In this document: positions 1 through 64,000 of the stretch, in pieces
Numbering within the stretch: position 1 is the first letter of the stretch
How the letters are laid out: every line of letters begins with the position of its first letter
DNA from: Psychromonas sp. SA13A
Lineage (GTDB): Bacteria; Pseudomonadota; Gammaproteobacteria; Enterobacterales; Psychromonadaceae
Direction of reading: 5' to 3'
NCBI RefSeq assembly: GCF_011378715.1
Contig: NZ_WTKU01000013.1
Coordinates: 1-64,000 of the forward strand
DNA length: 64,000 bases
The notes under the pieces: generated by a model
What the model saw: only the letters and a program-made list of their open reading frames with translations
Told to the model about the DNA's origin: nothing
The model's database searches: none
Position numbers and translations under genes: made by a program

Positions 1-136
1 TACAACATTGATTGATTTAGAACGATATCTATTAGTTTTCCTAAGAGTGTTTTTTATTTAGAACTGCCAACGGACATTAACCAAAAGACGTTAATCTCCT
101 CATGGCCGTTGAATAAAAAGACATTCACCGTTTTTA
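1..136 (+). other. 23S-5S rRNA internal spacer
   Basis: This stretch precedes the first 5S gene and contains no open frame that makes sense. It can fold: CAACGG (68-73) pairs with CCGTTG (106-111), with an inner ATTAAC (76-81) and GTTAAT (90-95) pair, as expected for a processing stem between 23S and 5S rRNA. The 23S 3' end itself is not visible, so the large-subunit gene must end at or just before the window start. The spacer assignment is inferred from the 5S gene that follows. Confidence 0.55.
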
Positions 137-254
137 TGCTTGGCGACAATAGCGCTGTGGTACCACCTGATCCCATGCCGAACTCAGAAGTGAAACGCAG
201 CTGCGCCGATGATAGTGTGGGGTCTCCCCATGCGAAAGTAGGTCATCGCCAAGC
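137..254 (+). rRNA. rrf: 5S ribosomal RNA, copy 1
   Basis: The body matches the gammaproteobacterial 5S pattern (GTGGTACCACCTGATCCCAT, GCCGAACTCAGAAGTGAAAC, GTGTGGGGTCTCCCCATGCG). The terminal helix is GCTTGGCGA (138-146) paired with TCGCCAAGC (246-254), close to the E. coli TGCCTGGCGG helix. It is followed ten bases later by a terminator hairpin. The exact mature ends are estimated from the helix. Confidence 0.95.
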
Positions 255-263
255 GCCTAATTC

Positions 264-291
264 AAAACCCCAGTCCAATGACTGGGGTTTT
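264..291 (+). terminator. Terminator hairpin after 5S copy 1
   Basis: AAAACCCCAGT (264-274) pairs perfectly with ACTGGGGTTTT (281-291) around a six-base loop, giving an 11-bp stem that ends in a T run. It lies between the two 5S genes, so copy 2 and tRNA-Thr depend on readthrough, antitermination or their own promoter. Confidence 0.8.
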
Positions 292-321
292 AATATTTAT
301 AACGCTATAAATATAAGATTT

Positions 322-439
322 TTTCTGATAATAATAGCGCTGTGGTACCACCTGATCCCATGCCGAACTCAGAAGTGAAACGCAGCTGCGCCGATGATAG
401 TGTGGGGTCTCCCCATGCGAAAGTAGGTCATTATCAGAT
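322..439 (+). rRNA. rrf: 5S ribosomal RNA, copy 2 with replaced terminal helix
   Basis: From 335 to 430 this copy appears identical to copy 1 at a constant offset of 185 bases. Outside that core both strands of helix I differ: CTGATAA-type sequence (324-331) pairs with TTATCAGA (431-438). All eight positions still pair in the canonical register, and T332-A430 adds a pair that copy 1 lacks. A decaying pseudogene would not be expected to keep pairing while replacing both arms, so a functional variant is likely. tRNA-Thr starts nine bases downstream. Confidence 0.85.
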
Positions 440-447
440 CCCCATTT

Positions 448-523
448 GCTGATATGGCTCAGTTGGTAGAGCGCACCCTTGGTAAGGGTGAGGTCGGCGG
501 TTCAAATCCGCCTATCAGCACCA
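448..523 (+). tRNA. tRNA-Thr (anticodon GGT)
   Basis: A 76-base cloverleaf with encoded CCA. The acceptor stem is GCTGATA with TATCAGC, the D arm GCTC/GAGC, and the anticodon stem CACCC/GGGTG around TTGGTAA. The anticodon GGT is at 481-483. The T arm is GGCGG-TTCAAAT-CCGCC and the discriminator is A. In E. coli rrnD a GGU threonine tRNA also sits among duplicated distal 5S genes, so the linkage looks conserved. Confidence 0.97.
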
Positions 524-771
524 TTCCCCTGTTCCATATCTTCAAAATTTTACTTCAAACATTCCACATAAAGTATTAACCACTATTCAACTTTATTAGC
601 TTTCTTAATTTATCTCCCAAAACTTAGTTTTAATTTCTAATTTATTAATATTCTTAAATTCGCATAATAATGGCAATCTCGATTATTTAACAGTTTGCTG
701 CTTTAACTTGCGGTTTACCTGTGACTCTGGGTAATATATTACCCATAAGTATTCATTACAGGAATAAAGCA
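524..771. other. Non-coding leader region of yciN
   Basis: About 250 AT-rich bases between tRNA-Thr and yciN with no convincing gene and no strong terminator. The only marked structure is a 16-bp palindrome at 729-744, listed separately. Confidence 0.5.
729..744. promoter_or_regulatory. 16-bp perfect palindrome in the yciN leader
   Basis: GGGTAATATATTACCC is a perfect inverted repeat ending 27 bases before the yciN ATG. It could be an operator or a small hairpin in the 5' UTR. No known regulator is assigned. Confidence 0.35.
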
Positions 772-1023
772 ATGAGCAACGATAAACAAACAATTAACAG
801 TGCTGACATTATTAAACTAGCCAATGCACAGTTACCAGAGCATGAAGATTTTATCGAAGGCATTAAGGTAGAAGCTGTGTCAGAACAACATGGTGTGATC
901 ACCTTTAAAGGGGAATCCTTTTTAGATGACGAGGGTCTACCAACAGCAAAAAGTATGACTGCATTCAACCTATACAAATGGCTCTGCCACCATTTCTCAA
1001 ATAAATACACGTTAGTTGATTGA
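772..1023 (+). CDS. yciN: YciN family small protein (DUF2498)
   Basis: An 83-residue cytoplasmic protein that closely resembles E. coli YciN. Both share the HED near residue 24, a G(V/I)xxFxGxxFLD block, the hallmark LPTAKS, the following FNxxKxL stretch and the C-terminal KYxLVD. The family has no established function, although it is widely conserved in gammaproteobacteria. The ATG at 772 is preferred over an upstream GTG at 721 because AGGA lies about nine bases upstream, because the family begins here, and because the extra residues would cross the palindrome at 729-744. It appears to be a single-gene unit. Confidence 0.88.
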   Translation: MSNDKQTINSADIIKLANAQLPEHEDFIEGIKVEAVSEQHGVITFKGESFLDDEGLPTAKSMTAFNLYKWLCHHFSNKYTLVD

Positions 1024-1186
1024 GAGCGTAATAACAAAATACTCCATTCTTCTTATCTTATGTGTCTACTTTTAGCAAAAAAATAAAGTAGGCAAATAAA
1101 AAGAACTAATCACAGAAATTTTCGCCATGAACTATTTGACAGGATAAGGCCGTGGAGCAGATCTTTGTTTTTGCCTTTTTAAGATT

Positions 1187-1218
1187 AATGAGGGCAGCGA
1201 TTATTGCTAATCCTCATT
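1187..1218. terminator. Possible convergent terminator hairpin
   Basis: AATGAGG (1187-1193) pairs with CCTCATT (1212-1218), with an inner AGC/GCT pair. It lies between yciN and the convergent small gene. The tail on the plus strand is only moderately T-rich, so function is uncertain. Confidence 0.35.
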
Positions 1219-1254
1219 ATTCTATTTTAAATATTTCTATTTAAATGCTCTGTG

Positions 1255-1506
1255 TTAGTGCTTAGTGGGATTGGTGCCATTGCGTACTAAATCTTGGCCT
1301 GTTTGAAAAACCTCTTCTGTAACCCAGCGTGAAAGCAGTAATTGATGCTTATCATCTAATACTGCGACGAAGCGGCGTCCATCTTTATTGTTTGTTGCTA
1401 ATGCTACACCTTCGATGTTCGTAATACCTAGTCCACCGTTTTCAACAAGTTTTAAAAAATTTTCTAACTCTGTTAACGTTGAAATTATCTCTGCATTGTT
1501 ATTCAT
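1255..1506 (-). CDS. Hypothetical 83-residue protein
   Basis: I do not recognise this family. The 83-residue product is soluble and mildly acidic, with no signal peptide or membrane segment. Its N-terminal part (residues 5-25) looks helical, and a strand-rich middle (ALATNNKDGRRFVAVLDD) is followed by a helix around WVTEEVFQTG. A good Shine-Dalgarno (AGGA about nine bases before ATG) and a coherent composition argue that it is real rather than a chance frame. It stands alone, convergent with yciN and divergent from the MFS gene at 1962. Confidence 0.6.
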   Translation of the reverse strand: MNNNAEIISTLTELENFLKLVENGGLGITNIEGVALATNNKDGRRFVAVLDDKHQLLLSRWVTEEVFQTGQDLVRNGTNPTKH

Positions 1507-1961
1507 AGTGCTTTTCCTATTGTTATTCTTTTTGTTGCCAAATAAATTATTGTTGGAATGTTACGGTGTTTATTTTTTTAAGGCAATCTTTGGCTCAGAG
1601 AAGGGGCTTCTCTGCTATATAACTATTGATAATAATGCCAGGTTATAAAGTGAAATCTGCTTCATCCTTTTAGCTCTCTCAGGTTTTATAATTACTAAGC
1701 GAATTCTTTACACTGGGGATTACTTACACCTTAAGTTTAATTATGTCAGTTCTGTTGTGCTTATATCTGTAGCACTTTTGCGATCAGAAATAGGTTGATG
1801 TGTCTTGGTAATCTGTCATTATTTAAGCTGTTAATTTTTAAACTGCTAATTTTTTGATTTGCTAACTATTATGTGAATCTAAGAAACGATTTGAAACTAT
1901 TAATCATTAAAATAATGAGCGTCAACTTGAACCTATTATCTTCGTTATCTCTTCCAATATC
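1507..1961. other. Non-coding region upstream of the MFS gene
   Basis: About 455 AT-rich bases between two divergent genes. Promoters for both are expected here. I see no RNA gene, repeat or clear operator. A plus-strand frame at 1388-1648 overlaps the small minus-strand gene and is not supported. Confidence 0.4.
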
Positions 1962-3383
1962 ATGAGTCAGCCTTTAACGCGACAAGCCTTTTTAGTGTTT
2001 TTTTCTGCGGTCTTTTTACCGATGTTTTTGGCTGCCGTTGATCAAACTATTTTGGCAACAGCGACACCTAGTATTGTCGGTGATCTTGGTCAGCTTCATT
2101 TATCTTCATGGATAGCAATTGGCTATCTACTTGCTACCGTAGCATCTGTTCCAATATATGGCTGGTTAGGAGACCGTTACGGGCGTCGTAATGTATTAGT
2201 CTGGGCGTTGGGTATCTTTTGTATTGGTTCGGTCGTTGGTGGGTTGGCTGAAAACATGTCGCATATGATCATCGGCCGTATTATTCAAGGTCTCGGTGGC
2301 GGTGGCTTGATGAGTCTTTCTCAAGCGCTGATCGGTGAACTCATTCCACCCAGACAGCGTGCTAAATACCAGGGTTATTTTGCCTCTATGTTTGCTTGTG
2401 CAAGTATTGGCGGACCGGTGATAGGTGGTTTAGTGGTCACCCATTATTCTTGGCATTGGTTATTTTGGGCGAACATTCCATTAGCTGCGATTGCCGCTTG
2501 GCGTTTAATGCGTTTAACATCTAAAGTGGATTTAGCACATCGCCATCGACCTATCGATTGGGTTGGGCTGATGACTTTTCCCATTTTATGTTGTTTATTT
2601 CTTTATTGGGTCTCGGTTGCAGGTCAAAATTTTGAATGGTTATCTTTGAACAGTGCTTATTACCTTGTCCTCATTTTATTATTAGCGGTGGTTTTTTATC
2701 GCAATCAAGTTCGCCATTCGACGCCATTTTTACCCAATGAGCTACTTAAAAATCGCGCTATCTATATTCCGTTAATCACTTCGATGTTGTTTGCTGCTTG
2801 TATGTTTGCATTGATTTTTTTCTTACCTATTTATTTACAGTTAGGTTTAAAGACTAATGCTGCTACTTCGGGATTATTGTTATTACCGTTAACTGTTGGG
2901 CAAATTTCTGGCGCGTTGATCAGTGGACGCGTGATGGCTAAAACGGGCGTGCCTAAATATATTCCGGTAGTGGGAATGAGCTTATCAACGGCTGGTTTTA
3001 TTGCATTGGGAAGTATACCGCCTGAGCCTATGTTGATAGCAATATTAGGTATGTTTTGTGGGATTGGCTTTGGCACTGTTATGCCTACTACTCAATTAGT
3101 GATTCAAACTGTTGCTGGTAAAGCTAATATAGGCTCAGTGACTGCATTAGCGTCTTTGTCGCGTAATTTAGGTGCTGCGGTAGGTACTGCTTTGTTTGGT
3201 GTTTTGATTTATACCTTGCTTCCAGAGTTTGATCATAATACCAGTATTGAGATGTTACGTAGTGGCCCACAGGAACCGATTATTAATGCATTTCAAACGG
3301 CTTTTTATGTTGCAGCTGTGATCACTACTTTGGCTGCGCTTAATGCTGCTCGTGCGCCTTTAATTTTACTCGCTAACGAATAA
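1962..3383 (+). CDS. MFS multidrug exporter, DHA2 (EmrB/QacA-like)
   Basis: A 473-residue polytopic membrane protein predicted to export drugs or toxic metabolites by proton antiport. Residues near 24-35 carry the DHA2-type TM1 signature (LAAVDQTILATATP). The loop-2/3 motif A is GWLGDRYGRRNV, and TM5 has the antiporter motif C (ASIGGPVIGG). The length and hydrophobic pattern fit a 14-helix EmrB/QacA architecture. No membrane-fusion partner (EmrA type) or regulator is adjacent, so it may act alone in the inner membrane. The substrate cannot be read from the sequence. No strong ribosome site precedes the ATG. It is convergent with the diguanylate cyclase gene, with about 40 bases between them. 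Confidence 0.85.
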   Translation: MSQPLTRQAFLVFFSAVFLPMFLAAVDQTILATATPSIVGDLGQLHLSSWIAIGYLLATVASVPIYGWLGDRYGRRNVLVWALGIFCIGSVVGGLAENMSHMIIGRIIQGLGGGGLMSLSQALIGELIPPRQRAKYQGYFASMFACASIGGPVIGGLVVTHYSWHWLFWANIPLAAIAAWRLMRLTSKVDLAHRHRPIDWVGLMTFPILCCLFLYWVSVAGQNFEWLSLNSAYYLVLILLLAVVFYRNQVRHSTPFLPNELLKNRAIYIPLITSMLFAACMFALIFFLPIYLQLGLKTNAATSGLLLLPLTVGQISGALISGRVMAKTGVPKYIPVVGMSLSTAGFIALGSIPPEPMLIAILGMFCGIGFGTVMPTTQLVIQTVAGKANIGSVTALASLSRNLGAAVGTALFGVLIYTLLPEFDHNTSIEMLRSGPQEPIINAFQTAFYVAAVITTLAALNAARAPLILLANE

Positions 3384-3422
3384 ACATATGGAGTTCACTC
3401 AAAGCATTCAAGCAGCCTAAGG

Positions 3423-5147
3423 TTAATCAAAGGTAACTTGGTTTTTGCCGTTACCTTTGGAAACATACAAAAAGTTATCGATTCTTTTGAAGATTGAATC
3501 TTTATTATCTTGCTCTTTAATTTCAGTTAAACCGATGCTAAGCGTGACATTAGCCTTGTCTTGATAAGTCAGGCTTTCATTTATTATGATCCTGATTTTT
3601 TCAATCACGATTTTACTTTCTATCAAGGTTGTATTTGGGAAGATCACAATAAACTCTTCACCACCTATTCTAAAAAGCATATCGTCATTTCTAATGCTGC
3701 ACCTTAGCGTTTTGGTGATCGCTTTTAATACGCCATCTCCAAAGCTATGACCGTAAGTATCGTTTATCTCTTTAAAGTCGTCGGCATCAAAAATAGCTAT
3801 GGAGAATGTTGTGCCATACCTTTTATATAAAGAGACTAATTCTTCAATTTTTTCATCGTAAGCTTTCCTATTTTTAACTTCGGTTAAGGGGTCGATATAG
3901 GATAGTTCTTTATTGATTCTAATTTGGTCATTTAACCTCGTTAACATACTGTTATAGCTATCGATTAGAATGCTGATATCTTTAATTGCCGATGTTTCAT
4001 TTTCAATCATCTGATTGGTTTGAATCACCTTGGTGATAGAGGTGATTTTTGATGTTATTTCTCTCTCTTTAAACCACTCACAGAAAATTAACACCAGTAA
4101 TACTAAAATAGTAATGAATAAAAAGGTACTCAGGTTATCGTTTAAATTTTTATCTAAAGGCTCCATAGGAAAAGACGTTTTGATAAATAATAAGGTGCCA
4201 CTTTCATTGCCAAATAGTGAACTAGTCGCTGAGTAAAAGTTCATTGTATTTTCTGTTTTATCTACAAAACTTAGCAATTCTTCATTCAATGGTATGATTT
4301 TTTGTAAGGCTTTATTTAAGCTGATGTCTCTGGTATCGACCTTGGCAAGATCAGCTAATCGTTGATCTTTTAGGGGAATGTTGATGTCTAATAAAAACTC
4401 ATTGGTGATCTTTTTGCAATATTCATTATGCTCAAACTTAGAACTGAAATCTGTCGATTTTACGTTAATATCTTGAATAAAAAATTCAGTGGCTAGGTAT
4501 AAATTAGTTTTGCTTGCGTCAGAGGTAAGGTAATGTAATTGCTTGTTTATTTCATTACTATAATCCAATGAAAAACCTATTTGAAGAATATATTTTCCAT
4601 CATCGGATAATTTAATAAGGTATCTTTTGAGTCTTGAATCCATGTCGAGTTTAGGCGATGAGATATCAATGTTAATGGTTTTATTGAATATATCGTCAAA
4701 TAGACTTTTGACGCTTTTGAATTGCCCCAGATTAAGCCCTATTTCTTTTTCATAAGAGGCTTTTTCAATAATGTACTCTTTATTGATCATGAATATTTCA
4801 TACTGACCAAAATCTACATTTTTGTTTAATTCTCTTTCAATTTTTTTGAGGTCAAAGTCTTCTTTCTGGTTTTTATATAATTCGAATAATTGATCTAGTT
4901 TTGCAAGGTTTTCTGCTTCTGATTGAATGAATTGATACTCTAGCTTATCGAAGATTAATCTAAACTTTTCTCTTATTTCTAATGATTTGTTGTAGCTAGT
5001 ATTTTTGAAGTTTGCAGAGGTGTTTTCATTAGATGAAGTATATTGGTAATAGAGACCAGAAAATATAACGATGAAAAGGCTGACGAAGACAAATACGTTA
5101 AAAGATTTTAAGCTAGTTTTGTTCCGGGTAGGGTCATATATCGGCAT
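3423..5147 (-). CDS. Membrane-anchored diguanylate cyclase with periplasmic sensor
   Basis: A 574-residue protein predicted to make cyclic di-GMP from two GTP. A membrane helix near residues 18-35 is followed by a roughly 300-residue periplasmic region, probably a Cache-like sensor though too divergent to name firmly. A second helix lies near 340-358, then a HAMP-like coiled linker and a GGDEF domain. The active loop reads RIGGEEF (about residues 492-498), a catalytically competent variant. RNDD lies five residues ahead of it, so the inhibitory RxxD I-site is intact and product feedback is expected. The metal-binding DADDF and the NDTYGHSFGD helix are also present. No partner gene is next to it. 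The ligand is unknown. Confidence 0.9.
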   Translation of the reverse strand: MPIYDPTRNKTSLKSFNVFVFVSLFIVIFSGLYYQYTSSNENTSANFKNTSYNKSLEIREKFRLIFDKLEYQFIQSEAENLAKLDQLFELYKNQKEDFDLKKIERELNKNVDFGQYEIFMINKEYIIEKASYEKEIGLNLGQFKSVKSLFDDIFNKTINIDISSPKLDMDSRLKRYLIKLSDDGKYILQIGFSLDYSNEINKQLHYLTSDASKTNLYLATEFFIQDINVKSTDFSSKFEHNEYCKKITNEFLLDINIPLKDQRLADLAKVDTRDISLNKALQKIIPLNEELLSFVDKTENTMNFYSATSSLFGNESGTLLFIKTSFPMEPLDKNLNDNLSTFLFITILVLLVLIFCEWFKEREITSKITSITKVIQTNQMIENETSAIKDISILIDSYNSMLTRLNDQIRINKELSYIDPLTEVKNRKAYDEKIEELVSLYKRYGTTFSIAIFDADDFKEINDTYGHSFGDGVLKAITKTLRCSIRNDDMLFRIGGEEFIVIFPNTTLIESKIVIEKIRIIINESLTYQDKANVTLSIGLTEIKEQDNKDSIFKRIDNFLYVSKGNGKNQVTFD

Positions 5148-5402
5148 AATATTTCAAAATATTTGTCATTTTCATGATGATTTCACTTTATTGTATATTA
5201 ATAAATGATATTACATGATTAGTTAACAAAATAAAGTAATTCACTATGAAATAGGTTACTAAGTAAACGCTTATGCCATTCTGCTTCTGACCACGCTAAT
5301 TAGCTGGCTTTAAAGGTTTTTAAAAATAACGACTTACTCTTTTTTATTCGCATTAATTTCTGTATCTTAGCTGTCCATATTAATGCACATCTAGAGTTCT
5401 TC
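5148..5402. other. Divergent promoter region
   Basis: 255 AT-rich bases between the divergent diguanylate cyclase and Nramp-like genes. No operator or RNA feature was recognised. Confidence 0.4.
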
Positions 5403-6635
5403 ATGAATCAATCCGTATCAACCCTAAAATCACGTCTTAATGCTTTTGGCCCCGGTATATTAATGGCTACTGCTGCCATTGGTGGCTCTCATCTCGTTGC
5501 TTCTACACAAGCTGGTGCTATTTTTGGTTGGCAATTGTTATGGTTAATTGTTGCCGTTAACGTCCTTAAATATCCTTTCTTCCGGTTTGGTGTTGAATAT
5601 ACATTGGCCACAGGCAAAAGCTTAATTGAAGGTTATCAAAGTCGAGGCCCATGGTTTTTCTATAGCTTCATCGTACTCAATATAATCGCCGCGATAGTTA
5701 ATACGGCAGGGGTGATTTTATTAACCGCTAGCCTGTTGCATTATGCCTTGCCCGTTAGTGTTTCTATTACTTTATTATGTTGGTTAATTTTAGCAGTCTG
5801 TTTAGTTATTTTATTACTTGGGCACTTTAAAGCGCTAGATAATGTCGCCAAAGTGATTATGGTGATCCTCACGATTACCACTGTGATTGCTTTTATTATT
5901 GCCTTTAATAATGGTGCGATGGCACCTGCTGATTATGTTGGCCCATCTCCCTATGAATTAGTCATGTTAAGTTTTATGGTTGCGTTAATGGGGTGGATGC
6001 CAGCACCTATTGAAGTTTCTGCATTAAGCTCTTTATGGTTAAAGGAAAAGCAAACGCAACAGGTGATCAGTAGAGAGCAAGGTTTACTCGACTTTAATGT
6101 AGGCTATTGGCTAACGGCTGGACTCGCGTTAGTCTTTTTTGGGTTAGGCGTATTAGTTCAATACGGACAAAGTAGTACGGTTGTATTAGGTGGTGTTGCA
6201 TTTGCGAAACAACTTATTGATATGTATGCCATGACCATCGGTGAATGGGCACGTCCTTTAGTGTCCATTATTGCTTTCCTGTGTTTATTTGGTACGACCT
6301 TAACGGTACTTGATGGTTATGCTCGAACGCTTAATGAATCTCATAAGTTGTTAGGTTTTAAGCAATCTAAGCATAGTTTGAATATTTGGTTATTATTGCA
6401 ATCTTTTACAGGGATGGCGGTTATTTTATTCTTTAAATCATCGTTAGCGCCAATGCTAACCTTTGCTATGACACTGGCTTTTGTGACGACCCCTGTATTT
6501 GCTTGGCTTAATTTTAAGTTGGTTCGTTCTGAAGAAAGTATCAAACATGGTCCATTATTACGAAGCTTAAGTTGGTTAGGTTTATTGTATCTGGTTGGCT
6601 TTGCTGCCACCTTTGTTATCTGGAAAATGTTGTAA
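5403..6635 (+). CDS. Divergent Nramp-family transporter
   Basis: A 410-residue inner-membrane protein with about 11 helices and the Nramp/LeuT-fold layout. TM1 begins with the family GPG (GPGILMATAAIGG), and TM6 contains WMPAPIEVSA, in the place where metal transporters have a MPH-type motif. The TM1 DPGN that supplies the metal-coordinating Asp and Asn in classical MntH is missing; the equivalent stretch reads IGGSHLVAS. The TM6 Met-Pro is kept but the following His is not. A conventional Mn/Fe substrate is therefore doubtful, and this may be an outlying Nramp clade with a different cargo. The gene is monocistronic and followed by a terminator at 6713-6748. Confidence 0.75.
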   Translation: MNQSVSTLKSRLNAFGPGILMATAAIGGSHLVASTQAGAIFGWQLLWLIVAVNVLKYPFFRFGVEYTLATGKSLIEGYQSRGPWFFYSFIVLNIIAAIVNTAGVILLTASLLHYALPVSVSITLLCWLILAVCLVILLLGHFKALDNVAKVIMVILTITTVIAFIIAFNNGAMAPADYVGPSPYELVMLSFMVALMGWMPAPIEVSALSSLWLKEKQTQQVISREQGLLDFNVGYWLTAGLALVFFGLGVLVQYGQSSTVVLGGVAFAKQLIDMYAMTIGEWARPLVSIIAFLCLFGTTLTVLDGYARTLNESHKLLGFKQSKHSLNIWLLLQSFTGMAVILFFKSSLAPMLTFAMTLAFVTTPVFAWLNFKLVRSEESIKHGPLLRSLSWLGLLYLVGFAATFVIWKML

Positions 6636-6651
6636 CTTAATCTATTTTACT

Positions 6652-6707
6652 GGGCATTGGTTAGCGGGCATTGGTTAGTGGGTATTGCCTAGTGACTAGT
6701 GCTTAGG
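6652..6707. repeat. 14-bp degenerate tandem repeat
   Basis: Units GGGCATTGGTTAGC, GGGCATTGGTTAGT, GGGTATTGCCTAGT and a weaker GACTAGTGCTTAGG follow one another between the Nramp-like gene and its terminator. The first two differ at one base. Confidence 0.7.
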
Positions 6708-6712
6708 GAATT

Positions 6713-6748
6713 AAAAAAAGCTTGAAAGCAGACGTTTTCAAGCTTTTT
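6713..6748. terminator. Bidirectional terminator
   Basis: AAAAAGCTTGAAA pairs with TTTTCAAGCTTTTT around a short loop, with A and T runs on both sides. It serves the convergent Nramp-like (plus) and cpdB (minus) genes. Confidence 0.85.
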
Positions 6749-6826
6749 GTTTGGCTCTTTTTACAGGCTAAAAATTGCCTGTTAAAGATTGGTTAGTCGT
6801 ACACACTTTAATCTTGTTTAACTGTA

Positions 6827-8884
6827 TTATTTTATTGTAGGTGTTAAATCAATATTATAAACCGCAAATCCTAGTTCATCGCTATCTGCTCGTTTGGTTA
6901 ATGAACGTTGTCCGTAGGTTGCAATAAAACTATCTGCTGTTTCACTATTTTGTGTTTCAAAACGAACATCTAATATCACTGAGGTATCAATATCTAGAAA
7001 ATCCCAGTTATTATCTGCAGAAGGATTAACAGTTCCGTTAGCCTCTGTTTCAGAAGTTATGTAAGCCGCCAACACATCACGGTTAGTATCTGGTTGCTCC
7101 ATCACCACATAATTACTACCTGTACCTGCAAACTTGCCGCCGAATGCCCGATAATTATTGGTCGCAATAATAAATTCTTGGGCTGCTAACTCGTCGCCTG
7201 TGATTTCATTATCTTGATCATCGGTATAGGTTAAATCAACAATACGTTGAGCATTAGGGTTAATAACGGCACAGTCACCATCAAATTTGCTGGCTTGAGT
7301 AACATCGACTTTGTAAGTGACTCCATCAATGACATCAAAGTTATAAGTGCGGTGATCTTGCCAATTAATTAAGTATTGAGGTTCGGTACTATTTTTATCA
7401 ATTTGATTAAACTGATTAACACTACACTCTAGCCAATCTTGTAATTGTGCGCCTGTCACTTTAAGTGCAACGACTGTATTTGGATAAAGGTATAAATCGG
7501 CTGCATTTTTGTAAGTTAGGTCGCCGCTCGGTACTTGAACATAAGAATCAGCATCTGAACCTGCACTATGTCGGCCACCTGCTTTAAAGGGAGCAGCAGC
7601 AGACAACACTGGTAATCCTTTGAGTGATTGGTTATCCGATGCTGCTACTTGATCTTTAACATATTGCATCTGTGCATTAGAAACAATCTGAACCGTTGGG
7701 TCGTCTTGTACCAAGGTTAAGTAACTGTACATATCACTATCAGCTTTACCGATTGGGGCATTTACAAAGTCTAAGGTTGCAGCGTGTTCGATAGCAACTG
7801 CATCTTGTATATCTTTATCTGCATCAACCACGGGTACGTTAATGTTTTCTTGATTGCGTGCATAGATTTGGCGTGACTCAGATGTGGCACTTTTTATCGT
7901 CCATTTTTGGTTGCTGTATGTTAAATCGAAATCGATAACGCCTAGGTTATCGCCCCATCGTCCAGGCATTACCGCAGGAATACCGTTAATTAATCCTTTT
8001 TCTATATCAACATTTGGGATATCGGCAAACTGTGCACTTGGGAAAACAGAATGGCTGTGGCCAAACATGATGGCGTCGATACCGTCAACGGTTGTTAACG
8101 CATAGGTGGCATTTTCTGCATTAACGTCGCTAGGGTTCTCACTTGATCCAATACCAGAGTGAGGAATTGCGATAATAATATCTGCGCCTGCCGCTTGCAT
8201 TTCAGGGATAAATTTCTCAGCGGTTTCGACGATACCTTTAACGGTAACTTTTCCATCAAGATTTTGTTTATCCCACTGCAGGATTTGTGGTGGAACAAAA
8301 CCAATATAACCAATATTAATACTACGTTCTTCACCATTGTTATCAGTTATTAGCGTTTTTTTAATTAAGTAAGGTGTGAATAAATTATCGCCTGCTTCTT
8401 TGTCATTCCAACAGTCTGCTTGACAGTAAACATTGGCGTTTATATAAGGGAAATTTGCACCGTTAATTGCTTTTTCAAGAAAACTTAGTCCGTAGTTGAA
8501 TTCATGATTACCTATGTTGCCGACTTCGTAATCTAACAAATTCATCGCTTTATGCGTTGGATGAGTGGTGAACTCATTACCATCATTGAATTCACTTGCG
8601 ATGTAGTCACCCATTGGACTGCCCTGTAATAAATCTCCGTTATCAACAAGTAACGTATTATCAACCTCTGATCTAGCAATCTTGATCAAACTTGCTGTAC
8701 GCGCAAGACCGATTGTGATGTCCATTTTTGTTTGGTAATAATCATAATCCATCACATTGGCATGAATATCTGATGTCTCAAGTACACGTAACTGGGCTGA
8801 AAAGGTGTCGTCAGTATCGTTAGAGTTACAGCCTTGAAGACCGATTGCTGATGAAATTAACATGGCAAGAAGTGTTTTATTCAA
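6827..8884 (-). CDS. cpdB: 2',3'-cyclic-nucleotide phosphodiesterase / 3'-nucleotidase lipoprotein
   Basis: A 685-residue CpdB homologue that hydrolyses 2',3'-cyclic nucleotides and 3'-nucleotides outside the cytoplasm, so that nucleosides and phosphate can be taken up. The metallophosphatase core starts with LRVLETSDIHANVMDYDYY and continues with VDNGDLLQGSPMGDY, GNHEFNYG and FGHSHSVFP, which together carry the two-metal ligands. The C-terminal 5'-nucleotidase domain is present (residues about 390-640). Unlike E. coli CpdB, which has an ordinary signal peptide, this one has a lipobox (LQGC, Cys19), so it should be a membrane-anchored lipoprotein. It stands alone with 1.1 kb of non-coding DNA upstream. 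Phosphate-dependent control is plausible, but no Pho box was identified. Confidence 0.92.
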   Translation of the reverse strand: MNKTLLAMLISSAIGLQGCNSNDTDDTFSAQLRVLETSDIHANVMDYDYYQTKMDITIGLARTASLIKIARSEVDNTLLVDNGDLLQGSPMGDYIASEFNDGNEFTTHPTHKAMNLLDYEVGNIGNHEFNYGLSFLEKAINGANFPYINANVYCQADCWNDKEAGDNLFTPYLIKKTLITDNNGEERSINIGYIGFVPPQILQWDKQNLDGKVTVKGIVETAEKFIPEMQAAGADIIIAIPHSGIGSSENPSDVNAENATYALTTVDGIDAIMFGHSHSVFPSAQFADIPNVDIEKGLINGIPAVMPGRWGDNLGVIDFDLTYSNQKWTIKSATSESRQIYARNQENINVPVVDADKDIQDAVAIEHAATLDFVNAPIGKADSDMYSYLTLVQDDPTVQIVSNAQMQYVKDQVAASDNQSLKGLPVLSAAAPFKAGGRHSAGSDADSYVQVPSGDLTYKNAADLYLYPNTVVALKVTGAQLQDWLECSVNQFNQIDKNSTEPQYLINWQDHRTYNFDVIDGVTYKVDVTQASKFDGDCAVINPNAQRIVDLTYTDDQDNEITGDELAAQEFIIATNNYRAFGGKFAGTGSNYVVMEQPDTNRDVLAAYITSETEANGTVNPSADNNWDFLDIDTSVILDVRFETQNSETADSFIATYGQRSLTKRADSDELGFAVYNIDLTPTIK

Positions 8885-10042
8885 AATATTGTTCCCTTAT
8901 ATTTATATTTAAGATCCGTTTTCAAAAAGTGGTTTAGCTTCAAGTCTGAGCTATCATTCTTCCAATTTTAATTGGCGATATGCATCACTACCGTTACAGG
9001 CTAAGGCGATATTATTAATCACGTTAGTTACACTTTTATGTTGGTGCTTATTTAGCCTAAGTAATCAAGACAACCTAAAGTGTGAGCTAGTTAATAGTAA
9101 CGATGATTATTATTCTGAGGGTATTGTTAATTAACAAAATATGTTGTTTTTAGTGGTTAATTTATTTTTAAGGTTATGATTTTAAGGTATTTTATTTTTA
9201 TTGAAATTGATGGCTGGAGCTTATTAGCATATTTTTTTGAAGGCTTTAAAAGCATTACTTAATTGTATTATTTAACGTCTTTAGGCATTGGATAATGAAT
9301 GAAAATAAGGAGTAGAAAGGGTCAATAAATATTTTTAATTTACTTTTTTGAGCATTGTAAATACTAAGGGAGTTAGATATTAGAGGGCTATTTCTGCTTT
9401 GAGCTTTAGGTCATTAAAGTATGATATAATAGCTGTTTTAAATAACACTTTTTAAGTCAGCATGAACATTTTATTTTTTGTGTTTTTTATTAAAGCTTAG
9501 ATTTAAATATTAAAAATTATTTTCAAGGATCTGATCTTTACAATATGAAATTATGACCGTATATGATGAGAATACTCATTTAGGGTGTGTAATTTTTGAC
9601 GTTAATAATAGCTATTTATACTCACTTTTACTCTACATTCGGCTGATTTTTTGTGTGAAATTAGTTCCTTTTTATTGTATTTCCGCTTTATTTATTACCT
9701 CTCTGCTTCATTCATCACCTTAATTAAGTGCCTTTCTATTTGCCTTCTTACTCTTCCTTTTGATCATATAAAGGACATTTTTTATGTTTTAGTGCCATTT
9801 GTTTGTATAAACTTGGATCATTTGCACATTCGTCAAAACCGGTTTTGTAAATGTTCAATAACGAGACTTAGCTCAAATAATAACCACTGCCACCTAAGGT
9901 AGACTAAAAAACAAGCAATAAAATAACTTAACGAAATCACTTATCTACATTACTTAATAATAAGCAGCCATCAGGTATTGGTTATGAGGCTATCTAGCTG
10001 ATTGATATTGATATCACGCTATTATCAAATAAGGAAATAACG
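8885..10042. other. 1.16-kb non-coding region upstream of the ABC importer
   Basis: Very AT-rich DNA between divergent cpdB and the ABC operon. A frame at 9651-9902 has an unconvincing, cysteine- and leucine-rich translation and no ribosome site, and is not accepted. The only clear element is the CAAAACCGGTTTTG palindrome at 9834-9847. The size leaves room for a long 5' UTR or an unrecognised small RNA, but I see no specific evidence for either. Confidence 0.4.
9834..9847. promoter_or_regulatory. Candidate LacI-family operator
   Basis: CAAAACCGGTTTTG is a perfect 14-bp palindrome with the central CCGG and flanking A/T arms typical of LacI/GalR-family operators. It lies about 195 bases before the importer's first gene, and a LacI-type regulator is the last gene of the same operon (14452-15450). 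Autoregulation of the locus by that protein is inferred. Confidence 0.6.
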
Positions 10043-11392
10043 ATGAAACTCAAGACTTTGACTATTTTTTTTGCCGCCGCAGGCCTACCATTTTCTAGTT
10101 TAGTAAATGCGACTACTGTTGAATATTGGACGGTACAAACACAATCTGACCGTATTCAGACTATTCAAATCATGGCGGATGTATTCGCGGCATTAAATCC
10201 CGGTATCGATGTGAAAGTGATTGCTGTTGATGAAAACGATATGCCAAAGCAAATCGCTGCAGCAGCTGCTGCTAATACGCTGCCAGATATGATTGAAGTG
10301 GGATCAGACCTTTCACTCGCTTTTGCAGAAGAGGGCATTATTGATACAAAATCGAGTACAGAAGTGATTCAAAAGCTGGGTAAAGAGCGTTTTTATTCTG
10401 GTGCGCTGAAGTTAGTTGAAAGTGCCGAACTTAATGAATACGTTTCAGTTCCCTATAGTGGCTGGGTGCAAGGTATTTGGTATCGTGCCGATTGGTTTAA
10501 AGAGGCTGGGTTAGCGCCGCCAACTACCTGGGAATCGATAGAAGCTGCTGCAAAGTATTTTTATAAACCAACAGAAAATCAATACGGTATTTTGATTGGC
10601 ACTAAAGCAGATAATTATGCTGAGCAATGTTATACACAATTTGCATTGTCTAATGATGCTGGGCAGTTTAACAAAGACGGTGAGCTTGTTTTTAACTCGA
10701 AAGCACAAAAAGAAGTGTTAGATTTTTATAAAAACCTATCGCAATACAATCCTCCTGGTCCACAAAGTTGGAGAGCACGTGATTATTATTTACAAGGTAA
10801 GTTAGCGATGTTCTTTTACTCATCTTATATTTTAGATGATATCGCACTGGCTGAAGCGGCTGCTAGTTCGTTAAGTTCTGAAAACTTTAAAGACCTTAAA
10901 GGTGCCGCTTTTGATCCTGATTTGGCCAAAAATACGCGCTTAGCAACCACCATTACCAAAACATCACCCTCATCATTTGGCACTTTGGTTGGGTTGAGTG
11001 TAATGAAAAATGACAATAAAGAGGAAGTTGAAGCGACTAAAGCGTTTATTGAATATATGAATGAAAAAGACCAAGTGGTTGCTTATTCGCATATGGCCGT
11101 TGGTGGTCACTTACCTATGCTACGTGACATTGCGGAAACAGATGAATTTCTAAATGATCCAAAAGGTATTTTTGCGCAATATGGTAAAGAGTCAATTAAA
11201 GAGATTGTCGCTGGTTTCGATAGCATTAGAAACTTCTCCGTCGTAGAGGGCAAAACCTTCCCTAAATCTGGTGAAATATTTGCCAAACAAATTATTCCTC
11301 GCATGATTTACCGTGCAACTATCGAAGATGAAAATACACAAACTTCATTAGATTGGGCTGAAAAACAGATGCAGCAGATTGTTTCTGAGTAA
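10043..11392 (+). CDS. ABC importer sugar-type substrate-binding protein
   Basis: A 449-residue periplasmic binding protein of the MalE/UgpB type (solute-binding family 1). A classic signal peptide ends about residue 23 (SSLVNA before TTVEYW). The mature chain begins with the strand VEYWTV and then the NPGIDVKVIAVDENDMPKQIAAAAAANTLPDM block usual for this family, with an interdomain W-rich region (SGWVQGIWYRADWFKEAGLAPPTTWE). It heads an operon with two permeases, an ATPase and a LacI regulator, preceded by AAGGA. The substrate is not readable: a di- or oligosaccharide is the usual guess, and a glycerophosphodiester as in UgpB is an alternative given the glycerol-phosphate genes elsewhere in the window. 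No glycosidase is nearby. Confidence 0.88.
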   Translation: MKLKTLTIFFAAAGLPFSSLVNATTVEYWTVQTQSDRIQTIQIMADVFAALNPGIDVKVIAVDENDMPKQIAAAAAANTLPDMIEVGSDLSLAFAEEGIIDTKSSTEVIQKLGKERFYSGALKLVESAELNEYVSVPYSGWVQGIWYRADWFKEAGLAPPTTWESIEAAAKYFYKPTENQYGILIGTKADNYAEQCYTQFALSNDAGQFNKDGELVFNSKAQKEVLDFYKNLSQYNPPGPQSWRARDYYLQGKLAMFFYSSYILDDIALAEAAASSLSSENFKDLKGAAFDPDLAKNTRLATTITKTSPSSFGTLVGLSVMKNDNKEEVEATKAFIEYMNEKDQVVAYSHMAVGGHLPMLRDIAETDEFLNDPKGIFAQYGKESIKEIVAGFDSIRNFSVVEGKTFPKSGEIFAKQIIPRMIYRATIEDENTQTSLDWAEKQMQQIVSE

Positions 11393-11436
11393 TTTATTTA
11401 CTCGCGCTTGTTACTCTTAAATGTATTTATCAATGA

Positions 11437-11466
11437 TCAATATGGGGTATCTAAACCTCATATTGA
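11437..11466 (+). other. Intercistronic stem-loop between binding protein and permease genes
   Basis: TCAATATGGGGT pairs with ACCTCATATTGA (one G-U pair) around a six-base loop, just ahead of the permease ribosome site. It has no T run, so it is unlikely to terminate fully. In malE-malF type operons such hairpins protect the binding-protein mRNA and lower permease expression; the same role is inferred here. Confidence 0.6.
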
Positions 11467-11475
11467 TAAGGGAAA

Positions 11476-12342
11476 ATGATGACGCCATTAGAACGAGCTG
11501 AAGCTAAGTTTGGTTGGAAGTTGGTTGCGCCGACTATTCTGATCCTTGGTCTATTGATTCTTTATCCTCTGATGTATAACGTTTATTTGAGCTTTTTTGA
11601 TGTTCAGTTAAATGGATATAAAACATTTGTTGGTTTTGAAAACTACATGAAATTGCTGTCAAACACCGATTATTATTCGGCAATTGGCACAACCAGTTTA
11701 TATTTATTGGGTACTGTAGTAGGGACCACGCTATTAGGTTTAGCGATGGCACTGCTATTGAAGGAGCCCTTTAAAGGTCGTGGTTTGGTTAATGCGGCCA
11801 TTATGTTGCCCTATGTTGCACCTGTTATTTCAGTGGTGTTTGGTTGGCAGTTTTTGTTTGATCCGATTTCGGGCGTTGTAAATTATCTGTTTGTGGATGT
11901 ATTGGGTGTATGGAGTGAACGTACCAATTTAATTGGCAACCCTGACTCTGCATTATGGGTGGTTGTGCTATTTGATATTTGGAAGCATGCACCCATTGCC
12001 TATTTGCTTATATTATCAAAACTCGTTTCCATTTCAGGCGACCAATACGAAGCCGCTGCGATTGATGGCTATGGCCCAGTAGGGCGTTTCTTTCATGTGA
12101 CCTTACCGGAATTGTACTTTGTATTAGCGACGGTTGTATTGCTGCGTCTTATATGGAACTTGAATCGTTTTGAAGATGTGTACCTTCTTGCTCCTAATGT
12201 GCAAACCTTGCCTATTTTTACTTATTACCAAGCCTTTACTGGCGTTATCGACCAAGGCTTAGCGGCGGCAACCTCTGTTATTCAGTTAGCCGTGTTGTCT
12301 GTATTCATTTGGTTTTATATCAAAAAAATAATGAAGTGGTGA
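11476..12342 (+). CDS. ABC importer permease (MalF/UgpA type)
   Basis: A 288-residue inner-membrane permease with six predicted helices. It forms the channel with the next gene's product. The cytoplasmic coupling EAA motif is visible as YEAAAIDGYGPVGRFFHVTLPEL near residues 195-217, which docks to the ATPase. The length matches short UgpA-type subunits and lacks MalF's long periplasmic loop. The start follows AAGGG. It is six bases from the next permease gene, so co-translation is likely. Assignment to a particular sugar is not possible from the sequence. Confidence 0.9.
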   Translation: MMTPLERAEAKFGWKLVAPTILILGLLILYPLMYNVYLSFFDVQLNGYKTFVGFENYMKLLSNTDYYSAIGTTSLYLLGTVVGTTLLGLAMALLLKEPFKGRGLVNAAIMLPYVAPVISVVFGWQFLFDPISGVVNYLFVDVLGVWSERTNLIGNPDSALWVVVLFDIWKHAPIAYLLILSKLVSISGDQYEAAAIDGYGPVGRFFHVTLPELYFVLATVVLLRLIWNLNRFEDVYLLAPNVQTLPIFTYYQAFTGVIDQGLAAATSVIQLAVLSVFIWFYIKKIMKW

Positions 12343-12348
12343 TTTAAT

Positions 12349-13311
12349 ATGATAGGAAAACGCACAATAACAGGCCGTATTGGATTTGCTTTAGCCGTAT
12401 TATTATTGGTGAGTTTTAGTTTATTACCCTTTGCGCAAATTCTTTCAACGTCACTGAAACACCAGTATGACTGGGGTAATCCTTCGTTAATTCCACAAAC
12501 TATTAATCTAGATGCTTATAAAGAATTGTTAGGTTTAACGGAGGCTAAAAAGGTTGAAATTCCTGCGGCTATTCAAAAGATACTGAATAATCCAAAGTTA
12601 CCTCAAGATAAAAAAGATGCGATTGCCGCTAAATATATGTCTAACGACAACTTATTTCCTTTTGGAAAATATATGCTGAATAGCGTTATATTTTCTGTTG
12701 GGGCTGCAACATTTTCATTGGTTTTCTCTGTTATGGGAGCCTATTCAATCAGTCGATTGCGTTTTAAAGGACAAGTGGTAATACAGCGCTCGGTATTGTT
12801 TGTTTATATGGTTGGCGGTGTGTTATTGATGGTGCCTTTGTATCAAATGGCAATGAATATTGGATTAGCTTCTTCCTTGTGGGGGAGTGCTTTCTGTTTA
12901 TTCTTAATTTACATTGTTCAAACCTTACCGGTCGGTATGTATATGTTAGGGAATTACTTTCGAGGCATTCCCTTTGCATTAGAAGAAGCAGCGATGATGG
13001 ATGGTTGCTCACGCAAGGAAGCGATTATCAAAGTGGTGTTGCCTCTTTCTCTGCCTATGTTGGCCACTGTCTTTATTTACTGTTTTATTATTGGTTGGAA
13101 CGAGTATTTATTTGCATCTGTCTTCCTTAAACAATATCCAGAATTTCATACGTTACCATTAGCGTTACAGGAGTTGTTTGTATCCAAAAATGCAATTTGG
13201 GATCGAATCATGGCGGCATCGATGCTGACCTTGGCTCCGATTGTAATTTGTTTCTTATTTGCATCTCGCTTTATGAAGGGCGGAAAAACAGACGGCGGGG
13301 TTAAAGGGTAA
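12349..13311 (+). CDS. ABC importer permease (MalG/UgpE type)
   Basis: A 320-residue partner permease with six predicted helices. The EAA coupling motif reads [25 protein letters not shown]. Between the first helix and the conserved core lies an enlarged periplasmic segment (about residues 55-105, charged, with [24 protein letters not shown]). This makes it longer than typical 280-residue UgpE or MalG-like subunits. The insertion may help dock the binding protein and marks a specific subfamily. It is separated from the ATPase gene by two bases. Confidence 0.88.
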
Positions 13312-13313
13312 TT

Positions 13314-14411
13314 ATGGCTGCTATTACATTAAAAAATATTATTAAAAGTTACGATAAAACACAGGTTGTAAAAGGTATTGATTTAGCGATTGAAGATGGT
13401 GAGTTTGTGGTGCTGGTTGGCCCTTCTGGTTGTGGTAAGTCAACCACGTTACGAATGATTGCAGGCTTAGAGCAACCAACATCGGGCGACATTATTATTG
13501 GTGACCGTGTTGTGAATGACATTGAACCGCAGGATCGTAACATTGCGATGGTGTTTCAAAATTATGCGCTTTATCCTCATAAGTCGGTTAAGGAAAACAT
13601 TGTTTTTGCACTACGTCGTTTAAAGGTTGATAACGAAGAAATTGAACGTCGTTTGAGCGAGATAAGCGAGATGTTACAACTTGAGGAACTATTAGATAGA
13701 AAGCCTGCGGATTTATCAGGTGGTCAACGTCAACGTGTTGCGATGGGACGTGCCATTATACGGGAAGCAGATGTGTTTCTGTTTGATGAGCCTTTATCTA
13801 ATTTAGATTCTAAATTACGTAGTCACATGCGCACAGAGATAGGTAAAATTCATAATAAATTTGGTCGTACCAGTGTGTATGTTACCCATGATCAAGTCGA
13901 GGCAATGACCTTAGCGGATAAGGTGGTAGTGTTACACGATGGTTATATTGCTCAATCCGGCACTCCCATGGAGATTTATCTTAATCCAACCAATATATTT
14001 GTTGCACAGTTTATCGGTTCACCTTCCATGAATATTATAGAGGGAACATTGTTCAATGATTATTTGGATATTGATGGTTATCATTTACCTAGAGAGCAAT
14101 TATCAAATGTAGTTTATCAAGCATCTATCCCTGATTCAGGTTTAAAGGTAAAAGTAGGTATTCGACCTGACTTTTTTAACGATAAAGCCTTCTTTTCTGA
14201 AACAGAGGCTGCGTTTAACTTTACTAATCTGACTATTGACCTCATTGAACCAATGGGGTTTGATAAAGAGATTTTATTTAATCTAGCGGGCGGCTCTGTA
14301 AAAGCAAGGTTGGATCTACGTTCTGAGATTAAACGCGGTGGTGAAATTGATTTACTCGTGGATCTTTCCCGTGTATTAATCTTTGACTATCAAACTGAGC
14401 AACGTCTTTAA
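13314..14411 (+). CDS. ABC importer ATP-binding protein (MalK/UgpC type)
   Basis: A 365-residue ATPase that powers the importer. Walker [10 protein letters not shown] is at 36-44, the Q-loop VFQNYALYP follows, the signature LSGGQRQR is at 134-141, Walker B FLFDEP is near 155-160, and the H-loop His is about 192. The C-terminal third (from about residue 235) is the TOBE-type regulatory domain of MalK/UgpC proteins, where inducer-exclusion contacts occur in MalK. All catalytic motifs are intact. In many bacteria one MsiK-like ATPase serves several importers; here a dedicated copy is in the operon. Confidence 0.93.
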
Positions 14412-14451
14412 ATATCAGATTGCTTGTTTATATCTCAACATCAGGTGATTT

Positions 14452-15450
14452 ATGTCGATTAAAAAACTGGCCGCACATTTAGGATTATCAAAATCTACTG
14501 TATCGAGAGCCCTCAATGGCTATACAGATGTGAATGAGCAAACGCGTGAAAAAGTATTAAAGGCAGCTCAGGATATAGGTTATAAAGCGAACCCTACAGC
14601 AAAACGATTAGCTTCTGGTAAGTCTCGAAATATCGGCATCATTCTGCCTGCTCATTCAAGAATGTTTGTTTCATCTGCATTCTCCAAGGTATTAGCATCT
14701 GCCGCTGAGTTTTTAGCAAAACATGATTACCAGTTAATCGTGACAACTATTTTTGATTGGCAAGATGAACAACAAGTCTATTTTGATTTCATTACTAGTG
14801 GATTAGTTGATGGTGTTTTTATTGTACGTACCCGCCACGATGACCCTCGGATCCTAATGTTGAGGAAACATCACTTCCCTTACGTTTGTTTTGGGTTTGG
14901 TGATGATTTTACGGCTGACAGCTTTGTTGATGTAGATAATATACAAGCTTTTTATGACCTTACAAAACGTCAAATAAAGAATGGCCATTCACGTATTGCC
15001 TTCCTCGATGCGCCATTTGAATTAACCTTTTCACAAGCGCGTAAACAAGGTTATTTAAAAGCGATGCAAGAAGCTAATTTGACGCTTGACCCACGTTGGT
15101 TGTTAAGTGGTGAACTAAATGAACGTGAAGCAATGGAAATGACAAAAGAGATCATGTCTTTAGAGCAACGTCCTACTTGTATTCTGTGTGCTGACGATAC
15201 AATGGCATTAGGTGCGATTGCTGCCTGTGAAGCGTTAGGTTATCAAGTGGGTATTGATATCGCTATTGCAGGTTATGGAGATTATGAACATAGCCGTTAT
15301 ACTAAACCTTCAATCACCACGGTAAAATACGACACTAGTGCTGTTGGTGAAGGAATGTCTAAACTAATATTAAATAAAGTAGAAAATAAGCAATTTGAAG
15401 TTAGTAATTGGCACCGAGCAACGATTGTTTCCAGACAATCTGATGCTTAA
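14452..15450 (+). CDS. LacI-family transcriptional regulator
   Basis: A 332-residue repressor. The N-terminal helix-turn-helix (MSIKKLAAHLGLSKSTVSRAL) and hinge helix (NPTAKRLASGKSRNIG) are textbook LacI/GalR. The rest is a periplasmic-binding-protein-like effector domain with the usual NIGIILP start and the later CILCADDTMALGAI segment. It lies 40 bases after the importer ATPase gene, so it is probably co-transcribed. It likely binds the CCGG-centred palindrome at 9834-9847 and responds to the imported compound. The effector is unknown. The gene is distinct from PurR and from CcpA-type global regulators by its operon context only. Confidence 0.9.
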   Translation: MSIKKLAAHLGLSKSTVSRALNGYTDVNEQTREKVLKAAQDIGYKANPTAKRLASGKSRNIGIILPAHSRMFVSSAFSKVLASAAEFLAKHDYQLIVTTIFDWQDEQQVYFDFITSGLVDGVFIVRTRHDDPRILMLRKHHFPYVCFGFGDDFTADSFVDVDNIQAFYDLTKRQIKNGHSRIAFLDAPFELTFSQARKQGYLKAMQEANLTLDPRWLLSGELNEREAMEMTKEIMSLEQRPTCILCADDTMALGAIAACEALGYQVGIDIAIAGYGDYEHSRYTKPSITTVKYDTSAVGEGMSKLILNKVENKQFEVSNWHRATIVSRQSDA

Positions 15451-15723
15451 GAAATAAAATGTGCTGAGTTTTCTGCTGATAAATTAAGGAGTAAAAGGCT
15501 GTTCTTTCTATCATTTTTTATTAAAAAATTTTATCAATAGCTTCACTTTTTATACTAATAACCCCTTCTTCTGCTTATTATGAAAATCTAGGTTTTAATC
15601 GAGCTCATTACATTGTTTTATTGATTCTTATTAGTTTTTAGTGCAATGAATCAGCTATATGATGATTAAAGTGCTACGCAGTAATTATTTTATATCGTAT
15701 TCATACAATTACTAAAATAATCG
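15451..15723. other. AT-rich intergenic region
   Basis: 273 bases between the LacI regulator and the next small frame. No terminator, operator or RNA gene was recognised. Confidence 0.4.
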
Positions 15724-15915
15724 GTGAGCTCCCTATTTCTTGTACTAACATTATCCCTTTATATTAACTTTTACCTCGAATTAGGCTATTTTGCTGTATG
15801 CTATTTACTCTTATCCTTGATGTTTTCTATACAGATTCTACTTTTAAACCAATATAGGCATGTTATTAATGAATGTCATTTATTAGCAAAAGACTATCTT
15901 CATACTAATAATTAA
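15724..15915 (+). CDS. Possible small membrane protein upstream of a GGDEF protein
   Basis: A 63-residue frame starting at GTG, encoding two hydrophobic segments (LFLVLTLSLYINFYL and FAVCYLLLSLMFSIQILLL) and a short polar tail. It stops ten bases before the ATG of the membrane GGDEF protein, so translational coupling is possible. No ribosome site precedes the GTG and no family is recognised. It may instead be part of a leader region. Confidence 0.3.
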   Translation: MSSLFLVLTLSLYINFYLELGYFAVCYLLLSLMFSIQILLLNQYRHVINECHLLAKDYLHTNN

Positions 15916-15925
15916 AGAGGTGGGG

Positions 15926-17596
15926 ATGAATGAAATGAAAAATACTGATAGCGTTAACGCACTCTCTTTTATTTTTAAACATATCAAACACGTTCTTATT
16001 GCGTTGGTATTAATTGGTTTTTCTTTATTGTTATTGATTGGGTTGTTGCGGTTTATTGATCAAGAGATCACTTGGTTTTTTTTTTATCCCGCAGTGATAG
16101 TCGCAATACTTTATGGTGGCATTGCCGCAGGCTTCATTACAACCTTACTGACTCCCTTGATGTTATTTTTTGCCTGGCCCTGGATCTCTACACACCCTTT
16201 AATTAATAGTATTTTTGATGTGGTTGAAATGGGTTCATTCATTATTATTTGTAGTTATATCACTTATCTCCATGGCTTATTACAGCGTAATAAAGCACAA
16301 CTAGCACAATCTCAATTAGCGCATCAATCGGATCAACATGAGCATCAATTTATTACTAAACTGATTGATTCTATGCCTAATATGATCGGTTATTGGGATA
16401 AAGATTTACATTGTCAATTTGCCAATAAAGCATTCAGCGAATGGCATACACAGCAGCATAAAGACCTAATTGGTATCTCTTTTAAGGAATTGGCCGGTGA
16501 AGAACTGTTTCGCCTGAATGAGCCCCATATTAAAAATGTATTAGCGGGCAAAGCACAACGTTTTGAACGTACTCTAAAAAAGACGAATGGCTGTATTGGT
16601 AGTATTCTCGCGCAGTATATACCAGATTTTGACAGTGATGGCTCAGTGAAAGGTTTTGCTATTCAATCTAGTGAAGTGACTGAGTTAAAGGAAACAGAAG
16701 CAGAGTTAAAACTGGCAACTTGTGTTTTTGATAATACGGTTGATGCTATTTTAATTACCGATGTTAATGGCATTATTTTGTCGGTAAATCCTGCTTTTAG
16801 TTATATTACTGGTTACTCTCCAGAAGAAGCAATTGGGGAAACACCACATATTCTTAAGTCATATCGTCAGCACGAAGATTTTTATACGACCTTATGGGCG
16901 AAACTTAAGGAGCAAGGAAAGTGGTCTGGTGAAATATGGAATCGGCGTAAAAGTGGTGATATTTTTTTAGTACGTGTCAATATCAATATGGTTAAAGACG
17001 AAGAGGGTAAAGTCATCAGGTATATTTCTGTATTCAGCGATATCACCGACCTTTGGCATAAAGATGAAAGCCTAAAACATTTAGCTTTTTACGATGCATT
17101 AACTGATTTACCTAATCGCACCTTATTGATGGAGCGTTTGGGTCAAAAAATTATTAGTAGCAAACGTAAAAACAATCAAATTGCAGTGTTGTTTTTAGAT
17201 CTGGATGGTTTCAAATTAATTAATGATTCATTTGGCCATAATATTGGGGATGAGCTACTTAAAGTTATTGCTAGCCGATTATTAGAACTGGTTAGGCAGT
17301 CCGATATCGTGGCGCGCTTAGGAGGAGATGAGTTTATCTTTGTTGTGGATAACCCAAAAAAGAAAGAAGAAATTTTGCATCTTGCCGAACGTATTATAGA
17401 AGCGATTAAAAAGCCGATTGAAGTAGATAGTCATAGTCTGGAAATAGGCTCATCAATAGGCATCGCGATATTTCCTGAAGATGGCGCAACTTGCATTGAA
17501 TTAATTGAAAAAGCAGATCAGGCGATGTATCAATCAAAAGCATCTCAGCAACGTTCCATCCATTTTTATACTTCGAATTCGAATAAAATAGAGTGA
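15926..17596 (+). CDS. Membrane PAS-PAS-GGDEF diguanylate cyclase
   Basis: A 556-residue protein. The N-terminus holds about four closely spaced membrane helices resembling the DUF4118 (KdpD-like) sensor (residues about 20-120, including FFFYPAVIVAILYGGIAAGF). Two PAS domains follow: the first begins near LIDSMPNMIGYWDKD, the second near VFDNTVDAILITDVNGIILSVNPAF and ends with a PAC-like VIRYISVFSDIT. The C-terminal GGDEF domain has an intact RLGGDEF and an I-site RQSD five residues before it, so active and feedback-inhibited cyclic di-GMP synthesis is expected. No EAL domain is present. The ATG at 15926 is chosen over a GTG six bases upstream because AGAGG is then five bases away. Confidence 0.9.
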   Translation: MNEMKNTDSVNALSFIFKHIKHVLIALVLIGFSLLLLIGLLRFIDQEITWFFFYPAVIVAILYGGIAAGFITTLLTPLMLFFAWPWISTHPLINSIFDVVEMGSFIIICSYITYLHGLLQRNKAQLAQSQLAHQSDQHEHQFITKLIDSMPNMIGYWDKDLHCQFANKAFSEWHTQQHKDLIGISFKELAGEELFRLNEPHIKNVLAGKAQRFERTLKKTNGCIGSILAQYIPDFDSDGSVKGFAIQSSEVTELKETEAELKLATCVFDNTVDAILITDVNGIILSVNPAFSYITGYSPEEAIGETPHILKSYRQHEDFYTTLWAKLKEQGKWSGEIWNRRKSGDIFLVRVNINMVKDEEGKVIRYISVFSDITDLWHKDESLKHLAFYDALTDLPNRTLLMERLGQKIISSKRKNNQIAVLFLDLDGFKLINDSFGHNIGDELLKVIASRLLELVRQSDIVARLGGDEFIFVVDNPKKKEEILHLAERIIEAIKKPIEVDSHSLEIGSSIGIAIFPEDGATCIELIEKADQAMYQSKASQQRSIHFYTSNSNKIE

Positions 17597-17790
17597 TAAT
17601 TTTTCATTTTATAGTTCATTTCAAATCGCATCTCTAAGCACAACCTTCGTTGCTTCTTTACAGTATGTCCCCCTGTGCGATAAAACTGCTCTTAATTTTC
17701 TCTCGTTCATTAATTTTCTAACATTCATTAAATCGTCATATTTATTGAGTACTTTTAGCGAATAAATAATAAATTGCTATAAGGTATCAA

Positions 17791-19203
17791 ATGTTAATAA
17801 ATAAAATTGGTTTAGTGAGTGTTGTTTCTGCATTAGTGTTATTTAGTGCTGCTAATCGTAGTGTAGCTGCGGATATGGATAGTATTTTAGATACCTTTCC
17901 TAAGCAGGGCAGTGATTTGCCCTATTCAGTGTTACGCGCAGACTTAAAAGATGCAAAAACGCTGCAGCCTTTTGAAATACGTAACGGTGGATATGGCTCA
18001 GCGATGACTGCTCATCCAACTCAAAAAAATCAATTTTATGCATTAACAGACCGCGGTCCTAATGCCAATCATCAAGGTGATTATGGTAAAGGGAAGAGTT
18101 TTCCCGTTGCTGATTACACTCCTCGTATTGGACTATTTGAAGTGAAATTGAATGGCGAAATTGTGCAGATAAAGGACATTTTATTAAAGCGTCCTGATGG
18201 CAGTGTCATTTCTGGTTTACCTAATAGCTCTGCGCTAGGAGGGACTGGTGAAACTCCTTATCATGCCGATGGAAGTCCCGTATTAGTGAATGACCAACTA
18301 CCCTATAACGCTGCAACTAACCCTATTAAACTAGATGATTATGGATTAGATGGAGAGGGACTAGTGGCCTTGAAAGATGGAACATTTTGGGTGAGCGATG
18401 AATATGGTCCACATATTGTTCACTTTGACCGTGATGGCGAAGAGATTACACGTATTAATGCCTTTAAAGATGACACGCGTTCGTTGTTACATTTACCTGC
18501 TGTATTTCAACATCGTCGTGCTAATCGAGGCATGGAAGGTTTAGCGATCACACCGGATCAAACAACGCTGGTGGGTATTATGCAATCAAGCATGAAGAAC
18601 CCTGATAAAGCTTCACAAAAGGGCGACCTTACTCGAATTGTTAGCGTCAATTTAACTAATGGTGAAACTGAACAATATCTTTATCGCCAAGAGAAAGCCG
18701 AAAATGCTAATTCAGAAATAGCGGCATTAACTGCCAATAAATTTTTAGTGATTGAGCGAGATGGTAGCTTCCTTTTTGGTGGCCCTAAAAAAGCCAACCC
18801 TAATGCACAAAAGCAGGTATATCGAATTGATCTTACTTCTGGGACTGCGCTTTCTAGTGTGTCGTTATCCTCTTCTATGAAAGAAGATGAAAGCCATGGT
18901 TTACTGATTGATGGACTGACGTTAGAGCAATATGTGCAAAAGCATGGTTGGGATGCATTGGCGAAACAGGGCATTAAACCAGTCACCAAAAAATTGATCG
19001 TTGATATGGTCGAGGAGGTTGGTTATGCACACGATAAAATGGAAGGTTTGTGGGTCATTGATAATCAACATTTAGGCGTATTAAATGACGATGATTTTGC
19101 GACTTGGTCAACGGATGGAAAATTAGAGCAAAAGTATCTGGATAAAAACACCGTGGATGCTAACCGACTTTTCATTATTAAAAAGAATTTATTGGCAGAA
19201 TAA
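17791..19203 (+). CDS. Secreted esterase-like phytase family protein
   Basis: A 470-residue exported protein with a signal peptide ending about residue 27 (ANRSVAA). It matches the phytase-like / esterase-like family (PF13449). Features are the early GGYGSAMTAHP and TDRGPNANH block, the central DGEGLVALKDGTFWVSDEYGPHI and GMEGLAITPD motifs, and the late HDKMEGLWVIDNQHLGVLNDDDF. The family is probably a beta-propeller; real phytase activity has been shown for few members, so the substrate is uncertain. Together with cpdB upstream it could supply phosphate from organic esters. It stands alone, followed by two inverted repeats at 19214-19296. Confidence 0.85.
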   Translation: MLINKIGLVSVVSALVLFSAANRSVAADMDSILDTFPKQGSDLPYSVLRADLKDAKTLQPFEIRNGGYGSAMTAHPTQKNQFYALTDRGPNANHQGDYGKGKSFPVADYTPRIGLFEVKLNGEIVQIKDILLKRPDGSVISGLPNSSALGGTGETPYHADGSPVLVNDQLPYNAATNPIKLDDYGLDGEGLVALKDGTFWVSDEYGPHIVHFDRDGEEITRINAFKDDTRSLLHLPAVFQHRRANRGMEGLAITPDQTTLVGIMQSSMKNPDKASQKGDLTRIVSVNLTNGETEQYLYRQEKAENANSEIAALTANKFLVIERDGSFLFGGPKKANPNAQKQVYRIDLTSGTALSSVSLSSSMKEDESHGLLIDGLTLEQYVQKHGWDALAKQGIKPVTKKLIVDMVEEVGYAHDKMEGLWVIDNQHLGVLNDDDFATWSTDGKLEQKYLDKNTVDANRLFIIKKNLLAE

Positions 19204-19213
19204 AGCTCTATTG

Positions 19214-19243
19214 TTCAAGGGGCTGTTGTAGCAGCTCCTTGAA
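19214..19243 (+). terminator. Stem-loop after the phytase-like gene
   Basis: TTCAAGGGGCTG pairs with CAGCTCCTTGAA (one G-U) around a six-base loop ten bases after the stop codon. The following bases are not T-rich, so it is a weak terminator or an mRNA-stabilising stem. Confidence 0.45.
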
Positions 19244-19256
19244 GTAAAATGGCTAT

Positions 19257-19296
19257 ATACCTTTCAAGGTAATTAATTGTTCATCTTGAAAGGTAT
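19257..19296. repeat. 12-bp inverted repeat
   Basis: ATACCTTTCAAG (19257-19268) is perfectly complementary to CTTGAAAGGTAT (19285-19296) across a 16-base spacer. It is a second potential stem behind the phytase-like gene. Confidence 0.5.
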
Positions 19297-19765
19297 CTGC
19301 TTCATTATATTAATCTACCTATCAATCACCCTATTAATCTGTCTATTAGTCTAATTATGCTTGCTGGTAAAAAAGAGCATTGCTGTGTTGCATGCAATCG
19401 CAATAGTTAACTATTACCCAATCATGCCACTAATAATATCTTTTCTCTTCACAATAATTGTTTCTTGAATTCGAGTAATAATCGTCATTATATTAGTTAA
19501 GCACGCACTCTTCTGATTCTTCATTTCAAAAAAATGCACCATGGTATTGCACTTATTAATTCACTGCTCAGATGTTCTTTATTATTATCAGCAAGTTAAG
19601 TTTTGGTATGTTTTTTGTACCTAAATAATAATGATTAGAATTAATAAACAGGATTAATATCGAGCGAATAATATATCGACTGTTTTATTTACTTCTACAA
19701 AGGCTAATGCTGAAGATCATATTTATTCCATTAAGTATGTGTTCAAATATTGATTAGAAGCGATA

Positions 19766-20004
19766 TATACCCGTTATCAATCGATATGCTTTATTCAGTC
19801 GTTAGCTTGGACAGCAAGGCAAGGCGTGAAATGATGACCTATCGAGCGATTAACTACGTTAATCCTCTGCCGGTAGATGTAAAAACAAGTCTTTACATCT
19901 TAAATGGCTAGTCCTTATCGAATGTTGCAACGCTGAATTGCTTTTCGAGCTAACGACCCACAGGGCAAGTTGTGAGGCAAGCATCTTGAATGGTAACGGG
20001 TATA
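19766..20004. mobile_element. MITE-like element, about 239 bp
   Basis: The ends are imperfect inverted repeats of about 27 bp: the left begins TATACCCGTTATCAATCGAT and the right, read in reverse, begins TATACCCGTTACCATTCAAG, both continuing into ATGCTT. A second inner inverted pair, CGTTAGCT, lies on both sides. A central hairpin AGATGTAAA/TTTACATCT is at 19875-19900. The terminal TA dinucleotides would fit a TA target. There is no transposase frame. The GC content is higher than that of the surrounding DNA. Confidence 0.65.
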
Positions 20005-20090
20005 GGTTAACCAACAACAACGATCTGTTATTTAGAGGGATGGGTATAAGCTCAATGAAGTTGTTGAATAGCTAGAGGCAAAGTGAGGGC

Positions 20091-20933
20091 ATGGATATGA
20101 CAATCTATATCATTATTTTATTACTGATGGTGTTGTGTTTGGTACTGTTACATCACTATAAAAATAAGCAAAAAAAAATATTACAAACACAGGGCCTAGC
20201 TAATATTACTTATTTAAAGTCGTTGATCGGAGCAGTACAAACTTATCGAGGTTTAAGCTCTGCTTGGTTAAACGGAGATCAAAGTAAAAAAGCGATGCTA
20301 CTTACTTTTGAGCAACAAGCTAATAGTGATATTAAACACTTGCAACAATATATGCTATCCAATCAAGGTGGGCATTGGGATTCCTTTGTGGATCATTGGG
20401 GGCGTGTCAATCAGCCAGGTAATACTAATGATGCAGAGAACACCTTTAAACAACATACACAGATGATCGCTAACTTAATATACCTGTTGGAAGATGAAGC
20501 GGAGCATAAACATTTAAATGCTATGTCGTTAAAGCAATTAAGGCATATCGGGTTGGTGTGGAGAGAGTTGATAAGAGCAACTGAAACGATTGGGCAGTCT
20601 AGAGCCATTGGAGTCGGTGTTGCGACTAAAAAGCAGTGCTCTGATCTGGATAAAGTCCGTTTATCTTTTTTGCAGCAAAAAATGCAAAAAATAATCAATG
20701 ATGTATTGCCAAAACTAGGTTCACTTGAGAGTGAAAAAGAACAGCATAAACTCTTATTAACGGCTGCGATATCAACAATATTGTGTTTAATGGAAGCAAT
20801 TGAAAGTAAATTAATTGAAGCAGATAAAATAACCATCAGTCAGAAACAATATTTTACATTGGCTAGCAACAGCATCAAATCACTAGATGACATTTTCAAA
20901 CATCAAATAGAACAAATAAAGCAGGTTATTTGA
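20091..20933 (+). CDS. Orphan NIT-like sensor protein
   Basis: A 280-residue protein with one N-terminal membrane helix (IYIIILLLMVLCLVLLHHY) and an all-helical remainder. The stretch VQTYRGLSSAWLNGD near residue 45-60 and the later ETIGQSRAIGVGVA near 165-178 resemble the paired helices of NIT (nitrate/nitrite-sensing) domains. In NasR and in chemoreceptors these carry an R-G-L-S type motif. There is no signalling output domain, so it is either a stand-alone sensor or an adaptor for a partner encoded elsewhere. The product has no signal peptide beyond the anchor. The domain call is by motif recognition only. It is convergent with the MarR gene. Confidence 0.6.
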   Translation: MDMTIYIIILLLMVLCLVLLHHYKNKQKKILQTQGLANITYLKSLIGAVQTYRGLSSAWLNGDQSKKAMLLTFEQQANSDIKHLQQYMLSNQGGHWDSFVDHWGRVNQPGNTNDAENTFKQHTQMIANLIYLLEDEAEHKHLNAMSLKQLRHIGLVWRELIRATETIGQSRAIGVGVATKKQCSDLDKVRLSFLQQKMQKIINDVLPKLGSLESEKEQHKLLLTAAISTILCLMEAIESKLIEADKITISQKQYFTLASNSIKSLDDIFKHQIEQIKQVI

Positions 20934-20982
20934 CTAATATCGTACCTGTCTCTTTATTAAAGTTCTCTATTAAAGTGCTCCA

Positions 20983-21462
20983 TTAAGATTCACCATCTTG
21001 GATAGTACCCACCAATAATACTGGTGCTGCATCCAGCTCAGTCGCATCCATCATTGATGCAATACGTTCTACTGCGGATAATAATTGGCTTTGTTCCCAC
21101 TCTTCAAGGTGCTGATAACGTTTAATGAAGTGTTCTTGCAAAGGTTGGGGTGACGAGCTGAGAACAATTTTTCCGGTTTCGCTTAATGATAAATGAACTT
21201 TACGTTTATCTGTTTTGCTACGCGTTCTGATCACGAAGTCGCGTGCTTCTAAGCGATCGATAATAGTGGTCACAGTGGCGGCACTGAGCGTTATTTCTTG
21301 GGCAATTTGTTTGGCAAGCGGCGCTTCTAGTTGAGCAATTTTTCTCATTACTAATAGCTGAGGTCCCGTTAACCCTGATTCTTTATTCAATTGACGAGAG
21401 TGAATACTGATCGCTCTGATCACCCGGCGTAAAGAAATTAATAATTGCTCGTGCTTTTCCAT
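20983..21462 (-). CDS. MarR-family regulator, CosR/EctR-like
   Basis: A winged-helix repressor of about 159 residues. It opens with MEKHEQLLISLRRVIRAISIHSRQL, then NKESGLTGPQLLVMRKIAQ and the recognition region LSAATVTTIIDRLEARDFVIRTRSKTDKRKVHLSLSETGK. The first part is typical of the MarR subgroup (EctR, CosR) that controls osmolyte genes. A BCCT-like transporter and the choline-to-betaine genes lie directly upstream, which supports a compatible-solute role. The ATG at 21462 is preferred to one 33 bases upstream because AAGG precedes it at a suitable distance and the family begins there. A strong terminator separates it from the transporter gene. Confidence 0.82.
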   Translation of the reverse strand: MEKHEQLLISLRRVIRAISIHSRQLNKESGLTGPQLLVMRKIAQLEAPLAKQIAQEITLSAATVTTIIDRLEARDFVIRTRSKTDKRKVHLSLSETGKIVLSSSPQPLQEHFIKRYQHLEEWEQSQLLSAVERIASMMDATELDAAPVLLVGTIQDGES

Positions 21463-21517
21463 AAATTCAACCTTATTTTTTGCGTAGCATAACAAAAATA
21501 ACCGTAACTCTCATATA

Positions 21518-21556
21518 AAAAAAGCAGAATAATGAAGGTCATTATTCTGCTTTTTT
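21518..21556. terminator. Strong bidirectional terminator
   Basis: An 18-bp perfect stem (arms 21518-21535 and 21539-21556, core GCAGAATAATGA / TCATTATTCTGC) with a three-base loop and flanking A and T runs. It ends transcription of the BCCT-like gene and lies only about 55 bases before the MarR start. Confidence 0.92.
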
Positions 21557-21611
21557 GATCATCTGCTTAATAATTAAAGCAGAAGGTTAAACTTATAAAG
21601 TTCTGATGGTA

Positions 21612-22829
21612 TTAATCCATTAACTCAATTTTAGTAAAGTCAATTTTGTTCTCTTTTGGAGAGCGTTCAATATCAGATACTTTACGGTAATGGCCTATCA
21701 AGATGTAACCAAAACAACCTAAAATTAAGCCAATTGCTAGCGCGCCTACCCATTGGATTTGTAAAAAATCTAATTTGAATAGTAAAGTTAAAGCGCTCAA
21801 TAACGTAATGTTACCAACGATATAAGGAATTTTACCAAAGCGTTGTACGGTTAAGTTTAAGTTATCAGTGTATAAACGAACCAGTGAATCAAGTGAATTT
21901 ATTACAAAGGTAATACCTACAATGACCATAGCTAAGTTATAAAATCCTGCTGTCGAGATTGCATTTGCACTGTAGTAGTAAAGTACAGTAAACCAAATCG
22001 CAATTGGGATAGAAGGGAATATCATCATTGCTGCTAGTACTTGATAAGTTCTCATACCACTTACAAAACGAGAGGTAAATTGACCAATCATGATGCTCCA
22101 AGCGAACCACCAGAAAAGGTAAAACTCATGGTAGTCATTAAGCGGTAAGACAAAATGATTTATATTAGCAAAGTAATCACCTATCAATCCAAAGGTAGTA
22201 AAGAACTCACCAACACTTGAGTTATCAGATAAGAAAGCGCCAGACCACATAATGAGGATTAGTGCAAAGAATAACCAGCTACTACCTAAACTTAAAATGC
22301 GTACGTAACGAATACTTGTGCTTGAATATACAGCCGCTGCGATCGCTAAGAATACGATTAAGTAAAAGCTACCAACGATCGATTCCCCATCACCGAGACC
22401 TGGTAAATACCAAGGTAAGTTAGTTAATAGTAAGTATGCGGTAAAGGCACAGGTACCAATAATAACAACATTGTTAATAAACTTGATCAGCGGCACTTCG
22501 AAAAATTTAACTCTTGGCTCAATGACACAAAAGTAGAAACAAGTCACAAAGTAGAAAGCCCAAATCAAGAATGCCCAAAATCCAAACTCAATAGAGAGCG
22601 GATTAGTGAAGCCATATTCAGGACTTGTCGCTATATCCGCATAACCTGCAAACTCAGTGAGCGGGAACATGATCAAACCTACATCTAAACCAGAGGTAAA
22701 TAAGATTGCGATAAAGGTAAATTTACGCACTGGCGTGACACCAATACATTGCATATTACCCCAACGATATAAGATAAAGGCAATGGCGGCAAAAACGAAC
22801 AAAATGCCGGTTGATAACCAAAGAGTCAT
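21612..22829 (-). CDS. Short BCCT-like choline/betaine transporter
   Basis: A 405-residue membrane protein with about 11-12 helices. The clearest family mark is FYLFWWFAWSIMIGQFTSRFVSGMRTYQVL (around residue 238-267). It parallels the TM8 BCCT signature in which tryptophans form the quaternary-amine box and an R-x-x-x-G-R/M-T segment follows. It is about 100 residues shorter than classical BetT/BetP and lacks their long termini. The bet genes just upstream on the same strand (270-base gap) make choline or glycine betaine the likely cargo. The assignment to BCCT is by motif and context. A terminator follows. Confidence 0.75.
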   Translation of the reverse strand: MTLWLSTGILFVFAAIAFILYRWGNMQCIGVTPVRKFTFIAILFTSGLDVGLIMFPLTEFAGYADIATSPEYGFTNPLSIEFGFWAFLIWAFYFVTCFYFCVIEPRVKFFEVPLIKFINNVVIIGTCAFTAYLLLTNLPWYLPGLGDGESIVGSFYLIVFLAIAAAVYSSTSIRYVRILSLGSSWLFFALILIMWSGAFLSDNSSVGEFFTTFGLIGDYFANINHFVLPLNDYHEFYLFWWFAWSIMIGQFTSRFVSGMRTYQVLAAMMIFPSIPIAIWFTVLYYYSANAISTAGFYNLAMVIVGITFVINSLDSLVRLYTDNLNLTVQRFGKIPYIVGNITLLSALTLLFKLDFLQIQWVGALAIGLILGCFGYILIGHYRKVSDIERSPKENKIDFTKIELMD

Positions 22830-23098
22830 TATGTAGCCTCCCAGTGGATAGTGTTGATAAACATAGATAATTCCTTGTTTTATGTTTTAAAACGCTACGC
22901 CATTATTTTTAAGACAGTCTTGCCCTCAAACCTTAAGTATCGTATTGATAATAGACATCGGTCACGATAGTTAAACCCTGAAAAATAACGTAGTTTAATA
23001 GGTCATTTGCATTAATTGCTTAGGCTGACCTTTTACCTCGCTTTTGCCATCGCTTGCTGTAACGCATTTGATGACAAAAGATTAAAAGCTGGTGGCTA

Positions 23099-24784
23099 TT
23101 AACTAGTTTTACGCTTTGGTGCGGTTAGTCGCTGACTAGTTTGCCAATCATCGGCTACGATTACTTTTGCCGTACTAGGCGCTAGTAATGTCCTCCCTAA
23201 AATAATATCTGCTGCCCGCTCTGCGACCATGATCGTTGGTGAGTTCAGGTTACCGTTAGGGATAGTTGGGAAAATCGATGAATCAACAACACGAAGTCCT
23301 TCGATGCCATGCACCTTAGTTTCTGAGTTAACTACTGCCATCTCATCTTCACCCATTTTGCATGAGCAAGAAGGATGGTAAGCACTTTCAACAGAGCTTC
23401 TGACAAACTCATCAATTTCTTCGTTTGTTTGTATTGTTAGTCCAGGTTGGATCTCTTCACCACGATATTCATCTAAACCCGGTTGATTAATAATTTCACG
23501 TGTTAAACGAACACAGGCTCTAAAGCCTTCAATATCATCTTGGTGTGATAAATAGTTGAATTGAATCTGTGGCGCTACATTGACATCACTTGAAACAACT
23601 TTGACTGAACCACGGCTTTTAGGCTTGTTATGGCCAATATGTACTTGGAAACCGTGCCCAGCAAACGCTTCTTTACCGTCATAACGCATTGCTGCAGGTA
23701 AAAAGTGATATTGAAGATCTGGCCATTCTAAACTCGCTTTAGATCGTATAAATCCACATGATTCAAAGTGATTGGTTGCACCTAAACCTGATTTATTTAA
23801 GATCCAACGAATACCAATTAATAATTTATTAAGCGGATCTATTTTACCGTTCAGTGAAATAGGCTTTAAACATTTGAACTGGAAGTAAAACTCAAGATGA
23901 TCCTGCAGATTTTCACCGACACCAGGTAATTCATGTTGTTGCTCAATACCCGCTGCTTGTAATGTTTCTGCTTTACCGATACCTGATAATTGCAAAATAT
24001 GTGGCGAGCCAATCGAGCCTGCGCTCAATAACACTTCTTTATTACAAAGCTGATCGATTATTTGTCCCTTCACTTCATAACGAACACCAACTGCTTTTTT
24101 ATCTTCAAGCAATACTTTATGCACTAATGCGTGAGTCACGACGGTGAGGTTGTTACGTTTCATTGCAGGTCTTAAGTAAGCATTTGCAGTCGACCAACGC
24201 ACACCATTTTTGACGGTCATGTGCATGGGGCCAAAACCCTCTTGTTGTTCCGCATTATAATCAGCAGTTGCTAAATAACCGGCATCTACACCGGCATCAA
24301 CAAACGCTTGATATAATGGGTTTTTCATATTGTTGCCATTATTAGTGGCAAGTGGACCTGTGTCACCACGGTAATCATTACCGCCAAATGACCAAGTCTC
24401 TGCTTTCTTAAAATAAGGTAAGCAGTGAGCGTAATCCCAATTATCAGCACCTGCTTGCTGCCATTCATCGAAATCACGTGCATGGCCACGTACATAAACC
24501 ATACCGTTGATTGACGATGAACCGCCTAATACTTTACCGCGAGGGCAATGCATACGACGATTATTCAAAAAGGGTTCAGCTTCAGTTTCAAACTGCCATG
24601 CATACTTTTTGGTGTTCATTGGAATCGAGAGGGCAGTTGGCATTTGAATAAAAATGCTCTTATCACTACCACCTGTTTCTAGTAGTAAAACTTTATTGTT
24701 TGCATCTTCTGATAAACGGTTTGCAAGTACGCAACCTGCGCTACCTGCACCCACAATAATATAATCATAATTTGTTGTAGTCAT
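23099..24784 (-). CDS. betA: Choline dehydrogenase
   Basis: A GMC-family flavoprotein of about 561 residues that oxidises choline to betaine aldehyde at the membrane. The FAD-binding dinucleotide motif is [20 protein letters not shown] at the N-terminus. Then come the GMC signatures [20 protein letters not shown] and [19 protein letters not shown], and the catalytic C-terminal [12 protein letters not shown] plus [17 protein letters not shown]. The start at 24784 is preferred over an ATG six bases upstream: AGGA in the betB stop region is then five bases away. It follows betB with essentially no gap, so the genes are translationally coupled. The length matches E. coli BetA. Confidence 0.96.
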
Positions 24785-24792
24785 AGTCATCC

Positions 24793-26259
24793 TTAAAATG
24801 GGCTTTCAAGATTTTGCATGCCAACATATACCGCTTTAATTTGGGTATAAGCTTTTAATGTTTCACTGCCATTCTCTCGGCCAATACCTGACATTTTGTA
24901 ACCACCGACAGGCATTTCAGCAGGTGAAGCACCGTAAGCATTGATCCAGCAAATACCGGCTTTAATTTGGTGTATCACACGGTGAGCGCGGGTAATATCT
25001 TGGGTAAAGACGGCCGCTGCTAACCCTAGGTGAGTATCGTTTGCACGTTTCACAACTTCTTCTTCTTCAGAGAAGGTAAGTACAGACATAACAGGACCAA
25101 ATATCTCTTCTTTAGCGATTGTCATTTGGTCTGTACAGTCAGTGAAAATTGTCGGTGCTACGAAATAACCGTGAGGGGCATTGTCTGGTTGTAATGCTGT
25201 ACCGCCAGTCAATAACGTTGCGCCTTCTTTTTTACCTATTTCAATGTAATCCAATACTTTTTGCTGGTGGTCTTTTGAAATCAACGCACCGAAGTTTGTT
25301 TCCGGCTGCATTGGGTCACCACAAATAATATTTTGCTGTGTACGCTCAACCAGACGCTCAATAAATTGTGGGTAAATATCTTTTTGTACAAATACACGTG
25401 TACCATTGGTACATACTTCGCCCTGTGTATAGAAGTTGCCTAGCATTGCGGCAGAAACGGCATTTTCTATATCAGCATCATTAAAAATGATTAACGGTGA
25501 TTTACCGCCTAATTCCATGGTCACTTCTTTCAGTGAGCTAGCGGCTGCTGCCATTACTTTTTTACCAGTACCAACTTCACCAGTGAAAGAAACTTTAGCG
25601 ATATCTTCATTACCGGTTAACCAAGCACCAACGCGTCCATCACCTTGTACAACATTAAAAACACCATCTGGCACACCAGCTTCAGTAAAAATTTCTGCTA
25701 GGCGCATCGCCCCGCGTGGTGTTTCTTCTGAAGGTTTAAAGATCATTACATTGCCACAGGCTAAAGCAGGAGCTGCTTTCCAACAGGCAATTTGTATCGG
25801 ATAGTTCCAAGCGCCAATACCAGCACAAATACCCAAAGGCTCACGACGGGTATAATAAAAATCGTCACCGACGGTTTGTTGATTACCTTCAATACTTGGC
25901 GCAAGCCCTGCAAAAAATTCAATAGAATCAGCGCCTGTTACAACGTCAACTTCTGAAGCTTCTTGCCATGGTTTACCCGTATCTAATACTTCGCCTGCTG
26001 CAAGGTCATCATTATTTTCACGTAATAAAGCCACTGCTTTAAGTAAAATTCGGCTTCGTTCTATTGCTGTCATTGCTGACCAAGTAGCAAACCCTGCTTT
26101 TGAGCTGGCGATCACTGCTTGTTGTACTGCTTCTGTCGCAGTTTCTACTAAGTAACTAACTTGCCCTGTCGCAGGGTTAATCACTTCAAATGTTTCACCG
26201 GTTCCGTTGGCGATATATTGGCCATGTACGTAATTTTGATAAACGATTAATGATGACAT
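24793..26259 (-). CDS. betB: Betaine aldehyde dehydrogenase
   Basis: A 488-residue NAD(P)-dependent aldehyde dehydrogenase that converts betaine aldehyde to glycine betaine. Key motifs are [23 protein letters not shown], the cofactor-binding [12 protein letters not shown], the general base in [10 protein letters not shown] (here [12 protein letters not shown]), and the active-site cysteine in [14 protein letters not shown]. The C-terminal [26 protein letters not shown] is typical of BetB. Its start overlaps the end of betI by 13 bases and its stop abuts betA. GGAG precedes the ATG. The set forms a classic betIBA operon. Confidence 0.97.
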
Positions 26260-26855
26260 TGATTTTCTCCATACTGCTTAAGAACAGTATTAATAAAGGC
26301 TTTAGATAAAATTTGAGCTTGTTTGAAGTCTTCTTCTGGTGCGGGGCTTAACGCACTGCGAAGCCAGAAACCATCAATTACAGCGGCAGTTTGTTTGGCT
26401 GCATCAATGGCTGCTGAAGGCGGTAATAACTGTTTAAAACAAAACAGTAAATTACTGTATAAACGCTGACTATTGATGTTTTGCAATCTTGCTAAGCCTG
26501 GTTCATGCATCGCTTGAGACCAAAAACTTAACCAGGTTTTTGTTGCTGCACTTGAACGCTGTAATTCGGTAAAGTTTGCTTCGACGATCATTGCAAGGCG
26601 ATCCACCGGGGATAACTGCTTATCTGAAATTCTGATTAATAATGCTTGTTTTAATTGATCGAGAAGATATCTGAGTGCGGCTTCTATTAAGCCCTGCTTA
26701 CCACCGAAGTAATGACTAATAATGCCCGACGACATACCTGCTATGGCACTGATGGTATTGATAGTGGTGTGTTGTAAACCATGATGCTCAACTGACGTTA
26801 ATGTGGCGTCGATCAGTTGCTGTTGTCGCACTTCTTTAACAGCCGGTCTGGCCAT
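26247..26855 (-). CDS. betI: TetR-family repressor of choline genes
   Basis: A 202-residue TetR regulator closely resembling Bet[33 protein letters not shown], then the DNA-binding helix region [25 protein letters not shown]. The remainder is the choline-sensing, helical ligand domain. In E. coli BetI represses the bet genes and is relieved by choline. Here it is the first gene of betI-betB-betA, overlapping betB by 13 bases. A 28-bp perfect palindrome centred about 50 bases upstream is the obvious operator. AGGGAAG provides the ribosome site. Confidence 0.96.
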
Positions 26856-26892
26856 AAATAACTTCCCTTTTATTTATTATGAGTCATAAAAC

Positions 26893-26920
26893 GTTATTAA
26901 TTGAACGTTCAATTAATAAC
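26893..26920. promoter_or_regulatory. BetI operator, 28-bp perfect palindrome
   Basis: The left arm GTTATTAATTGAAC and right arm GTTCAATTAATAAC are exact reverse complements with no spacer, centred on ACGT. It ends 38 bases upstream of the betI start codon. The ACGTTCAA core agrees with the known E. coli BetI binding region as I recall it. Autorepression of betIBA is inferred. Confidence 0.85.
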
Positions 26921-27323
26921 AATCCTAATGATTAGTGCACTAACTATCAAGGTCTAATTTGCATTCCTTTTACATTTTTTGTTAATGGAATGAGTGTTTT
27001 TTGTTGCTTTTAAATCTCTTTTTTTGTCATAAGTTATTGTTTAGCAATGATTTGGACCTGTATTTGTAAGCTAAATGTAAAAAAATAGTTGTAGTTAAAA
27101 TAGTTCTTGTTGTAACTATTTTTTCTGTTTTATTTGTCGGATAGTACAAGTTGTATGTTTTTGTTAAGCGCGATCTTTGTTTGTTATTGGTTAAATTTTA
27201 CTTAGAAAGGGGAGGAAATGATGTCGTGGGTGTTAATTAAATAGCTTGATTAATGGTATTCGTTTTCGAATACTTTCGAGTTTCATTTGGGGTGAAGGTA
27301 ATAACTTAAAAATGCTATTGTCG

Positions 27324-27358
27324 CTTTATTTACTTTATTTACTTTATTTACTTTATTT
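27324..27358. repeat. 9-bp tandem repeat
   Basis: CTTTATTTA is repeated three times perfectly, with a fourth partial unit, in the AT-rich region between betI and glpT. The copy number may vary between strains. Confidence 0.7.
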
Positions 27359-27470
27359 TTTTAATTTTTTAATCAATTTTTTCAAGGTATTACCGTGATT
27401 AGCATGTTATTGTGCTTTTTTTGTTGATTTGAATCATTTTGTTTTCGATTGTGATCCATTTGGCAGTATT

Positions 27471-27492
27471 TTATGTTCGTTCGAACTATATT
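27471..27492. promoter_or_regulatory. Weak GlpR-like site upstream of glpT
   Basis: TTATGTTCGTTCGAACTATA contains TTCG and CGAAC halves as in GlpR operators, but the spacing is two bases shorter than the E. coli consensus. It lies about 100 bases before glpT, and glpR is encoded nearby. Confidence 0.35.
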
Positions 27493-27592
27493 GCGCTCAT
27501 AAAGCAGTTGATGTCGCGAGAGGAATATTCTCTTGTATAAAAACTAGCCAATGATTCTTATACCGTCCTCATTTACCCAAGGAATACCCGTT

Positions 27593-28963
27593 ATGTTAAA
27601 CATTTTTCGGCCAATGGCGCATATTGATCGCCTGCCTGAAAACCAAGTAGATCCATTGTACAAACGCTTACGTTGGCAATTGTTCTTAAGTATCTTTATT
27701 GGTTACGCAGGTTATTATTTAGTACGTAAAAACTTCAGTTTGGCGATGCCTTTTTTGATTGAAGAATATGGTTATAGTCGCGGTGATCTTGGGGTTGCGC
27801 TGGCATCTGTTTCTATTGCCTATGGGTTATCTAAATTTTTAATGGGGAATATCTCAGATCGTTCTAATCCTCGTTATTTTTTGAGCGCCGGTTTGATGAT
27901 GTCTGCTTTAGTGATGCTGTGTTTTGGTTTCATGCCTTGGGCAACCAGCAGTATTACCGCTATGTTTATCCTTTTATTCTTAAATGGATGGTTCCAAGGA
28001 ATGGGGTGGCCTGCTTGTGGTCGAACCATGGTGCATTGGTGGTCGCATAAAGAACGTGGTGGCATAGTGTCGGTTTGGAATGTTGCACATAATGTTGGTG
28101 GTGGGTTAATTGGTCCATTATTCCTTTTAGGCTTATGGGCTTTTAATGATGATTGGCGTGCCGCTTTTTATGTTCCAGCTTTCTTTGCTTTATTAGTTGC
28201 TGTTTTTACTTTCTTAACAATGAAAGATACTCCACAGTCTTGTGGTTTACCGGCCATCGAAGAATACAAAGATGATTACCCTGATAACTATACAGAGTCT
28301 TTTGAAAAAGAGATGACAGCAAAAGAAATCTTCTTTAAGTACGTATTCAATAATAAATTATTATGGTTTATCGCGATCGCCAACGCATTTGTTTACTTAA
28401 TTCGTTACGGTGTACTTGACTGGGCACCTGTTTATTTAAGTGAAGTAAAAGAGTTCTCTGTTGATAAATCTTCATGGGCTTACTTTTTATACGAGTGGGC
28501 TGGTATTCCTGGCACGTTATTGTGCGGTGTAATTTCTGATAAATTATTTAAAGGTCGTCGTGCACCAGCTGGTATTTTATTCATGCTATTAGTAACTATT
28601 GCTGTGTTAATTTATTGGTTCAACCCTGCTGGTAATCCAATGGTTGATATGGCTGCCTTAGTTGCGATTGGTTTCTTAATTTATGGTCCTGTTATGTTAA
28701 TCGGTTTATACGCGCTGGAACTTGCGCCTAAAAAAGCAGCGGGTACAGCGGCTGGTTTAACTGGATTATTTGGTTACCTTGGTGGTGCGGTAGCGGCTAA
28801 TGCATTATTAGGTTACACGGTAGATATATTCGGTTGGGATGGTGGATTCTTAGTCATCGTAATTGCATGTGGTTTATCTATATTCTTCTTAACGCTTGCT
28901 ATGTTTGGCGAAAATAAAATCCATAAGCAACGTAAGTTAGATTTAGAAAGTAAAACCGTTTAA
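27593..28963 (+). CDS. glpT: Glycerol-3-phosphate/phosphate antiporter
   Basis: A 456-residue MFS organophosphate antiporter that brings in glycerol-3-phosphate in exchange for phosphate. It aligns well with E. coli GlpT from the first residues ([48 protein letters not shown]). That includes the Arg in TM1 (YYLVRKNF) and the TM7 region with Arg ([15 protein letters not shown]) that bind phosphate. The ATG at 27593 has AAGGA at good distance; an upstream ATG at 27551 would add 14 unmatched residues. A terminator follows at 29028-29068, and then glpQ, in the order glpT-glpQ as in E. coli. Confidence 0.97.
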
Positions 28964-29027
28964 GTCTATGTAATTAAATGTTATACATATGAATTAGAAC
29001 AATCTTAACTTATTGAAATTAAGACTA

Positions 29028-29068
29028 AAACCCGTATTGGTTCATCGCTAATACGGGTTTGTTTTTTT
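29028..29068 (+). terminator. glpT terminator
   Basis: AAACCCGTATT pairs with AATACGGGTTT, followed by GTTTTTTT. It is a standard intrinsic terminator 65 bases after glpT, implying that glpQ has its own promoter or is served by readthrough. Confidence 0.92.
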
Positions 29069-29115
29069 AACCATAGCAATCTATGAATGCTTAATTGCAT
29101 TAAGGATTGGTAATA

Positions 29116-29289
29116 ATACCAATACTGTTAAATAGCCGATCATTTTTGTTGGTTAGAATGCTTCACTTCTGCGTTAGAAGTTTTGCAAAGGGAATAACAG
29201 TTTAGCGCAATCTTTGCTTTAAACCTTTGCTTTAAATTGAAGCATTTTTCCTGCCCAATGATTGATCAAATAGTTAATAAAGTTGGTAT
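29116..29289. mobile_element. MITE-like inverted-repeat element, about 174 bp
   Basis: The ends are inverted repeats of about 50 bases with mismatches. The left reads ATACCAATACTGTTAAATAG and the reversed right reads ATACCAACTTTATTAACTAT. Both then contain GATCA and later AATGCTTCA. No frame is inside. It differs in sequence from the element at 19766 but has the same architecture. It separates the glpT terminator from glpQ. Confidence 0.6.
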
Positions 29290-29340
29290 AAGTCAGCCGT
29301 TATTTAGCGGTTACATTTTATGATAAGGATGGATCAAACG

Positions 29341-30420
29341 ATGTTTACAAAATTACCCCGTTTTAAAAAATTATGCTTAGGAATAATTGTAGCACTACCT
29401 ATTATCAGCAGTGCTTATGCAGATAAAATCGTGGTTGCCCATCGTGGTGCAAGTGGTTACTTACCTGAGCACAGCATGGCAGCAAAATCTATGGCTTATG
29501 CTATGGGCGTTGATTATATCGAACAAGATGTAGTGATGACTAAAGATAACGCGTTAGTTATTTTACATGATCATTATCTAGATGGTGTTACTAACGTTGC
29601 TGATGTTTACCCAGATCGTAAACGTGAAGATGGCCGTTATTACGCTATAGATTTCACCTTGGATGAAATTAAAAAGCTAAATATGACAGAAGCCTTTAAG
29701 ATCAAAGATGGCAAAGCAACGGCTGTTTATCCTAAACGCTTCCCTCTTTGGAAATCGCAGTTCAAAGTACATACTTTAGAAAATGAAATTGAATTGATTC
29801 AAGGTTTGAATGCTAGCACAGGTAACAATGTAGGTATTTATGTTGAAGTGAAAGCGCCTTGGTTACATCGTCATGAAGGTAAGGATATTAGTGCAGCAGT
29901 ATTAAAGGTCTTTAAAAAATATGGTTATACGAAAAAATCCGACTTAGCTTATTTTCAATCCTTTGATGCGAATGAATTAAAGCGTGTTAAAACGCAACTA
30001 TTACCTGAATTAGGCTTGGATGTTAAATTGGTTCAATTGATGGCTGAAACCAGCTGGAATGAGACAATGGAATATCAAGATGGTAAGGCGCAACCTTATA
30101 ATTATGATTGGATGTTCAAACCTGATGCAATGAAAAAGATTGCTGAATATGCTGATGGTGTGGGTCCATGGAAGCCAATGGTCGTTGCTCCTGAGTCCAC
30201 TAAAGATAAGCTTGTATTTACTTCTTTAGTTAAGGATGCACATGATGCTGGTATGGAAGTTCATCCTTATACTTTCAGATTGGATGAAGGAAGAATTCCT
30301 GCTTATGCAGAAAACTTTGAAGATTTATTAGATATTTTCTACAACAAAGCCAATGTTGATGGTGTCTTCACTGATTTCCCTGATCGTGCGGTTAACTTTT
30401 TAAAGCTAGATAAACAATAA
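29341..30420 (+). CDS. glpQ: Periplasmic glycerophosphodiester phosphodiesterase
   Basis: A 359-residue secreted enzyme that hydrolyses glycerophosphocholine, -ethanolamine and similar diesters to glycerol-3-phosphate and the free alcohol. The signal peptide ends near residue 24 (PIISSAYA before DKIVVAHRG). Catalytic GDPD motifs are HRGASGYLPEHS, YIEQDVVMTKDNALVILHDHYLDGVTN, and a later EVKAPW. The ATG at 29341 is chosen because it gives a proper signal peptide, with AAGG about 11-14 bases upstream. Its product G3P is the GlpT substrate and the alcohol can feed the bet or eut genes. A terminator follows. Confidence 0.96.
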   Translation: MFTKLPRFKKLCLGIIVALPIISSAYADKIVVAHRGASGYLPEHSMAAKSMAYAMGVDYIEQDVVMTKDNALVILHDHYLDGVTNVADVYPDRKREDGRYYAIDFTLDEIKKLNMTEAFKIKDGKATAVYPKRFPLWKSQFKVHTLENEIELIQGLNASTGNNVGIYVEVKAPWLHRHEGKDISAAVLKVFKKYGYTKKSDLAYFQSFDANELKRVKTQLLPELGLDVKLVQLMAETSWNETMEYQDGKAQPYNYDWMFKPDAMKKIAEYADGVGPWKPMVVAPESTKDKLVFTSLVKDAHDAGMEVHPYTFRLDEGRIPAYAENFEDLLDIFYNKANVDGVFTDFPDRAVNFLKLDKQ

Positions 30421-30474
30421 ATCGAGCGTCTTTCGCATGCTCAATGAAGTTTAATGTGAAAAAAGTCTAATCTG

Positions 30475-30511
30475 AAAAGCACTTAGCATGTTGTAAGTGC
30501 TTTTATTTTTT
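30475..30511. terminator. Bidirectional terminator between glpQ and glpR
   Basis: AAAAGCACTTA pairs with TAAGTGCTTTT, with A-rich and T-rich flanks. It serves the convergent glpQ (plus) and glpR (minus). Confidence 0.88.
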
Positions 30512-30561
30512 CCCTATATTCTTTCCTATAAAAGGATAAAATTAAGTCGTTTTTAGACCTA

Positions 30562-31341
30562 TTAAAGCTTGGCTTTAGGCGAAGTTACTTCCAAAGGAAT
30601 GTTATGTTCTTTTAAGATGGCGACAATTTCATCTGGCGGTGTAAGGTCCGTTATTAACATATCTAACTCGCTGATATTTCCTAAGTTAACCATCGCATTA
30701 CGGCCAAATTTAGTATGATCTACTGCCAAATAAATACGGCGGCTATTCTCTATAATCGCTTTTTTAACACGTACTTCATGGTAGTCAAAGTCTAATAAAG
30801 AACCGTCATAATCAATACCACTAATCCCGAGAATACCAAAATCTAGTCGAAACTGTTTAATGAAATCCAGTGTTGCCTCACCGACAATCCCACCATCCTT
30901 GTTGCGTACTTCGCCACCGGCGAGAATGACTTTAAAGTCTTCATTACCCATTAAAATACCGGCAACATTAATATTATTCGTTACAACACGTAAATCCTTG
31001 TGTTTTTTGACCAATTCTTTAGCAATTGATTCCGGTGTAGTACCAATATCAATAAATAAAGTAGCGCCATCGGGAATGTGTTTGACTAATGCCTCTGCAA
31101 TGGAGTCTTTTTCATGTGATTGCATTACTTTACGGGCACTATAAGCGGTATTAACAGAGCTTTGTTGTGTTGTTGCTCCACCGTGATGACGGCGTATTTT
31201 ATTCTCGTCTGCGAGTTCGTTAAGATCGCGTCGAATGGTTTGCGGGCTAACGTTGAAGTGTTCAACTAGATTATCAGTACTGATATATCCATTTTTTTGT
31301 ACGAGTTTTATTATTTCCTTATGTCTTGTTGTCTGCTTCAC
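30562..31341 (-). CDS. glpR: Glycerol-3-phosphate regulon repressor (DeoR family)
   Basis: A 259-residue DeoR-type repressor. The N-terminal helix-turn-helix is HKEIIKLVQKNGYISTDNLVEHFNVSPQTIRRDLNELADENKIRRHHGG. The C-terminal sugar-phosphate sensor has LFIDIGTTPESIAKEL and DFGILGISGIDYDGSLLDFDYHEVRVKKAII, the G3P-binding region as in E. coli GlpR. It starts with GTG, preceded by AGGAA. It is transcribed toward lower coordinates behind glpF-glpK, but a terminator and 260 bases separate it from glpK. It should repress glpFK, glpT and glpQ and be induced by G3P. Confidence 0.94.
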   Translation of the reverse strand: MKQTTRHKEIIKLVQKNGYISTDNLVEHFNVSPQTIRRDLNELADENKIRRHHGGATTQQSSVNTAYSARKVMQSHEKDSIAEALVKHIPDGATLFIDIGTTPESIAKELVKKHKDLRVVTNNINVAGILMGNEDFKVILAGGEVRNKDGGIVGEATLDFIKQFRLDFGILGISGIDYDGSLLDFDYHEVRVKKAIIENSRRIYLAVDHTKFGRNAMVNLGNISELDMLITDLTPPDEIVAILKEHNIPLEVTSPKAKL

Positions 31342-31516
31342 GGATATTGTTCCTTGTGTTACTGGCTAAATTCAATAAAACAAGTTTACTGCGCCATCAG
31401 TGAATAGCAAGAAATTACAAAATTTATGAGTGAAAAGAGAGGCTTCGGATAAAAATTAATTTATGGATTGATCGTGAATCTTTTAGATCTTATCCCTAAA
31501 TAAGGGCATTGTGATC

Positions 31517-31542
31517 GAAAAAGAGCACCTTTGAGGTGCTCT
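31517..31542 (-). terminator. glpK terminator
   Basis: On the minus strand AGAGCACCT and AGGTGCTCT form a nine-bp stem with a three-base loop followed by TTTTT, about 60 bases beyond the glpK stop. Confidence 0.88.
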
Positions 31543-31602
31543 CTAAATAGTTGACTTCGATAAACTTTCTATCGCTATAGAAGGAGGTGTTATGAGGTTA
31601 AC

Positions 31603-33132
31603 TTAAAACGAATCTTCGTTGTTTTCGTTGTGAAGATCAGCCCATACCATGGCACATTTGATTGCTCGTTTCCAACCGTTGTAACGTTGCTGACGTTTTT
31701 CTTGCACGGCTTTAGGTTCAAATGAACGTTCTATAGTTGCTTTATCTTTTAGCTCTTCTAAACCATCCCAGAAACCAACAGCAATACCAGCAAGGTAGGC
31801 TGCGCCTAGCGCTGTCACTTCAGTAACCGCAGGACGATGAACCGCAGTATTTAGTACATCAGATTGGAATTGCATTAAGAAGTTATTAGCTACTGCACCA
31901 CCATCAACACGTAATGAAGCTAACTGGATATTTGAGTCTGCTTGCATTGCGTCAAGTACGTCACGTGTTTGGTAAGCAATACTTTCTAATGTTGCACGAA
32001 TAATATGGTTAGAATTAGTGCCTCGATTTAAACCTACGATTGTTCCTCGAGCATACGGGTCCCAATATGGTGCGCCTAAACCTGTAAAGGCAGGGACTAC
32101 ATAAACCCCGTTAGAAGAGTCAACTTTGGTTGCAAAGTATTCAGAATCTTTTGCATCCGAGATTAACTTCAATTCATCACGTAACCATTGAATCGAAGCA
32201 CCACCCATAAATACAGCACCTTCTAAGGCATAGCTAGCTTCACCTCTAGGGCCACAGGCAAGTGTTGTTAGTAGGCCATTTGATGAGGTTATTTTTTCTT
32301 TACCTGTATTCATCAACAAGAAACAACCTGTGCCGTAAGTATTTTTTGCTTGTCCTTTTTCAACACACATATGACCGTACAAAGCAGCTTGTTGATCCCC
32401 AGCAATACCTGCAATTGGAATACGTGTTCCGCCTAAACCACCGATATTGGTTTGGCCGTAAACTTCCGATGAACTTTTTACTTCTGCCATCATAGATTTT
32501 GGAATACCAAAGTCTTTTAGTAGTTTTTCATCCCACTCTAAAGTGTTGATGTTAAATAACATAGTACGTGATGCATTGGTGTAATCAGTGACATGTACTT
32601 TACCTTGTGTCATTTTCCAAATTAACCAAGTATCAACGGTACCAAATAATAATTTCCCAGCTTCAGCATCTTCACGAGCACCCTCTACATTGTCCAAAAT
32701 CCATTTTATTTTGGTACCTGAGAAGTAAGGGTCAAGCATCAAGCCTGTGTTTTCACGCACGTATTCTTCTAACCCTTGTGCTTTTAATTCTTCACAAATA
32801 GCCGCTGTACGACGACATTGCCAAACAATCGCATTATAAACAGGCTTTCCAGTTTCTTTATTCCAAACGATGGTTGTTTCACGTTGGTTAGTAATACCAA
32901 TACCTGCAACTTGATCACTGCGAATGCTCGCTTTTGCCAGTGTTTCTATTAATACGGCACTTTGCGTTGCATAGATTTCCATTGGATCATGTTCAACCCA
33001 ACCTGAATGAGGGTAAATTTGTGTGAATTCACGCTGGGAAACACTGACGATGTTGGCATCGTGGTCAAGAATGACTGCGCGAGAGCTAGTTGTACCTGAG
33101 TCCAGTGCAACAATATATTTTTTATCGGTCAT
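31603..33132 (-). CDS. glpK: Glycerol kinase
   Basis: A 509-residue FGGY kinase that phosphorylates glycerol to glycerol-3-phosphate with ATP. The N-terminal phosphate loop is [18 protein letters not shown]. Substrate contacts [21 protein letters not shown] and [31 protein letters not shown] are intact. Also present are the ATP-site [14 protein letters not shown] (ending TGKEKITS) and the C-terminal [21 protein letters not shown] with [15 protein letters not shown]. The length equals the family norm. GGACAAC precedes the ATG. It is the second gene of glpF-glpK (115-base gap). Confidence 0.97.
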
Positions 33133-33247
33133 GGTGTTGTCCTTTTATTTTCATTTGGTTATTAATTATTGAATGATATAGATACTTTTATTATGTATGT
33201 GTTGAATTAGCAGGATACTGAGAGGTAAGTCTCCTGCTATATCTTAT

Positions 33248-34066
33248 TTAGTCACAATCGTTCGGGATCGTGCATCCTTGTCCAGCTACGGGTAAATATT
33301 GTGCGATTACTTTCGGGTAAGCCCAAGCACCAAAACATGCACCACAGATTGGCGCTAAAATAGGAATAATAAAGTAAGGAACTTCTTTTGCGCCAGTAAG
33401 AGCAAAGTCCCATCCCGCTAAATAAGCGAAAAGTTTCGGACCAAAGTCTCGCGCAGGGTTCATTGCAAAGCCAGTTAGTGGGCCCAAAGAACCACCAATG
33501 ACGGCAATTAAAACGCCAATCAATACAGGGTTTAATGCACCACGTGATGCACCATTGTTATCATCACCCAATGCTAAAATAGCAACCATTAATACGGCTG
33601 TAATAACAAATTCAACAGCAAAAGCACCGATTAAAGAGATTGAAGGATGCGGATAGGTTGAGAAAATGCCTGCAGTTGAAAGTGCAGCTTCGCTGCTGCG
33701 AACAAAGTTATGTGCAATTTCATAATCAGTGAATAAGCTGCTATATAAAGCATAAATGAGTGCAGCAGAACAAAATGCGCCTAATACTTGAGAAACGATA
33801 TAAGGTAAAACTTTACGTTTATTAAAACCATGAAAAGCAGCCAGAGCGATGGTTACAGCAGGATTTATATGAGCACCAGAAACACCAGCAGTACAATAAA
33901 TCGCTATCGCAACGCCCATTCCCCACATGATGCTTATTTCCCATTGTCCGAAATTAGCGCCAGCTAATACTAGTGCAGCAACACAACCTACGCCAAAAAA
34001 TATTAATAGCCCTGTACCTATAAACTCTGCGATGCATTGACCTAGTAATGAATGTTGTTTACTCAT
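33248..34066 (-). CDS. glpF: Glycerol facilitator (aquaglyceroporin)
   Basis: A 272-residue MIP channel that lets glycerol cross the inner membrane. It has six helices and both half-helix NPA motifs: GAHINPAVTIALA at about residues 65-76 and FAMNPARDFGPK in the second half. The Asp after the second NPAR is diagnostic of glycerol-conducting members rather than water channels. The protein ends in a polar, Cys-containing tail. AAGGAAAAG lies upstream of the ATG. It is co-oriented with glpK, and G3P produced from glycerol induces the regulon through GlpR. Confidence 0.96.
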   Translation of the reverse strand: MSKQHSLLGQCIAEFIGTGLLIFFGVGCVAALVLAGANFGQWEISIMWGMGVAIAIYCTAGVSGAHINPAVTIALAAFHGFNKRKVLPYIVSQVLGAFCSAALIYALYSSLFTDYEIAHNFVRSSEAALSTAGIFSTYPHPSISLIGAFAVEFVITAVLMVAILALGDDNNGASRGALNPVLIGVLIAVIGGSLGPLTGFAMNPARDFGPKLFAYLAGWDFALTGAKEVPYFIIPILAPICGACFGAWAYPKVIAQYLPVAGQGCTIPNDCD

Positions 34067-34748
34067 TTTACTTTCTTTTCCTTATTTCAATGTATGAATG
34101 TATTTTGATGTGGCAAAGATACTTATGATTAACAAATTAGCTACATTCTAAACCATTTTTTGCGCGTTCGGTCATGTTTTGTTCCAAATCGAGCTTTTAC
34201 GCGCTTTTTAAATATTTCATTTGTTACATTCATGTAAAGTTAAAATTACTTTTTACGTGATATTAAGCATTATTTTGCTTATTTAGGTGCTAATTTTTAG
34301 AAGTGTGCCTGTTGTTTTTTCTTGTTTAGGAGCTGAGGAATACTTGGGTAGATCATTAATCTATTACTTGGATAAATGATGTTCGAATATGCGCATTTTA
34401 AAGGCTGCGTGATTTCTTTATGTTATTTCACAAATGATAGAGGGAAGATTTTAATGCGTGGGGAGTTTTTTGATTGGAATCGTTGTTTAAATACCAAGGT
34501 TTATTAACATTGATATGCTCTTATTTATTTTGCCCAGAATTATAGTTTTATGTAGCTTTATATGGTTTTAGGTCGTCCTATGTCGCTCTATACAATTTTA
34601 AATTGTTCTCGCTTGTTTTAGGTTAGGTGAGAATGAAGAAAATCGCACAGCGTTAAACTGCAAAACTTAAAACTAAAATTTTCAAATTCAAGTGTAGATA
34701 TAATGTTACTTTTCACTTTCATTATTTTTGTACTTGTCTAAGTAAAAA
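34067..34748. other. 680-bp non-coding region upstream of glpF
   Basis: AT-rich DNA containing the glpF promoter and a weak GlpR-like site (34180-34194). TTACAT and ATGTAA arms two bases apart form an imperfect palindrome near 34224. I see no gene or RNA feature. Confidence 0.45.
34180..34194. promoter_or_regulatory. Candidate GlpR operator upstream of glpF
   Basis: TGTTCCAAATCGAGC resembles the GlpR core TGTTCG-N-TCGAAC with two differences, about 115 bases before the divergent minus-strand glpF start. The call is weak without a position matrix. Confidence 0.3.
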
Positions 34749-35414
34749 TTAACATTCGCCTTCATAACGAATAGTCTGGGCTTTTGTTTTACCATTTTCT
34801 CCTGGGAAGTCTTTAAACATAGCGGCTAATAATTGATCGAATACACCTGCAATAACATCGCATTCTCCGATACTTTTCACTCGTGATTCATAGACTTTCT
34901 TTGCTTGATTTTTGTTCTCGATAGATGCGTAACTAGGTTTTAAGGATTCAGCTTCCACAATGTCTAATGCAAAAGAAATAGTGTACAGCGTAATTAAGCT
35001 AGCAGGTTTACTGGTTGCTGCGTATTGCGGCATGACATAACGACGACCAGGAAAGGCGCTTCGCTTGTCATCTTCATCTGTATAAAAGGCGTAGGGGCCA
35101 AAAATGGGTGTTAACACAACGGAGGTTTTACCATTGTCTATACCATAGGCGACAATAGCTACGTATTGGGCTGCGTTTGCATTGTTTACAATTGAATAAC
35201 CCACCATTGCGAGTTGGGTTTCAATTTTCTTTTTATAATTCGCAAACTCTAATGAGTTGTTTTTATCAATATCCGCAGACACTACAAATATGTTACCTGA
35301 GCTATTGTAATTCTGTTGATAAAAAGCGGTCGTTTTAGTGTCAACCTTAAGCGTTGAACAGGCCGAAATAAAAAGTATTAATGAAAGTAGGACAAATCGT
35401 TGTAGGTATTCCAT
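34749..35414 (-). CDS. Outer-membrane-type lipoprotein, DUF4136-like
   Basis: A 221-residue lipoprotein with lipobox ISACSTLK (Cys19). The mature part starts with VDTKTTAFYQQNY, then alternating strands and helices (NIFVVSADIDKNNSLEFANYKKKIETQLAMVGYSIVNNANAAQYVAIVAYGID). This strand-helix plan resembles DUF4136 lipoproteins, whose function is unknown. C-terminal cysteines at about 186 and 221 may pair. No operon partner is near: 585 bases of repeat-bearing DNA separate it from gppA upstream. The domain name is tentative. Confidence 0.65.
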   Translation of the reverse strand: MEYLQRFVLLSLILFISACSTLKVDTKTTAFYQQNYNSSGNIFVVSADIDKNNSLEFANYKKKIETQLAMVGYSIVNNANAAQYVAIVAYGIDNGKTSVVLTPIFGPYAFYTDEDDKRSAFPGRRYVMPQYAATSKPASLITLYTISFALDIVEAESLKPSYASIENKNQAKKVYESRVKSIGECDVIAGVFDQLLAAMFKDFPGENGKTKAQTIRYEGEC

Positions 35415-35999
35415 TATAAATCCTCATTAATAACTTAACATTTTATTCATAGCGTACGATTGATGACCCTTTGATTAATGTATTTCTACTCAGGATAAGC
35501 AAAGCGCTGATGAGACTATGTTGCAACTATGTTGCAACTAAGTTTCAATTATATTTTAGCTATATTTCAGCTACGCACTTCATACATTCATGAATGAATA
35601 ATCTAGCATAGTGTCTATGATGTAAAACATGATGACAGAAAAGGCTGTTTGAACCGTGAGTTGGCTCTGATAGTCGTATCAAATCATTAAACAATATTGT
35701 AATGAACAGAGATAATTTTTATCTTAAATATTTATTTTTAACACGGTTTTTAACTTTAACTTTAACTTTAACTTTAACTTTAACTTTAATTTTAATTTTA
35801 ATTTTAATGTTGATTTTAATGTTGATTTTTAACACTGGTTTTTAACTTTAGTTTTAACATTGGTATTTTTAATACTGATTTTTAATATGACGTGGAATTT
35901 AGCTTTGTGTCGAATGAAGCGTATTGAGATTGCTAGTTAACAACTCATTACACCAATAAAAGTAAATTCTGCTTAGCAAAACAGAGTGTTCACACTTGC
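35415..35999. other. Intergenic region with hexanucleotide microsatellite
   Basis: 585 bases between gppA and the lipoprotein gene, both on the minus strand. It holds the TTTAAC/TTTAAT array at 35749-35808 and its degenerate continuation, plus a short direct repeat of TATGTTGCAAC near 35518-35540. No gene was recognised. Confidence 0.6.
35749..35835. repeat. Hexanucleotide tandem repeat (TTTAAC)6(TTTAAT)4 and decayed tail
   Basis: Six perfect TTTAAC units run from 35749 to 35784 and are followed by four TTTAAT units to 35808. GTTGAT and TTTAAT alternations continue to about 35835. The array is intergenic and upstream of the minus-strand lipoprotein gene. It is a candidate for copy-number variation. 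Confidence 0.9.
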
Positions 36000-36914
36000 T
36001 TAAAAATGCGTTTGTCCATTAAACATCATACTTATTAAACCTTCGCGAAGTGCGCCATTGGAAAGTTGCATCGACTGAATATTCAAGGTTTCAAATAGTG
36101 CGATTAAAATAGCTAACCCACTAGCAAAAACAGGCATTCTGGATTCTTCTAAGCCAACAATATTGAGCCCTTGTATGGTGTGGCATTGTATACATTGTTG
36201 CTTAATGTTGTGTAGCAGTTGTAACGACAACTCTTGGCTTAAGTGCTGAGCTTGATTGACTTCATTAACCGCTTGAATAGTGCCTGATGCGCCTAACGTT
36301 AGTTGCCATTGGTGTTTTGTATATTGTGATTTGACAGTTGAAATAACCTGCTTTGCTGCATTTATTGCATTATTAAAATTATATTCACTTAACAAACCGT
36401 CAGCAAAATAATGATTTAACCAAGTAACACAGCCAATATCTAAACTATTAGCGACATGAATGTGGTTACCTTTTCCTAATACCAACTCAGTACTTGCGCC
36501 ACCAATATCGATTACTAACAGTTCTTTTTCAGTTTTTTCAGTAAAAGAAACGCCTTTAAAAATCGTTTCAGCTTCTTGAATACCTGAAATAAGATTAATA
36601 GGGCGGTTGAGAATATCTTGTGCAGTATTTAAGAAAAGTTGTTTATTAGTAGCAATACGCAGGGCTGCGGTGGCAGTAATGAGAATACAGACAGGTTGAA
36701 TCTCATCCAGCAATAGTCTGAAGTCTTGTAGGCAAGCCCAACCTTTTTCCATGGTGGCTAAATCAAGTTGTTTTTGCCCATTTAATCCGGCAGCTAAGCG
36801 TACTTTTTGCTTATGCTTTGAGACGACGTTAAAACCATTAGCTTGTTTGGTGACTGTAAGCATGTGGAAACTGTTCGAGCCTAAATCAATAATGGTATAA
36901 CGCGCTGTTGCCAT
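36000..36914 (-). CDS. gppA: Ppx/GppA phosphatase, short form
   Basis: A 304-residue member of the exopolyphosphatase / pppGpp phosphatase family. The actin-like fold motifs are present: YTIIDLGSNSFHMLTV at the N-terminus, ISGIQEAETIFKGV, the phosphate-2 loop LLVIDIGGASTELVLG, and a final LSNGALREGLISMM. E. coli GppA is about 494 residues; the C-terminal HD-like half is absent here, and the frame ends cleanly at NGQTHF. The locus matches the enterobacterial rhlB-gppA neighbourhood and starts one base after the rhlB stop. It may convert pppGpp to ppGpp or act on polyphosphate with altered specificity. Confidence 0.88.
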   Translation of the reverse strand: MATARYTIIDLGSNSFHMLTVTKQANGFNVVSKHKQKVRLAAGLNGQKQLDLATMEKGWACLQDFRLLLDEIQPVCILITATAALRIATNKQLFLNTAQDILNRPINLISGIQEAETIFKGVSFTEKTEKELLVIDIGGASTELVLGKGNHIHVANSLDIGCVTWLNHYFADGLLSEYNFNNAINAAKQVISTVKSQYTKHQWQLTLGASGTIQAVNEVNQAQHLSQELSLQLLHNIKQQCIQCHTIQGLNIVGLEESRMPVFASGLAILIALFETLNIQSMQLSNGALREGLISMMFNGQTHF

Positions 36915-36915
36915 A

Positions 36916-38172
36916 TTATCTTTTATGTGACCTATGATAGTTGTCTTTGCGATTATTTGGATGAACTTTATATTTAGTTACTTTCATCACTGGTAAAGAA
37001 TCTAATAGTGAATCTTTATCGTATTCGCTAACCGGAATATTATGCTTAATATACTCTTCAATGGCAGGTAAATTAAACACATATTTTTCACAGGCTAAAC
37101 TTATCGCTAATCCTTTTTCACCCGCACGGCCAGTTCGACCAATTCGATGAACATAATCTTCACAGTCATCGGGTAAGTCAAAGTTAAAGACGTGTGATAC
37201 TTTTGGGATGTGTAAACCACGTGCTGCAACATCCGTTGCGATCAGAATATCCACATCACCTTGAGTGAATTGTTCGAGAATATGCTCACGTTTTTTCTGC
37301 GGTACATCGCCGGTTAATAGGCCTGCACGGTGACCGTCACCCGCTAAATATCCCCATACTTTTTCACAAGCATGTTTAGTATTAGCGAAAACAATCGCTT
37401 TTTCTGGCCATTCATCTTCCATTAAACTAAGTAATAACAACATTTTATCTTCGTTTGATGGGTAAAATAGTTCTTCAGTGATATTAGCTGAAGTCATCAC
37501 TTCAGGTTCAATTTGAACATGCTCTGGGCTGTTCATATGTTCAAATGCAAGCTCTTGTACTTTGTGTGACAAGGTAGCAGAAAATAATAGGTTTAAACGC
37601 TTATCAGCGGCTGGCATACGACGGAATAAATAACGAATATCTTTAATAAAGCCCAAATCGAACATACGATCTGCTTCATCTAGGACAACACTTTGTATCG
37701 AATCTAAGTTAATGACACCTTGTTTAACGAAGTCGATGATACGCCCCGTAGTGCCAATTAAGATATCAACGCCTTTTTCTAGTTTATTTTGTTGAATTTC
37801 AACTTTCTCGCCCCCATATGCTAAACCAAGGCGTAAAGAAGTTGACTCTGAAAGAGTAATTGCATCTTTATGTATTTGAATCGCAAGTTCACGTGTAGGT
37901 GCTAGAATAATAGCCCTAGGTTGGTTCTTACGGCGATTTTCAGGTACATCGTTAGTTAATAGGTGATGGAAAACGGCAGGTAGAAATGCCAAAGTTTTGC
38001 CTGTACCCGTCTGAGCTTGGCCTGCAATATCTTTACCTTGTAAGGTAATTGGCAGTGACAAAGCTTGAATCGGCGTACAGTATTCAAAACCTATAGCAGT
38101 TAAACCTGAAAGTAGACTTGGCTCTAGAGGCAAGTCTGAAAATTTTGTTTGAGTTAGGTGTGTTTTATTCAT
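36916..38172 (-). CDS. rhlB: ATP-dependent RNA helicase RhlB
   Basis: A 418-residue DEAD-box helicase that unwinds RNA in the degradosome. Motifs in order are the Q motif ([13 protein letters not shown]), Walker A AQTGTGKT, Ia PTRELAIQ, the DEAD box as [17 protein letters not shown] ([11 protein letters not shown]), the C-terminal [31 protein letters not shown] and [13 protein letters not shown]. The reading frame is open for 102 further codons upstream, but that part crosses the trxA coding region on the other strand and has no helicase similarity. [18 protein letters not shown] matches the known N-terminus. It is divergent from trxA and co-directional with gppA. Confidence 0.95.
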
Positions 38173-38296
38173 TTGCAGAGCATAGCAGTTTATACTTGCA
38201 ATAAATATTGAGATCGATTCAAATATCAAAAAATATATTTTACCAGTGAGCATGTTATAATAACTTTCTACTAGTAAATCTTTTCTGGAGATAAAA

Positions 38297-38623
38297 ATGA
38301 GCGAAAATATCGTAACTTTAAGTGATGCAAGTTTTGACACTGACGTTGTAAATGCAGCTGGTCCTGTTTTAGTGGACTTTTGGGCTGAATGGTGTGGTCC
38401 TTGTAAAATGATTGCACCAATTTTAAGTGAAGTCGCTGTTGAATATGCAGGGAAAGTAACTGTTGGTAAATTAAACATCGATCAAAACAGTGAAACACCA
38501 CCAAAATTTGGTATTCGTGGTATCCCAACTTTATTATTATTTAAAGATGGAAAAGTGGCTGCAACTAAGGTTGGCGCACTTTCTAAATCACAACTTACAG
38601 AGTTTTTAGACGCTAACGTTTAA
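38297..38623 (+). CDS. trxA: Thioredoxin 1
   Basis: A 108-residue cytoplasmic disulfide reductase. The active site WCGPC has cysteines at 33 and 36, in the context [20 protein letters not shown], and the cis-proline loop is in [13 protein letters not shown]. Its size and sequence match E. coli TrxA. It reduces ribonucleotide reductase and other partners using electrons from thioredoxin reductase. GGAG precedes the ATG. The arrangement rhlB (divergent) - trxA - rho is conserved in enterics and vibrios. Confidence 0.98.
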
Positions 38624-38633
38624 ATACTCTACT

Positions 38634-38673
38634 CAGAATGAGGTTAAGTTAATCTAGCTTAATCTTCATTCTG
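38634..38673 (+). other. Stem-loop in the trxA-rho intergenic region
   Basis: CAGAATGA and a following TTAAG (38634-38648) pair with CTTAA and TTCATTCTG (38658-38673), with one internal mismatch or bulge. It lacks a T run. In E. coli the rho leader is subject to Rho-dependent attenuation, so a structured leader here is of interest. Confidence 0.45.
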
Positions 38674-38788
38674 GACAGTTCCAATTATTAATGCTACCTT
38701 TACGCTCAAATTATGAGCAATTCATATTTAAGCTATTCAAACACACGTTATCTACCCATTTAATCCATATTAAAACATCAAAAGAATT

Positions 38789-40057
38789 ATGAATCTAACC
38801 GAATTAAAAAATACTCCCGTTCCTGAGCTTGTTGAGCTTGGAAGTTCTATGGGGCTTGAAAATTTAGCCCGCCTTAGAAAACAAGATATTATCTTCGCAA
38901 TATTAAAAGCCCATGCTAAAAGTGGTGCTGATATTTTCGGTGCTGGTGTTTTAGAAATTTTACAAGATGGTTTTGGCTTCTTACGTAGCTCTGACAGCTC
39001 TTATTTAGCTGGCCCAGATGATATCTACATTTCTCCTAGTCAAATTCGTCGTTTCAATTTACGAACTGGTGACAGTGTTGAAGGTAAAATAAGACCGCCT
39101 AAAGAAGGCGAACGTTATTTTGCATTGCTGAAAATTATGCAAGTCAATTTCGACAAACCAGAAAGCTCCCGTAATAAAATCTTATTTGAAAACTTAACTC
39201 CTATCCATCCAGATGAGCGTTTCCGTTTAGAGAATGGTAGTGGTAGTACTGAAGATATTACTGCACGTATTTTAGATTTAGTTTCACCGATTGGTAAAGG
39301 TCAACGTGGTTTGATCGTGGCACCGCCAAAAGCCGGTAAAACGATGTTGCTACAAAATATCGCGCAAAGTATTTCAATTAATTATCCTGAAGCTGAACTG
39401 ATTGTTTTATTAATCGATGAGCGCCCAGAAGAAGTAACTGAAATGCGTCGCTTAGTACGTGGTGAAGTAGTGGCATCAACATTTGATGAGCCTGCTAGTC
39501 GACACGTTCAAGTTGCTGAAATGGTTATCGAAAAAGCAAAACGTCTTGTTGAACATAAAAAAGACGTGGTTATTTTACTGGATTCAATTACACGTCTCGC
39601 ACGTGCTTATAACACCGTTATTCCAAGCTCAGGTAAAGTACTAACAGGTGGTGTTGATGCCAATGCATTACATCGCCCTAAGCGTTTCTTTGGTGCTGCT
39701 CGTAATGTAGAAGAAGGTGGTAGTTTAACTATCCTTGCTACTGCACTTATCGATACGGGTTCTAAAATGGATGAAGTTATCTATGAAGAATTTAAAGGTA
39801 CAGGTAACTCTGAAATTCATCTAAATCGTAAGTTAGCTGAAAAACGTGTTTATCCTGCGATTGATATCACTCGCTCTGGTACTCGTCGTGAAGAGTTATT
39901 GACTAAGTCTGACGAATTACAGCGTATGTGGATCCTGCGTAAGATTGTTCATCCTATGGGTGAAATTGGCGCAACTGAATTCATGATCGATAAGTTAGGA
40001 TTGAGTAAAACCAACGATAGCTTCTTTGATGCAATGAAAAATCAAAAAGCAAAATAA
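38789..40057 (+). CDS. rho: Transcription termination factor Rho
   Basis: A 422-residue hexameric RNA-dependent ATPase that terminates transcription. The N-terminal Rho domain ([39 protein letters not shown]) is followed by the cold-shock RNA-binding fold ([15 protein letters not shown], with [19 protein letters not shown]). Walker A is APPKAGKT at 178-185, Walker B near [16 protein letters not shown], and the Q-loop and secondary RNA site are in [21 protein letters not shown]. No insertion domain is present. The length is close to E. coli (419). An intrinsic terminator follows 24 bases after the stop. Confidence 0.98.
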
Positions 40058-40080
40058 TTGATTTTGTTTTACTGAATAAT

Positions 40081-40106
40081 AACGCTACTTAGGTAGCGTT
40101 TTTTTT
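40081..40106 (+). terminator. Intrinsic terminator after rho
   Basis: AACGCTAC pairs with GTAGCGTT around a short loop, followed by eight T bases. It is a textbook Rho-independent terminator. Confidence 0.93.
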
Positions 40107-40306
40107 ACTTTAAATTTTGTCTTGGATACTGATTTGCCCCAAACTTGATAAGTTACTGAGTTGAATTATGATTATGCTTCTATTCAATTAAGACATTACT
40201 TATTTTTATCAGTAAACTTGATCAGTTATTGACTATCTTTCGTATTAATCTTAGATAATGACTCACATAACAAGATGTAATCGTTCAATATAATAAGCAG
40301 GTGAAT

Positions 40307-41776
40307 ATGAAGTTTGATGATTTGCGTGATTTTTTAAATCAACTAGAAGAAAAAGGCCTATTAAAACGTATTAGCCAAGAAATAGACCCGAATTTAGAAA
40401 TGACTGAAATATCCGACCGTACGCTACGTGCTGGCGGACCTGCTTTGTTGTTTGAAAATCCTAAAGGTTACGACACGCCTGTATTAACTAATCTCTTTGG
40501 TACCACTGAACGTGTTGCATTAGCAATGGGTAAAGAAAAAGTGAGTGAATTACGTGAAGTTGGTGAATGGCTTGCTTATTTAAAAGAGCCTGAGCCACCT
40601 AAAGGCTTAAAGGCGATGTGGGAAAAGTTACCTATTTTCAAACAAGTATTAAATATGCCAACCAAAAAGGTAAGTTCACCTGCTTGTCAAGAAGTTGTGA
40701 TGCAAGGTGATGATGTTGATTTAACTAAACTACCTATTATGAAATGTTGGCCTGGTGATGTTGCTCCGTTAATCACTTGGGGGTTAACAATCACTAGAGG
40801 TCCTTATAAAAAACGCCAAAACCTCGGTATCTATCGTCAACAGTTGATCTCTAAAAATAAAATTATCATGCGTTGGTTATCACACCGTGGTGGTGCAATT
40901 GATTTTCGTGAATGGCAAGAAGCAAATCCGGGTAAACCGTTCCCCGTGAGTGTTGCTTTAGGAGCTGATCCTGCGACTATTTTAGGGGCTGTAACACCTG
41001 TTCCAGATACCTTATCTGAATATGCTTTTGCTGGTTTGTTACGTGGTTCCCGTACTAAAGTCGCTAGTTGTTTAAGCAATGATTTAGATGTGCCTGCTAC
41101 GGCTGAAATGATTTTAGAAGGTTATTTGATGCCAGGTGAAGAAGCACCTGAAGGACCCTATGGCGATCATACTGGTTATTACAATGAAGTTGATGACTTT
41201 CAAGTGATGACAGTAACCCATGTTACAACTAGAAAAGACCCTATTTATCACAGTACTTATACTGGACGTCCGCCAGATGAACCAGCAATACTTGGCGTGG
41301 CGCTTAATGAAGTGTTTGTACCTATTATTAAAAAACAATTCCCTGAAATTGTTGATTTCTATTTGCCACCTGAAGGCTGTTCATACCGAATGGCTGTTGT
41401 ATCGATGAAGAAAAGTTATCCTGGTCATGCGAAAAGGGTGATGTTAGGGATTTGGTCTTTCTTACGACAGTTTATGTACACTAAATTTATTATCGTATGT
41501 GATGATGATGTTAATGTTCGAGATTGGAATGATGTTATGTGGGCTGTGACCACACGGATGGATCCAAGTCGCGATACCACATTGATTGATAACACTCCTA
41601 TCGATTATTTAGATTTTGCTTCTCCAGTATCTGGCTTAGGTTCAAAAATGGGCTTAGATGCAACTAACAAATGGCCTGGTGAAACTACCCGTGAATGGGG
41701 TACGCCTATTGTGATGGATGAAGCCGTAAAAGAAAAAATAGATGATCTTTGGAATGAGTTGGATATTTTGTCATAA
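40307..41776 (+). CDS. ubiD: 3-octaprenyl-4-hydroxybenzoate decarboxylase
   Basis: A 489-residue prenylated-flavin-dependent decarboxylase of ubiquinone synthesis. It matches E. coli UbiD closely: [22 protein letters not shown], then [30 protein letters not shown], the catalytic-region [29 protein letters not shown], and [11 protein letters not shown] with EGPYGDH acidic residues. It needs the flavin prenyltransferase UbiX, which is not in this window. ATG 40307 has AGG five bases upstream; a GTG at 40301 would sit inside that site. It is followed by fre, as in E. coli. Confidence 0.96.
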
Positions 41777-41893
41777 TATACTCATTATATATTGAATGAT
41801 CACAAGTATAGATAGTTGATTAAATGTTAATGATATGATCAGCTATCATCACCCAAATCATCATTACCGCCAACACAATTAAAAGAGAAATTA

Positions 41894-42589
41894 ATGCCAC
41901 AAATTACTTGTAATGTTGCTTCGATTGAGAAGTTAAATGCGTTTTTATATCGTGTTTTTTTAGCGCCAACCAGTAGTGCACCTTTTAAAGCGGGTCAATA
42001 TGTTTCAGTGGTAATGGGAGAAGGCGATAAACGCCATTTCTCAATTGCAAATACACCTTCAAGCGATTTAATTGAATTACATATCGGTGCCACTGAAGAT
42101 AATAAATATGCAATGCAAGTTGTTGAGAAAATGCAGTCAGGTGAGTCATTAGAAGTTGAAATTGCTAACGGGGCAGCTTATTTACGTGAATCTTCAACTC
42201 GTCCTATTATCTTAATGGCAGGTGGAACGGGCTTCTCTTATGTGAAATCGATTTTAGAGCAAATTGTTGAATCTGAATTGAAGAATCCTGTTTACCTATA
42301 CTGGGGAGTTAAGGAATATTCACATTTTTATTTTGAAGAGCAAGCTATCAACTGGTCTACCGAGCATAAAAATATCCATTTTCATCCCGTTGTTGAATTA
42401 CCTGAAGCATTTTGGCAGGGTAAAAAAGGTTATGTTCATCAAGCAGTATTAGATGAATTTAGTGACTTGTCTGAGTTTGATATTTATATTGTAGGTCGCT
42501 TTGAAATGGCAAAAATTGCTCGTGAAGATTTCATTAAACAAGGTGCTTTAATCGATAATATCTATGGCGATGCGTTTGCATTCATTTAA
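41894..42589 (+). CDS. fre: NAD(P)H-flavin reductase
   Basis: A 231-residue enzyme that reduces free flavins with NAD(P)H. It can feed ferric iron reduction and UbiD/UbiX-linked chemistry. The flavin-binding HFSIANTPS (RxxS-like, with His before Phe) is near residue 50, the nucleotide-binding LMAGGTGFSYVKSI near 110, and the C-terminal YIVGRFEMAKIARE replaces the CGxxxM motif of plant-type reductases, as is usual in Fre. AAAAGAGAAA precedes the ATG. The ubiD-fre order is conserved. A stable stem-loop follows. Confidence 0.94.
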   Translation: MPQITCNVASIEKLNAFLYRVFLAPTSSAPFKAGQYVSVVMGEGDKRHFSIANTPSSDLIELHIGATEDNKYAMQVVEKMQSGESLEVEIANGAAYLRESSTRPIILMAGGTGFSYVKSILEQIVESELKNPVYLYWGVKEYSHFYFEEQAINWSTEHKNIHFHPVVELPEAFWQGKKGYVHQAVLDEFSDLSEFDIYIVGRFEMAKIAREDFIKQGALIDNIYGDAFAFI

Positions 42590-42595
42590 TGCTCC

Positions 42596-42625
42596 AGCAA
42601 GTGATAACGTTTGTTATCACTTGCT
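42596..42625 (+). terminator. Stem-loop after fre
   Basis: AGCAAGTGATAAC pairs perfectly with GTTATCACTTGCT (13 bp) around a four-base loop, seven bases after the fre stop. It has no T run, so it may terminate weakly or stabilise the 3' end. Confidence 0.6.
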
Positions 42626-42654
42626 AACACCTACTACTGGGTTTAAATCGTTTA

Positions 42655-43839
42655 ATGGTAAATAAAGTACTCTCTGCAGCAACAGATATCGATCAATTAT
42701 TTCTTCGCTTCTTAGTCGGCAAAAGTAAAGTCTATAAAGAAGAGGACTATAATGACGGTCTAAATGAACAAGAAATTGATCAACAAGGTAGCGATCCTAA
42801 TCAACCAAGTGGTTGGCATCAACGTACTTTATTAAGCGTTGAAAAAGAACGTAAAATGCGTGTGTTAGAGGAAAAAAAATTACAACAAAGACGTGAGGCA
42901 TTATTAGTCCGTGATTTTCAGAAATTACTATTAACGACCATCGATGAAAAGCTGGGTAATACTCAACGTGTATTGTGTGACCACTTACAAATGCATCAAC
43001 AATGTGTTGATTTACTAACGGCACTGATTGCGAAAGAAACGCGATATTCAGTATTGGCTGAGTTATTAGATCGTAACCCATATGCGCGTAATCATGTGAT
43101 TGGCCTTGTTTCTAGTCAAGATTTTATGGCTTTATTAGGCAGACAAAAACGTATTGTTCATGATGTGCAAACTGCTGTTGGCATGATTGGTACTAATGGA
43201 TTACGGTATTTAATTCCTGCGTTGATGTTTAAACATCGTATTAATATTTATAATCAGCATAATCGTTTGTTTACCAAAAAATTGTGGCGCTATCAATTGA
43301 CCTTAGGTCAAACTTGTACTTCGTTAATGTTAGAAGCGGGATACCGTCATCCCTATGAAGGGCAGATGTTATCTGCGATGCTCAATTTTGCTTATACTGC
43401 CGCTTTCCATCAATACCTCGTCTCATTTGAAAATGTCCGCTCGCGCTTTATTCTAGAAGCTCGTGAACAAGGTGAAAGTATGCGCCATGACTTTTTTCAT
43501 GACCTCAAGTCTGATCTTGCCTCATTGCAGGCGTTATTGATCACTAAATCCGATCTAATTATGAGCGTTAAGCTTGCGACTCCAGTATTCTCCAAGGACT
43601 TTCCTCATTTAGTCACTGCATTAACTGAAGAAGTAGAAAATATCGATTTTGACTCTCGTTCTGTGTTGGGACAAATTCTATTTAAAGCCGTTTATTTTGC
43701 AAAATATGAGCAATTGCGTGCTTCTCGTTTATTCAAGAATGAGTGGTTAGCAAGTTATTTTAAAACTGCTCATATTGATCAAGCAACTTTTAAACTCTTG
43801 TCTAAACAAGAGTTATTTCGATTTAAGCCCGACTGGTAG
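42655..43839 (+). CDS. HDOD-domain protein
   Basis: A 394-residue cytoplasmic protein. The N-terminal 100 residues are charged and probably coiled (KERKMRVLEEKKLQQRREALLVRDFQKLL). From about residue 105 an HDOD-type helical domain follows, with LTALIAKETRYSVLAELLDRNPYARNHVIGLVSSQDF, VQTAVGMIGTNGLRYLIPALMFKH and later helices. HDOD proteins lack HD-phosphohydrolase metal residues and act in signalling, often with cyclic di-GMP or chemotaxis systems. The precise role is unknown. It lies between fre and an acyltransferase in the same direction, 65 and 73 bases apart, so a loose operon is possible. Confidence 0.75.
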   Translation: MVNKVLSAATDIDQLFLRFLVGKSKVYKEEDYNDGLNEQEIDQQGSDPNQPSGWHQRTLLSVEKERKMRVLEEKKLQQRREALLVRDFQKLLLTTIDEKLGNTQRVLCDHLQMHQQCVDLLTALIAKETRYSVLAELLDRNPYARNHVIGLVSSQDFMALLGRQKRIVHDVQTAVGMIGTNGLRYLIPALMFKHRINIYNQHNRLFTKKLWRYQLTLGQTCTSLMLEAGYRHPYEGQMLSAMLNFAYTAAFHQYLVSFENVRSRFILEAREQGESMRHDFFHDLKSDLASLQALLITKSDLIMSVKLATPVFSKDFPHLVTALTEEVENIDFDSRSVLGQILFKAVYFAKYEQLRASRLFKNEWLASYFKTAHIDQATFKLLSKQELFRFKPDW

Positions 43840-43912
43840 ATGTTTGAAATATACTCGCTGAAATAGTCAAAATCGTGTAAAATACGTCATCCATTTTATA
43901 GAGAATTAAAAC

Positions 43913-45022
43913 ATGCCAAGTAACGTCGATAAGTTTAGCGATATTCGTCCATATAATGACCAAGAGATACAGCCTGCTATCAAGCGTGTCATTAATAGCG
44001 AAGAGTTTATTGATGCGATATTAAGTTTTCGTTTTTCTAAGTTATCTAAGTTTTTAGGGTTTTTACTAAAACCATTAATACGTCGCTACTTTTTGTATAA
44101 GTGGGGCAATATCAATAGCATCGATCAAATGCAAAAAATCATGGGTCATTACGTGCAACGTATGATCGATTCTACGACCACTAATTTCACTTATTCTGGA
44201 TTACAAAATCTAGATCCAAATAAAAGCTATCTTTTTGTTTCAAATCATCGAGATATAGCGATGGATCCTTCTTTTGTAAACTGGGCTTTATATTCAGAAA
44301 ACTTTAAAACAGTACGTATTGCGATAGGTGATAATTTACTTAGTAAACCATTTGTCGCAGATTTAATGCGCATGAATAAAAGTTTTGTTGTGAAACGCTC
44401 TGTGGTTGGTGTACGTGAAATGATGAAATCACTATCACATTTATCAGATTATATTTGTAGCTCATTAAAGGAAGATAGCAGTATTTGGATTGCACAAAAA
44501 GAAGGACGTGCAAAAGATGGTTTTGATAAAACTGATCCTGCAATCATTAAAATGTTTTATGTGAATGGTAAAAAACAGAAAATCCCTTTTGCTGAATATA
44601 TTAATTCTTTGAATATTGTTCCTGTCGCTGTTTCTTACGAGTTGGATCCTTGCGATCAACAAAAAGCGCGTGAGTTATATGAAAAAGCAGAGTTTGGAGA
44701 ATACAAAAAAACTGAATTTGAAGATATCGAAAGTATTGTTAGTGGCATTATAGGTCAAAAAGGCCATGTCCATGTCTCATTCGGTACCCCATTACAAAGT
44801 GAGTTTGAGAATGCGGATCAAGTAGCTGAAGAAATTGATACACAAATTTACCAGAACTACTTTTTACACCCTTCTAATTTGATTGCTGCAGAGCAAGATG
44901 TTGATAATATTTCAGCAGAAGAAATCGCTGCCTTTAAGGCGCGTATTCAAGCGATAAAACCAGAGTTACAGGATACCGTATTAAAAATGTATGCAAACCC
45001 TGTAGGGCATTACACAAGCTAA
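43913..45022 (+). CDS. Glycerolipid acyltransferase (PlsC-like family)
   Basis: A 369-residue protein of the 1-acylglycerol-3-phosphate acyltransferase superfamily. The catalytic stretch is FVSNHRDIAMDPSFVNWAL (His112). The Asp that would follow His with four intervening residues is displaced by one (Asp118, five between), and another Asp is at 114. This HRDIxxD form marks a distinct subfamily. A substrate-binding segment WIAQKEGRAKDG, equivalent to the FPEGTRS-like block, is about 70 residues later. The C-terminus is long and acidic. It may acylate an unusual phospholipid or a lyso-lipid in a cold-adapted membrane. A terminator follows. Confidence 0.78.
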   Translation: MPSNVDKFSDIRPYNDQEIQPAIKRVINSEEFIDAILSFRFSKLSKFLGFLLKPLIRRYFLYKWGNINSIDQMQKIMGHYVQRMIDSTTTNFTYSGLQNLDPNKSYLFVSNHRDIAMDPSFVNWALYSENFKTVRIAIGDNLLSKPFVADLMRMNKSFVVKRSVVGVREMMKSLSHLSDYICSSLKEDSSIWIAQKEGRAKDGFDKTDPAIIKMFYVNGKKQKIPFAEYINSLNIVPVAVSYELDPCDQQKARELYEKAEFGEYKKTEFEDIESIVSGIIGQKGHVHVSFGTPLQSEFENADQVAEEIDTQIYQNYFLHPSNLIAAEQDVDNISAEEIAAFKARIQAIKPELQDTVLKMYANPVGHYTS

Positions 45023-45055
45023 TTTCTCCTAAATAACTGATTTACTCTATTTGTT

Positions 45056-45091
45056 ATGCACATTCAACAAAATGTTGAATGTGCATTTTTC
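45056..45091 (+). terminator. Terminator after the acyltransferase gene
   Basis: ATGCACATTCAAC pairs with GTTGAATGTGCAT (13 bp perfect) around a five-base loop, followed by TTTTTCATTTTT. Confidence 0.93.
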
Positions 45092-45181
45092 ATTTTTATT
45101 TCATCTCTATCTAATTGAAAAATAAAGTTTAATTTCAATGTTTTGTGCTGCCTCAAATTTTCAACAAATTCATTAACAGAG

Positions 45182-45190
45182 TTATCCACA
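45182..45190 (+). promoter_or_regulatory. Single consensus DnaA box
   Basis: TTATCCACA matches the strong DnaA box exactly, about 215 bases before polA. One isolated box is likely to occur by chance in AT-rich DNA, so any link to polA expression is speculative. Confidence 0.3.
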
Positions 45191-45403
45191 GATTGTTCCA
45201 TGTTGAAAGTAAATGTTTATTTTTCACTAATACCTATTAATAGGTGATCATTGATCGTTAATTTCTACTATTGGTTAACACGTCACCTATTACCTTTATT
45301 TGATAACTTATGATTTGTCGAAGACAATATAATAAAACGTGATCACTATTTTATGTCGTGTAGGTATACTAGGTAACAATTTTATCTGATTGGTAGTTAA
45401 TCT

Positions 45404-48202
45404 ATGGCTGTAGTTCCTGAAAATCCCTTTGTACTTGTTGATGGGTCCTCTTATTTATATCGTGCTTTCTTTTCTCCACCACACTTAACTAATTCTGCAG
45501 GTGAAGCGACAGGGGCTGTTTACGGCGTTGTGAATATGCTGCAAAGTTTATTAAAGCAATTTAGCCCAACACATATTGTGGTTGTATTTGATGCGAAGGG
45601 AAAAACCTTTCGTGACGATATGTATGGTGAATACAAAGCCAATCGCCCGAGTATGCCTGATGATTTACGTAGCCAAATAGAACCGTTACATGCGGTGATC
45701 AAAGCAATGGGTTTGCCTATTTTAACTATTCCGGGTGTTGAAGCGGATGATGTGATCGGTACCTTAGCGTTACAAGCGAGTAAGATGGGAGTAAAGACTC
45801 TGATCAGTACTGGTGATAAAGATATGGCGCAATTAGTTGATGAACATACCTTCTTAATTAACACCATGACTAATACGACTTTAGATGTTGAAGGCGTTAA
45901 AGAAAAATTTGGTATTCCACCTGAAATGATCATTGATTATTTAGCATTAATGGGTGATAAGGTCGATAATATTCCTGGTGTCCCAGGCGTTGGGGAAAAG
46001 ACGGCGTTAGCTATGTTACAAGGTTTAGGTAACATGGATTGTATCTATGAAAACTTAGATAAATTAGCTGATTTAGGCTTCCGTGGTAGTAAAACCATGG
46101 CTAAAAAGATGGCAGATAATGAAGCGATGGCGCGTTTATCTTACTTATTGGCTACCATTAAATTAGATGTTGAATTAGACCAAGGTTATGAAGATTTTAA
46201 ACCTTCCCCACAAGATACTGATGAGCTAATTAAACTATTTGGAAAATTAGAATTTAAGCGTTGGTTAGCATCATTATTAGCAGGTGATAATTTAGTCGCT
46301 AAAGCTTCTTCATCTCAAGAAGGGCAGTTTGTTGCGCCTATAGAAGCCGCTAAATCAATGGTAGATCGTGATAGTTACAAAACAATTTATACAAAAGGCC
46401 AATTATTACAGTGGATTAAAAAGTTAAAGCAAGCAGACGTTTTTGCTTTTGACACTGAAACAACTAGCCTAGATTACATGAAAGCTAACATTGTAGGACT
46501 TTCATTTGCTATTCAAACTAATGTCGGTGAAGAAGCTGCCCCTATTATTGAAGCGGCTTACCTACCGTTAATGCATGATTACATTGATGCACCTACACAA
46601 TTAGATTTTACTGAAACACTTGAGTTGCTAACGCCTTTATTGACGTCAGATGAACATAAAAAAGTAGGTCAAAATCTTAAATACGATCGCAGTGTATTAT
46701 TAAATCATGGTATTACTTTAGGTGGTATCGCTTTTGATACTATGCTGGAGTCATATGTATTAGATAGTACCGGTAAGCATGATATGGATACCTTAGCGTT
46801 AAAATATCTAGGCCATAAATGTATCAGCTTTGAAGATATTGCTGGTAAAGGTAAGAAACAACTGACCTTTAATCAAATAGCGATTAAAGAAGCGGCTCCT
46901 TATGCAGCTGAAGACGCAGATATTACGTTGCGTTTACATCTTGAGTTACAAACACGCTTAAAAGAAACGCCTGAGTTATTGAAGGTATTAGATGAAATAG
47001 AAATGCCGCTATTAACTGTCTTATCTGACATAGAAAGAGGCGGCGTAGAAATTGATAGTAAATTACTGGGTGTGCAAAGTGTTGAAATTGCAAAACGTTT
47101 ATTAGAGCTAGAAGAATTAGCTTATGAAGAAGCTGGTAAACCTTTTAACTTGAGTTCACCGAAGCAATTACAGACTATTTTATTTGAAGAGCTCAATATT
47201 CCTGTTATTAAGAAAACACCTAAAGGTGCCCCTTCTACAGCAGAAGAAGTGCTTCAAGAGTTAGCGTTAACTTACCCGTTACCTAAGTTGATTATTGAGC
47301 ACCGTGGTTTAAGTAAATTAAAATCGACTTATACTGATAAATTGCCATTAATGGTCAATGAACAAACAGGTCGAGTACATACTTCTTACCATCAAGCGGT
47401 CACAGTGACTGGTCGTCTATCATCAAGCGATCCAAATTTACAAAATATTCCAATCCGTAGTGCAGAAGGTCGTCGTATTCGCCAAGCGTTTATTGCACAA
47501 CCGGGATATAAAATTGTCGCTGCCGATTACAGCCAAATTGAATTACGTATTATGGCGCATTTGTCTCAAGATGATGGCCTATTAACGGCTTTCTCAGCGG
47601 GTAAAGATATCCATAAAGCAACTGCTGCAGAAGTATTCTCTGTATCACTTGATGAAGTGACGGTTGATCAGCGTCGTAGTGCTAAAGCGATTAACTTTGG
47701 TTTGATTTACGGTATGAGCGCATTCGGCTTAGCAAAACAGTTAAATATTGGTCGTCAAGAAGCACAAACTTACATGGATCGTTATTTTAGTCGCTACCCA
47801 GCAGTATTAACTTACATGGAAGATACGCGTTTGTTAGCGAATGAAAAAGCCTATGTAGAGACTGTCTTTGGACGTCGCCTACAGTTACCTAATATCAATG
47901 CTAAAAATGGTATGTTGAAGAAAGCGGCAGAACGCGCAGCGATCAATGCGCCGATGCAAGGTACCGCTGCTGATATTATCAAAAAAGCGATGATCAAAAT
48001 GGCAGAGTGGGTGAAACAAAAGCCGGCTGGTAGTGTTCAAATACTCATGCAAGTACACGATGAATTAGTGTTTGCGATTAAAGAAGAATGCGTCGAAGAG
48101 TATACAAAAGAGATTCAAGCCATTATGGCGAATGCAGCTGATTTAGCTGTGCCATTAATTGCTGACGCAGATGTTGGTAATAATTGGGATGAAGCGCATT
48201 AA
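45404..48202 (+). CDS. polA: DNA polymerase I
   Basis: A 932-residue repair and lagging-strand polymerase. The 5'-3' exonuclease (residues 1 to about 300) has [42 protein letters not shown] and [11 protein letters not shown]. The 3'-5' proofreading domain is complete, with [13 protein letters not shown] (Asp350, Glu352). The polymerase domain has motif [19 protein letters not shown] (Asp about 707), the O-helix [19 protein letters not shown] and motif C QVHDELVF near 882. The length matches E. coli (928). It is followed by an intrinsic terminator in the place where enterics and vibrios carry the Spot 42 RNA gene. Confidence 0.98.
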
Positions 48203-48225
48203 TTTTGAACTTAATTAAAAATAAT

Positions 48226-48311
48226 AGGACAAATAATATGAAGATATAACATTGTCCATGCTTTCTTCTCATTCCCCTCAATATGTGTTGCGTATATTGA
48301 GGGTTTTTTTT
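48226..48311 (+). ncRNA. Possible small RNA or polA 3' UTR with terminator
   Basis: GGACAA (48228-48233) can pair with TTGTCC (48252-48257) to make a hairpin ahead of the terminator at 48275-48311. The position, just downstream of polA, is where spf (Spot 42) lies in related orders, but the conserved Spot 42 5' sequence is not present. It may simply be the 3' UTR. Confidence 0.25.
48275..48311 (+). terminator. Intrinsic terminator downstream of polA
   Basis: CCCTCAATAT pairs with ATATTGAGGG around a nine-base loop and is followed by eight T bases. Confidence 0.92.
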
Positions 48312-48407
48312 GGCTATTTTTTTAGATGTTTTCTGGGAGTGGATTTGCACTAGAGGTTAACTTTAGGGAGTTAATTTAAAGGAAGTTAACGTAAAGCTTG
48401 AAAGGGA

Positions 48408-48878
48408 TTAATTAGGTTTAGTAAAACAAATCTCGATATAGGCATTACCTTTATCTGATTTAAAAGGCATTAATACTTTAGAACCATTAACTTGATGGCT
48501 AATTGAATGGTTTTCACCGGTAACAACAATAGGTGTTGCCATGTCAAATTCAAAGCCTTTTTCACCGAGTTGACGCTTGGCACCACCTGCGACCATGTTA
48601 GTGATTTCACCCACCATATCCGTAATATCATCAGAGATATCCTCGATTTTTTCACCTACCATCATTTCAAATACATTTAATGCTAATTTTTTCTCAAAAC
48701 TAATTGAAAATGATCCTGAAGTAGTTGGGCCAACCATACCAATTAATCCTGAAACATCACCACGTGCGACGGTATCTTTTTTTAGGCTTGGACGCCCTGG
48801 TTTAATATCCAACATCGCCATGGTTTTTAAAACATTAATAAATGAGGATAAAAACGGGTTAACAAATTCTGCATTCAT
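48408..48878 (-). CDS. CheX-like chemotaxis phosphatase
   Basis: A 156-residue single-domain protein of the CheX/CheC family. The family's catalytic Glu-x-x-Asn pair is visible in DMVGEITNMVAGGAKRQL (Glu91, Asn94). Preceding strands (DVSGLIGMVGPTTSGSFSISFEKKLALNVFEMMVGE) and following strands complete the fold. Members dephosphorylate CheY-P. Here no che or flagellar gene is adjacent, so it probably serves a remote response regulator. It sits between polA and zur on the opposite strand from polA. Confidence 0.85.
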   Translation of the reverse strand: MNAEFVNPFLSSFINVLKTMAMLDIKPGRPSLKKDTVARGDVSGLIGMVGPTTSGSFSISFEKKLALNVFEMMVGEKIEDISDDITDMVGEITNMVAGGAKRQLGEKGFEFDMATPIVVTGENHSISHQVNGSKVLMPFKSDKGNAYIEICFTKPN

Positions 48879-48926
48879 AGTTTAATTACTGCTCATAATG
48901 ATTAAGTGGGTTAATTTTTTATGAGA

Positions 48927-49406
48927 CTAATTATAGAGGCAGGTTTCACAAATTCCATGCGCTTCTAACACTTTATTGGTAATTTTAAAGCCAAACTGTG
49001 AAGCTTTCGCAGAAAATGCCTCATCAATAACAGGATCACTTAATTCAATGACCTTTTTACACTTATTACAGATCAACAATTGCATCGCATGTTCGCAACC
49101 TAAATGACAGCACATTAAATAAGAATTCAAAGATTCTATACGATGAATAAAGTGGTTTTCTAGCAGAAACTCTAATGCACGATAGATAGTCGGTGGCTTA
49201 GCTTTGCTATCAAATACTTGTAATTGCTCTAATAACTCATATGCCGTGATCGCGCCTTTATGTTCAGCCATTAAAGTGAAAACTTGTTGTCGTACTGCTG
49301 TAAAACGTACGTTGTTAGCTTTGCAGATATCGATAGCACGAGCAAGTAGTGGAGATGGCTTTATTGGTGGTATTGTTAGCGGCGTTGTTGACTGCGTTAT
49401 TGACAT
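48927..49406 (-). CDS. zur: Zinc uptake regulator (Fur family)
   Basis: A 159-residue metalloregulator that represses zinc uptake genes when zinc is replete. Compared with E. coli Zur it keeps the N-terminal helix AIDICKANNVRFTAVRQQVFTLM, and AITAYELLEQL with AKPPTIYRALEFLLENHFIHRIESLNSYLMC. The latter is the recognition helix and hinge that distinguish Zur from Fur. Structural zinc cysteines are CNKC and CETC, and the sensory-site histidines and Cys occur around HLGCEHAMQ and LEAHGIC. The first 18 residues (SITQSTTPLTIPPIKPS) are a variable extension. No Zur box was identified upstream. Confidence 0.93.
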   Translation of the reverse strand: MSITQSTTPLTIPPIKPSPLLARAIDICKANNVRFTAVRQQVFTLMAEHKGAITAYELLEQLQVFDSKAKPPTIYRALEFLLENHFIHRIESLNSYLMCCHLGCEHAMQLLICNKCKKVIELSDPVIDEAFSAKASQFGFKITNKVLEAHGICETCLYN

Positions 49407-49490
49407 AGTTACGTACTTTTTTCAGTGAAAGAATCAAGATAATAACATAGCAGTAGCAGATTAAAGAACGCAATTCATATACGTTAATAC

Positions 49491-50564
49491 TTACTTATCA
49501 ATAATTGAGGGCTTTAATGTATTTTTGCTGATATTGGCATCCTGGTAGCGTTCTGAACGTTGCAACGTTTGAGTCGGCGTTTCTGCAAATAATTGTTTAT
49601 ATTGCGCATTAAAAGTACCAAGGTGAAAAAATCCAAAATTTAATGCAAGATCAGCGATTGTATTCTGCTGACCACTACCTAATAAAACGCGCCTTATTTC
49701 GTTGAGACGACATTCTCTTATATATTGTATGGGTGAGATACCTAAACCTTGTTCAAAACAATACTGTAATGCTCTCCTGCTGACATGAGCAATTTGGCAT
49801 AATTCAGTGATTGTTAATGGGTAATGATTGGTCTGCTTAATATAGTTGGTGATCTCTGTAATCACTCTTTGTGTCGTTTGGTAGTGACCAAAATGTTGTT
49901 CATTTGTATATTCAGTTTGTGCCAGTAGGTCGGCAACTTTAGATGTGATCAATGGCTTTAACGTGGTTAAGCGAGACAGGTTGTGTTCATTGATAATGCT
50001 ATTTTTACCACTTGGTGAGTTGTTATTATTGAGGAGTAAACTGATTAGCTTAGCGAGTTCATAACTTACGTAATGATTGGGTGCAGAAGCTTGCATTGTA
50101 TTATCTCGGTTTTCCCATAATGCTTGGTCAGGACCAACCATTTCTTGGCTTATGCTGTCTTTATTCACAACTAAACCATAAATATGAAAGTCGGCAGGAG
50201 TAAGCAACTCAAACTCAACGCCCGATGGGCGTGTCATTATCTGACCTGCTTCTATTTGATAATTATTAATTTTTGGACGCTGCGTTTGCAACGAAAAACC
50301 TAACCATAAATTATCGTCTTTTACTGCACATTGTTGTAGTAATGTTTGATTGGTGAATTCTTCAAAAAAATGGATACCCGCTAACTTCAATTCATCTAAA
50401 TAACCGCTAAAAGTCCCACTACTATGTTGGTTATAGCGCTGTTCCCATTGCACCAAGCTTTCGGCTTGTTGGTTCACATCAAAAGTAAATGATTTGCACC
50501 TATCTAGTGCAGAGGTAGTACTACCTTGGTGCTGCTCTAAAAATTTTAAATTTTCACTTTTCAT
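49491..50564 (-). CDS. eutR: AraC-family regulator of ethanolamine utilisation
   Basis: A 357-residue AraC-type activator. The N-terminal 200 residues form a cupin-like effector domain with QIMTRPSGVEFELLTPADFHIYGLVVN. The C-terminal pair of helix-turn-helix motifs is LTITELCQIAHVSRRALQYCFEQGLGISPIQYIRECRLNEIRRVLL and IADLALNFGFFHLGTFNAQYKQLFAETPTQTL, close to EutR. It is transcribed away from eutB across a 160-base region. By analogy it activates eut genes with ethanolamine and cobalamin. AAGG precedes the ATG. Confidence 0.88.
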   Translation of the reverse strand: MKSENLKFLEQHQGSTTSALDRCKSFTFDVNQQAESLVQWEQRYNQHSSGTFSGYLDELKLAGIHFFEEFTNQTLLQQCAVKDDNLWLGFSLQTQRPKINNYQIEAGQIMTRPSGVEFELLTPADFHIYGLVVNKDSISQEMVGPDQALWENRDNTMQASAPNHYVSYELAKLISLLLNNNNSPSGKNSIINEHNLSRLTTLKPLITSKVADLLAQTEYTNEQHFGHYQTTQRVITEITNYIKQTNHYPLTITELCQIAHVSRRALQYCFEQGLGISPIQYIRECRLNEIRRVLLGSGQQNTIADLALNFGFFHLGTFNAQYKQLFAETPTQTLQRSERYQDANISKNTLKPSIIDK

Positions 50565-50723
50565 CTCGATGCCTTAATTTGATGCAATGCAAATATAACT
50601 TTATGTTTTAAAAGTATTTTATTGTTTGCGCAATAGCGTCACTCAGTTGGAATGATCCTCGCTAATTATTACTTATCTAGTTTGCAATGTTTGCGCCGAA
50701 TTTAATGTTTTGAGGTATTTACC
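50565..50723. promoter_or_regulatory. Divergent eutR-eutB promoter region
   Basis: TTTGC motifs recur: a direct pair at 50681-50685 and 50690-50694 with nine-base spacing, a TTTGCGCAATAGCG near 50635, and a reverse-strand copy near 50588. Such direct repeats fit AraC-type binding; EutR control is inferred. Confidence 0.4.
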
Positions 50724-52124
50724 ATGTCCAATTATCGCTATCAGCTAGGTAGTCATGTTTATCGATTTGATAATCTTGCTGATTTGATGGCTAAAGCATC
50801 ACCAATGAGATCAGGTGACCAATTGGCTGGTGTTGCTGCGCTGTCGTCAGAGCAACGTGCTGTCGCACAAATGTTATTAGCAGAATTACCCTTAAAAACC
50901 TTTCTCGAAGAAACACTGATTCCTTATGAAAAAGATGAAATAACGCGCCTTATTATTGACGATCATGATGCCGCAGCATTTTCAGAAATTTCACATTTAA
51001 CCGTGGGCGATTTTCGCAATTGGTTATTACAAGAAACAACGACTGAAGTTGATTTCAAACGTATACGCGCAGGTATTACACCTGAAATGGTGGCAGCGGT
51101 CAGTAAAATAATGCGTAACCAAGACCTTATTTTAGTCGCTAAAAAATGCAATATTATTACTCAATTCCGTAACACTATTGGCTTACCTGGACATTTATCT
51201 ACACGCTTACAACCAAACCATCCAACAGACGATGTGAATGGTATTGCGGCGACTATTTTTGATGGTTTGATGTATGGCAGTGGCGATGCTGTCTTAGGGA
51301 TTAACCCGGCCACTGATAGCGTTTCACAAGCAGTGAAATTAATGAAGTTAATGGATGACGTTATTCAGCATTATGAAATACCAACACAGTCTTGTGTATT
51401 AACGCATGTTACTAACACCATCGAAGCAATAGAACTTGGCGCGCCTGTGGATCTGGTTTTTCAGTCTATTGGTGGTACTGAAGCAACCAATCAAGGTTTT
51501 GGTGTAAATCTCAACGTATTAAATGAAGCACATCAAGCCGCATTAGAATTAAAACGCGGAACTGTCGGCAATAACGTGATGTATTTTGAAACGGGTCAAG
51601 GTAGCGCGCTTTCTGCTAACGGCCATCACGGAGTGGATCAACAAACCTGTGAGACACGTGCTTACGCAGTCGCACGTAAATTTAAACCTTTATTAGTGAA
51701 TACTGTGGTTGGCTTTATAGGTCCTGAATACCTTTTTGATGGGAAGCAAATTATTCGAGCAGGTTTAGAAGATCATTTCTGTGGGAAGTTATTAGGTTTA
51801 CCGATGGGGTGTGATATTTGTTATACCAACCACGCCTACGCCGATCAAAATGATATGGACAACTTACTAACGCTATTAGGGGTTGCAGAGTGTTCATTTA
51901 TCATGGGCATTCCCGGCTCTGATGACATCATGCTTAACTATCAAACAACGTCTTTCCATGATGCACTTTATGCGCGTCAAGTATTAGGGCTGCGTCCTGC
52001 ACCAGAGTTTGACCAATGGCTTAAAAAAATGCAATTGGCACCCGCTGATAACCTGACCCAATTAAGTAACACATTACCTGAACGCTTTGCTCATCCATTA
52101 AATATGATCAAGGAGCTTTTATGA
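50724..52124 (+). CDS. eutB: Ethanolamine ammonia-lyase large subunit
   Basis: A 466-residue catalytic subunit. With adenosylcobalamin and EutC it cleaves ethanolamine to acetaldehyde and ammonia. It matches EutB from YRYQLGSHVYRFDNLADLMAKASPMRSGDQLAGVAA onward. It has the substrate barrel segments RLQPNHPTDDVNGIAATIFDGLMYGSGDAVLGINPATD, FQSIGGTEATNQGFG and YFETGQGSALSANGHHGVDQQT. The GMCE-like region is represented by LLGLPMGCDICYTNHAYADQNDMDNL. TGAGG precedes the ATG. Its stop overlaps the eutC start by four bases. Confidence 0.97.
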   Translation: MSNYRYQLGSHVYRFDNLADLMAKASPMRSGDQLAGVAALSSEQRAVAQMLLAELPLKTFLEETLIPYEKDEITRLIIDDHDAAAFSEISHLTVGDFRNWLLQETTTEVDFKRIRAGITPEMVAAVSKIMRNQDLILVAKKCNIITQFRNTIGLPGHLSTRLQPNHPTDDVNGIAATIFDGLMYGSGDAVLGINPATDSVSQAVKLMKLMDDVIQHYEIPTQSCVLTHVTNTIEAIELGAPVDLVFQSIGGTEATNQGFGVNLNVLNEAHQAALELKRGTVGNNVMYFETGQGSALSANGHHGVDQQTCETRAYAVARKFKPLLVNTVVGFIGPEYLFDGKQIIRAGLEDHFCGKLLGLPMGCDICYTNHAYADQNDMDNLLTLLGVAECSFIMGIPGSDDIMLNYQTTSFHDALYARQVLGLRPAPEFDQWLKKMQLAPADNLTQLSNTLPERFAHPLNMIKELL

Positions 52125-52981
52125 GTGACATTAAACCCAACGACTCAAAAATAATACATAAAGACCCTTGGGAAAAGTTACGTCAGTTTACTGATGCTCG
52201 TATTGGATTAGGTCGCGTTGGTACAAGTCTTCCCACATCTGAATTACTGCGTTTTCAGCTTTCTCATGCGCAAGCTATTGATGCGGTTCATGTTCCACTT
52301 GATATCGATAAATTATGTGAACAATTTGCAGAATCTGAAGTATTAACGCCTTACTTACCAATACAGAAGTTACATAGCAAAGCACGTGACCGTATGGAAT
52401 ATCTACAACGTCCCGATTTAGGGCGTCAATTGGATGAAAAGTCTATTTCTTCTTTACAACCTACATCAGGTGAACGCTACGATTTAGTGTTTGTGCTTGC
52501 TGACGGTTTATCTTCTTATGCGATTAGCCACCATGCTAAAAACTTTGTTGAGCTTTTTATTCGTCGTCTCAATGAAGAGTCCAACAAAAAATTAAATATC
52601 GCTCCTATCTGTGTTGTTCAACAAGGCCGTGTTGCTGTGGGAGATGATGTTTGTGAAGCCTTGAATGCTAAACAGGTTGTACTTCTGATTGGTGAACGTC
52701 CGGGATTAAGTTCACCTGACAGTATGGGGATGTATTTAACATGGAATGCTAAACGCGGTATTGAAGATTCATTACGTAATTGCATTTCAAATATTCGCCC
52801 TGAAGGCTTGAAGTACCAAGCTGCGGTACATAAGGGGCATTATTTACTTACTGAGTCCCTTCGTCTTGAATTAACAGGTGTGAATTTAAAAGATCGTTCT
52901 GAAGATTCATTACTTGATAACACTGCGCAACAGCATTTCTGTTTGACCAGTGGTAACCACAATTTACTGTTTAATCATTAA
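52121..52981 (+). CDS. eutC: Ethanolamine ammonia-lyase small subunit
   Basis: A 286-residue subunit that completes the cobalamin-binding site of the lyase. It keeps DPWEKLRQFTDARIGLGRVGTSLPTSELLRFQLSHAQAIDAVHVPLD, the LQRPDLGRQLDEKS block, and VFVLADGLSSYAISHHA. The later PICVVQQGRVAVGDDVCEALNAKQVVLLIGERPGLSSPDSMGMYLTWN is highly conserved. The N-terminal shell-targeting extension used in microcompartment systems is short or absent here. This agrees with the lack of shell genes nearby. Its start overlaps eutB by four bases. Confidence 0.97.
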   Translation: MSDIKPNDSKIIHKDPWEKLRQFTDARIGLGRVGTSLPTSELLRFQLSHAQAIDAVHVPLDIDKLCEQFAESEVLTPYLPIQKLHSKARDRMEYLQRPDLGRQLDEKSISSLQPTSGERYDLVFVLADGLSSYAISHHAKNFVELFIRRLNEESNKKLNIAPICVVQQGRVAVGDDVCEALNAKQVVLLIGERPGLSSPDSMGMYLTWNAKRGIEDSLRNCISNIRPEGLKYQAAVHKGHYLLTESLRLELTGVNLKDRSEDSLLDNTAQQHFCLTSGNHNLLFNH

Positions 52982-53010
52982 TTATCTAACCACAATAAAA
53001 AGGAAGTCTT

Positions 53011-54402
53011 ATGTCTACTAATAAAGAGTATCTTGCTCAAAGACAATTAAAAAAGGGAGCTGCGGGTTGGATCTTACTTGCGGGCCTAGGTGTTTCATAT
53101 GTTATTTCTGGTGATTTTGCCGGATGGAACTTTGGTATCGCACAAGCTGGGTGGGGTGGTTTTGTTATTGCTGCTGTTTTGATGGGCGTAATGTATTTAA
53201 CCTTAGTTTTATCATTAGCAGAAATGTCCTCTGCGATTCCTGCCGCGGGTGGTGGTTATAGTTTTGCACGTCAAGCAATGGGACCTGTTGGTGGTTATCT
53301 TACTGGGTTGGCTGTATTAATTGAATATACACTTGCGCCTGCTGCGATTGTTATTTTTATTGGTTCTGCTGTGAATGAACTAATAGGTATGGACGGGCCC
53401 ATTGTTTACGCTGTTTTTTATCTGATTTTTGTAGGTATCCATATTTTTGGTGCTGGCGAAGCCTTAAAAGTAATGATGGTGATCAGTGCATTAGCGGTGG
53501 TTGCTATTATTGCTACTGGCGTGGTTTTATTACCTGCTTTTAATACGGAAAATTTATTTGATGTGGCACCACTTGCCAATGGCAGTGAATTTTTACCGAT
53601 GGGGTATTACGGTGTTTGGGCTGCTTTGCCTTTTGCAATGTGGTTATTCTTAGCTGTGGAAGGCGTACCGCTAGCTGCAGAAGAAGCAAAAGATCCTGCT
53701 AAAGATGTGCCTAAAGGAATTATTGCAGCTATGATTTTTTTATTAGGGACTGCGACATTAGTCGTCGTGCTGGTGGCAGGCGCTGCTGGTGCAAAAGCGA
53801 CGGGCTCAAGTGCGGTACCGTTGGTAGATGCATTGAATATGACTGGGAATACTAACCTTGCAACCGTTGTTAACGTGTTAGGTTTAGCGGGCTTAGTTGC
53901 GTCGTTTTTCTCAATTATTTACGGTTATAGCCGCTTGGTATTTGCATTATCTCGTGCCGGCTATTTACCACAAAAATTATCATTAACTAGTAAACGTAAA
54001 GTGCCCGTTCGCTCATTAATTTTCCCTGGTATTTTAGGCTTCCTATTATCATTAACTGGTGAAGGTGACTTGATGTTATCAATGGCTGTCGTAGGGGCAA
54101 CGGTATCGTATGCCATGATGTCGGGCAGTCATATATTATTGCGCATTAAACAACCTAATTTAAATCGTCCTTATAAAACTCCAGGTGGTGTAGTGACTTC
54201 AGGTATTTCATTTGTATTGTCTTTACTCGCATTAACCGGAGTTTATGCCTACGACGTAAGAGCCTTTTATTTTACATTGGCATTGTTTGCTGTGGGCATG
54301 TTGTATTACGTATTAATTGGCCGTAATAATTTAGTGGCGAATTCTGCAGAAGAGGAGTTTGCTTTATTATCTCAGGCTGAAGGAGAGCTGGCTGTCAGTT
54401 AG
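53011..54402 (+). CDS. eat: Ethanolamine permease (APC family)
   Basis: A 463-residue inner-membrane transporter of the amino acid-polyamine-cation superfamily with 12 predicted helices. TM1 and its GDFAGWNFG loop (LAGLGVSYVISGDFAGWNFGIAQAGWGGF) and the TM6 region MWLFLAVEGVPLAAEEAKDPAKDVPKGI are characteristic of Eat/EutP-type permeases. These replace EutH in short eut operons. It is 29 bases after eutC with AAGGAAG before the ATG, hence co-transcribed. It should import ethanolamine when concentrations or pH make diffusion inadequate. Confidence 0.9.
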   Translation: MSTNKEYLAQRQLKKGAAGWILLAGLGVSYVISGDFAGWNFGIAQAGWGGFVIAAVLMGVMYLTLVLSLAEMSSAIPAAGGGYSFARQAMGPVGGYLTGLAVLIEYTLAPAAIVIFIGSAVNELIGMDGPIVYAVFYLIFVGIHIFGAGEALKVMMVISALAVVAIIATGVVLLPAFNTENLFDVAPLANGSEFLPMGYYGVWAALPFAMWLFLAVEGVPLAAEEAKDPAKDVPKGIIAAMIFLLGTATLVVVLVAGAAGAKATGSSAVPLVDALNMTGNTNLATVVNVLGLAGLVASFFSIIYGYSRLVFALSRAGYLPQKLSLTSKRKVPVRSLIFPGILGFLLSLTGEGDLMLSMAVVGATVSYAMMSGSHILLRIKQPNLNRPYKTPGGVVTSGISFVLSLLALTGVYAYDVRAFYFTLALFAVGMLYYVLIGRNNLVANSAEEEFALLSQAEGELAVS

Positions 54403-54420
54403 TACTTTTCCATTCATCAT

Positions 54421-54460
54421 AAAACTTAAAGCTTGCATTATTGAGTGAGCTTTAAGTTTT
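54421..54460 (+). terminator. eut operon terminator
   Basis: AAAACTTAAAGCT pairs with AGCTTTAAGTTTT (13 bp) 19 bases after the permease stop. The T-rich end is within the stem. Confidence 0.8.
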
Positions 54461-54735
54461 GCATATCTTCCCTTTCACTATTCTTTTCTCTCTTTCTTAT
54501 TGGATTTTTTAATTGATAGTCAGCTTGTAAAAAAATATTCATTGGTGGCGGTTATATTATTGCTAGACTGTTGTAATGGCTTGTTTTCCTACAAAGCATG
54601 TATCGCGTAACTTTATCTACAATATTAAAATAAACACAATCTAATTTTCTCATTGCTTGATAATTTTTCTGGGTATAACCTGTATATGTAATGCATGTCA
54701 TGGTTCACCTTGGATTTTAATCTTGGAGAAACACT

Positions 54736-55503
54736 ATGGATAATAATTCTATTCCCCCGCGTTTAATTGAAGGCACTGTTGTTGGTCGAACTGATTGGAC
54801 AGAAAAACTTTTCAGTTTAAAAATACAGGCTTCAATGATGCCTTTTAAAGCAGGGCAATTCACTAAGCTAGCACTGCCGACACCTGAAGGAGAGTGGCAG
54901 CGCAGAGCCTATTCAATGATCAATGCACCTAATGAAAAAATACTAGAGTTTTTGTTAGTGACGGTACCTGAAGGAGACTTATCGCCTCGACTAGATATTT
55001 TACAACCGGGAGATAAGCTCTATGTTGGTGAAGATCCCGCGGGATTTATGACATTGGATGAGATCCCTGAAACCGCTCGTGATTTGTGGTTGTTATCTAC
55101 TGGCACTGCCATTGGTCCTTTCCTATCGATACTTGCCGATCCGGCTTCTCAACAACAATTTGAGCGAGTGGTATTAGTACATGCAGTTCGTAAAGAAGAA
55201 GAGTTAATTTATCGCGAACGAATAGCGGAAATACAACAACGCTTTGGTGATCGCTTTCATTATATTCCAGTCGTTTCACGTGAAAAAGTATCCTACGCTC
55301 TGAGTGGCAGGATCCCTCAATTATTATCATCTGGTACTTTATCTGAATTTTCAGGCGTTGAATTGGATCCCATTAATAGTTTCTTTTTACTCTGTGGCAA
55401 CCCTGAAATGGTTCATGACAGCCGCGATACATTGCAAGAAATGGGTTATAAAAAGCATTTGCGTCGTGAAGTAGGACAGTTCAGTTCTGAAAATTATTGG
55501 TAA
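54736..55503 (+). CDS. fpr: Ferredoxin/flavodoxin-NADP reductase
   Basis: A 255-residue FAD enzyme that moves electrons between NADPH and ferredoxin or flavodoxin, mostly in stress defence and biosynthesis. FAD-binding RRAYSMINAP (the R-x-Y-S motif) is near residue 57. The NADP region starts with LLSTGTAIGPFLSIL, and FLLCGNPEMVHDSRDTLQEMG carries the CG-P motif. It ends in Tyr-Trp like bacterial subclass I enzymes such as E. coli Fpr. GGAG precedes the ATG. It is convergent with norR and probably monocistronic. Confidence 0.94.
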   Translation: MDNNSIPPRLIEGTVVGRTDWTEKLFSLKIQASMMPFKAGQFTKLALPTPEGEWQRRAYSMINAPNEKILEFLLVTVPEGDLSPRLDILQPGDKLYVGEDPAGFMTLDEIPETARDLWLLSTGTAIGPFLSILADPASQQQFERVVLVHAVRKEEELIYRERIAEIQQRFGDRFHYIPVVSREKVSYALSGRIPQLLSSGTLSEFSGVELDPINSFFLLCGNPEMVHDSRDTLQEMGYKKHLRREVGQFSSENYW

Positions 55504-55555
55504 TCGTTAATAAATAAGTGCTAATAAATAATTATTTTATTACTAATAGATGATT

Positions 55556-55592
55556 GAGCTTGTAACAAATAAAGACTATTTTCTACAAGCTC
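55556..55592. terminator. Possible convergent terminator between fpr and norR
   Basis: GAGCTTGTA (55556-55564, approximately) pairs with TACAAGCTC (55584-55592) over a 19-base loop. It is the only stem between the two convergent stop codons and has no strong T run, so confidence is modest. Confidence 0.35.
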
Positions 55593-55671
55593 TTCAATGC
55601 TAAATTGTGTTGATCATTATATGTAAAGCCGAATAACCTAAAGCCTCTTCCGTATAATAAGCATTGTAACT

Positions 55672-57228
55672 TTATTTCAAATTAAGTCGTTTAGCTAAGC
55701 GATGGAGGTTACCTGTGTCTAACTTAAGCTGCTTTGCTGTTGAGGCCCAGTTATTAGCATTTTCTTGGTATGCCTGTTTAATGATAGTCGCTTGAAAGTC
55801 ATTGGTTGCTTCGCGTAATCCTTGATCATCTGTAGTGCAAAATAGTTTACTATTTTCAGCTGATGTTGTATTTGTTAATGATTGATCCTGTGTGAGCAGA
55901 TGCTCTGCATTGAGTTGAAAGTGGCTTGCTTTTAATTGTAGGTATGAATCTGCCGCATGTGATTTTGCAATCACCGCCGCACGATTGATGGCATGCTCTA
56001 ACTCCCGCACATTACCTGGCCACGAATACTGTTGTAAAATATTGATAGCAGCGGGATCAATGGTCAAACGTTTAAAGCCTAATTTGGCACGGCATCGTTC
56101 AGCAAAGAATCCTGATAATAATACGACATCATTATCTCGCTCTCTCAGTGGAGGAACATGTACAGGGAATACATTCAAACGATGGTAAAGGTCAGCACGA
56201 AAACGTCCTGCTTTAACTTCCTCATGAAGTGTACGATTAGTTGCTGCTACAATTCGTGTATTAACTTTTAAACTTTTTTCATCGCCAACACGTTGTATAT
56301 CGCCGTATTGTAAAGCACGAAGCAGCTTTGCTTGTAACGATAGCGGCAACTCCCCAACTTCGTCTAGAAAAAGGGTGCTGTTATTGGCAAGTTCAAATTT
56401 ACCTTTACGATCACTTATTGCCCCAGTAAACGCGCCCTTTACATGTCCAAATAACTCACTTTCTGCGACTGACTCTGGCAATGCTGCACAGTTTAAATAG
56501 ATTAGGTTATTATCGCAACGCGTTGACTGTTGATGGATGGAAGAGGCAACTAACTCTTTACCGACACCTGTTTCGCCAGTGATCAAAACTGACAGTTCAG
56601 TATCAGCTACTGCTTTAATTTGTGATTTAAGATCTAAAATCCCCTGTGATTGACCAATCATGCCGCTTGCCTGTTGCGTAAATGCGTCAAGTGGGTCGCT
56701 ATTACTGAATACGCCTGCTTGGTTTTCTAACTTCTCCACTAACAGTGAAGTATGCAAGCTTGCTGCGGCTAGAGCACTGATAATACGTAGGTCATCATTA
56801 CTAAATTGATCAAATTGGTGAGGGTCGAAAGCATCGATTGTTAATGCACCAATTAAACTATCGTTAGCAAGTAATGGTAGCCCGATACAAGAATGAACAT
56901 TTAACTCTCCATGATGATTTGGAATAAGCCCATCATAGGGGTCGGGTAATGTGCTGTCAGCAGGAAAGCGAACAACATCACCTGCTCTAGCAATTGCTTC
57001 TAATCTTGGATGTTCTTGAATATTAAAGCGTCGTCCCAACACTTCATCATATAGACCATTAATCGCTAGTGGGGAAAATTGTTGGTGCTGAAAAGCTAAT
57101 AATGCTGAAGCATTACAATTAAATAGCTTACGGATAACTGACAGCAGACGATCAAATCTATCCTGACTAGAAACGCTGACCGTTAGATCAATCGCTAATT
57201 GTGTTAATGCCTGGTATTTATTACTCAT
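55672..57228 (-). CDS. norR: Nitric-oxide-responsive sigma-54 activator
   Basis: A 518-residue enhancer-binding protein. Residues 1 to about 170 form a GAF domain that binds NO at a mononuclear iron in NorR. The AAA+ domain has Walker A GETGVGKE at 218-225, the sigma-54-contacting GAFTGA at 265-270 and Walker B TLFLDE. The C-terminus ends with a Fis-type helix-turn-helix (NWASTAKQLKLDTGNLHRLAKRLNL). It is divergent from norV over 190 bases that hold three GT-N7-AC sites and a -24/-12 promoter. Full motif conservation and this context support norR. Confidence 0.95.
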   Translation of the reverse strand: MSNKYQALTQLAIDLTVSVSSQDRFDRLLSVIRKLFNCNASALLAFQHQQFSPLAINGLYDEVLGRRFNIQEHPRLEAIARAGDVVRFPADSTLPDPYDGLIPNHHGELNVHSCIGLPLLANDSLIGALTIDAFDPHQFDQFSNDDLRIISALAAASLHTSLLVEKLENQAGVFSNSDPLDAFTQQASGMIGQSQGILDLKSQIKAVADTELSVLITGETGVGKELVASSIHQQSTRCDNNLIYLNCAALPESVAESELFGHVKGAFTGAISDRKGKFELANNSTLFLDEVGELPLSLQAKLLRALQYGDIQRVGDEKSLKVNTRIVAATNRTLHEEVKAGRFRADLYHRLNVFPVHVPPLRERDNDVVLLSGFFAERCRAKLGFKRLTIDPAAINILQQYSWPGNVRELEHAINRAAVIAKSHAADSYLQLKASHFQLNAEHLLTQDQSLTNTTSAENSKLFCTTDDQGLREATNDFQATIIKQAYQENANNWASTAKQLKLDTGNLHRLAKRLNLK

Positions 57229-57257
57229 GTTAAACCTAATATAAAGTGATTCACTAT

Positions 57258-57270
57258 TGTCATTATGACA
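57258..57270. promoter_or_regulatory. NorR binding site 1
   Basis: TGTCATTATGACA is a near-palindrome with the GT-N7-AC core known for NorR enhancer sites. It is the site nearest norR. Confidence 0.75.
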
Positions 57271-57276
57271 CTTTAT

Positions 57277-57289
57277 TGTTTAAATGACA
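57277..57289. promoter_or_regulatory. NorR binding site 2
   Basis: TGTTTAAATGACA fits GT-N7-AC, with one arm (ATGACA) matching the other two sites exactly. It lies between them, giving three sites as in E. coli norV. Confidence 0.6.
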
Positions 57290-57301
57290 TTGTTTAAATG
57301 G

Positions 57302-57314
57302 TGTCATAATGACA
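57302..57314. promoter_or_regulatory. NorR binding site 3
   Basis: TGTCATAATGACA is almost identical to site 1 and is about 50 bases upstream of the -24 element of the norV promoter. Confidence 0.75.
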
Positions 57315-57355
57315 ATTTAAAATAATAAGTGTTATTAAATCAGTGTCTTATGTTT

Positions 57356-57371
57356 TGGCATGTAATCTGCA
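57356..57371 (+). promoter_or_regulatory. Sigma-54 promoter of norVW
   Basis: TGGCATGTAATCTGCA has GG and GC at the exact -24/-12 spacing of sigma-54 promoters (TGGCA-N7-TGCA). It lies 50 bases before the norV ATG and downstream of the three NorR sites. Confidence 0.88.
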
Positions 57372-57420
57372 ATATAGGAGATAACTTTTTAAATCTTTTA
57401 TAAATTATGCAGGTATAAAT

Positions 57421-58962
57421 ATGACTATTCACATTAAAAATAACATTCATTGGGTTGGACAGCGTGATTGGGAAGTAGAAAACTTCCATGGTATGGAGTT
57501 TAAATTAACAAAAGGTACCAGCTATAACAGTTATTTGATCCGTGAACAAAAAAATGTATTGATTGATACGGTTGATCATCGTTTTAGCTTACAGTTTGTG
57601 CAAAATCTAGAGATGGAAATTGATCTAAATGAGATTGATTTTATTGTTATTAATCATGCGGAAGAAGATCACTCAGGTGCATTACCCGCGCTAATGGCAA
57701 AAATTCCTAATACCCCTATTTACTGTACAGAAAATGCAATTGATTCAATTACAGGTCAGCATCATCATCCTGAATGGAATTTTAATATCGTAAAAACCGG
57801 TGACGCATTGGATATTGGTAACGGCAAACAATTGATATTTGTAGAAACGCCTATGTTGCACTGGCCAGATAGTATGATGACATACCTGACCGATGATGCA
57901 GTGCTGTTTAGTAATGATGCATTTGGTCAACATTATTGTGATGAGCATTTGTTTAATGACGAAGTTGATCAAAATGAATTAAAAGAACAATGTTTACGTT
58001 ATTACGCAAATATTTTAACGCCTTTTAGTTCGCTCGTGACTGCTAAGATTAAAGAGGTACTTAGCTTCAACCTACCTGTTGATATGATTGCAACTGCTCA
58101 TGGTGTTATTTGGCGCGATGACCCTACGCAAATTATCCATCAATACCTAGAGTGGGCAGATAATTATCAAGAAGACCGCATCACTATTTTTTACGACTCA
58201 ATGTCTAACAATACACGCATGATGGCTGACGCCATGGCACAGGGGATTCATGACGTTGACCCAGGTGTTGCGGTTAAGGTATTCAATGTTTCACGCCAAG
58301 ATAAAAACGAAATATTATCTAATGTATTCCGTTCTAAGGGCGTATTAGTGGGATCACCAAGCATGAACAACGTGATGATGCCGCAAATCGCTGCGATGTT
58401 AGAAGAGATAACAGGATTACGTTTTAAAGATAAAAAAGCCGCTGCATTTGGTAGTTATGGTTGGAATGGCGGTGCCGTTGACCGTATTAATATACGTTTA
58501 ATGGATGCAGGTTTTGAAACTGCTGACAGCTTAAAAACAAAATGGCGACCTGATGGTAAAGCAATGAACGAATGTCGTGAATATGGCCGCGGCATTGCAA
58601 AAAGCTGGGCATTACATGATATCAGTAATATTCAGTCTATCACTGCTAACCAACCTATGACTATCAAACCTATTATTGCAGAGCCTATTGTAAAGGCTAA
58701 TGTACAGGGCGATCCAGCACCTCAAGTAGCACCTTCTACAGCTCAAGCAGCACCTTCTAAAACTGAAGCCTTTCAAGTTGATGATGCTCAATATATGTTA
58801 TGTACGGTTTGTAACTGGGTTTATGAACCTGCTATTGGTGAGCCAAATCAAGATGTTGCAGCTGGTACCGCTTGGAACGATGTGCCGGACTTCTTCCTTT
58901 GTCCTGAATGTGGATTAGGTAAAGATGTGTTTGTTGCGGTTGCATCGAGCAAAGCATCATGA
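57421..58962 (+). CDS. norV: Anaerobic nitric oxide reductase flavorubredoxin
   Basis: A 513-residue enzyme that reduces NO to N2O under low oxygen. The beta-lactamase-like di-iron domain has ligands in NHAEEDHSG (His79, Glu81, Asp83, His84) and later [19 protein letters not shown] and TAHGVIW. The flavodoxin domain begins at [19 protein letters not shown], with FMN loops VGSPSMNN and [14 protein letters not shown] flexible, Ala/Pro/Gln-rich linker (about residues 425-455) is longer than in E. coli. The C-terminal rubredoxin has cysteines at 461, 464, 494 and 497. Its stop overlaps the norW start by four bases. Confidence 0.97.
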
Positions 58963-60134
58963 GCGCGCCGATCATTATTATTGGTAGCGGCTTTGCCGCT
59001 TACCAGTTAATCAAAACCATTAGACGCACGGATCAAACAATCGCGATCTCTGTTTTTACCCTTGATGCAGGCGATGATTACAACAAACCAGATCTAAGCC
59101 ATGTATTTACTAATAAACAGAGTAGCGTAGACCTTATCCGACTAACTGGAGAAGCCTTTACCACTGAATTTAATGTTGATTTACATGCATTTACTGAAGT
59201 TGAGCAGATCAATTGCGAACACCAAGAAATTTTGGTTGCAGGTGTCGCGTATCCTTATTCAAAACTTGTTTTAGCGACGGGAGCGCGGGCCTTTATTCCG
59301 ACTATGTTAGGTGATGCAACGGACAAAGTGATCACGCTTAATAGTTTACGTGAGTTTGAAAGTGCACAACAACAGTTGCAGCAAGCTCAACGTGTTTTAG
59401 TTATTGGTGCAGGGTTGATTGGCACTGAGATTGCGATGGATCTATCGAGTAGCGGTAAAAAGGTGCTGGTGGTTGATCCTAGTAAAGGTTTGATGGCAAA
59501 TATGCTACCAGACTTGGTCGCGAATCAACTTCGCAATAAAATGACTGACGCAGGTGTTGTGTTTGAATTGGGAAAAACCGTCCATTCATTGAATAACTGT
59601 TTATCAGACAAAAACGCATTAAATACAAGCGAAACAGGTATTTGTGTCACGCTTAGCTCAGGTGAAACACAGATTGTTGATTGTGTTATTTCTGCGGCAG
59701 GTTTAAAAGCAAATACAGGCTTAGCACGAAAATCAGGTATCAACGTCAACAATGGTTTAGTTGTTAATTTGCAGTTACAAACATCTGTCAACAATATTTA
59801 TGCCTTGGGAGATTGTGCTGAGATAAATGGCAAGGTGATGTCGTACTTACAACCCATCATGTTAAGTGCGAATGCGTTAGCTAAAACATTATTGGGGCAA
59901 GCTACTGAGGTCACATTACCGGCGATGTTAGTTAAAGTAAAAACACCGAAAATGCCAATGCAGTTAGGTGGCAACATGGTAAACGGTGTCACTTCTTGGC
60001 AAGCGGATATCGATACCGAGGGGTGCTCAGTAAAGGCGTATAACGAAGACAAAAAAATGGTTGGATTTATCGTAACAGAAGGGCACATGAAAAAAGCTTT
60101 TCCATTACTAAGAGAATTACCTGCGGCACTTTGA
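58959..60134 (+). CDS. norW: NorV reductase (NADH:flavorubredoxin oxidoreductase)
   Basis: A 391-residue FAD enzyme that passes electrons from NADH to the rubredoxin domain of NorV. The N-terminal FAD fold is [20 protein letters not shown], the central NADH-binding motif is [29 protein letters not shown], and the second FAD contact is [23 protein letters not shown]. The last 80 residues are the typical C-terminal domain of NorW. The start overlaps the norV stop (ATGA). Expression should follow the NorR/sigma-54 promoter. The length is slightly above the E. coli protein (377). Confidence 0.95.
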
Positions 60135-60207
60135 TCTTTATTCGATGGAAATCTAGGTTTAGGTTCGTTAGATCAAATCTGCCATATTATAAAATTAGGA
60201 GAATATT

Positions 60208-60543
60208 ATGAGTCATTTACGAATTCCAACAAATTGGACAATTCAACGCTCCACCCCTTTTTTCACTGTTGATACTGTGCCAAAAGCATTATTAACTCAT
60301 CATAATACGGCGGCAGATGTTTTCGGACAATTATGTGTCATGGAAGGCGTTGTCACTTATTTTGGTTTTGCAGATAGTGAAGCGACTGAGCCAGAAGTAA
60401 CAGTGGTTATTGAAGCCGGGCAATTTGCTACGAGTCCTCCACAATATTGGCATAGAATAGAGTTAAGTGAAGATGCACAGTTCAATATTAATTTCTGGTC
60501 AGACCAAGATAAAACAGGACAAGCGCTATACAATAAAAAATAA
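60208..60543 (+). CDS. yeaR: YeaR-like NO-stress protein (DUF1971)
   Basis: A 111-residue cupin-like protein. It parallels E. coli YeaR: RIPTNWTIQRSTPFFTVDTVPKALLTHH, then LCVMEGVVTYFGFADSEATEPEVTVVIEAGQFATSPPQYWHRIELSEDAQFNINFW. YeaR belongs to the DUF1971 family also found at the start of TehB-type proteins. It is induced by nitrate and nitric oxide in E. coli. Its place 73 bases after norW suggests the same response here. The biochemical activity is unknown. TAGGAGA precedes the ATG. Confidence 0.85.
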   Translation: MSHLRIPTNWTIQRSTPFFTVDTVPKALLTHHNTAADVFGQLCVMEGVVTYFGFADSEATEPEVTVVIEAGQFATSPPQYWHRIELSEDAQFNINFWSDQDKTGQALYNKK

Positions 60544-60771
60544 AGAGCTATTTTTACTGATCGCTTATATCCGATATTTACTCATTACGTTGTTTGTTGA
60601 TCGTGATGAATGATAGCGGGTATTTGCTTTTATGATCATTAAACTAAACTAATAAATTTTATAATAAGCAGAGCAAATTTTATAACTTACTAGAATAAAA
60701 GAGCTTGAAATCATCAATCTTTGGATCAATAATGATATTCATTATCATTAAATTAGCCATTGGAAGGTTGC
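60544..60771. other. Intergenic region carrying the Fur box
   Basis: 228 bases between yeaR and the lipoprotein operon. The only clear element is the Fur box at 60728-60746. Confidence 0.5.
60728..60746. promoter_or_regulatory. Fur box
   Basis: AATAATGATATTCATTATC matches 17 of 19 positions of the Fur consensus GATAATGATAATCATTATC and lies 25 bases before the next start codon. Iron-repressed expression of the two following genes is the natural reading. Confidence 0.85.
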
Positions 60772-62262
60772 ATGAAGTTACAACATAGTTTTTTATCGGT
60801 TTGCATTTTAACATTTATTGCTGGGTGCGATTCTAACGATAGCCCTGCTTCTGAGGAAGTTAATAAAGATACGACAGAACCTGAGATCACATTATCTACA
60901 CTCGCCGCTAATCGCAGCATATATTCCTCCACTTATTCTATTAACGGTACCGTTATTGACAATCAAGAGGTAACTTCTTTACAGTTGAAAGTTAACGATC
61001 TAACCAAAAACGTAACTTTTAATGGAGGGGATTTTGATGTTTCTTTTGTTTTAACACCTGGATTAAACAATTATGAATTAATCGCCTTAGATGCTGCCGG
61101 TAATGGAGCATCTATGACTGATAGTATTTATTTTGGACAACAAGTTGCAGCTGGAGGTGCTCACTCTGGGGCCATTATAGATGGTCAGATTTGGACATGG
61201 GGTAGGAATAACCTTGGTCAAACCGGAGTAGGGTTTACTAGTAAATTAAATACAGATGAAAATCATCCAACCACGCCGCAAAAAATTGAAGTCTTAGATA
61301 ACGAAGAACTAGTTACTTTTACTTCTTTAGCATTTAACCAAAATGCATCCATCGCATTGGATAATGAAGGTGATGTATGGGCTTGGGGAGATGGTGATGG
61401 CGGTCAATTAGGGTTAGGAGATCAAGATAGTGTAGTTTTAGATGTTGATTATTATACACCTCAAAAAATTAACGCTCTTAAAGACATTGTTTCAATCACT
61501 CGTGGTTATGATCATACCGTTGCATTAGATAAAAATGGCCAAGTTTTTACATTTGGTGAGAATGATAAAGGCCAATTAGGCAATAGTTCTAACGAAGACG
61601 CTGACTATCCTCAACTTGTTACGTTAACCAATATTGTTCTAATCACTGCCGCTTCAGATTCCACTTACGCTATCGATTCAGATGGTATTCTTTGGGGATG
61701 GGGGGAAAATGATAATGGTCAATTAGGCCAAGGTAGTGATGATACAAACGATTATAATACGCCAGTACAAATTCCTTTACTTGAAAAAGTTATTTCTGTT
61801 GCAGCAGGTAAAGCACATGTTCTTGCGCTAGGTGAAAGTGGAAAAGTCTACGGTTGGGGATTAAATGCGAGTAATCAAATAGGCAACACAGTTGAAGATA
61901 CATGGCCTGATGAAATCTACGAAGCAGTTGAATTACCTTGGATAACACAAGCTAAGGCAGTTTGGGCAAATGGCAATCAAAGTTTCGTAGAAAAAAGCGA
62001 TCAATTAATTTATCCATGGGGTTTTAATGGAACAGGGACATTAGGCCTTGAATCTGATCAAGACCCGATCTCTCCAACTGTCGCAATAGCCGAGCTTAAT
62101 AATGTGCAGGATATTGCACCTGGCGCATTACATACCATCGCCCTACGTAAAGATCGCTCTATATTTAGTTGGGGATGGAGCTTCGAAGGATCGTTAGGAA
62201 TTAAAGAACCAATCAACATCTGGGGATACACTGTTCCACAAAAAGTAGAGTTTAATCAGTAA
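60772..62262 (+). CDS. RCC1-repeat beta-propeller lipoprotein
   Basis: A 496-residue lipoprotein with lipobox FIAGC (Cys19). Residues about 40-115 form an Ig-like domain (SINGTVIDNQEVTSLQLKVN...). From about 120 to the end there are seven RCC1-type repeats of about 50-60 residues. Each centres on a WGWGxNxxGQLGxG-like turn, for example WTWGRNNLGQTG, WAWGDGDGGQLG, FTFGENDKGQLG, WGWGENDNGQLG, YGWGLNASNQIG, YPWGFNGTGTLG and FSWGWSFEGSLG. Seven repeats would close one propeller. The ATG at 60772 has GGAAGG upstream. The gene follows a Fur box, and its stop overlaps the next gene's start. The function is unknown; a surface ligand- or protein-binding role in iron limitation is inferred. Confidence 0.82.
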   Translation: MKLQHSFLSVCILTFIAGCDSNDSPASEEVNKDTTEPEITLSTLAANRSIYSSTYSINGTVIDNQEVTSLQLKVNDLTKNVTFNGGDFDVSFVLTPGLNNYELIALDAAGNGASMTDSIYFGQQVAAGGAHSGAIIDGQIWTWGRNNLGQTGVGFTSKLNTDENHPTTPQKIEVLDNEELVTFTSLAFNQNASIALDNEGDVWAWGDGDGGQLGLGDQDSVVLDVDYYTPQKINALKDIVSITRGYDHTVALDKNGQVFTFGENDKGQLGNSSNEDADYPQLVTLTNIVLITAASDSTYAIDSDGILWGWGENDNGQLGQGSDDTNDYNTPVQIPLLEKVISVAAGKAHVLALGESGKVYGWGLNASNQIGNTVEDTWPDEIYEAVELPWITQAKAVWANGNQSFVEKSDQLIYPWGFNGTGTLGLESDQDPISPTVAIAELNNVQDIAPGALHTIALRKDRSIFSWGWSFEGSLGIKEPINIWGYTVPQKVEFNQ

Positions 62263-63578
62263 TGAAAAGTAAATTATATTTATTACTTAATATCTTATTG
62301 GTGGGCTGTGGTGGTTCGGATGGGGCTTCTGACTCTGTCGTTGATAACACCTTAGTACTTGGAGCTACTGGGGGAGTTGCAACGGTAGAATATCAAGAAA
62401 ATAATGGTTTTTTACAGTTCATTCCTGACCTTGATATTCAAGAATATAATGGGGCTTCCCAAGGCCGAGAGTTATTTATCGCTACTTGGGGCCCTGCTCC
62501 TGGGGCGCGAGATCTACTTGATGGTTATGGTCCGCTTGCAATCACTGACTCATGTGCAAATTGCCATGAATCTTCAAGTAGAGCTGAATCATTAAAAAGT
62601 GATGGTTCTACTGGCAATGGAATATTGTTCAGATTACGGGATATAGAGGGCAATGTAGATTCTATGTTGGGTGCACAACTGCAAACTTATTCCGCAGATG
62701 GAGTGCCCGAAGGAAGTGTAAGCTGGTCCGAAGGAAGTTCAAATGAGATCCTTTTCCATTTAAACGATAATGTAAATGCGCTTGATGAAGGCATAGTTTT
62801 AGCACCTAGACTATCGCCTCAATTGATTGGAATGGGATTATTAGATCTAGTGCCTGAATCGGTTATTCTTGAGTATCAAGATGTTAATGATACTGATATG
62901 AATGGCATATTTGGTAGAGCAAACCAACAACAGCAATGTATTGGTCGTTTCGGCTGGAAAGCTATCCATTGTTCATTGGATGGGCAAATAGTAGGTGCGC
63001 TTCAACAGGATATGGGATTAACTTCAACGTTGAACCCAGCAGAACCTTGCTCTGATAATCAAGGAATATGTAATATTTATCCATCGGGAGGTGACCCTGA
63101 AGTATCTGATAAGTCGGTACAGGATATTAATGACTTTTTAACTATACTCGCGGTGCCAGAAAGGCGAATTAATAAACAGGAAACATTCCTTGCGGGAAGA
63201 GCACTTTTTAATTCTACTGGTTGTAATGCATGCCACCGAGAAACATTAAGTACTGGTGAAGTGGAAAGATTCCCTATTCTCAGTAATCAAACATTTTACC
63301 CTTACACTGACTTATTGCTTCACAATATGGGCCCTGAGCTTAGTGATGGTGCAAAAGAGTCCGGTGCAGAAGCTGATGAATGGCGTACACCACCATTATG
63401 GGGATTAGGTTTAATTGAAGGAGATGGGAAAAGTCGATTCTTGCATGATGGTCGAGCCCTCACCATTGAGCAAGCAATCTTGTGGCATGGTGGTGAATCA
63501 GAGAGTGCTAAAGAAACTTATTCTCAACTGACGAATGATGAAAAAGATGCATTATTAGCTTTTTTAAGGGCTATTTAA
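62262..63578 (+). CDS. Di-haem DUF1111 lipoprotein (thiol oxidoreductase-like)
   Basis: A 438-residue lipoprotein (lipobox LLVGC, Cys16) of the di-haem oxidoreductase-like family (PF06537, DUF1111). Two c-type haem motifs are present: CANCH with cysteines 98 and 101, and CNACH with cysteines 321 and 324. The second is in GRALFNSTGCNACHRETLSTG. The C-terminal WRTPPLWGLGLIEGDGKSRFLHDGRALTIEQAILWHGGE is typical. Related proteins sit in Fur-controlled vibrio loci with imelysin-like proteins (family knowledge as I recall it). The start codon overlaps the previous stop (TAATG), so the two are co-translated. The redox partner and substrate are unknown. Confidence 0.88.
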   Translation: MKSKLYLLLNILLVGCGGSDGASDSVVDNTLVLGATGGVATVEYQENNGFLQFIPDLDIQEYNGASQGRELFIATWGPAPGARDLLDGYGPLAITDSCANCHESSSRAESLKSDGSTGNGILFRLRDIEGNVDSMLGAQLQTYSADGVPEGSVSWSEGSSNEILFHLNDNVNALDEGIVLAPRLSPQLIGMGLLDLVPESVILEYQDVNDTDMNGIFGRANQQQQCIGRFGWKAIHCSLDGQIVGALQQDMGLTSTLNPAEPCSDNQGICNIYPSGGDPEVSDKSVQDINDFLTILAVPERRINKQETFLAGRALFNSTGCNACHRETLSTGEVERFPILSNQTFYPYTDLLLHNMGPELSDGAKESGAEADEWRTPPLWGLGLIEGDGKSRFLHDGRALTIEQAILWHGGESESAKETYSQLTNDEKDALLAFLRAI

Positions 63579-64000
63579 TTTAAATTCACTGTGCTGATTT
63601 GTTTTGTTTGTCACGAGTTGAAGATCTTAAACTGAAATTGCTCACGTTAAAACTACTGAAGTTAAAGCTGCTATAAATTGAGAGTCTAACCTGCTAACAG
63701 AGAGTAGGTTAGACTCTGCTTCTCGCAACTGCTGTACCTACATCAATGAAACCGTTATATTTTCACAATCTAAGGTGAGTTTATCTGTGGCGGATTCAAC
63801 ATTGAAATGTTATCAATAATCGGTTTTAATTAATTTGGATTAGGCATTATCTAATCGATGAGTTAATTAGTTTAGGCAATATTTTCTGTCCCAGCTCAAC
63901 ATTACTAAACGTTTGCTTATTTGGGGCCGAAGCCTCCGTTTTTTAAATGACCCAAAGCCCATTATTTTGCATTTTTATTAACCTCATGATAAATCTATCT
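63579..64000. other. Non-coding end of the window
   Basis: 422 bases with no frame I can support. The only structure is the inverted repeat at 63681-63717. The operon may continue beyond the window, but no start is visible here. Confidence 0.4.
63681..63717. terminator. 12-bp stem-loop downstream of the di-haem gene
   Basis: AGAGTCTAACCT pairs perfectly with AGGTTAGACTCT around a 13-base loop. The 3' side (GCTTCTCGC) is not a T run, so it is either a weak terminator or another structured element. Confidence 0.45.

Follow-up and report, generated by a model that had tools for sequence, protein, structure and literature searches.

A second 5S rRNA gene before tRNA-Thr in Psychromonas, with its genome's core sequence and a separately changed, paired helix I

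The 5S rRNA gene nearest to tRNA-Thr(GGU) in Psychromonas sp. SA13A (copy 2, or 5S-2) is very probably a functional, long-lived extra 5S gene that forms part of a tRNA-Thr (rrnD-like) rRNA operon; this joint reading, drawn from sequence, would have the core subject to conversion and the arms of the terminal stem drifting in pairs. Helix I of copy 2 has a lineage of its own tied to its place in the operon, its changes are almost solely paired transitions, and a U.G state is still present among its relatives. The window, a stretch of 64,000 nucleotides, is the start of contig C5 of this draft genome (G000), and the contig begins just upstream of the first 5S gene (copy 1). The features concerned are as follows:

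138..255, + strand: 5S copy 1, with the canonical helix I GCTTGGCGA/TCGCCAAGC; cmscan match to RF00001 of 100.2 bits at 139-254
264..291, + strand: terminator-like hairpin between both 5S genes, 12 pairs followed by a T-rich tail; fold z of -5.58 for 255-300
323..440, + strand: 5S copy 2 (5S-2), core same as copy 1; cmscan match to RF00001 of 96.9 bits at 324-439
324..332, + strand: 5' arm of copy 2 helix I, TCTGATAAT, from sequence, fold, and pairing table
430..438, + strand: 3' arm of copy 2 helix I, ATTATCAGA, from sequence, fold, and pairing table
448..523, + strand: tRNA-Thr(GGU) gene, from ARAGORN; single match in G000 with the pattern used

One core and two terminal stems

Copy 2 clears the RF00001 gathering cut-off (96.9 against 38 bits), with model positions 1-120 covered. 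The two cores (148-246 and 333-431) match at all 99 bases, in agreement with the first-pass annotation, which had described them as alike base for base; its statement that both arms of helix I are changed in copy 2 is likewise correct, as 10 of the 16 sites at paired positions 2-9 differ between the copies, all by transitions (12 transitions and 1 transversion once positions 1 and 10 are added). In copy 1, GCTTGGCGA (138-146) pairs with TCGCCAAGC (246-254); in copy 2, helix I is closed and joins both ends, with all nine pairs between TCTGATAAT (324-332) and ATTATCAGA (430-438) of Watson–Crick type. Pairing is therefore kept, as had been claimed, but the claim of an unaltered register needs amendment: copy 2 lacks the outermost pair of copy 1 and has a U-A pair at position 10, where copy 1 has an inner C.A mismatch; the nine-pair helix of copy 2 thus lies one pair further inward. 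The predicted fold of copy 2 is that of a normal 5S (minimum free energy of -37.7 vs. -45.5 kcal/mol for copy 1), and for each copy 1 of 200 shuffles folds equally well.

Both 5S genes precede tRNA-Thr in the window, an order other than the 5S, tRNA-Thr, 5S of E. coli; the 23S genes of this assembly lie on separate short contigs outside the window. Five Rfam 5S matches occur in the genome, namely the two in the window and one each on C51, C9, and C36, and a sixth, partial 5S is a 29-base piece at the edge of C17. The C51 gene has the same arms as copy 1, the C36 gene is cut by the contig end, and the C9 gene is one base off copy 1, which leaves an A.C mismatch in helix I (GCTTGACGA vs. TCGCCAAGC). 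Five cores of the genome are identical over 99 bases. Unpaired decay in other 5S genes, raised beforehand as a sign against maintained folding, amounts here to that one position on C9, the rest of the readable copies being paired. The C9 gene (L004:1499-1617, reverse strand) may represent an intermediate or early decay. Separately, repeated units that combine the 3' end of a 5S (CATCGCCAAGC, or its complement) with a terminator-like hairpin lie next to some of the other 5S genes in this genome (L002:300-680, L004:1080-1500, L005:1140-1500); these look like degenerate 5S-terminator arrays such as those reported for Pseudoalteromonas in an excerpt of PMC7812874.

Querying with an 18-base copy-2 motif returned three exact matches, two of them in P. 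arctica DSM 14288 and Psychromonas sp. 14N.309. The third (Bathymodiolus gill symbiont, L039) has no 5S around it and was dismissed as chance.

Copy 2 across the genus

Among 24 genomes of the genus, searched for tRNA-Thr(GGU) by exact pattern, 18 have one match each and none has more than one. A variant-arm 5S gene lies directly upstream of this tRNA in 17 of the 18, so absence from relatives, named beforehand as a refuting outcome, is not what is seen; both arms are readable in 14 of these genomes and the 3' arm alone in three (G003, G015, G016). The 18th genome (G017) contains a decayed 5S at the copy-2 position, with an alignment score of 63, against 26 for the best of 2000 shuffles and 18 for the best of 11 other windows. 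G017 is a long-branch genome, and its remnant lies on the reverse strand of L165, no more than about 150 bases upstream of tRNA-Thr. Since G017 has lost the gene, copy 2 is dispensable. Six assemblies (G002, G004, G005, G007, G014, G020) gave no tRNA-Thr(GGU) match, even with 2 mismatches (judged by eye); they are therefore uninformative on copy-2 loss and were not counted as losses.

The order 23S, 5S, 5S, tRNA-Thr was recovered in all four genus genomes assembled in one or two contigs (L012, L018, L019, L020), and it is in these four that the rrnD-type operon end, with 23S, 5S genes, and tRNA-Thr(GGU), was seen in full.

A search for 5S cores across the genus gave 112 matches, 25 of which were dropped before counting: copies cut by a contig end (including the 5S-2 of G003, G015, and G016), short fragments covering core positions 24-67, the divergent copy on contig C259 of G013, and late-starting core matches (including a copy of G015 and copies of G012 and G022). 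The 87 retained comprise 70 copies of the main class, 14 of 5S-2, and 3 of a class with CTAG arms; alignment A2 holds 29 of their 37 distinct sequences (all 13 distinct 5S-2, all 3 CTAG, and 13 of 21 main class). Six arm types are represented among the 14 full-length 5S-2 genes:

TTCTGATAAT/ATTATCAGAT: six genes
TTCTGATAAT/ATTGTCAGAT: two genes, with a U.G pair
TTCTGACAAC/ATTGTCAGAT: two genes
TTCTGATGAC/ATCATCAGAT: two genes
TTCTGACGAC/ATCGTCAGAT: one gene
TTTTGACAAT/ATTGTCAATC: one gene

Pairs 3-9 are formed in all 14, pair 2 in 13, pair 10 in nine, and the outermost pair in none. The 70 main-class copies keep pairs 1-9, the single broken cell being the C9 copy of the present genome. The 5' arms of 5S-2 are graded (CTGACGA, CTGACAA, CTGATGA, CTGATAA), and CTGATAA occurs with either TTGTCAG (U.G) or TTATCAG. 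Compared with the main class of the same genome at paired positions 2-9, 5S-2 arms differ by transitions alone in 12 of 13 comparisons; the exception, G011, has 5 transitions and 1 transversion. The covariation score of the 5S-2 arms (0.205 vs. a shuffle mean of 0.108) was reached in 0 of 500 shuffles and lies above all six slid controls, and with the other classes added the score is 0.545 vs. 0.307, again reached in 0 of 500. The count of pairs with double changes is less extreme, being reached by 23 and 37 of 500 shuffles in two tests. Further pair types are not in excess (485 and 500 of 500 shuffles showed as many in two tests), as expected where AU/GC exchange is mainly used.

The CTAG class consists of 5S genes in G005, G006, and G022 with GTCTAGTAA or GTCTAGCAA plus TTGCTAGAC; positions 1-9 are paired, differences from the main class are transitions alone, and the cores differ from those of their own main class at 6, 6, and 0 positions. 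The late-starting copy of G015 also has CTAG arms and is uncounted. No tRNA-Thr start was present within 300 bases downstream of any CTAG copy in these four genomes. In G013, a divergent gene (L103:252-349) has a core identity of 82% and arms GATTGGCAAT/ATTGCCAACA whose stem is mostly still paired, and no rRNA spacer was recognized by eye beside it. In four genomes (G006, G022, G015, G023), 5S fragments (core 24-64 or 24-67) run into a hairpin-like insert that is similar in each case (GTTCAAGGGACT), after which comes the next core part (L108:513-556, L138:425-468, L160:533-573, L127:917-957, L142:721-764); from their sequences, the fragments with the shared insert look like 5S remnants.

It is hard to reconcile these patterns with copy 2 being a silent pseudogene young enough to look intact, and we consider that reading extremely improbable. 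The terminator-like hairpin upstream would suit it, as would the degenerate 5S remnants behind other 5S genes of the genus, of a kind also known elsewhere (PMC7812874, in part), but pairs 3-9 survive several double changes in every one of the 14 copies, and copy 2 has the operon on one side and, on the other, the one tRNA-Thr(GGU) gene detected. The intact 23S-5S-5S-tRNA order in the long-contig genomes makes silence less likely still.

Separate histories of core, arms, and tRNA acceptor stem

Distances were compared in the 10 genomes with both full-length classes, with the close sisters G009 and G019 treated as independent. Between copies of the same genome the core differs at 0-4 positions (mean 1.7 of 96), as opposed to 5.9 between genomes for 5S-2, and none of 20,000 random re-pairings (kinship ignored) gave so low an own-genome core distance. 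The arms behave in the opposite way, differing at 10.7 of 20 sites within a genome and at 3.0 between genomes. Cores are identical in four of the 10 (G000, G008, G010, G011) and show 2-4 differences in the other six. Cores thus track the genome and arms track gene position; the core pattern is concerted evolution. The first-pass annotation had proposed selection for a folded 5S, or gene conversion limited to the core. Pairing, covariation, and the core and arm distances uphold selection on folding and a homogenization confined to the core, with gene conversion as its presumed agent, and the data support selection on pairing together with core conversion.

The mechanism we favor begins with gene conversion, the usual homogenizing process, which would copy the core between 5S genes. 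Conversions that swapped one arm alone would break helix I and be removed by selection; the arms of the extra copy would thus escape homogenization and drift under the single demand of pairing. Drift toward A and T could then yield the CTGATA arm, and its likeness to the tRNA would be coincidence.

An rpoB tree of 22 genomes (G001 and G012, which gave no match, were left out) was rooted at its midpoint, on the long G017 branch. It contains a 15-genome clade (support 99/97); outside this clade are G016, the pair G004/G011, and the group G008/G010/G013, whose mutual order the tree does not settle. Pair 7 of 5S-2 is C-G outside the clade in the genomes with both arms readable (G008, G010, G011, G013); of G016 just the 3' side can be read, and it is G. 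Among the clade members, 10 have a readable copy, and pair 7 there is U-A, or U.G in the case of G009 and G019; for G003 and G015, also inside, pair 7 was judged from the 3' arm. C-G is also the main-class state of this pair. Where they can be read, arms from outside the clade show CTGAC or TTGAC, and TCGTTAG in the G017 remnant is compatible with an arm of the CTGACGA type. Given this distribution, the main-class state, and the remnant, the most likely origin of the tRNA-like CTGAT is within the genus, through single paired steps.

The identity of CTGATA/TATCAG with the acceptor stem of the adjacent tRNA-Thr, pointed out in the first-pass annotation, is real, and a local recombination origin of the arms had been proposed from it. 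Copying from the acceptor stem, whether by local recombination or by template switching, gains from the fact that CTGATA is common to the tRNA 5' arm, in register, in 8 of 14 genomes scored, that of the window included, and that a random 10-mer of 60% A+T has six bases of GCTGATA in only 0.24% of draws. When the purine/pyrimidine order of the normal arm is held, however, the chance of a six-base match is 2.1%. The other six genomes match fewer of the 6 bases (4 in G010 and G011; 5 in G006, G008, G013, and G021), and arms outside the 15-genome clade of this midpoint-rooted tree have 4-5 of the 6 tRNA bases, with the main-class C-G at pair 7 where the clade has U-A or U.G. The G017 remnant TCGTTAG also departs from the tRNA. 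A genome of another family, G052, has CTGATG arms (GTCTGATGAC/ATCGTCAGAC) in 4 of the 5 copies read at loci without tRNA-Thr (213-238 bases downstream for those four); the fifth is an extra copy with GTCTGGTGAC, and the copy before tRNA-Thr also carries GTCTGATGAC/ATCGTCAGAC. The stepwise arms, the fewer tRNA bases outside the clade, the G052 arms, and the roughly 2% chance match speak against an acceptor-stem origin, to which we attach a very small probability; the tRNA likeness requires no special cause. An alternative hairpin that would join TATCAG of the copy-2 3' arm to CTGATA of the tRNA 5' arm was also set aside: it is weak (z of -1.44, with 15 of 200 shuffles as good), does not form when the whole stretch is folded to minimum energy, and loses length in G011 (TTGTCAATCC).

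Expression, extra 5S genes beyond the genus, and significance

Copy 2 sits between a terminator-like hairpin and the sole tRNA-Thr(GGU) gene found. The hairpin at 264-291 is the one such site detected, against 0.7 expected in shuffles, and it is seen by eye at the same spacer place in all 13 genus genomes with a readable spacer. The promoter-like sites in positions 1-800 (3 in all, with 2.2 expected in shuffles) include none on the + strand, and a promoter between hairpin and copy 2 was rejected for want of a + strand site; TATAAT-like words, visible by eye in many spacers, were discounted because the stretch is very AT-rich. The question of copy-2 expression may be set beside E. coli rRNA operons (PMC8144298, in part). 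Copy 2 is most likely cotranscribed with the tRNA, and its predicted product is an ordinary, somewhat less stable 5S rRNA. An excerpt of PMC7283268 describes an E. coli strain without free 5S rRNA as viable, which by analogy would fit a loose demand on 5S ends; the sequence of helix I is a separate matter. The putative upstream terminator, the lack of a + strand promoter-like site in 1-800, the loss of the gene in G017, the C9 mismatch, and the non-identical cores in 6 of 10 genomes count against the functional, co-evolving extra gene that we prefer.

The hairpin also bears on the suggestion that copy 2 is a specialized 5S, matured or used differently, for example when the tRNA end of the operon alone is transcribed. 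That 17 of 18 genomes keep it, with distinct arms, and that it lies behind the hairpin speak for such a role, and PMC5179076, in part, describes the tRNA genes at the 3' end of E. coli rrn operons as apparently having promoters of their own. But in 4 of 10 genomes copy 2 and the main class share one and the same core, the arms vary among species with pairing as the visible common demand, and the gene has decayed in G017; specialization is accordingly judged unlikely.

Extra 5S genes were also examined at 13 loci outside the genus with two readable 5S genes (L029, whose first 5S is cut, was left out). These loci were drawn from matches to the 5S-2 region of the window and partly picked for arm similarity, so the shares given here are not order-wide estimates. 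Nine contain tRNA-Thr, including E. coli rrnD; in the remaining four, the locus has a 5S pair and no tRNA-Thr. Helix I of the extra copy differs in 12 of the 13, and in 8 of the 9 with tRNA-Thr (the exception being G028); every copy pairs 9 of 9. Differences occupy 54 of 234 arm sites vs. 37 of 1258 core sites, and 46 of the 54 arm differences are transitions. In nine more outside tRNA-Thr loci, some lying at a contig end, the stretch read contained just one 5S.

A close parallel is the rrnD end of E. coli (rrfD, thrV encoding tRNA-Thr GGU, rrfF), where a tRNA-Thr operon likewise contains an extra 5S whose core is near-identical to its neighbor (1 difference in 97) and whose helix I change is compensated: in rrfF (GTCTGGCGG/CTGCCAGAC), a C-G pair of rrfD (GCCTGGCGG/CTGCCAGGC) is replaced by U-A. 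The extra 5S of E. coli lies downstream of the tRNA, whereas the one here lies upstream of it, behind a terminator-like hairpin; one pair is changed there, and five pairs, on both sides, among positions 2-8 here. Several 5S types per genome with homogenized cores are also features of intragenomic 5S heterogeneity and of concerted evolution of rrn operons, from which the present case differs in that the changes cluster in a single terminal stem and go with operon position. Pei and others reportedly surveyed 5S diversity within prokaryotic genomes in 2012.

The mode of change is also familiar. An excerpt of PMC3433437 counts AU/GC exchange as the most frequent compensatory change in 5S (199 of 299) and places helix I among its main bacterial sites; AU/GC exchange, GU intermediates, and the prominence of helix I recur here, in paralogues within one genome where the excerpted work compares species. 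Extra 5S-like units, each behind a putative terminator, lie at distal rRNA operon ends in Pseudoalteromonadaceae and Peptococcaceae (PMC7812874, in part), and unlike copy 2 those units are decayed. No published description of the present pattern was recognized among the matches listed, subscription literature being mostly outside their scope.

These data represent a strong example of ordinary, known RNA evolution and no new kind of system. One further reading is that the extra 5S of tRNA-Thr operons, with a helix I unlike its neighbor's in 8 of 9 outside tRNA-Thr loci read and in all 10 genus genomes compared, is a position-bound paralogue, kept for expression or maturation under a control different from that of the main 5S genes. 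We give this little credence; if true, the copy-2 stem would be a natural tag of a second ribosome population. What the genus offers is a clean natural record of stem rewriting, with a uniform core per genome, arms drifting in pairs, and a U.G intermediate still carried by two sister genomes (G009, G019). The arm differences also allow copy-specific 5S probes, with CTGATAAT as the predicted copy-2 end, making the expression of single 5S genes measurable.
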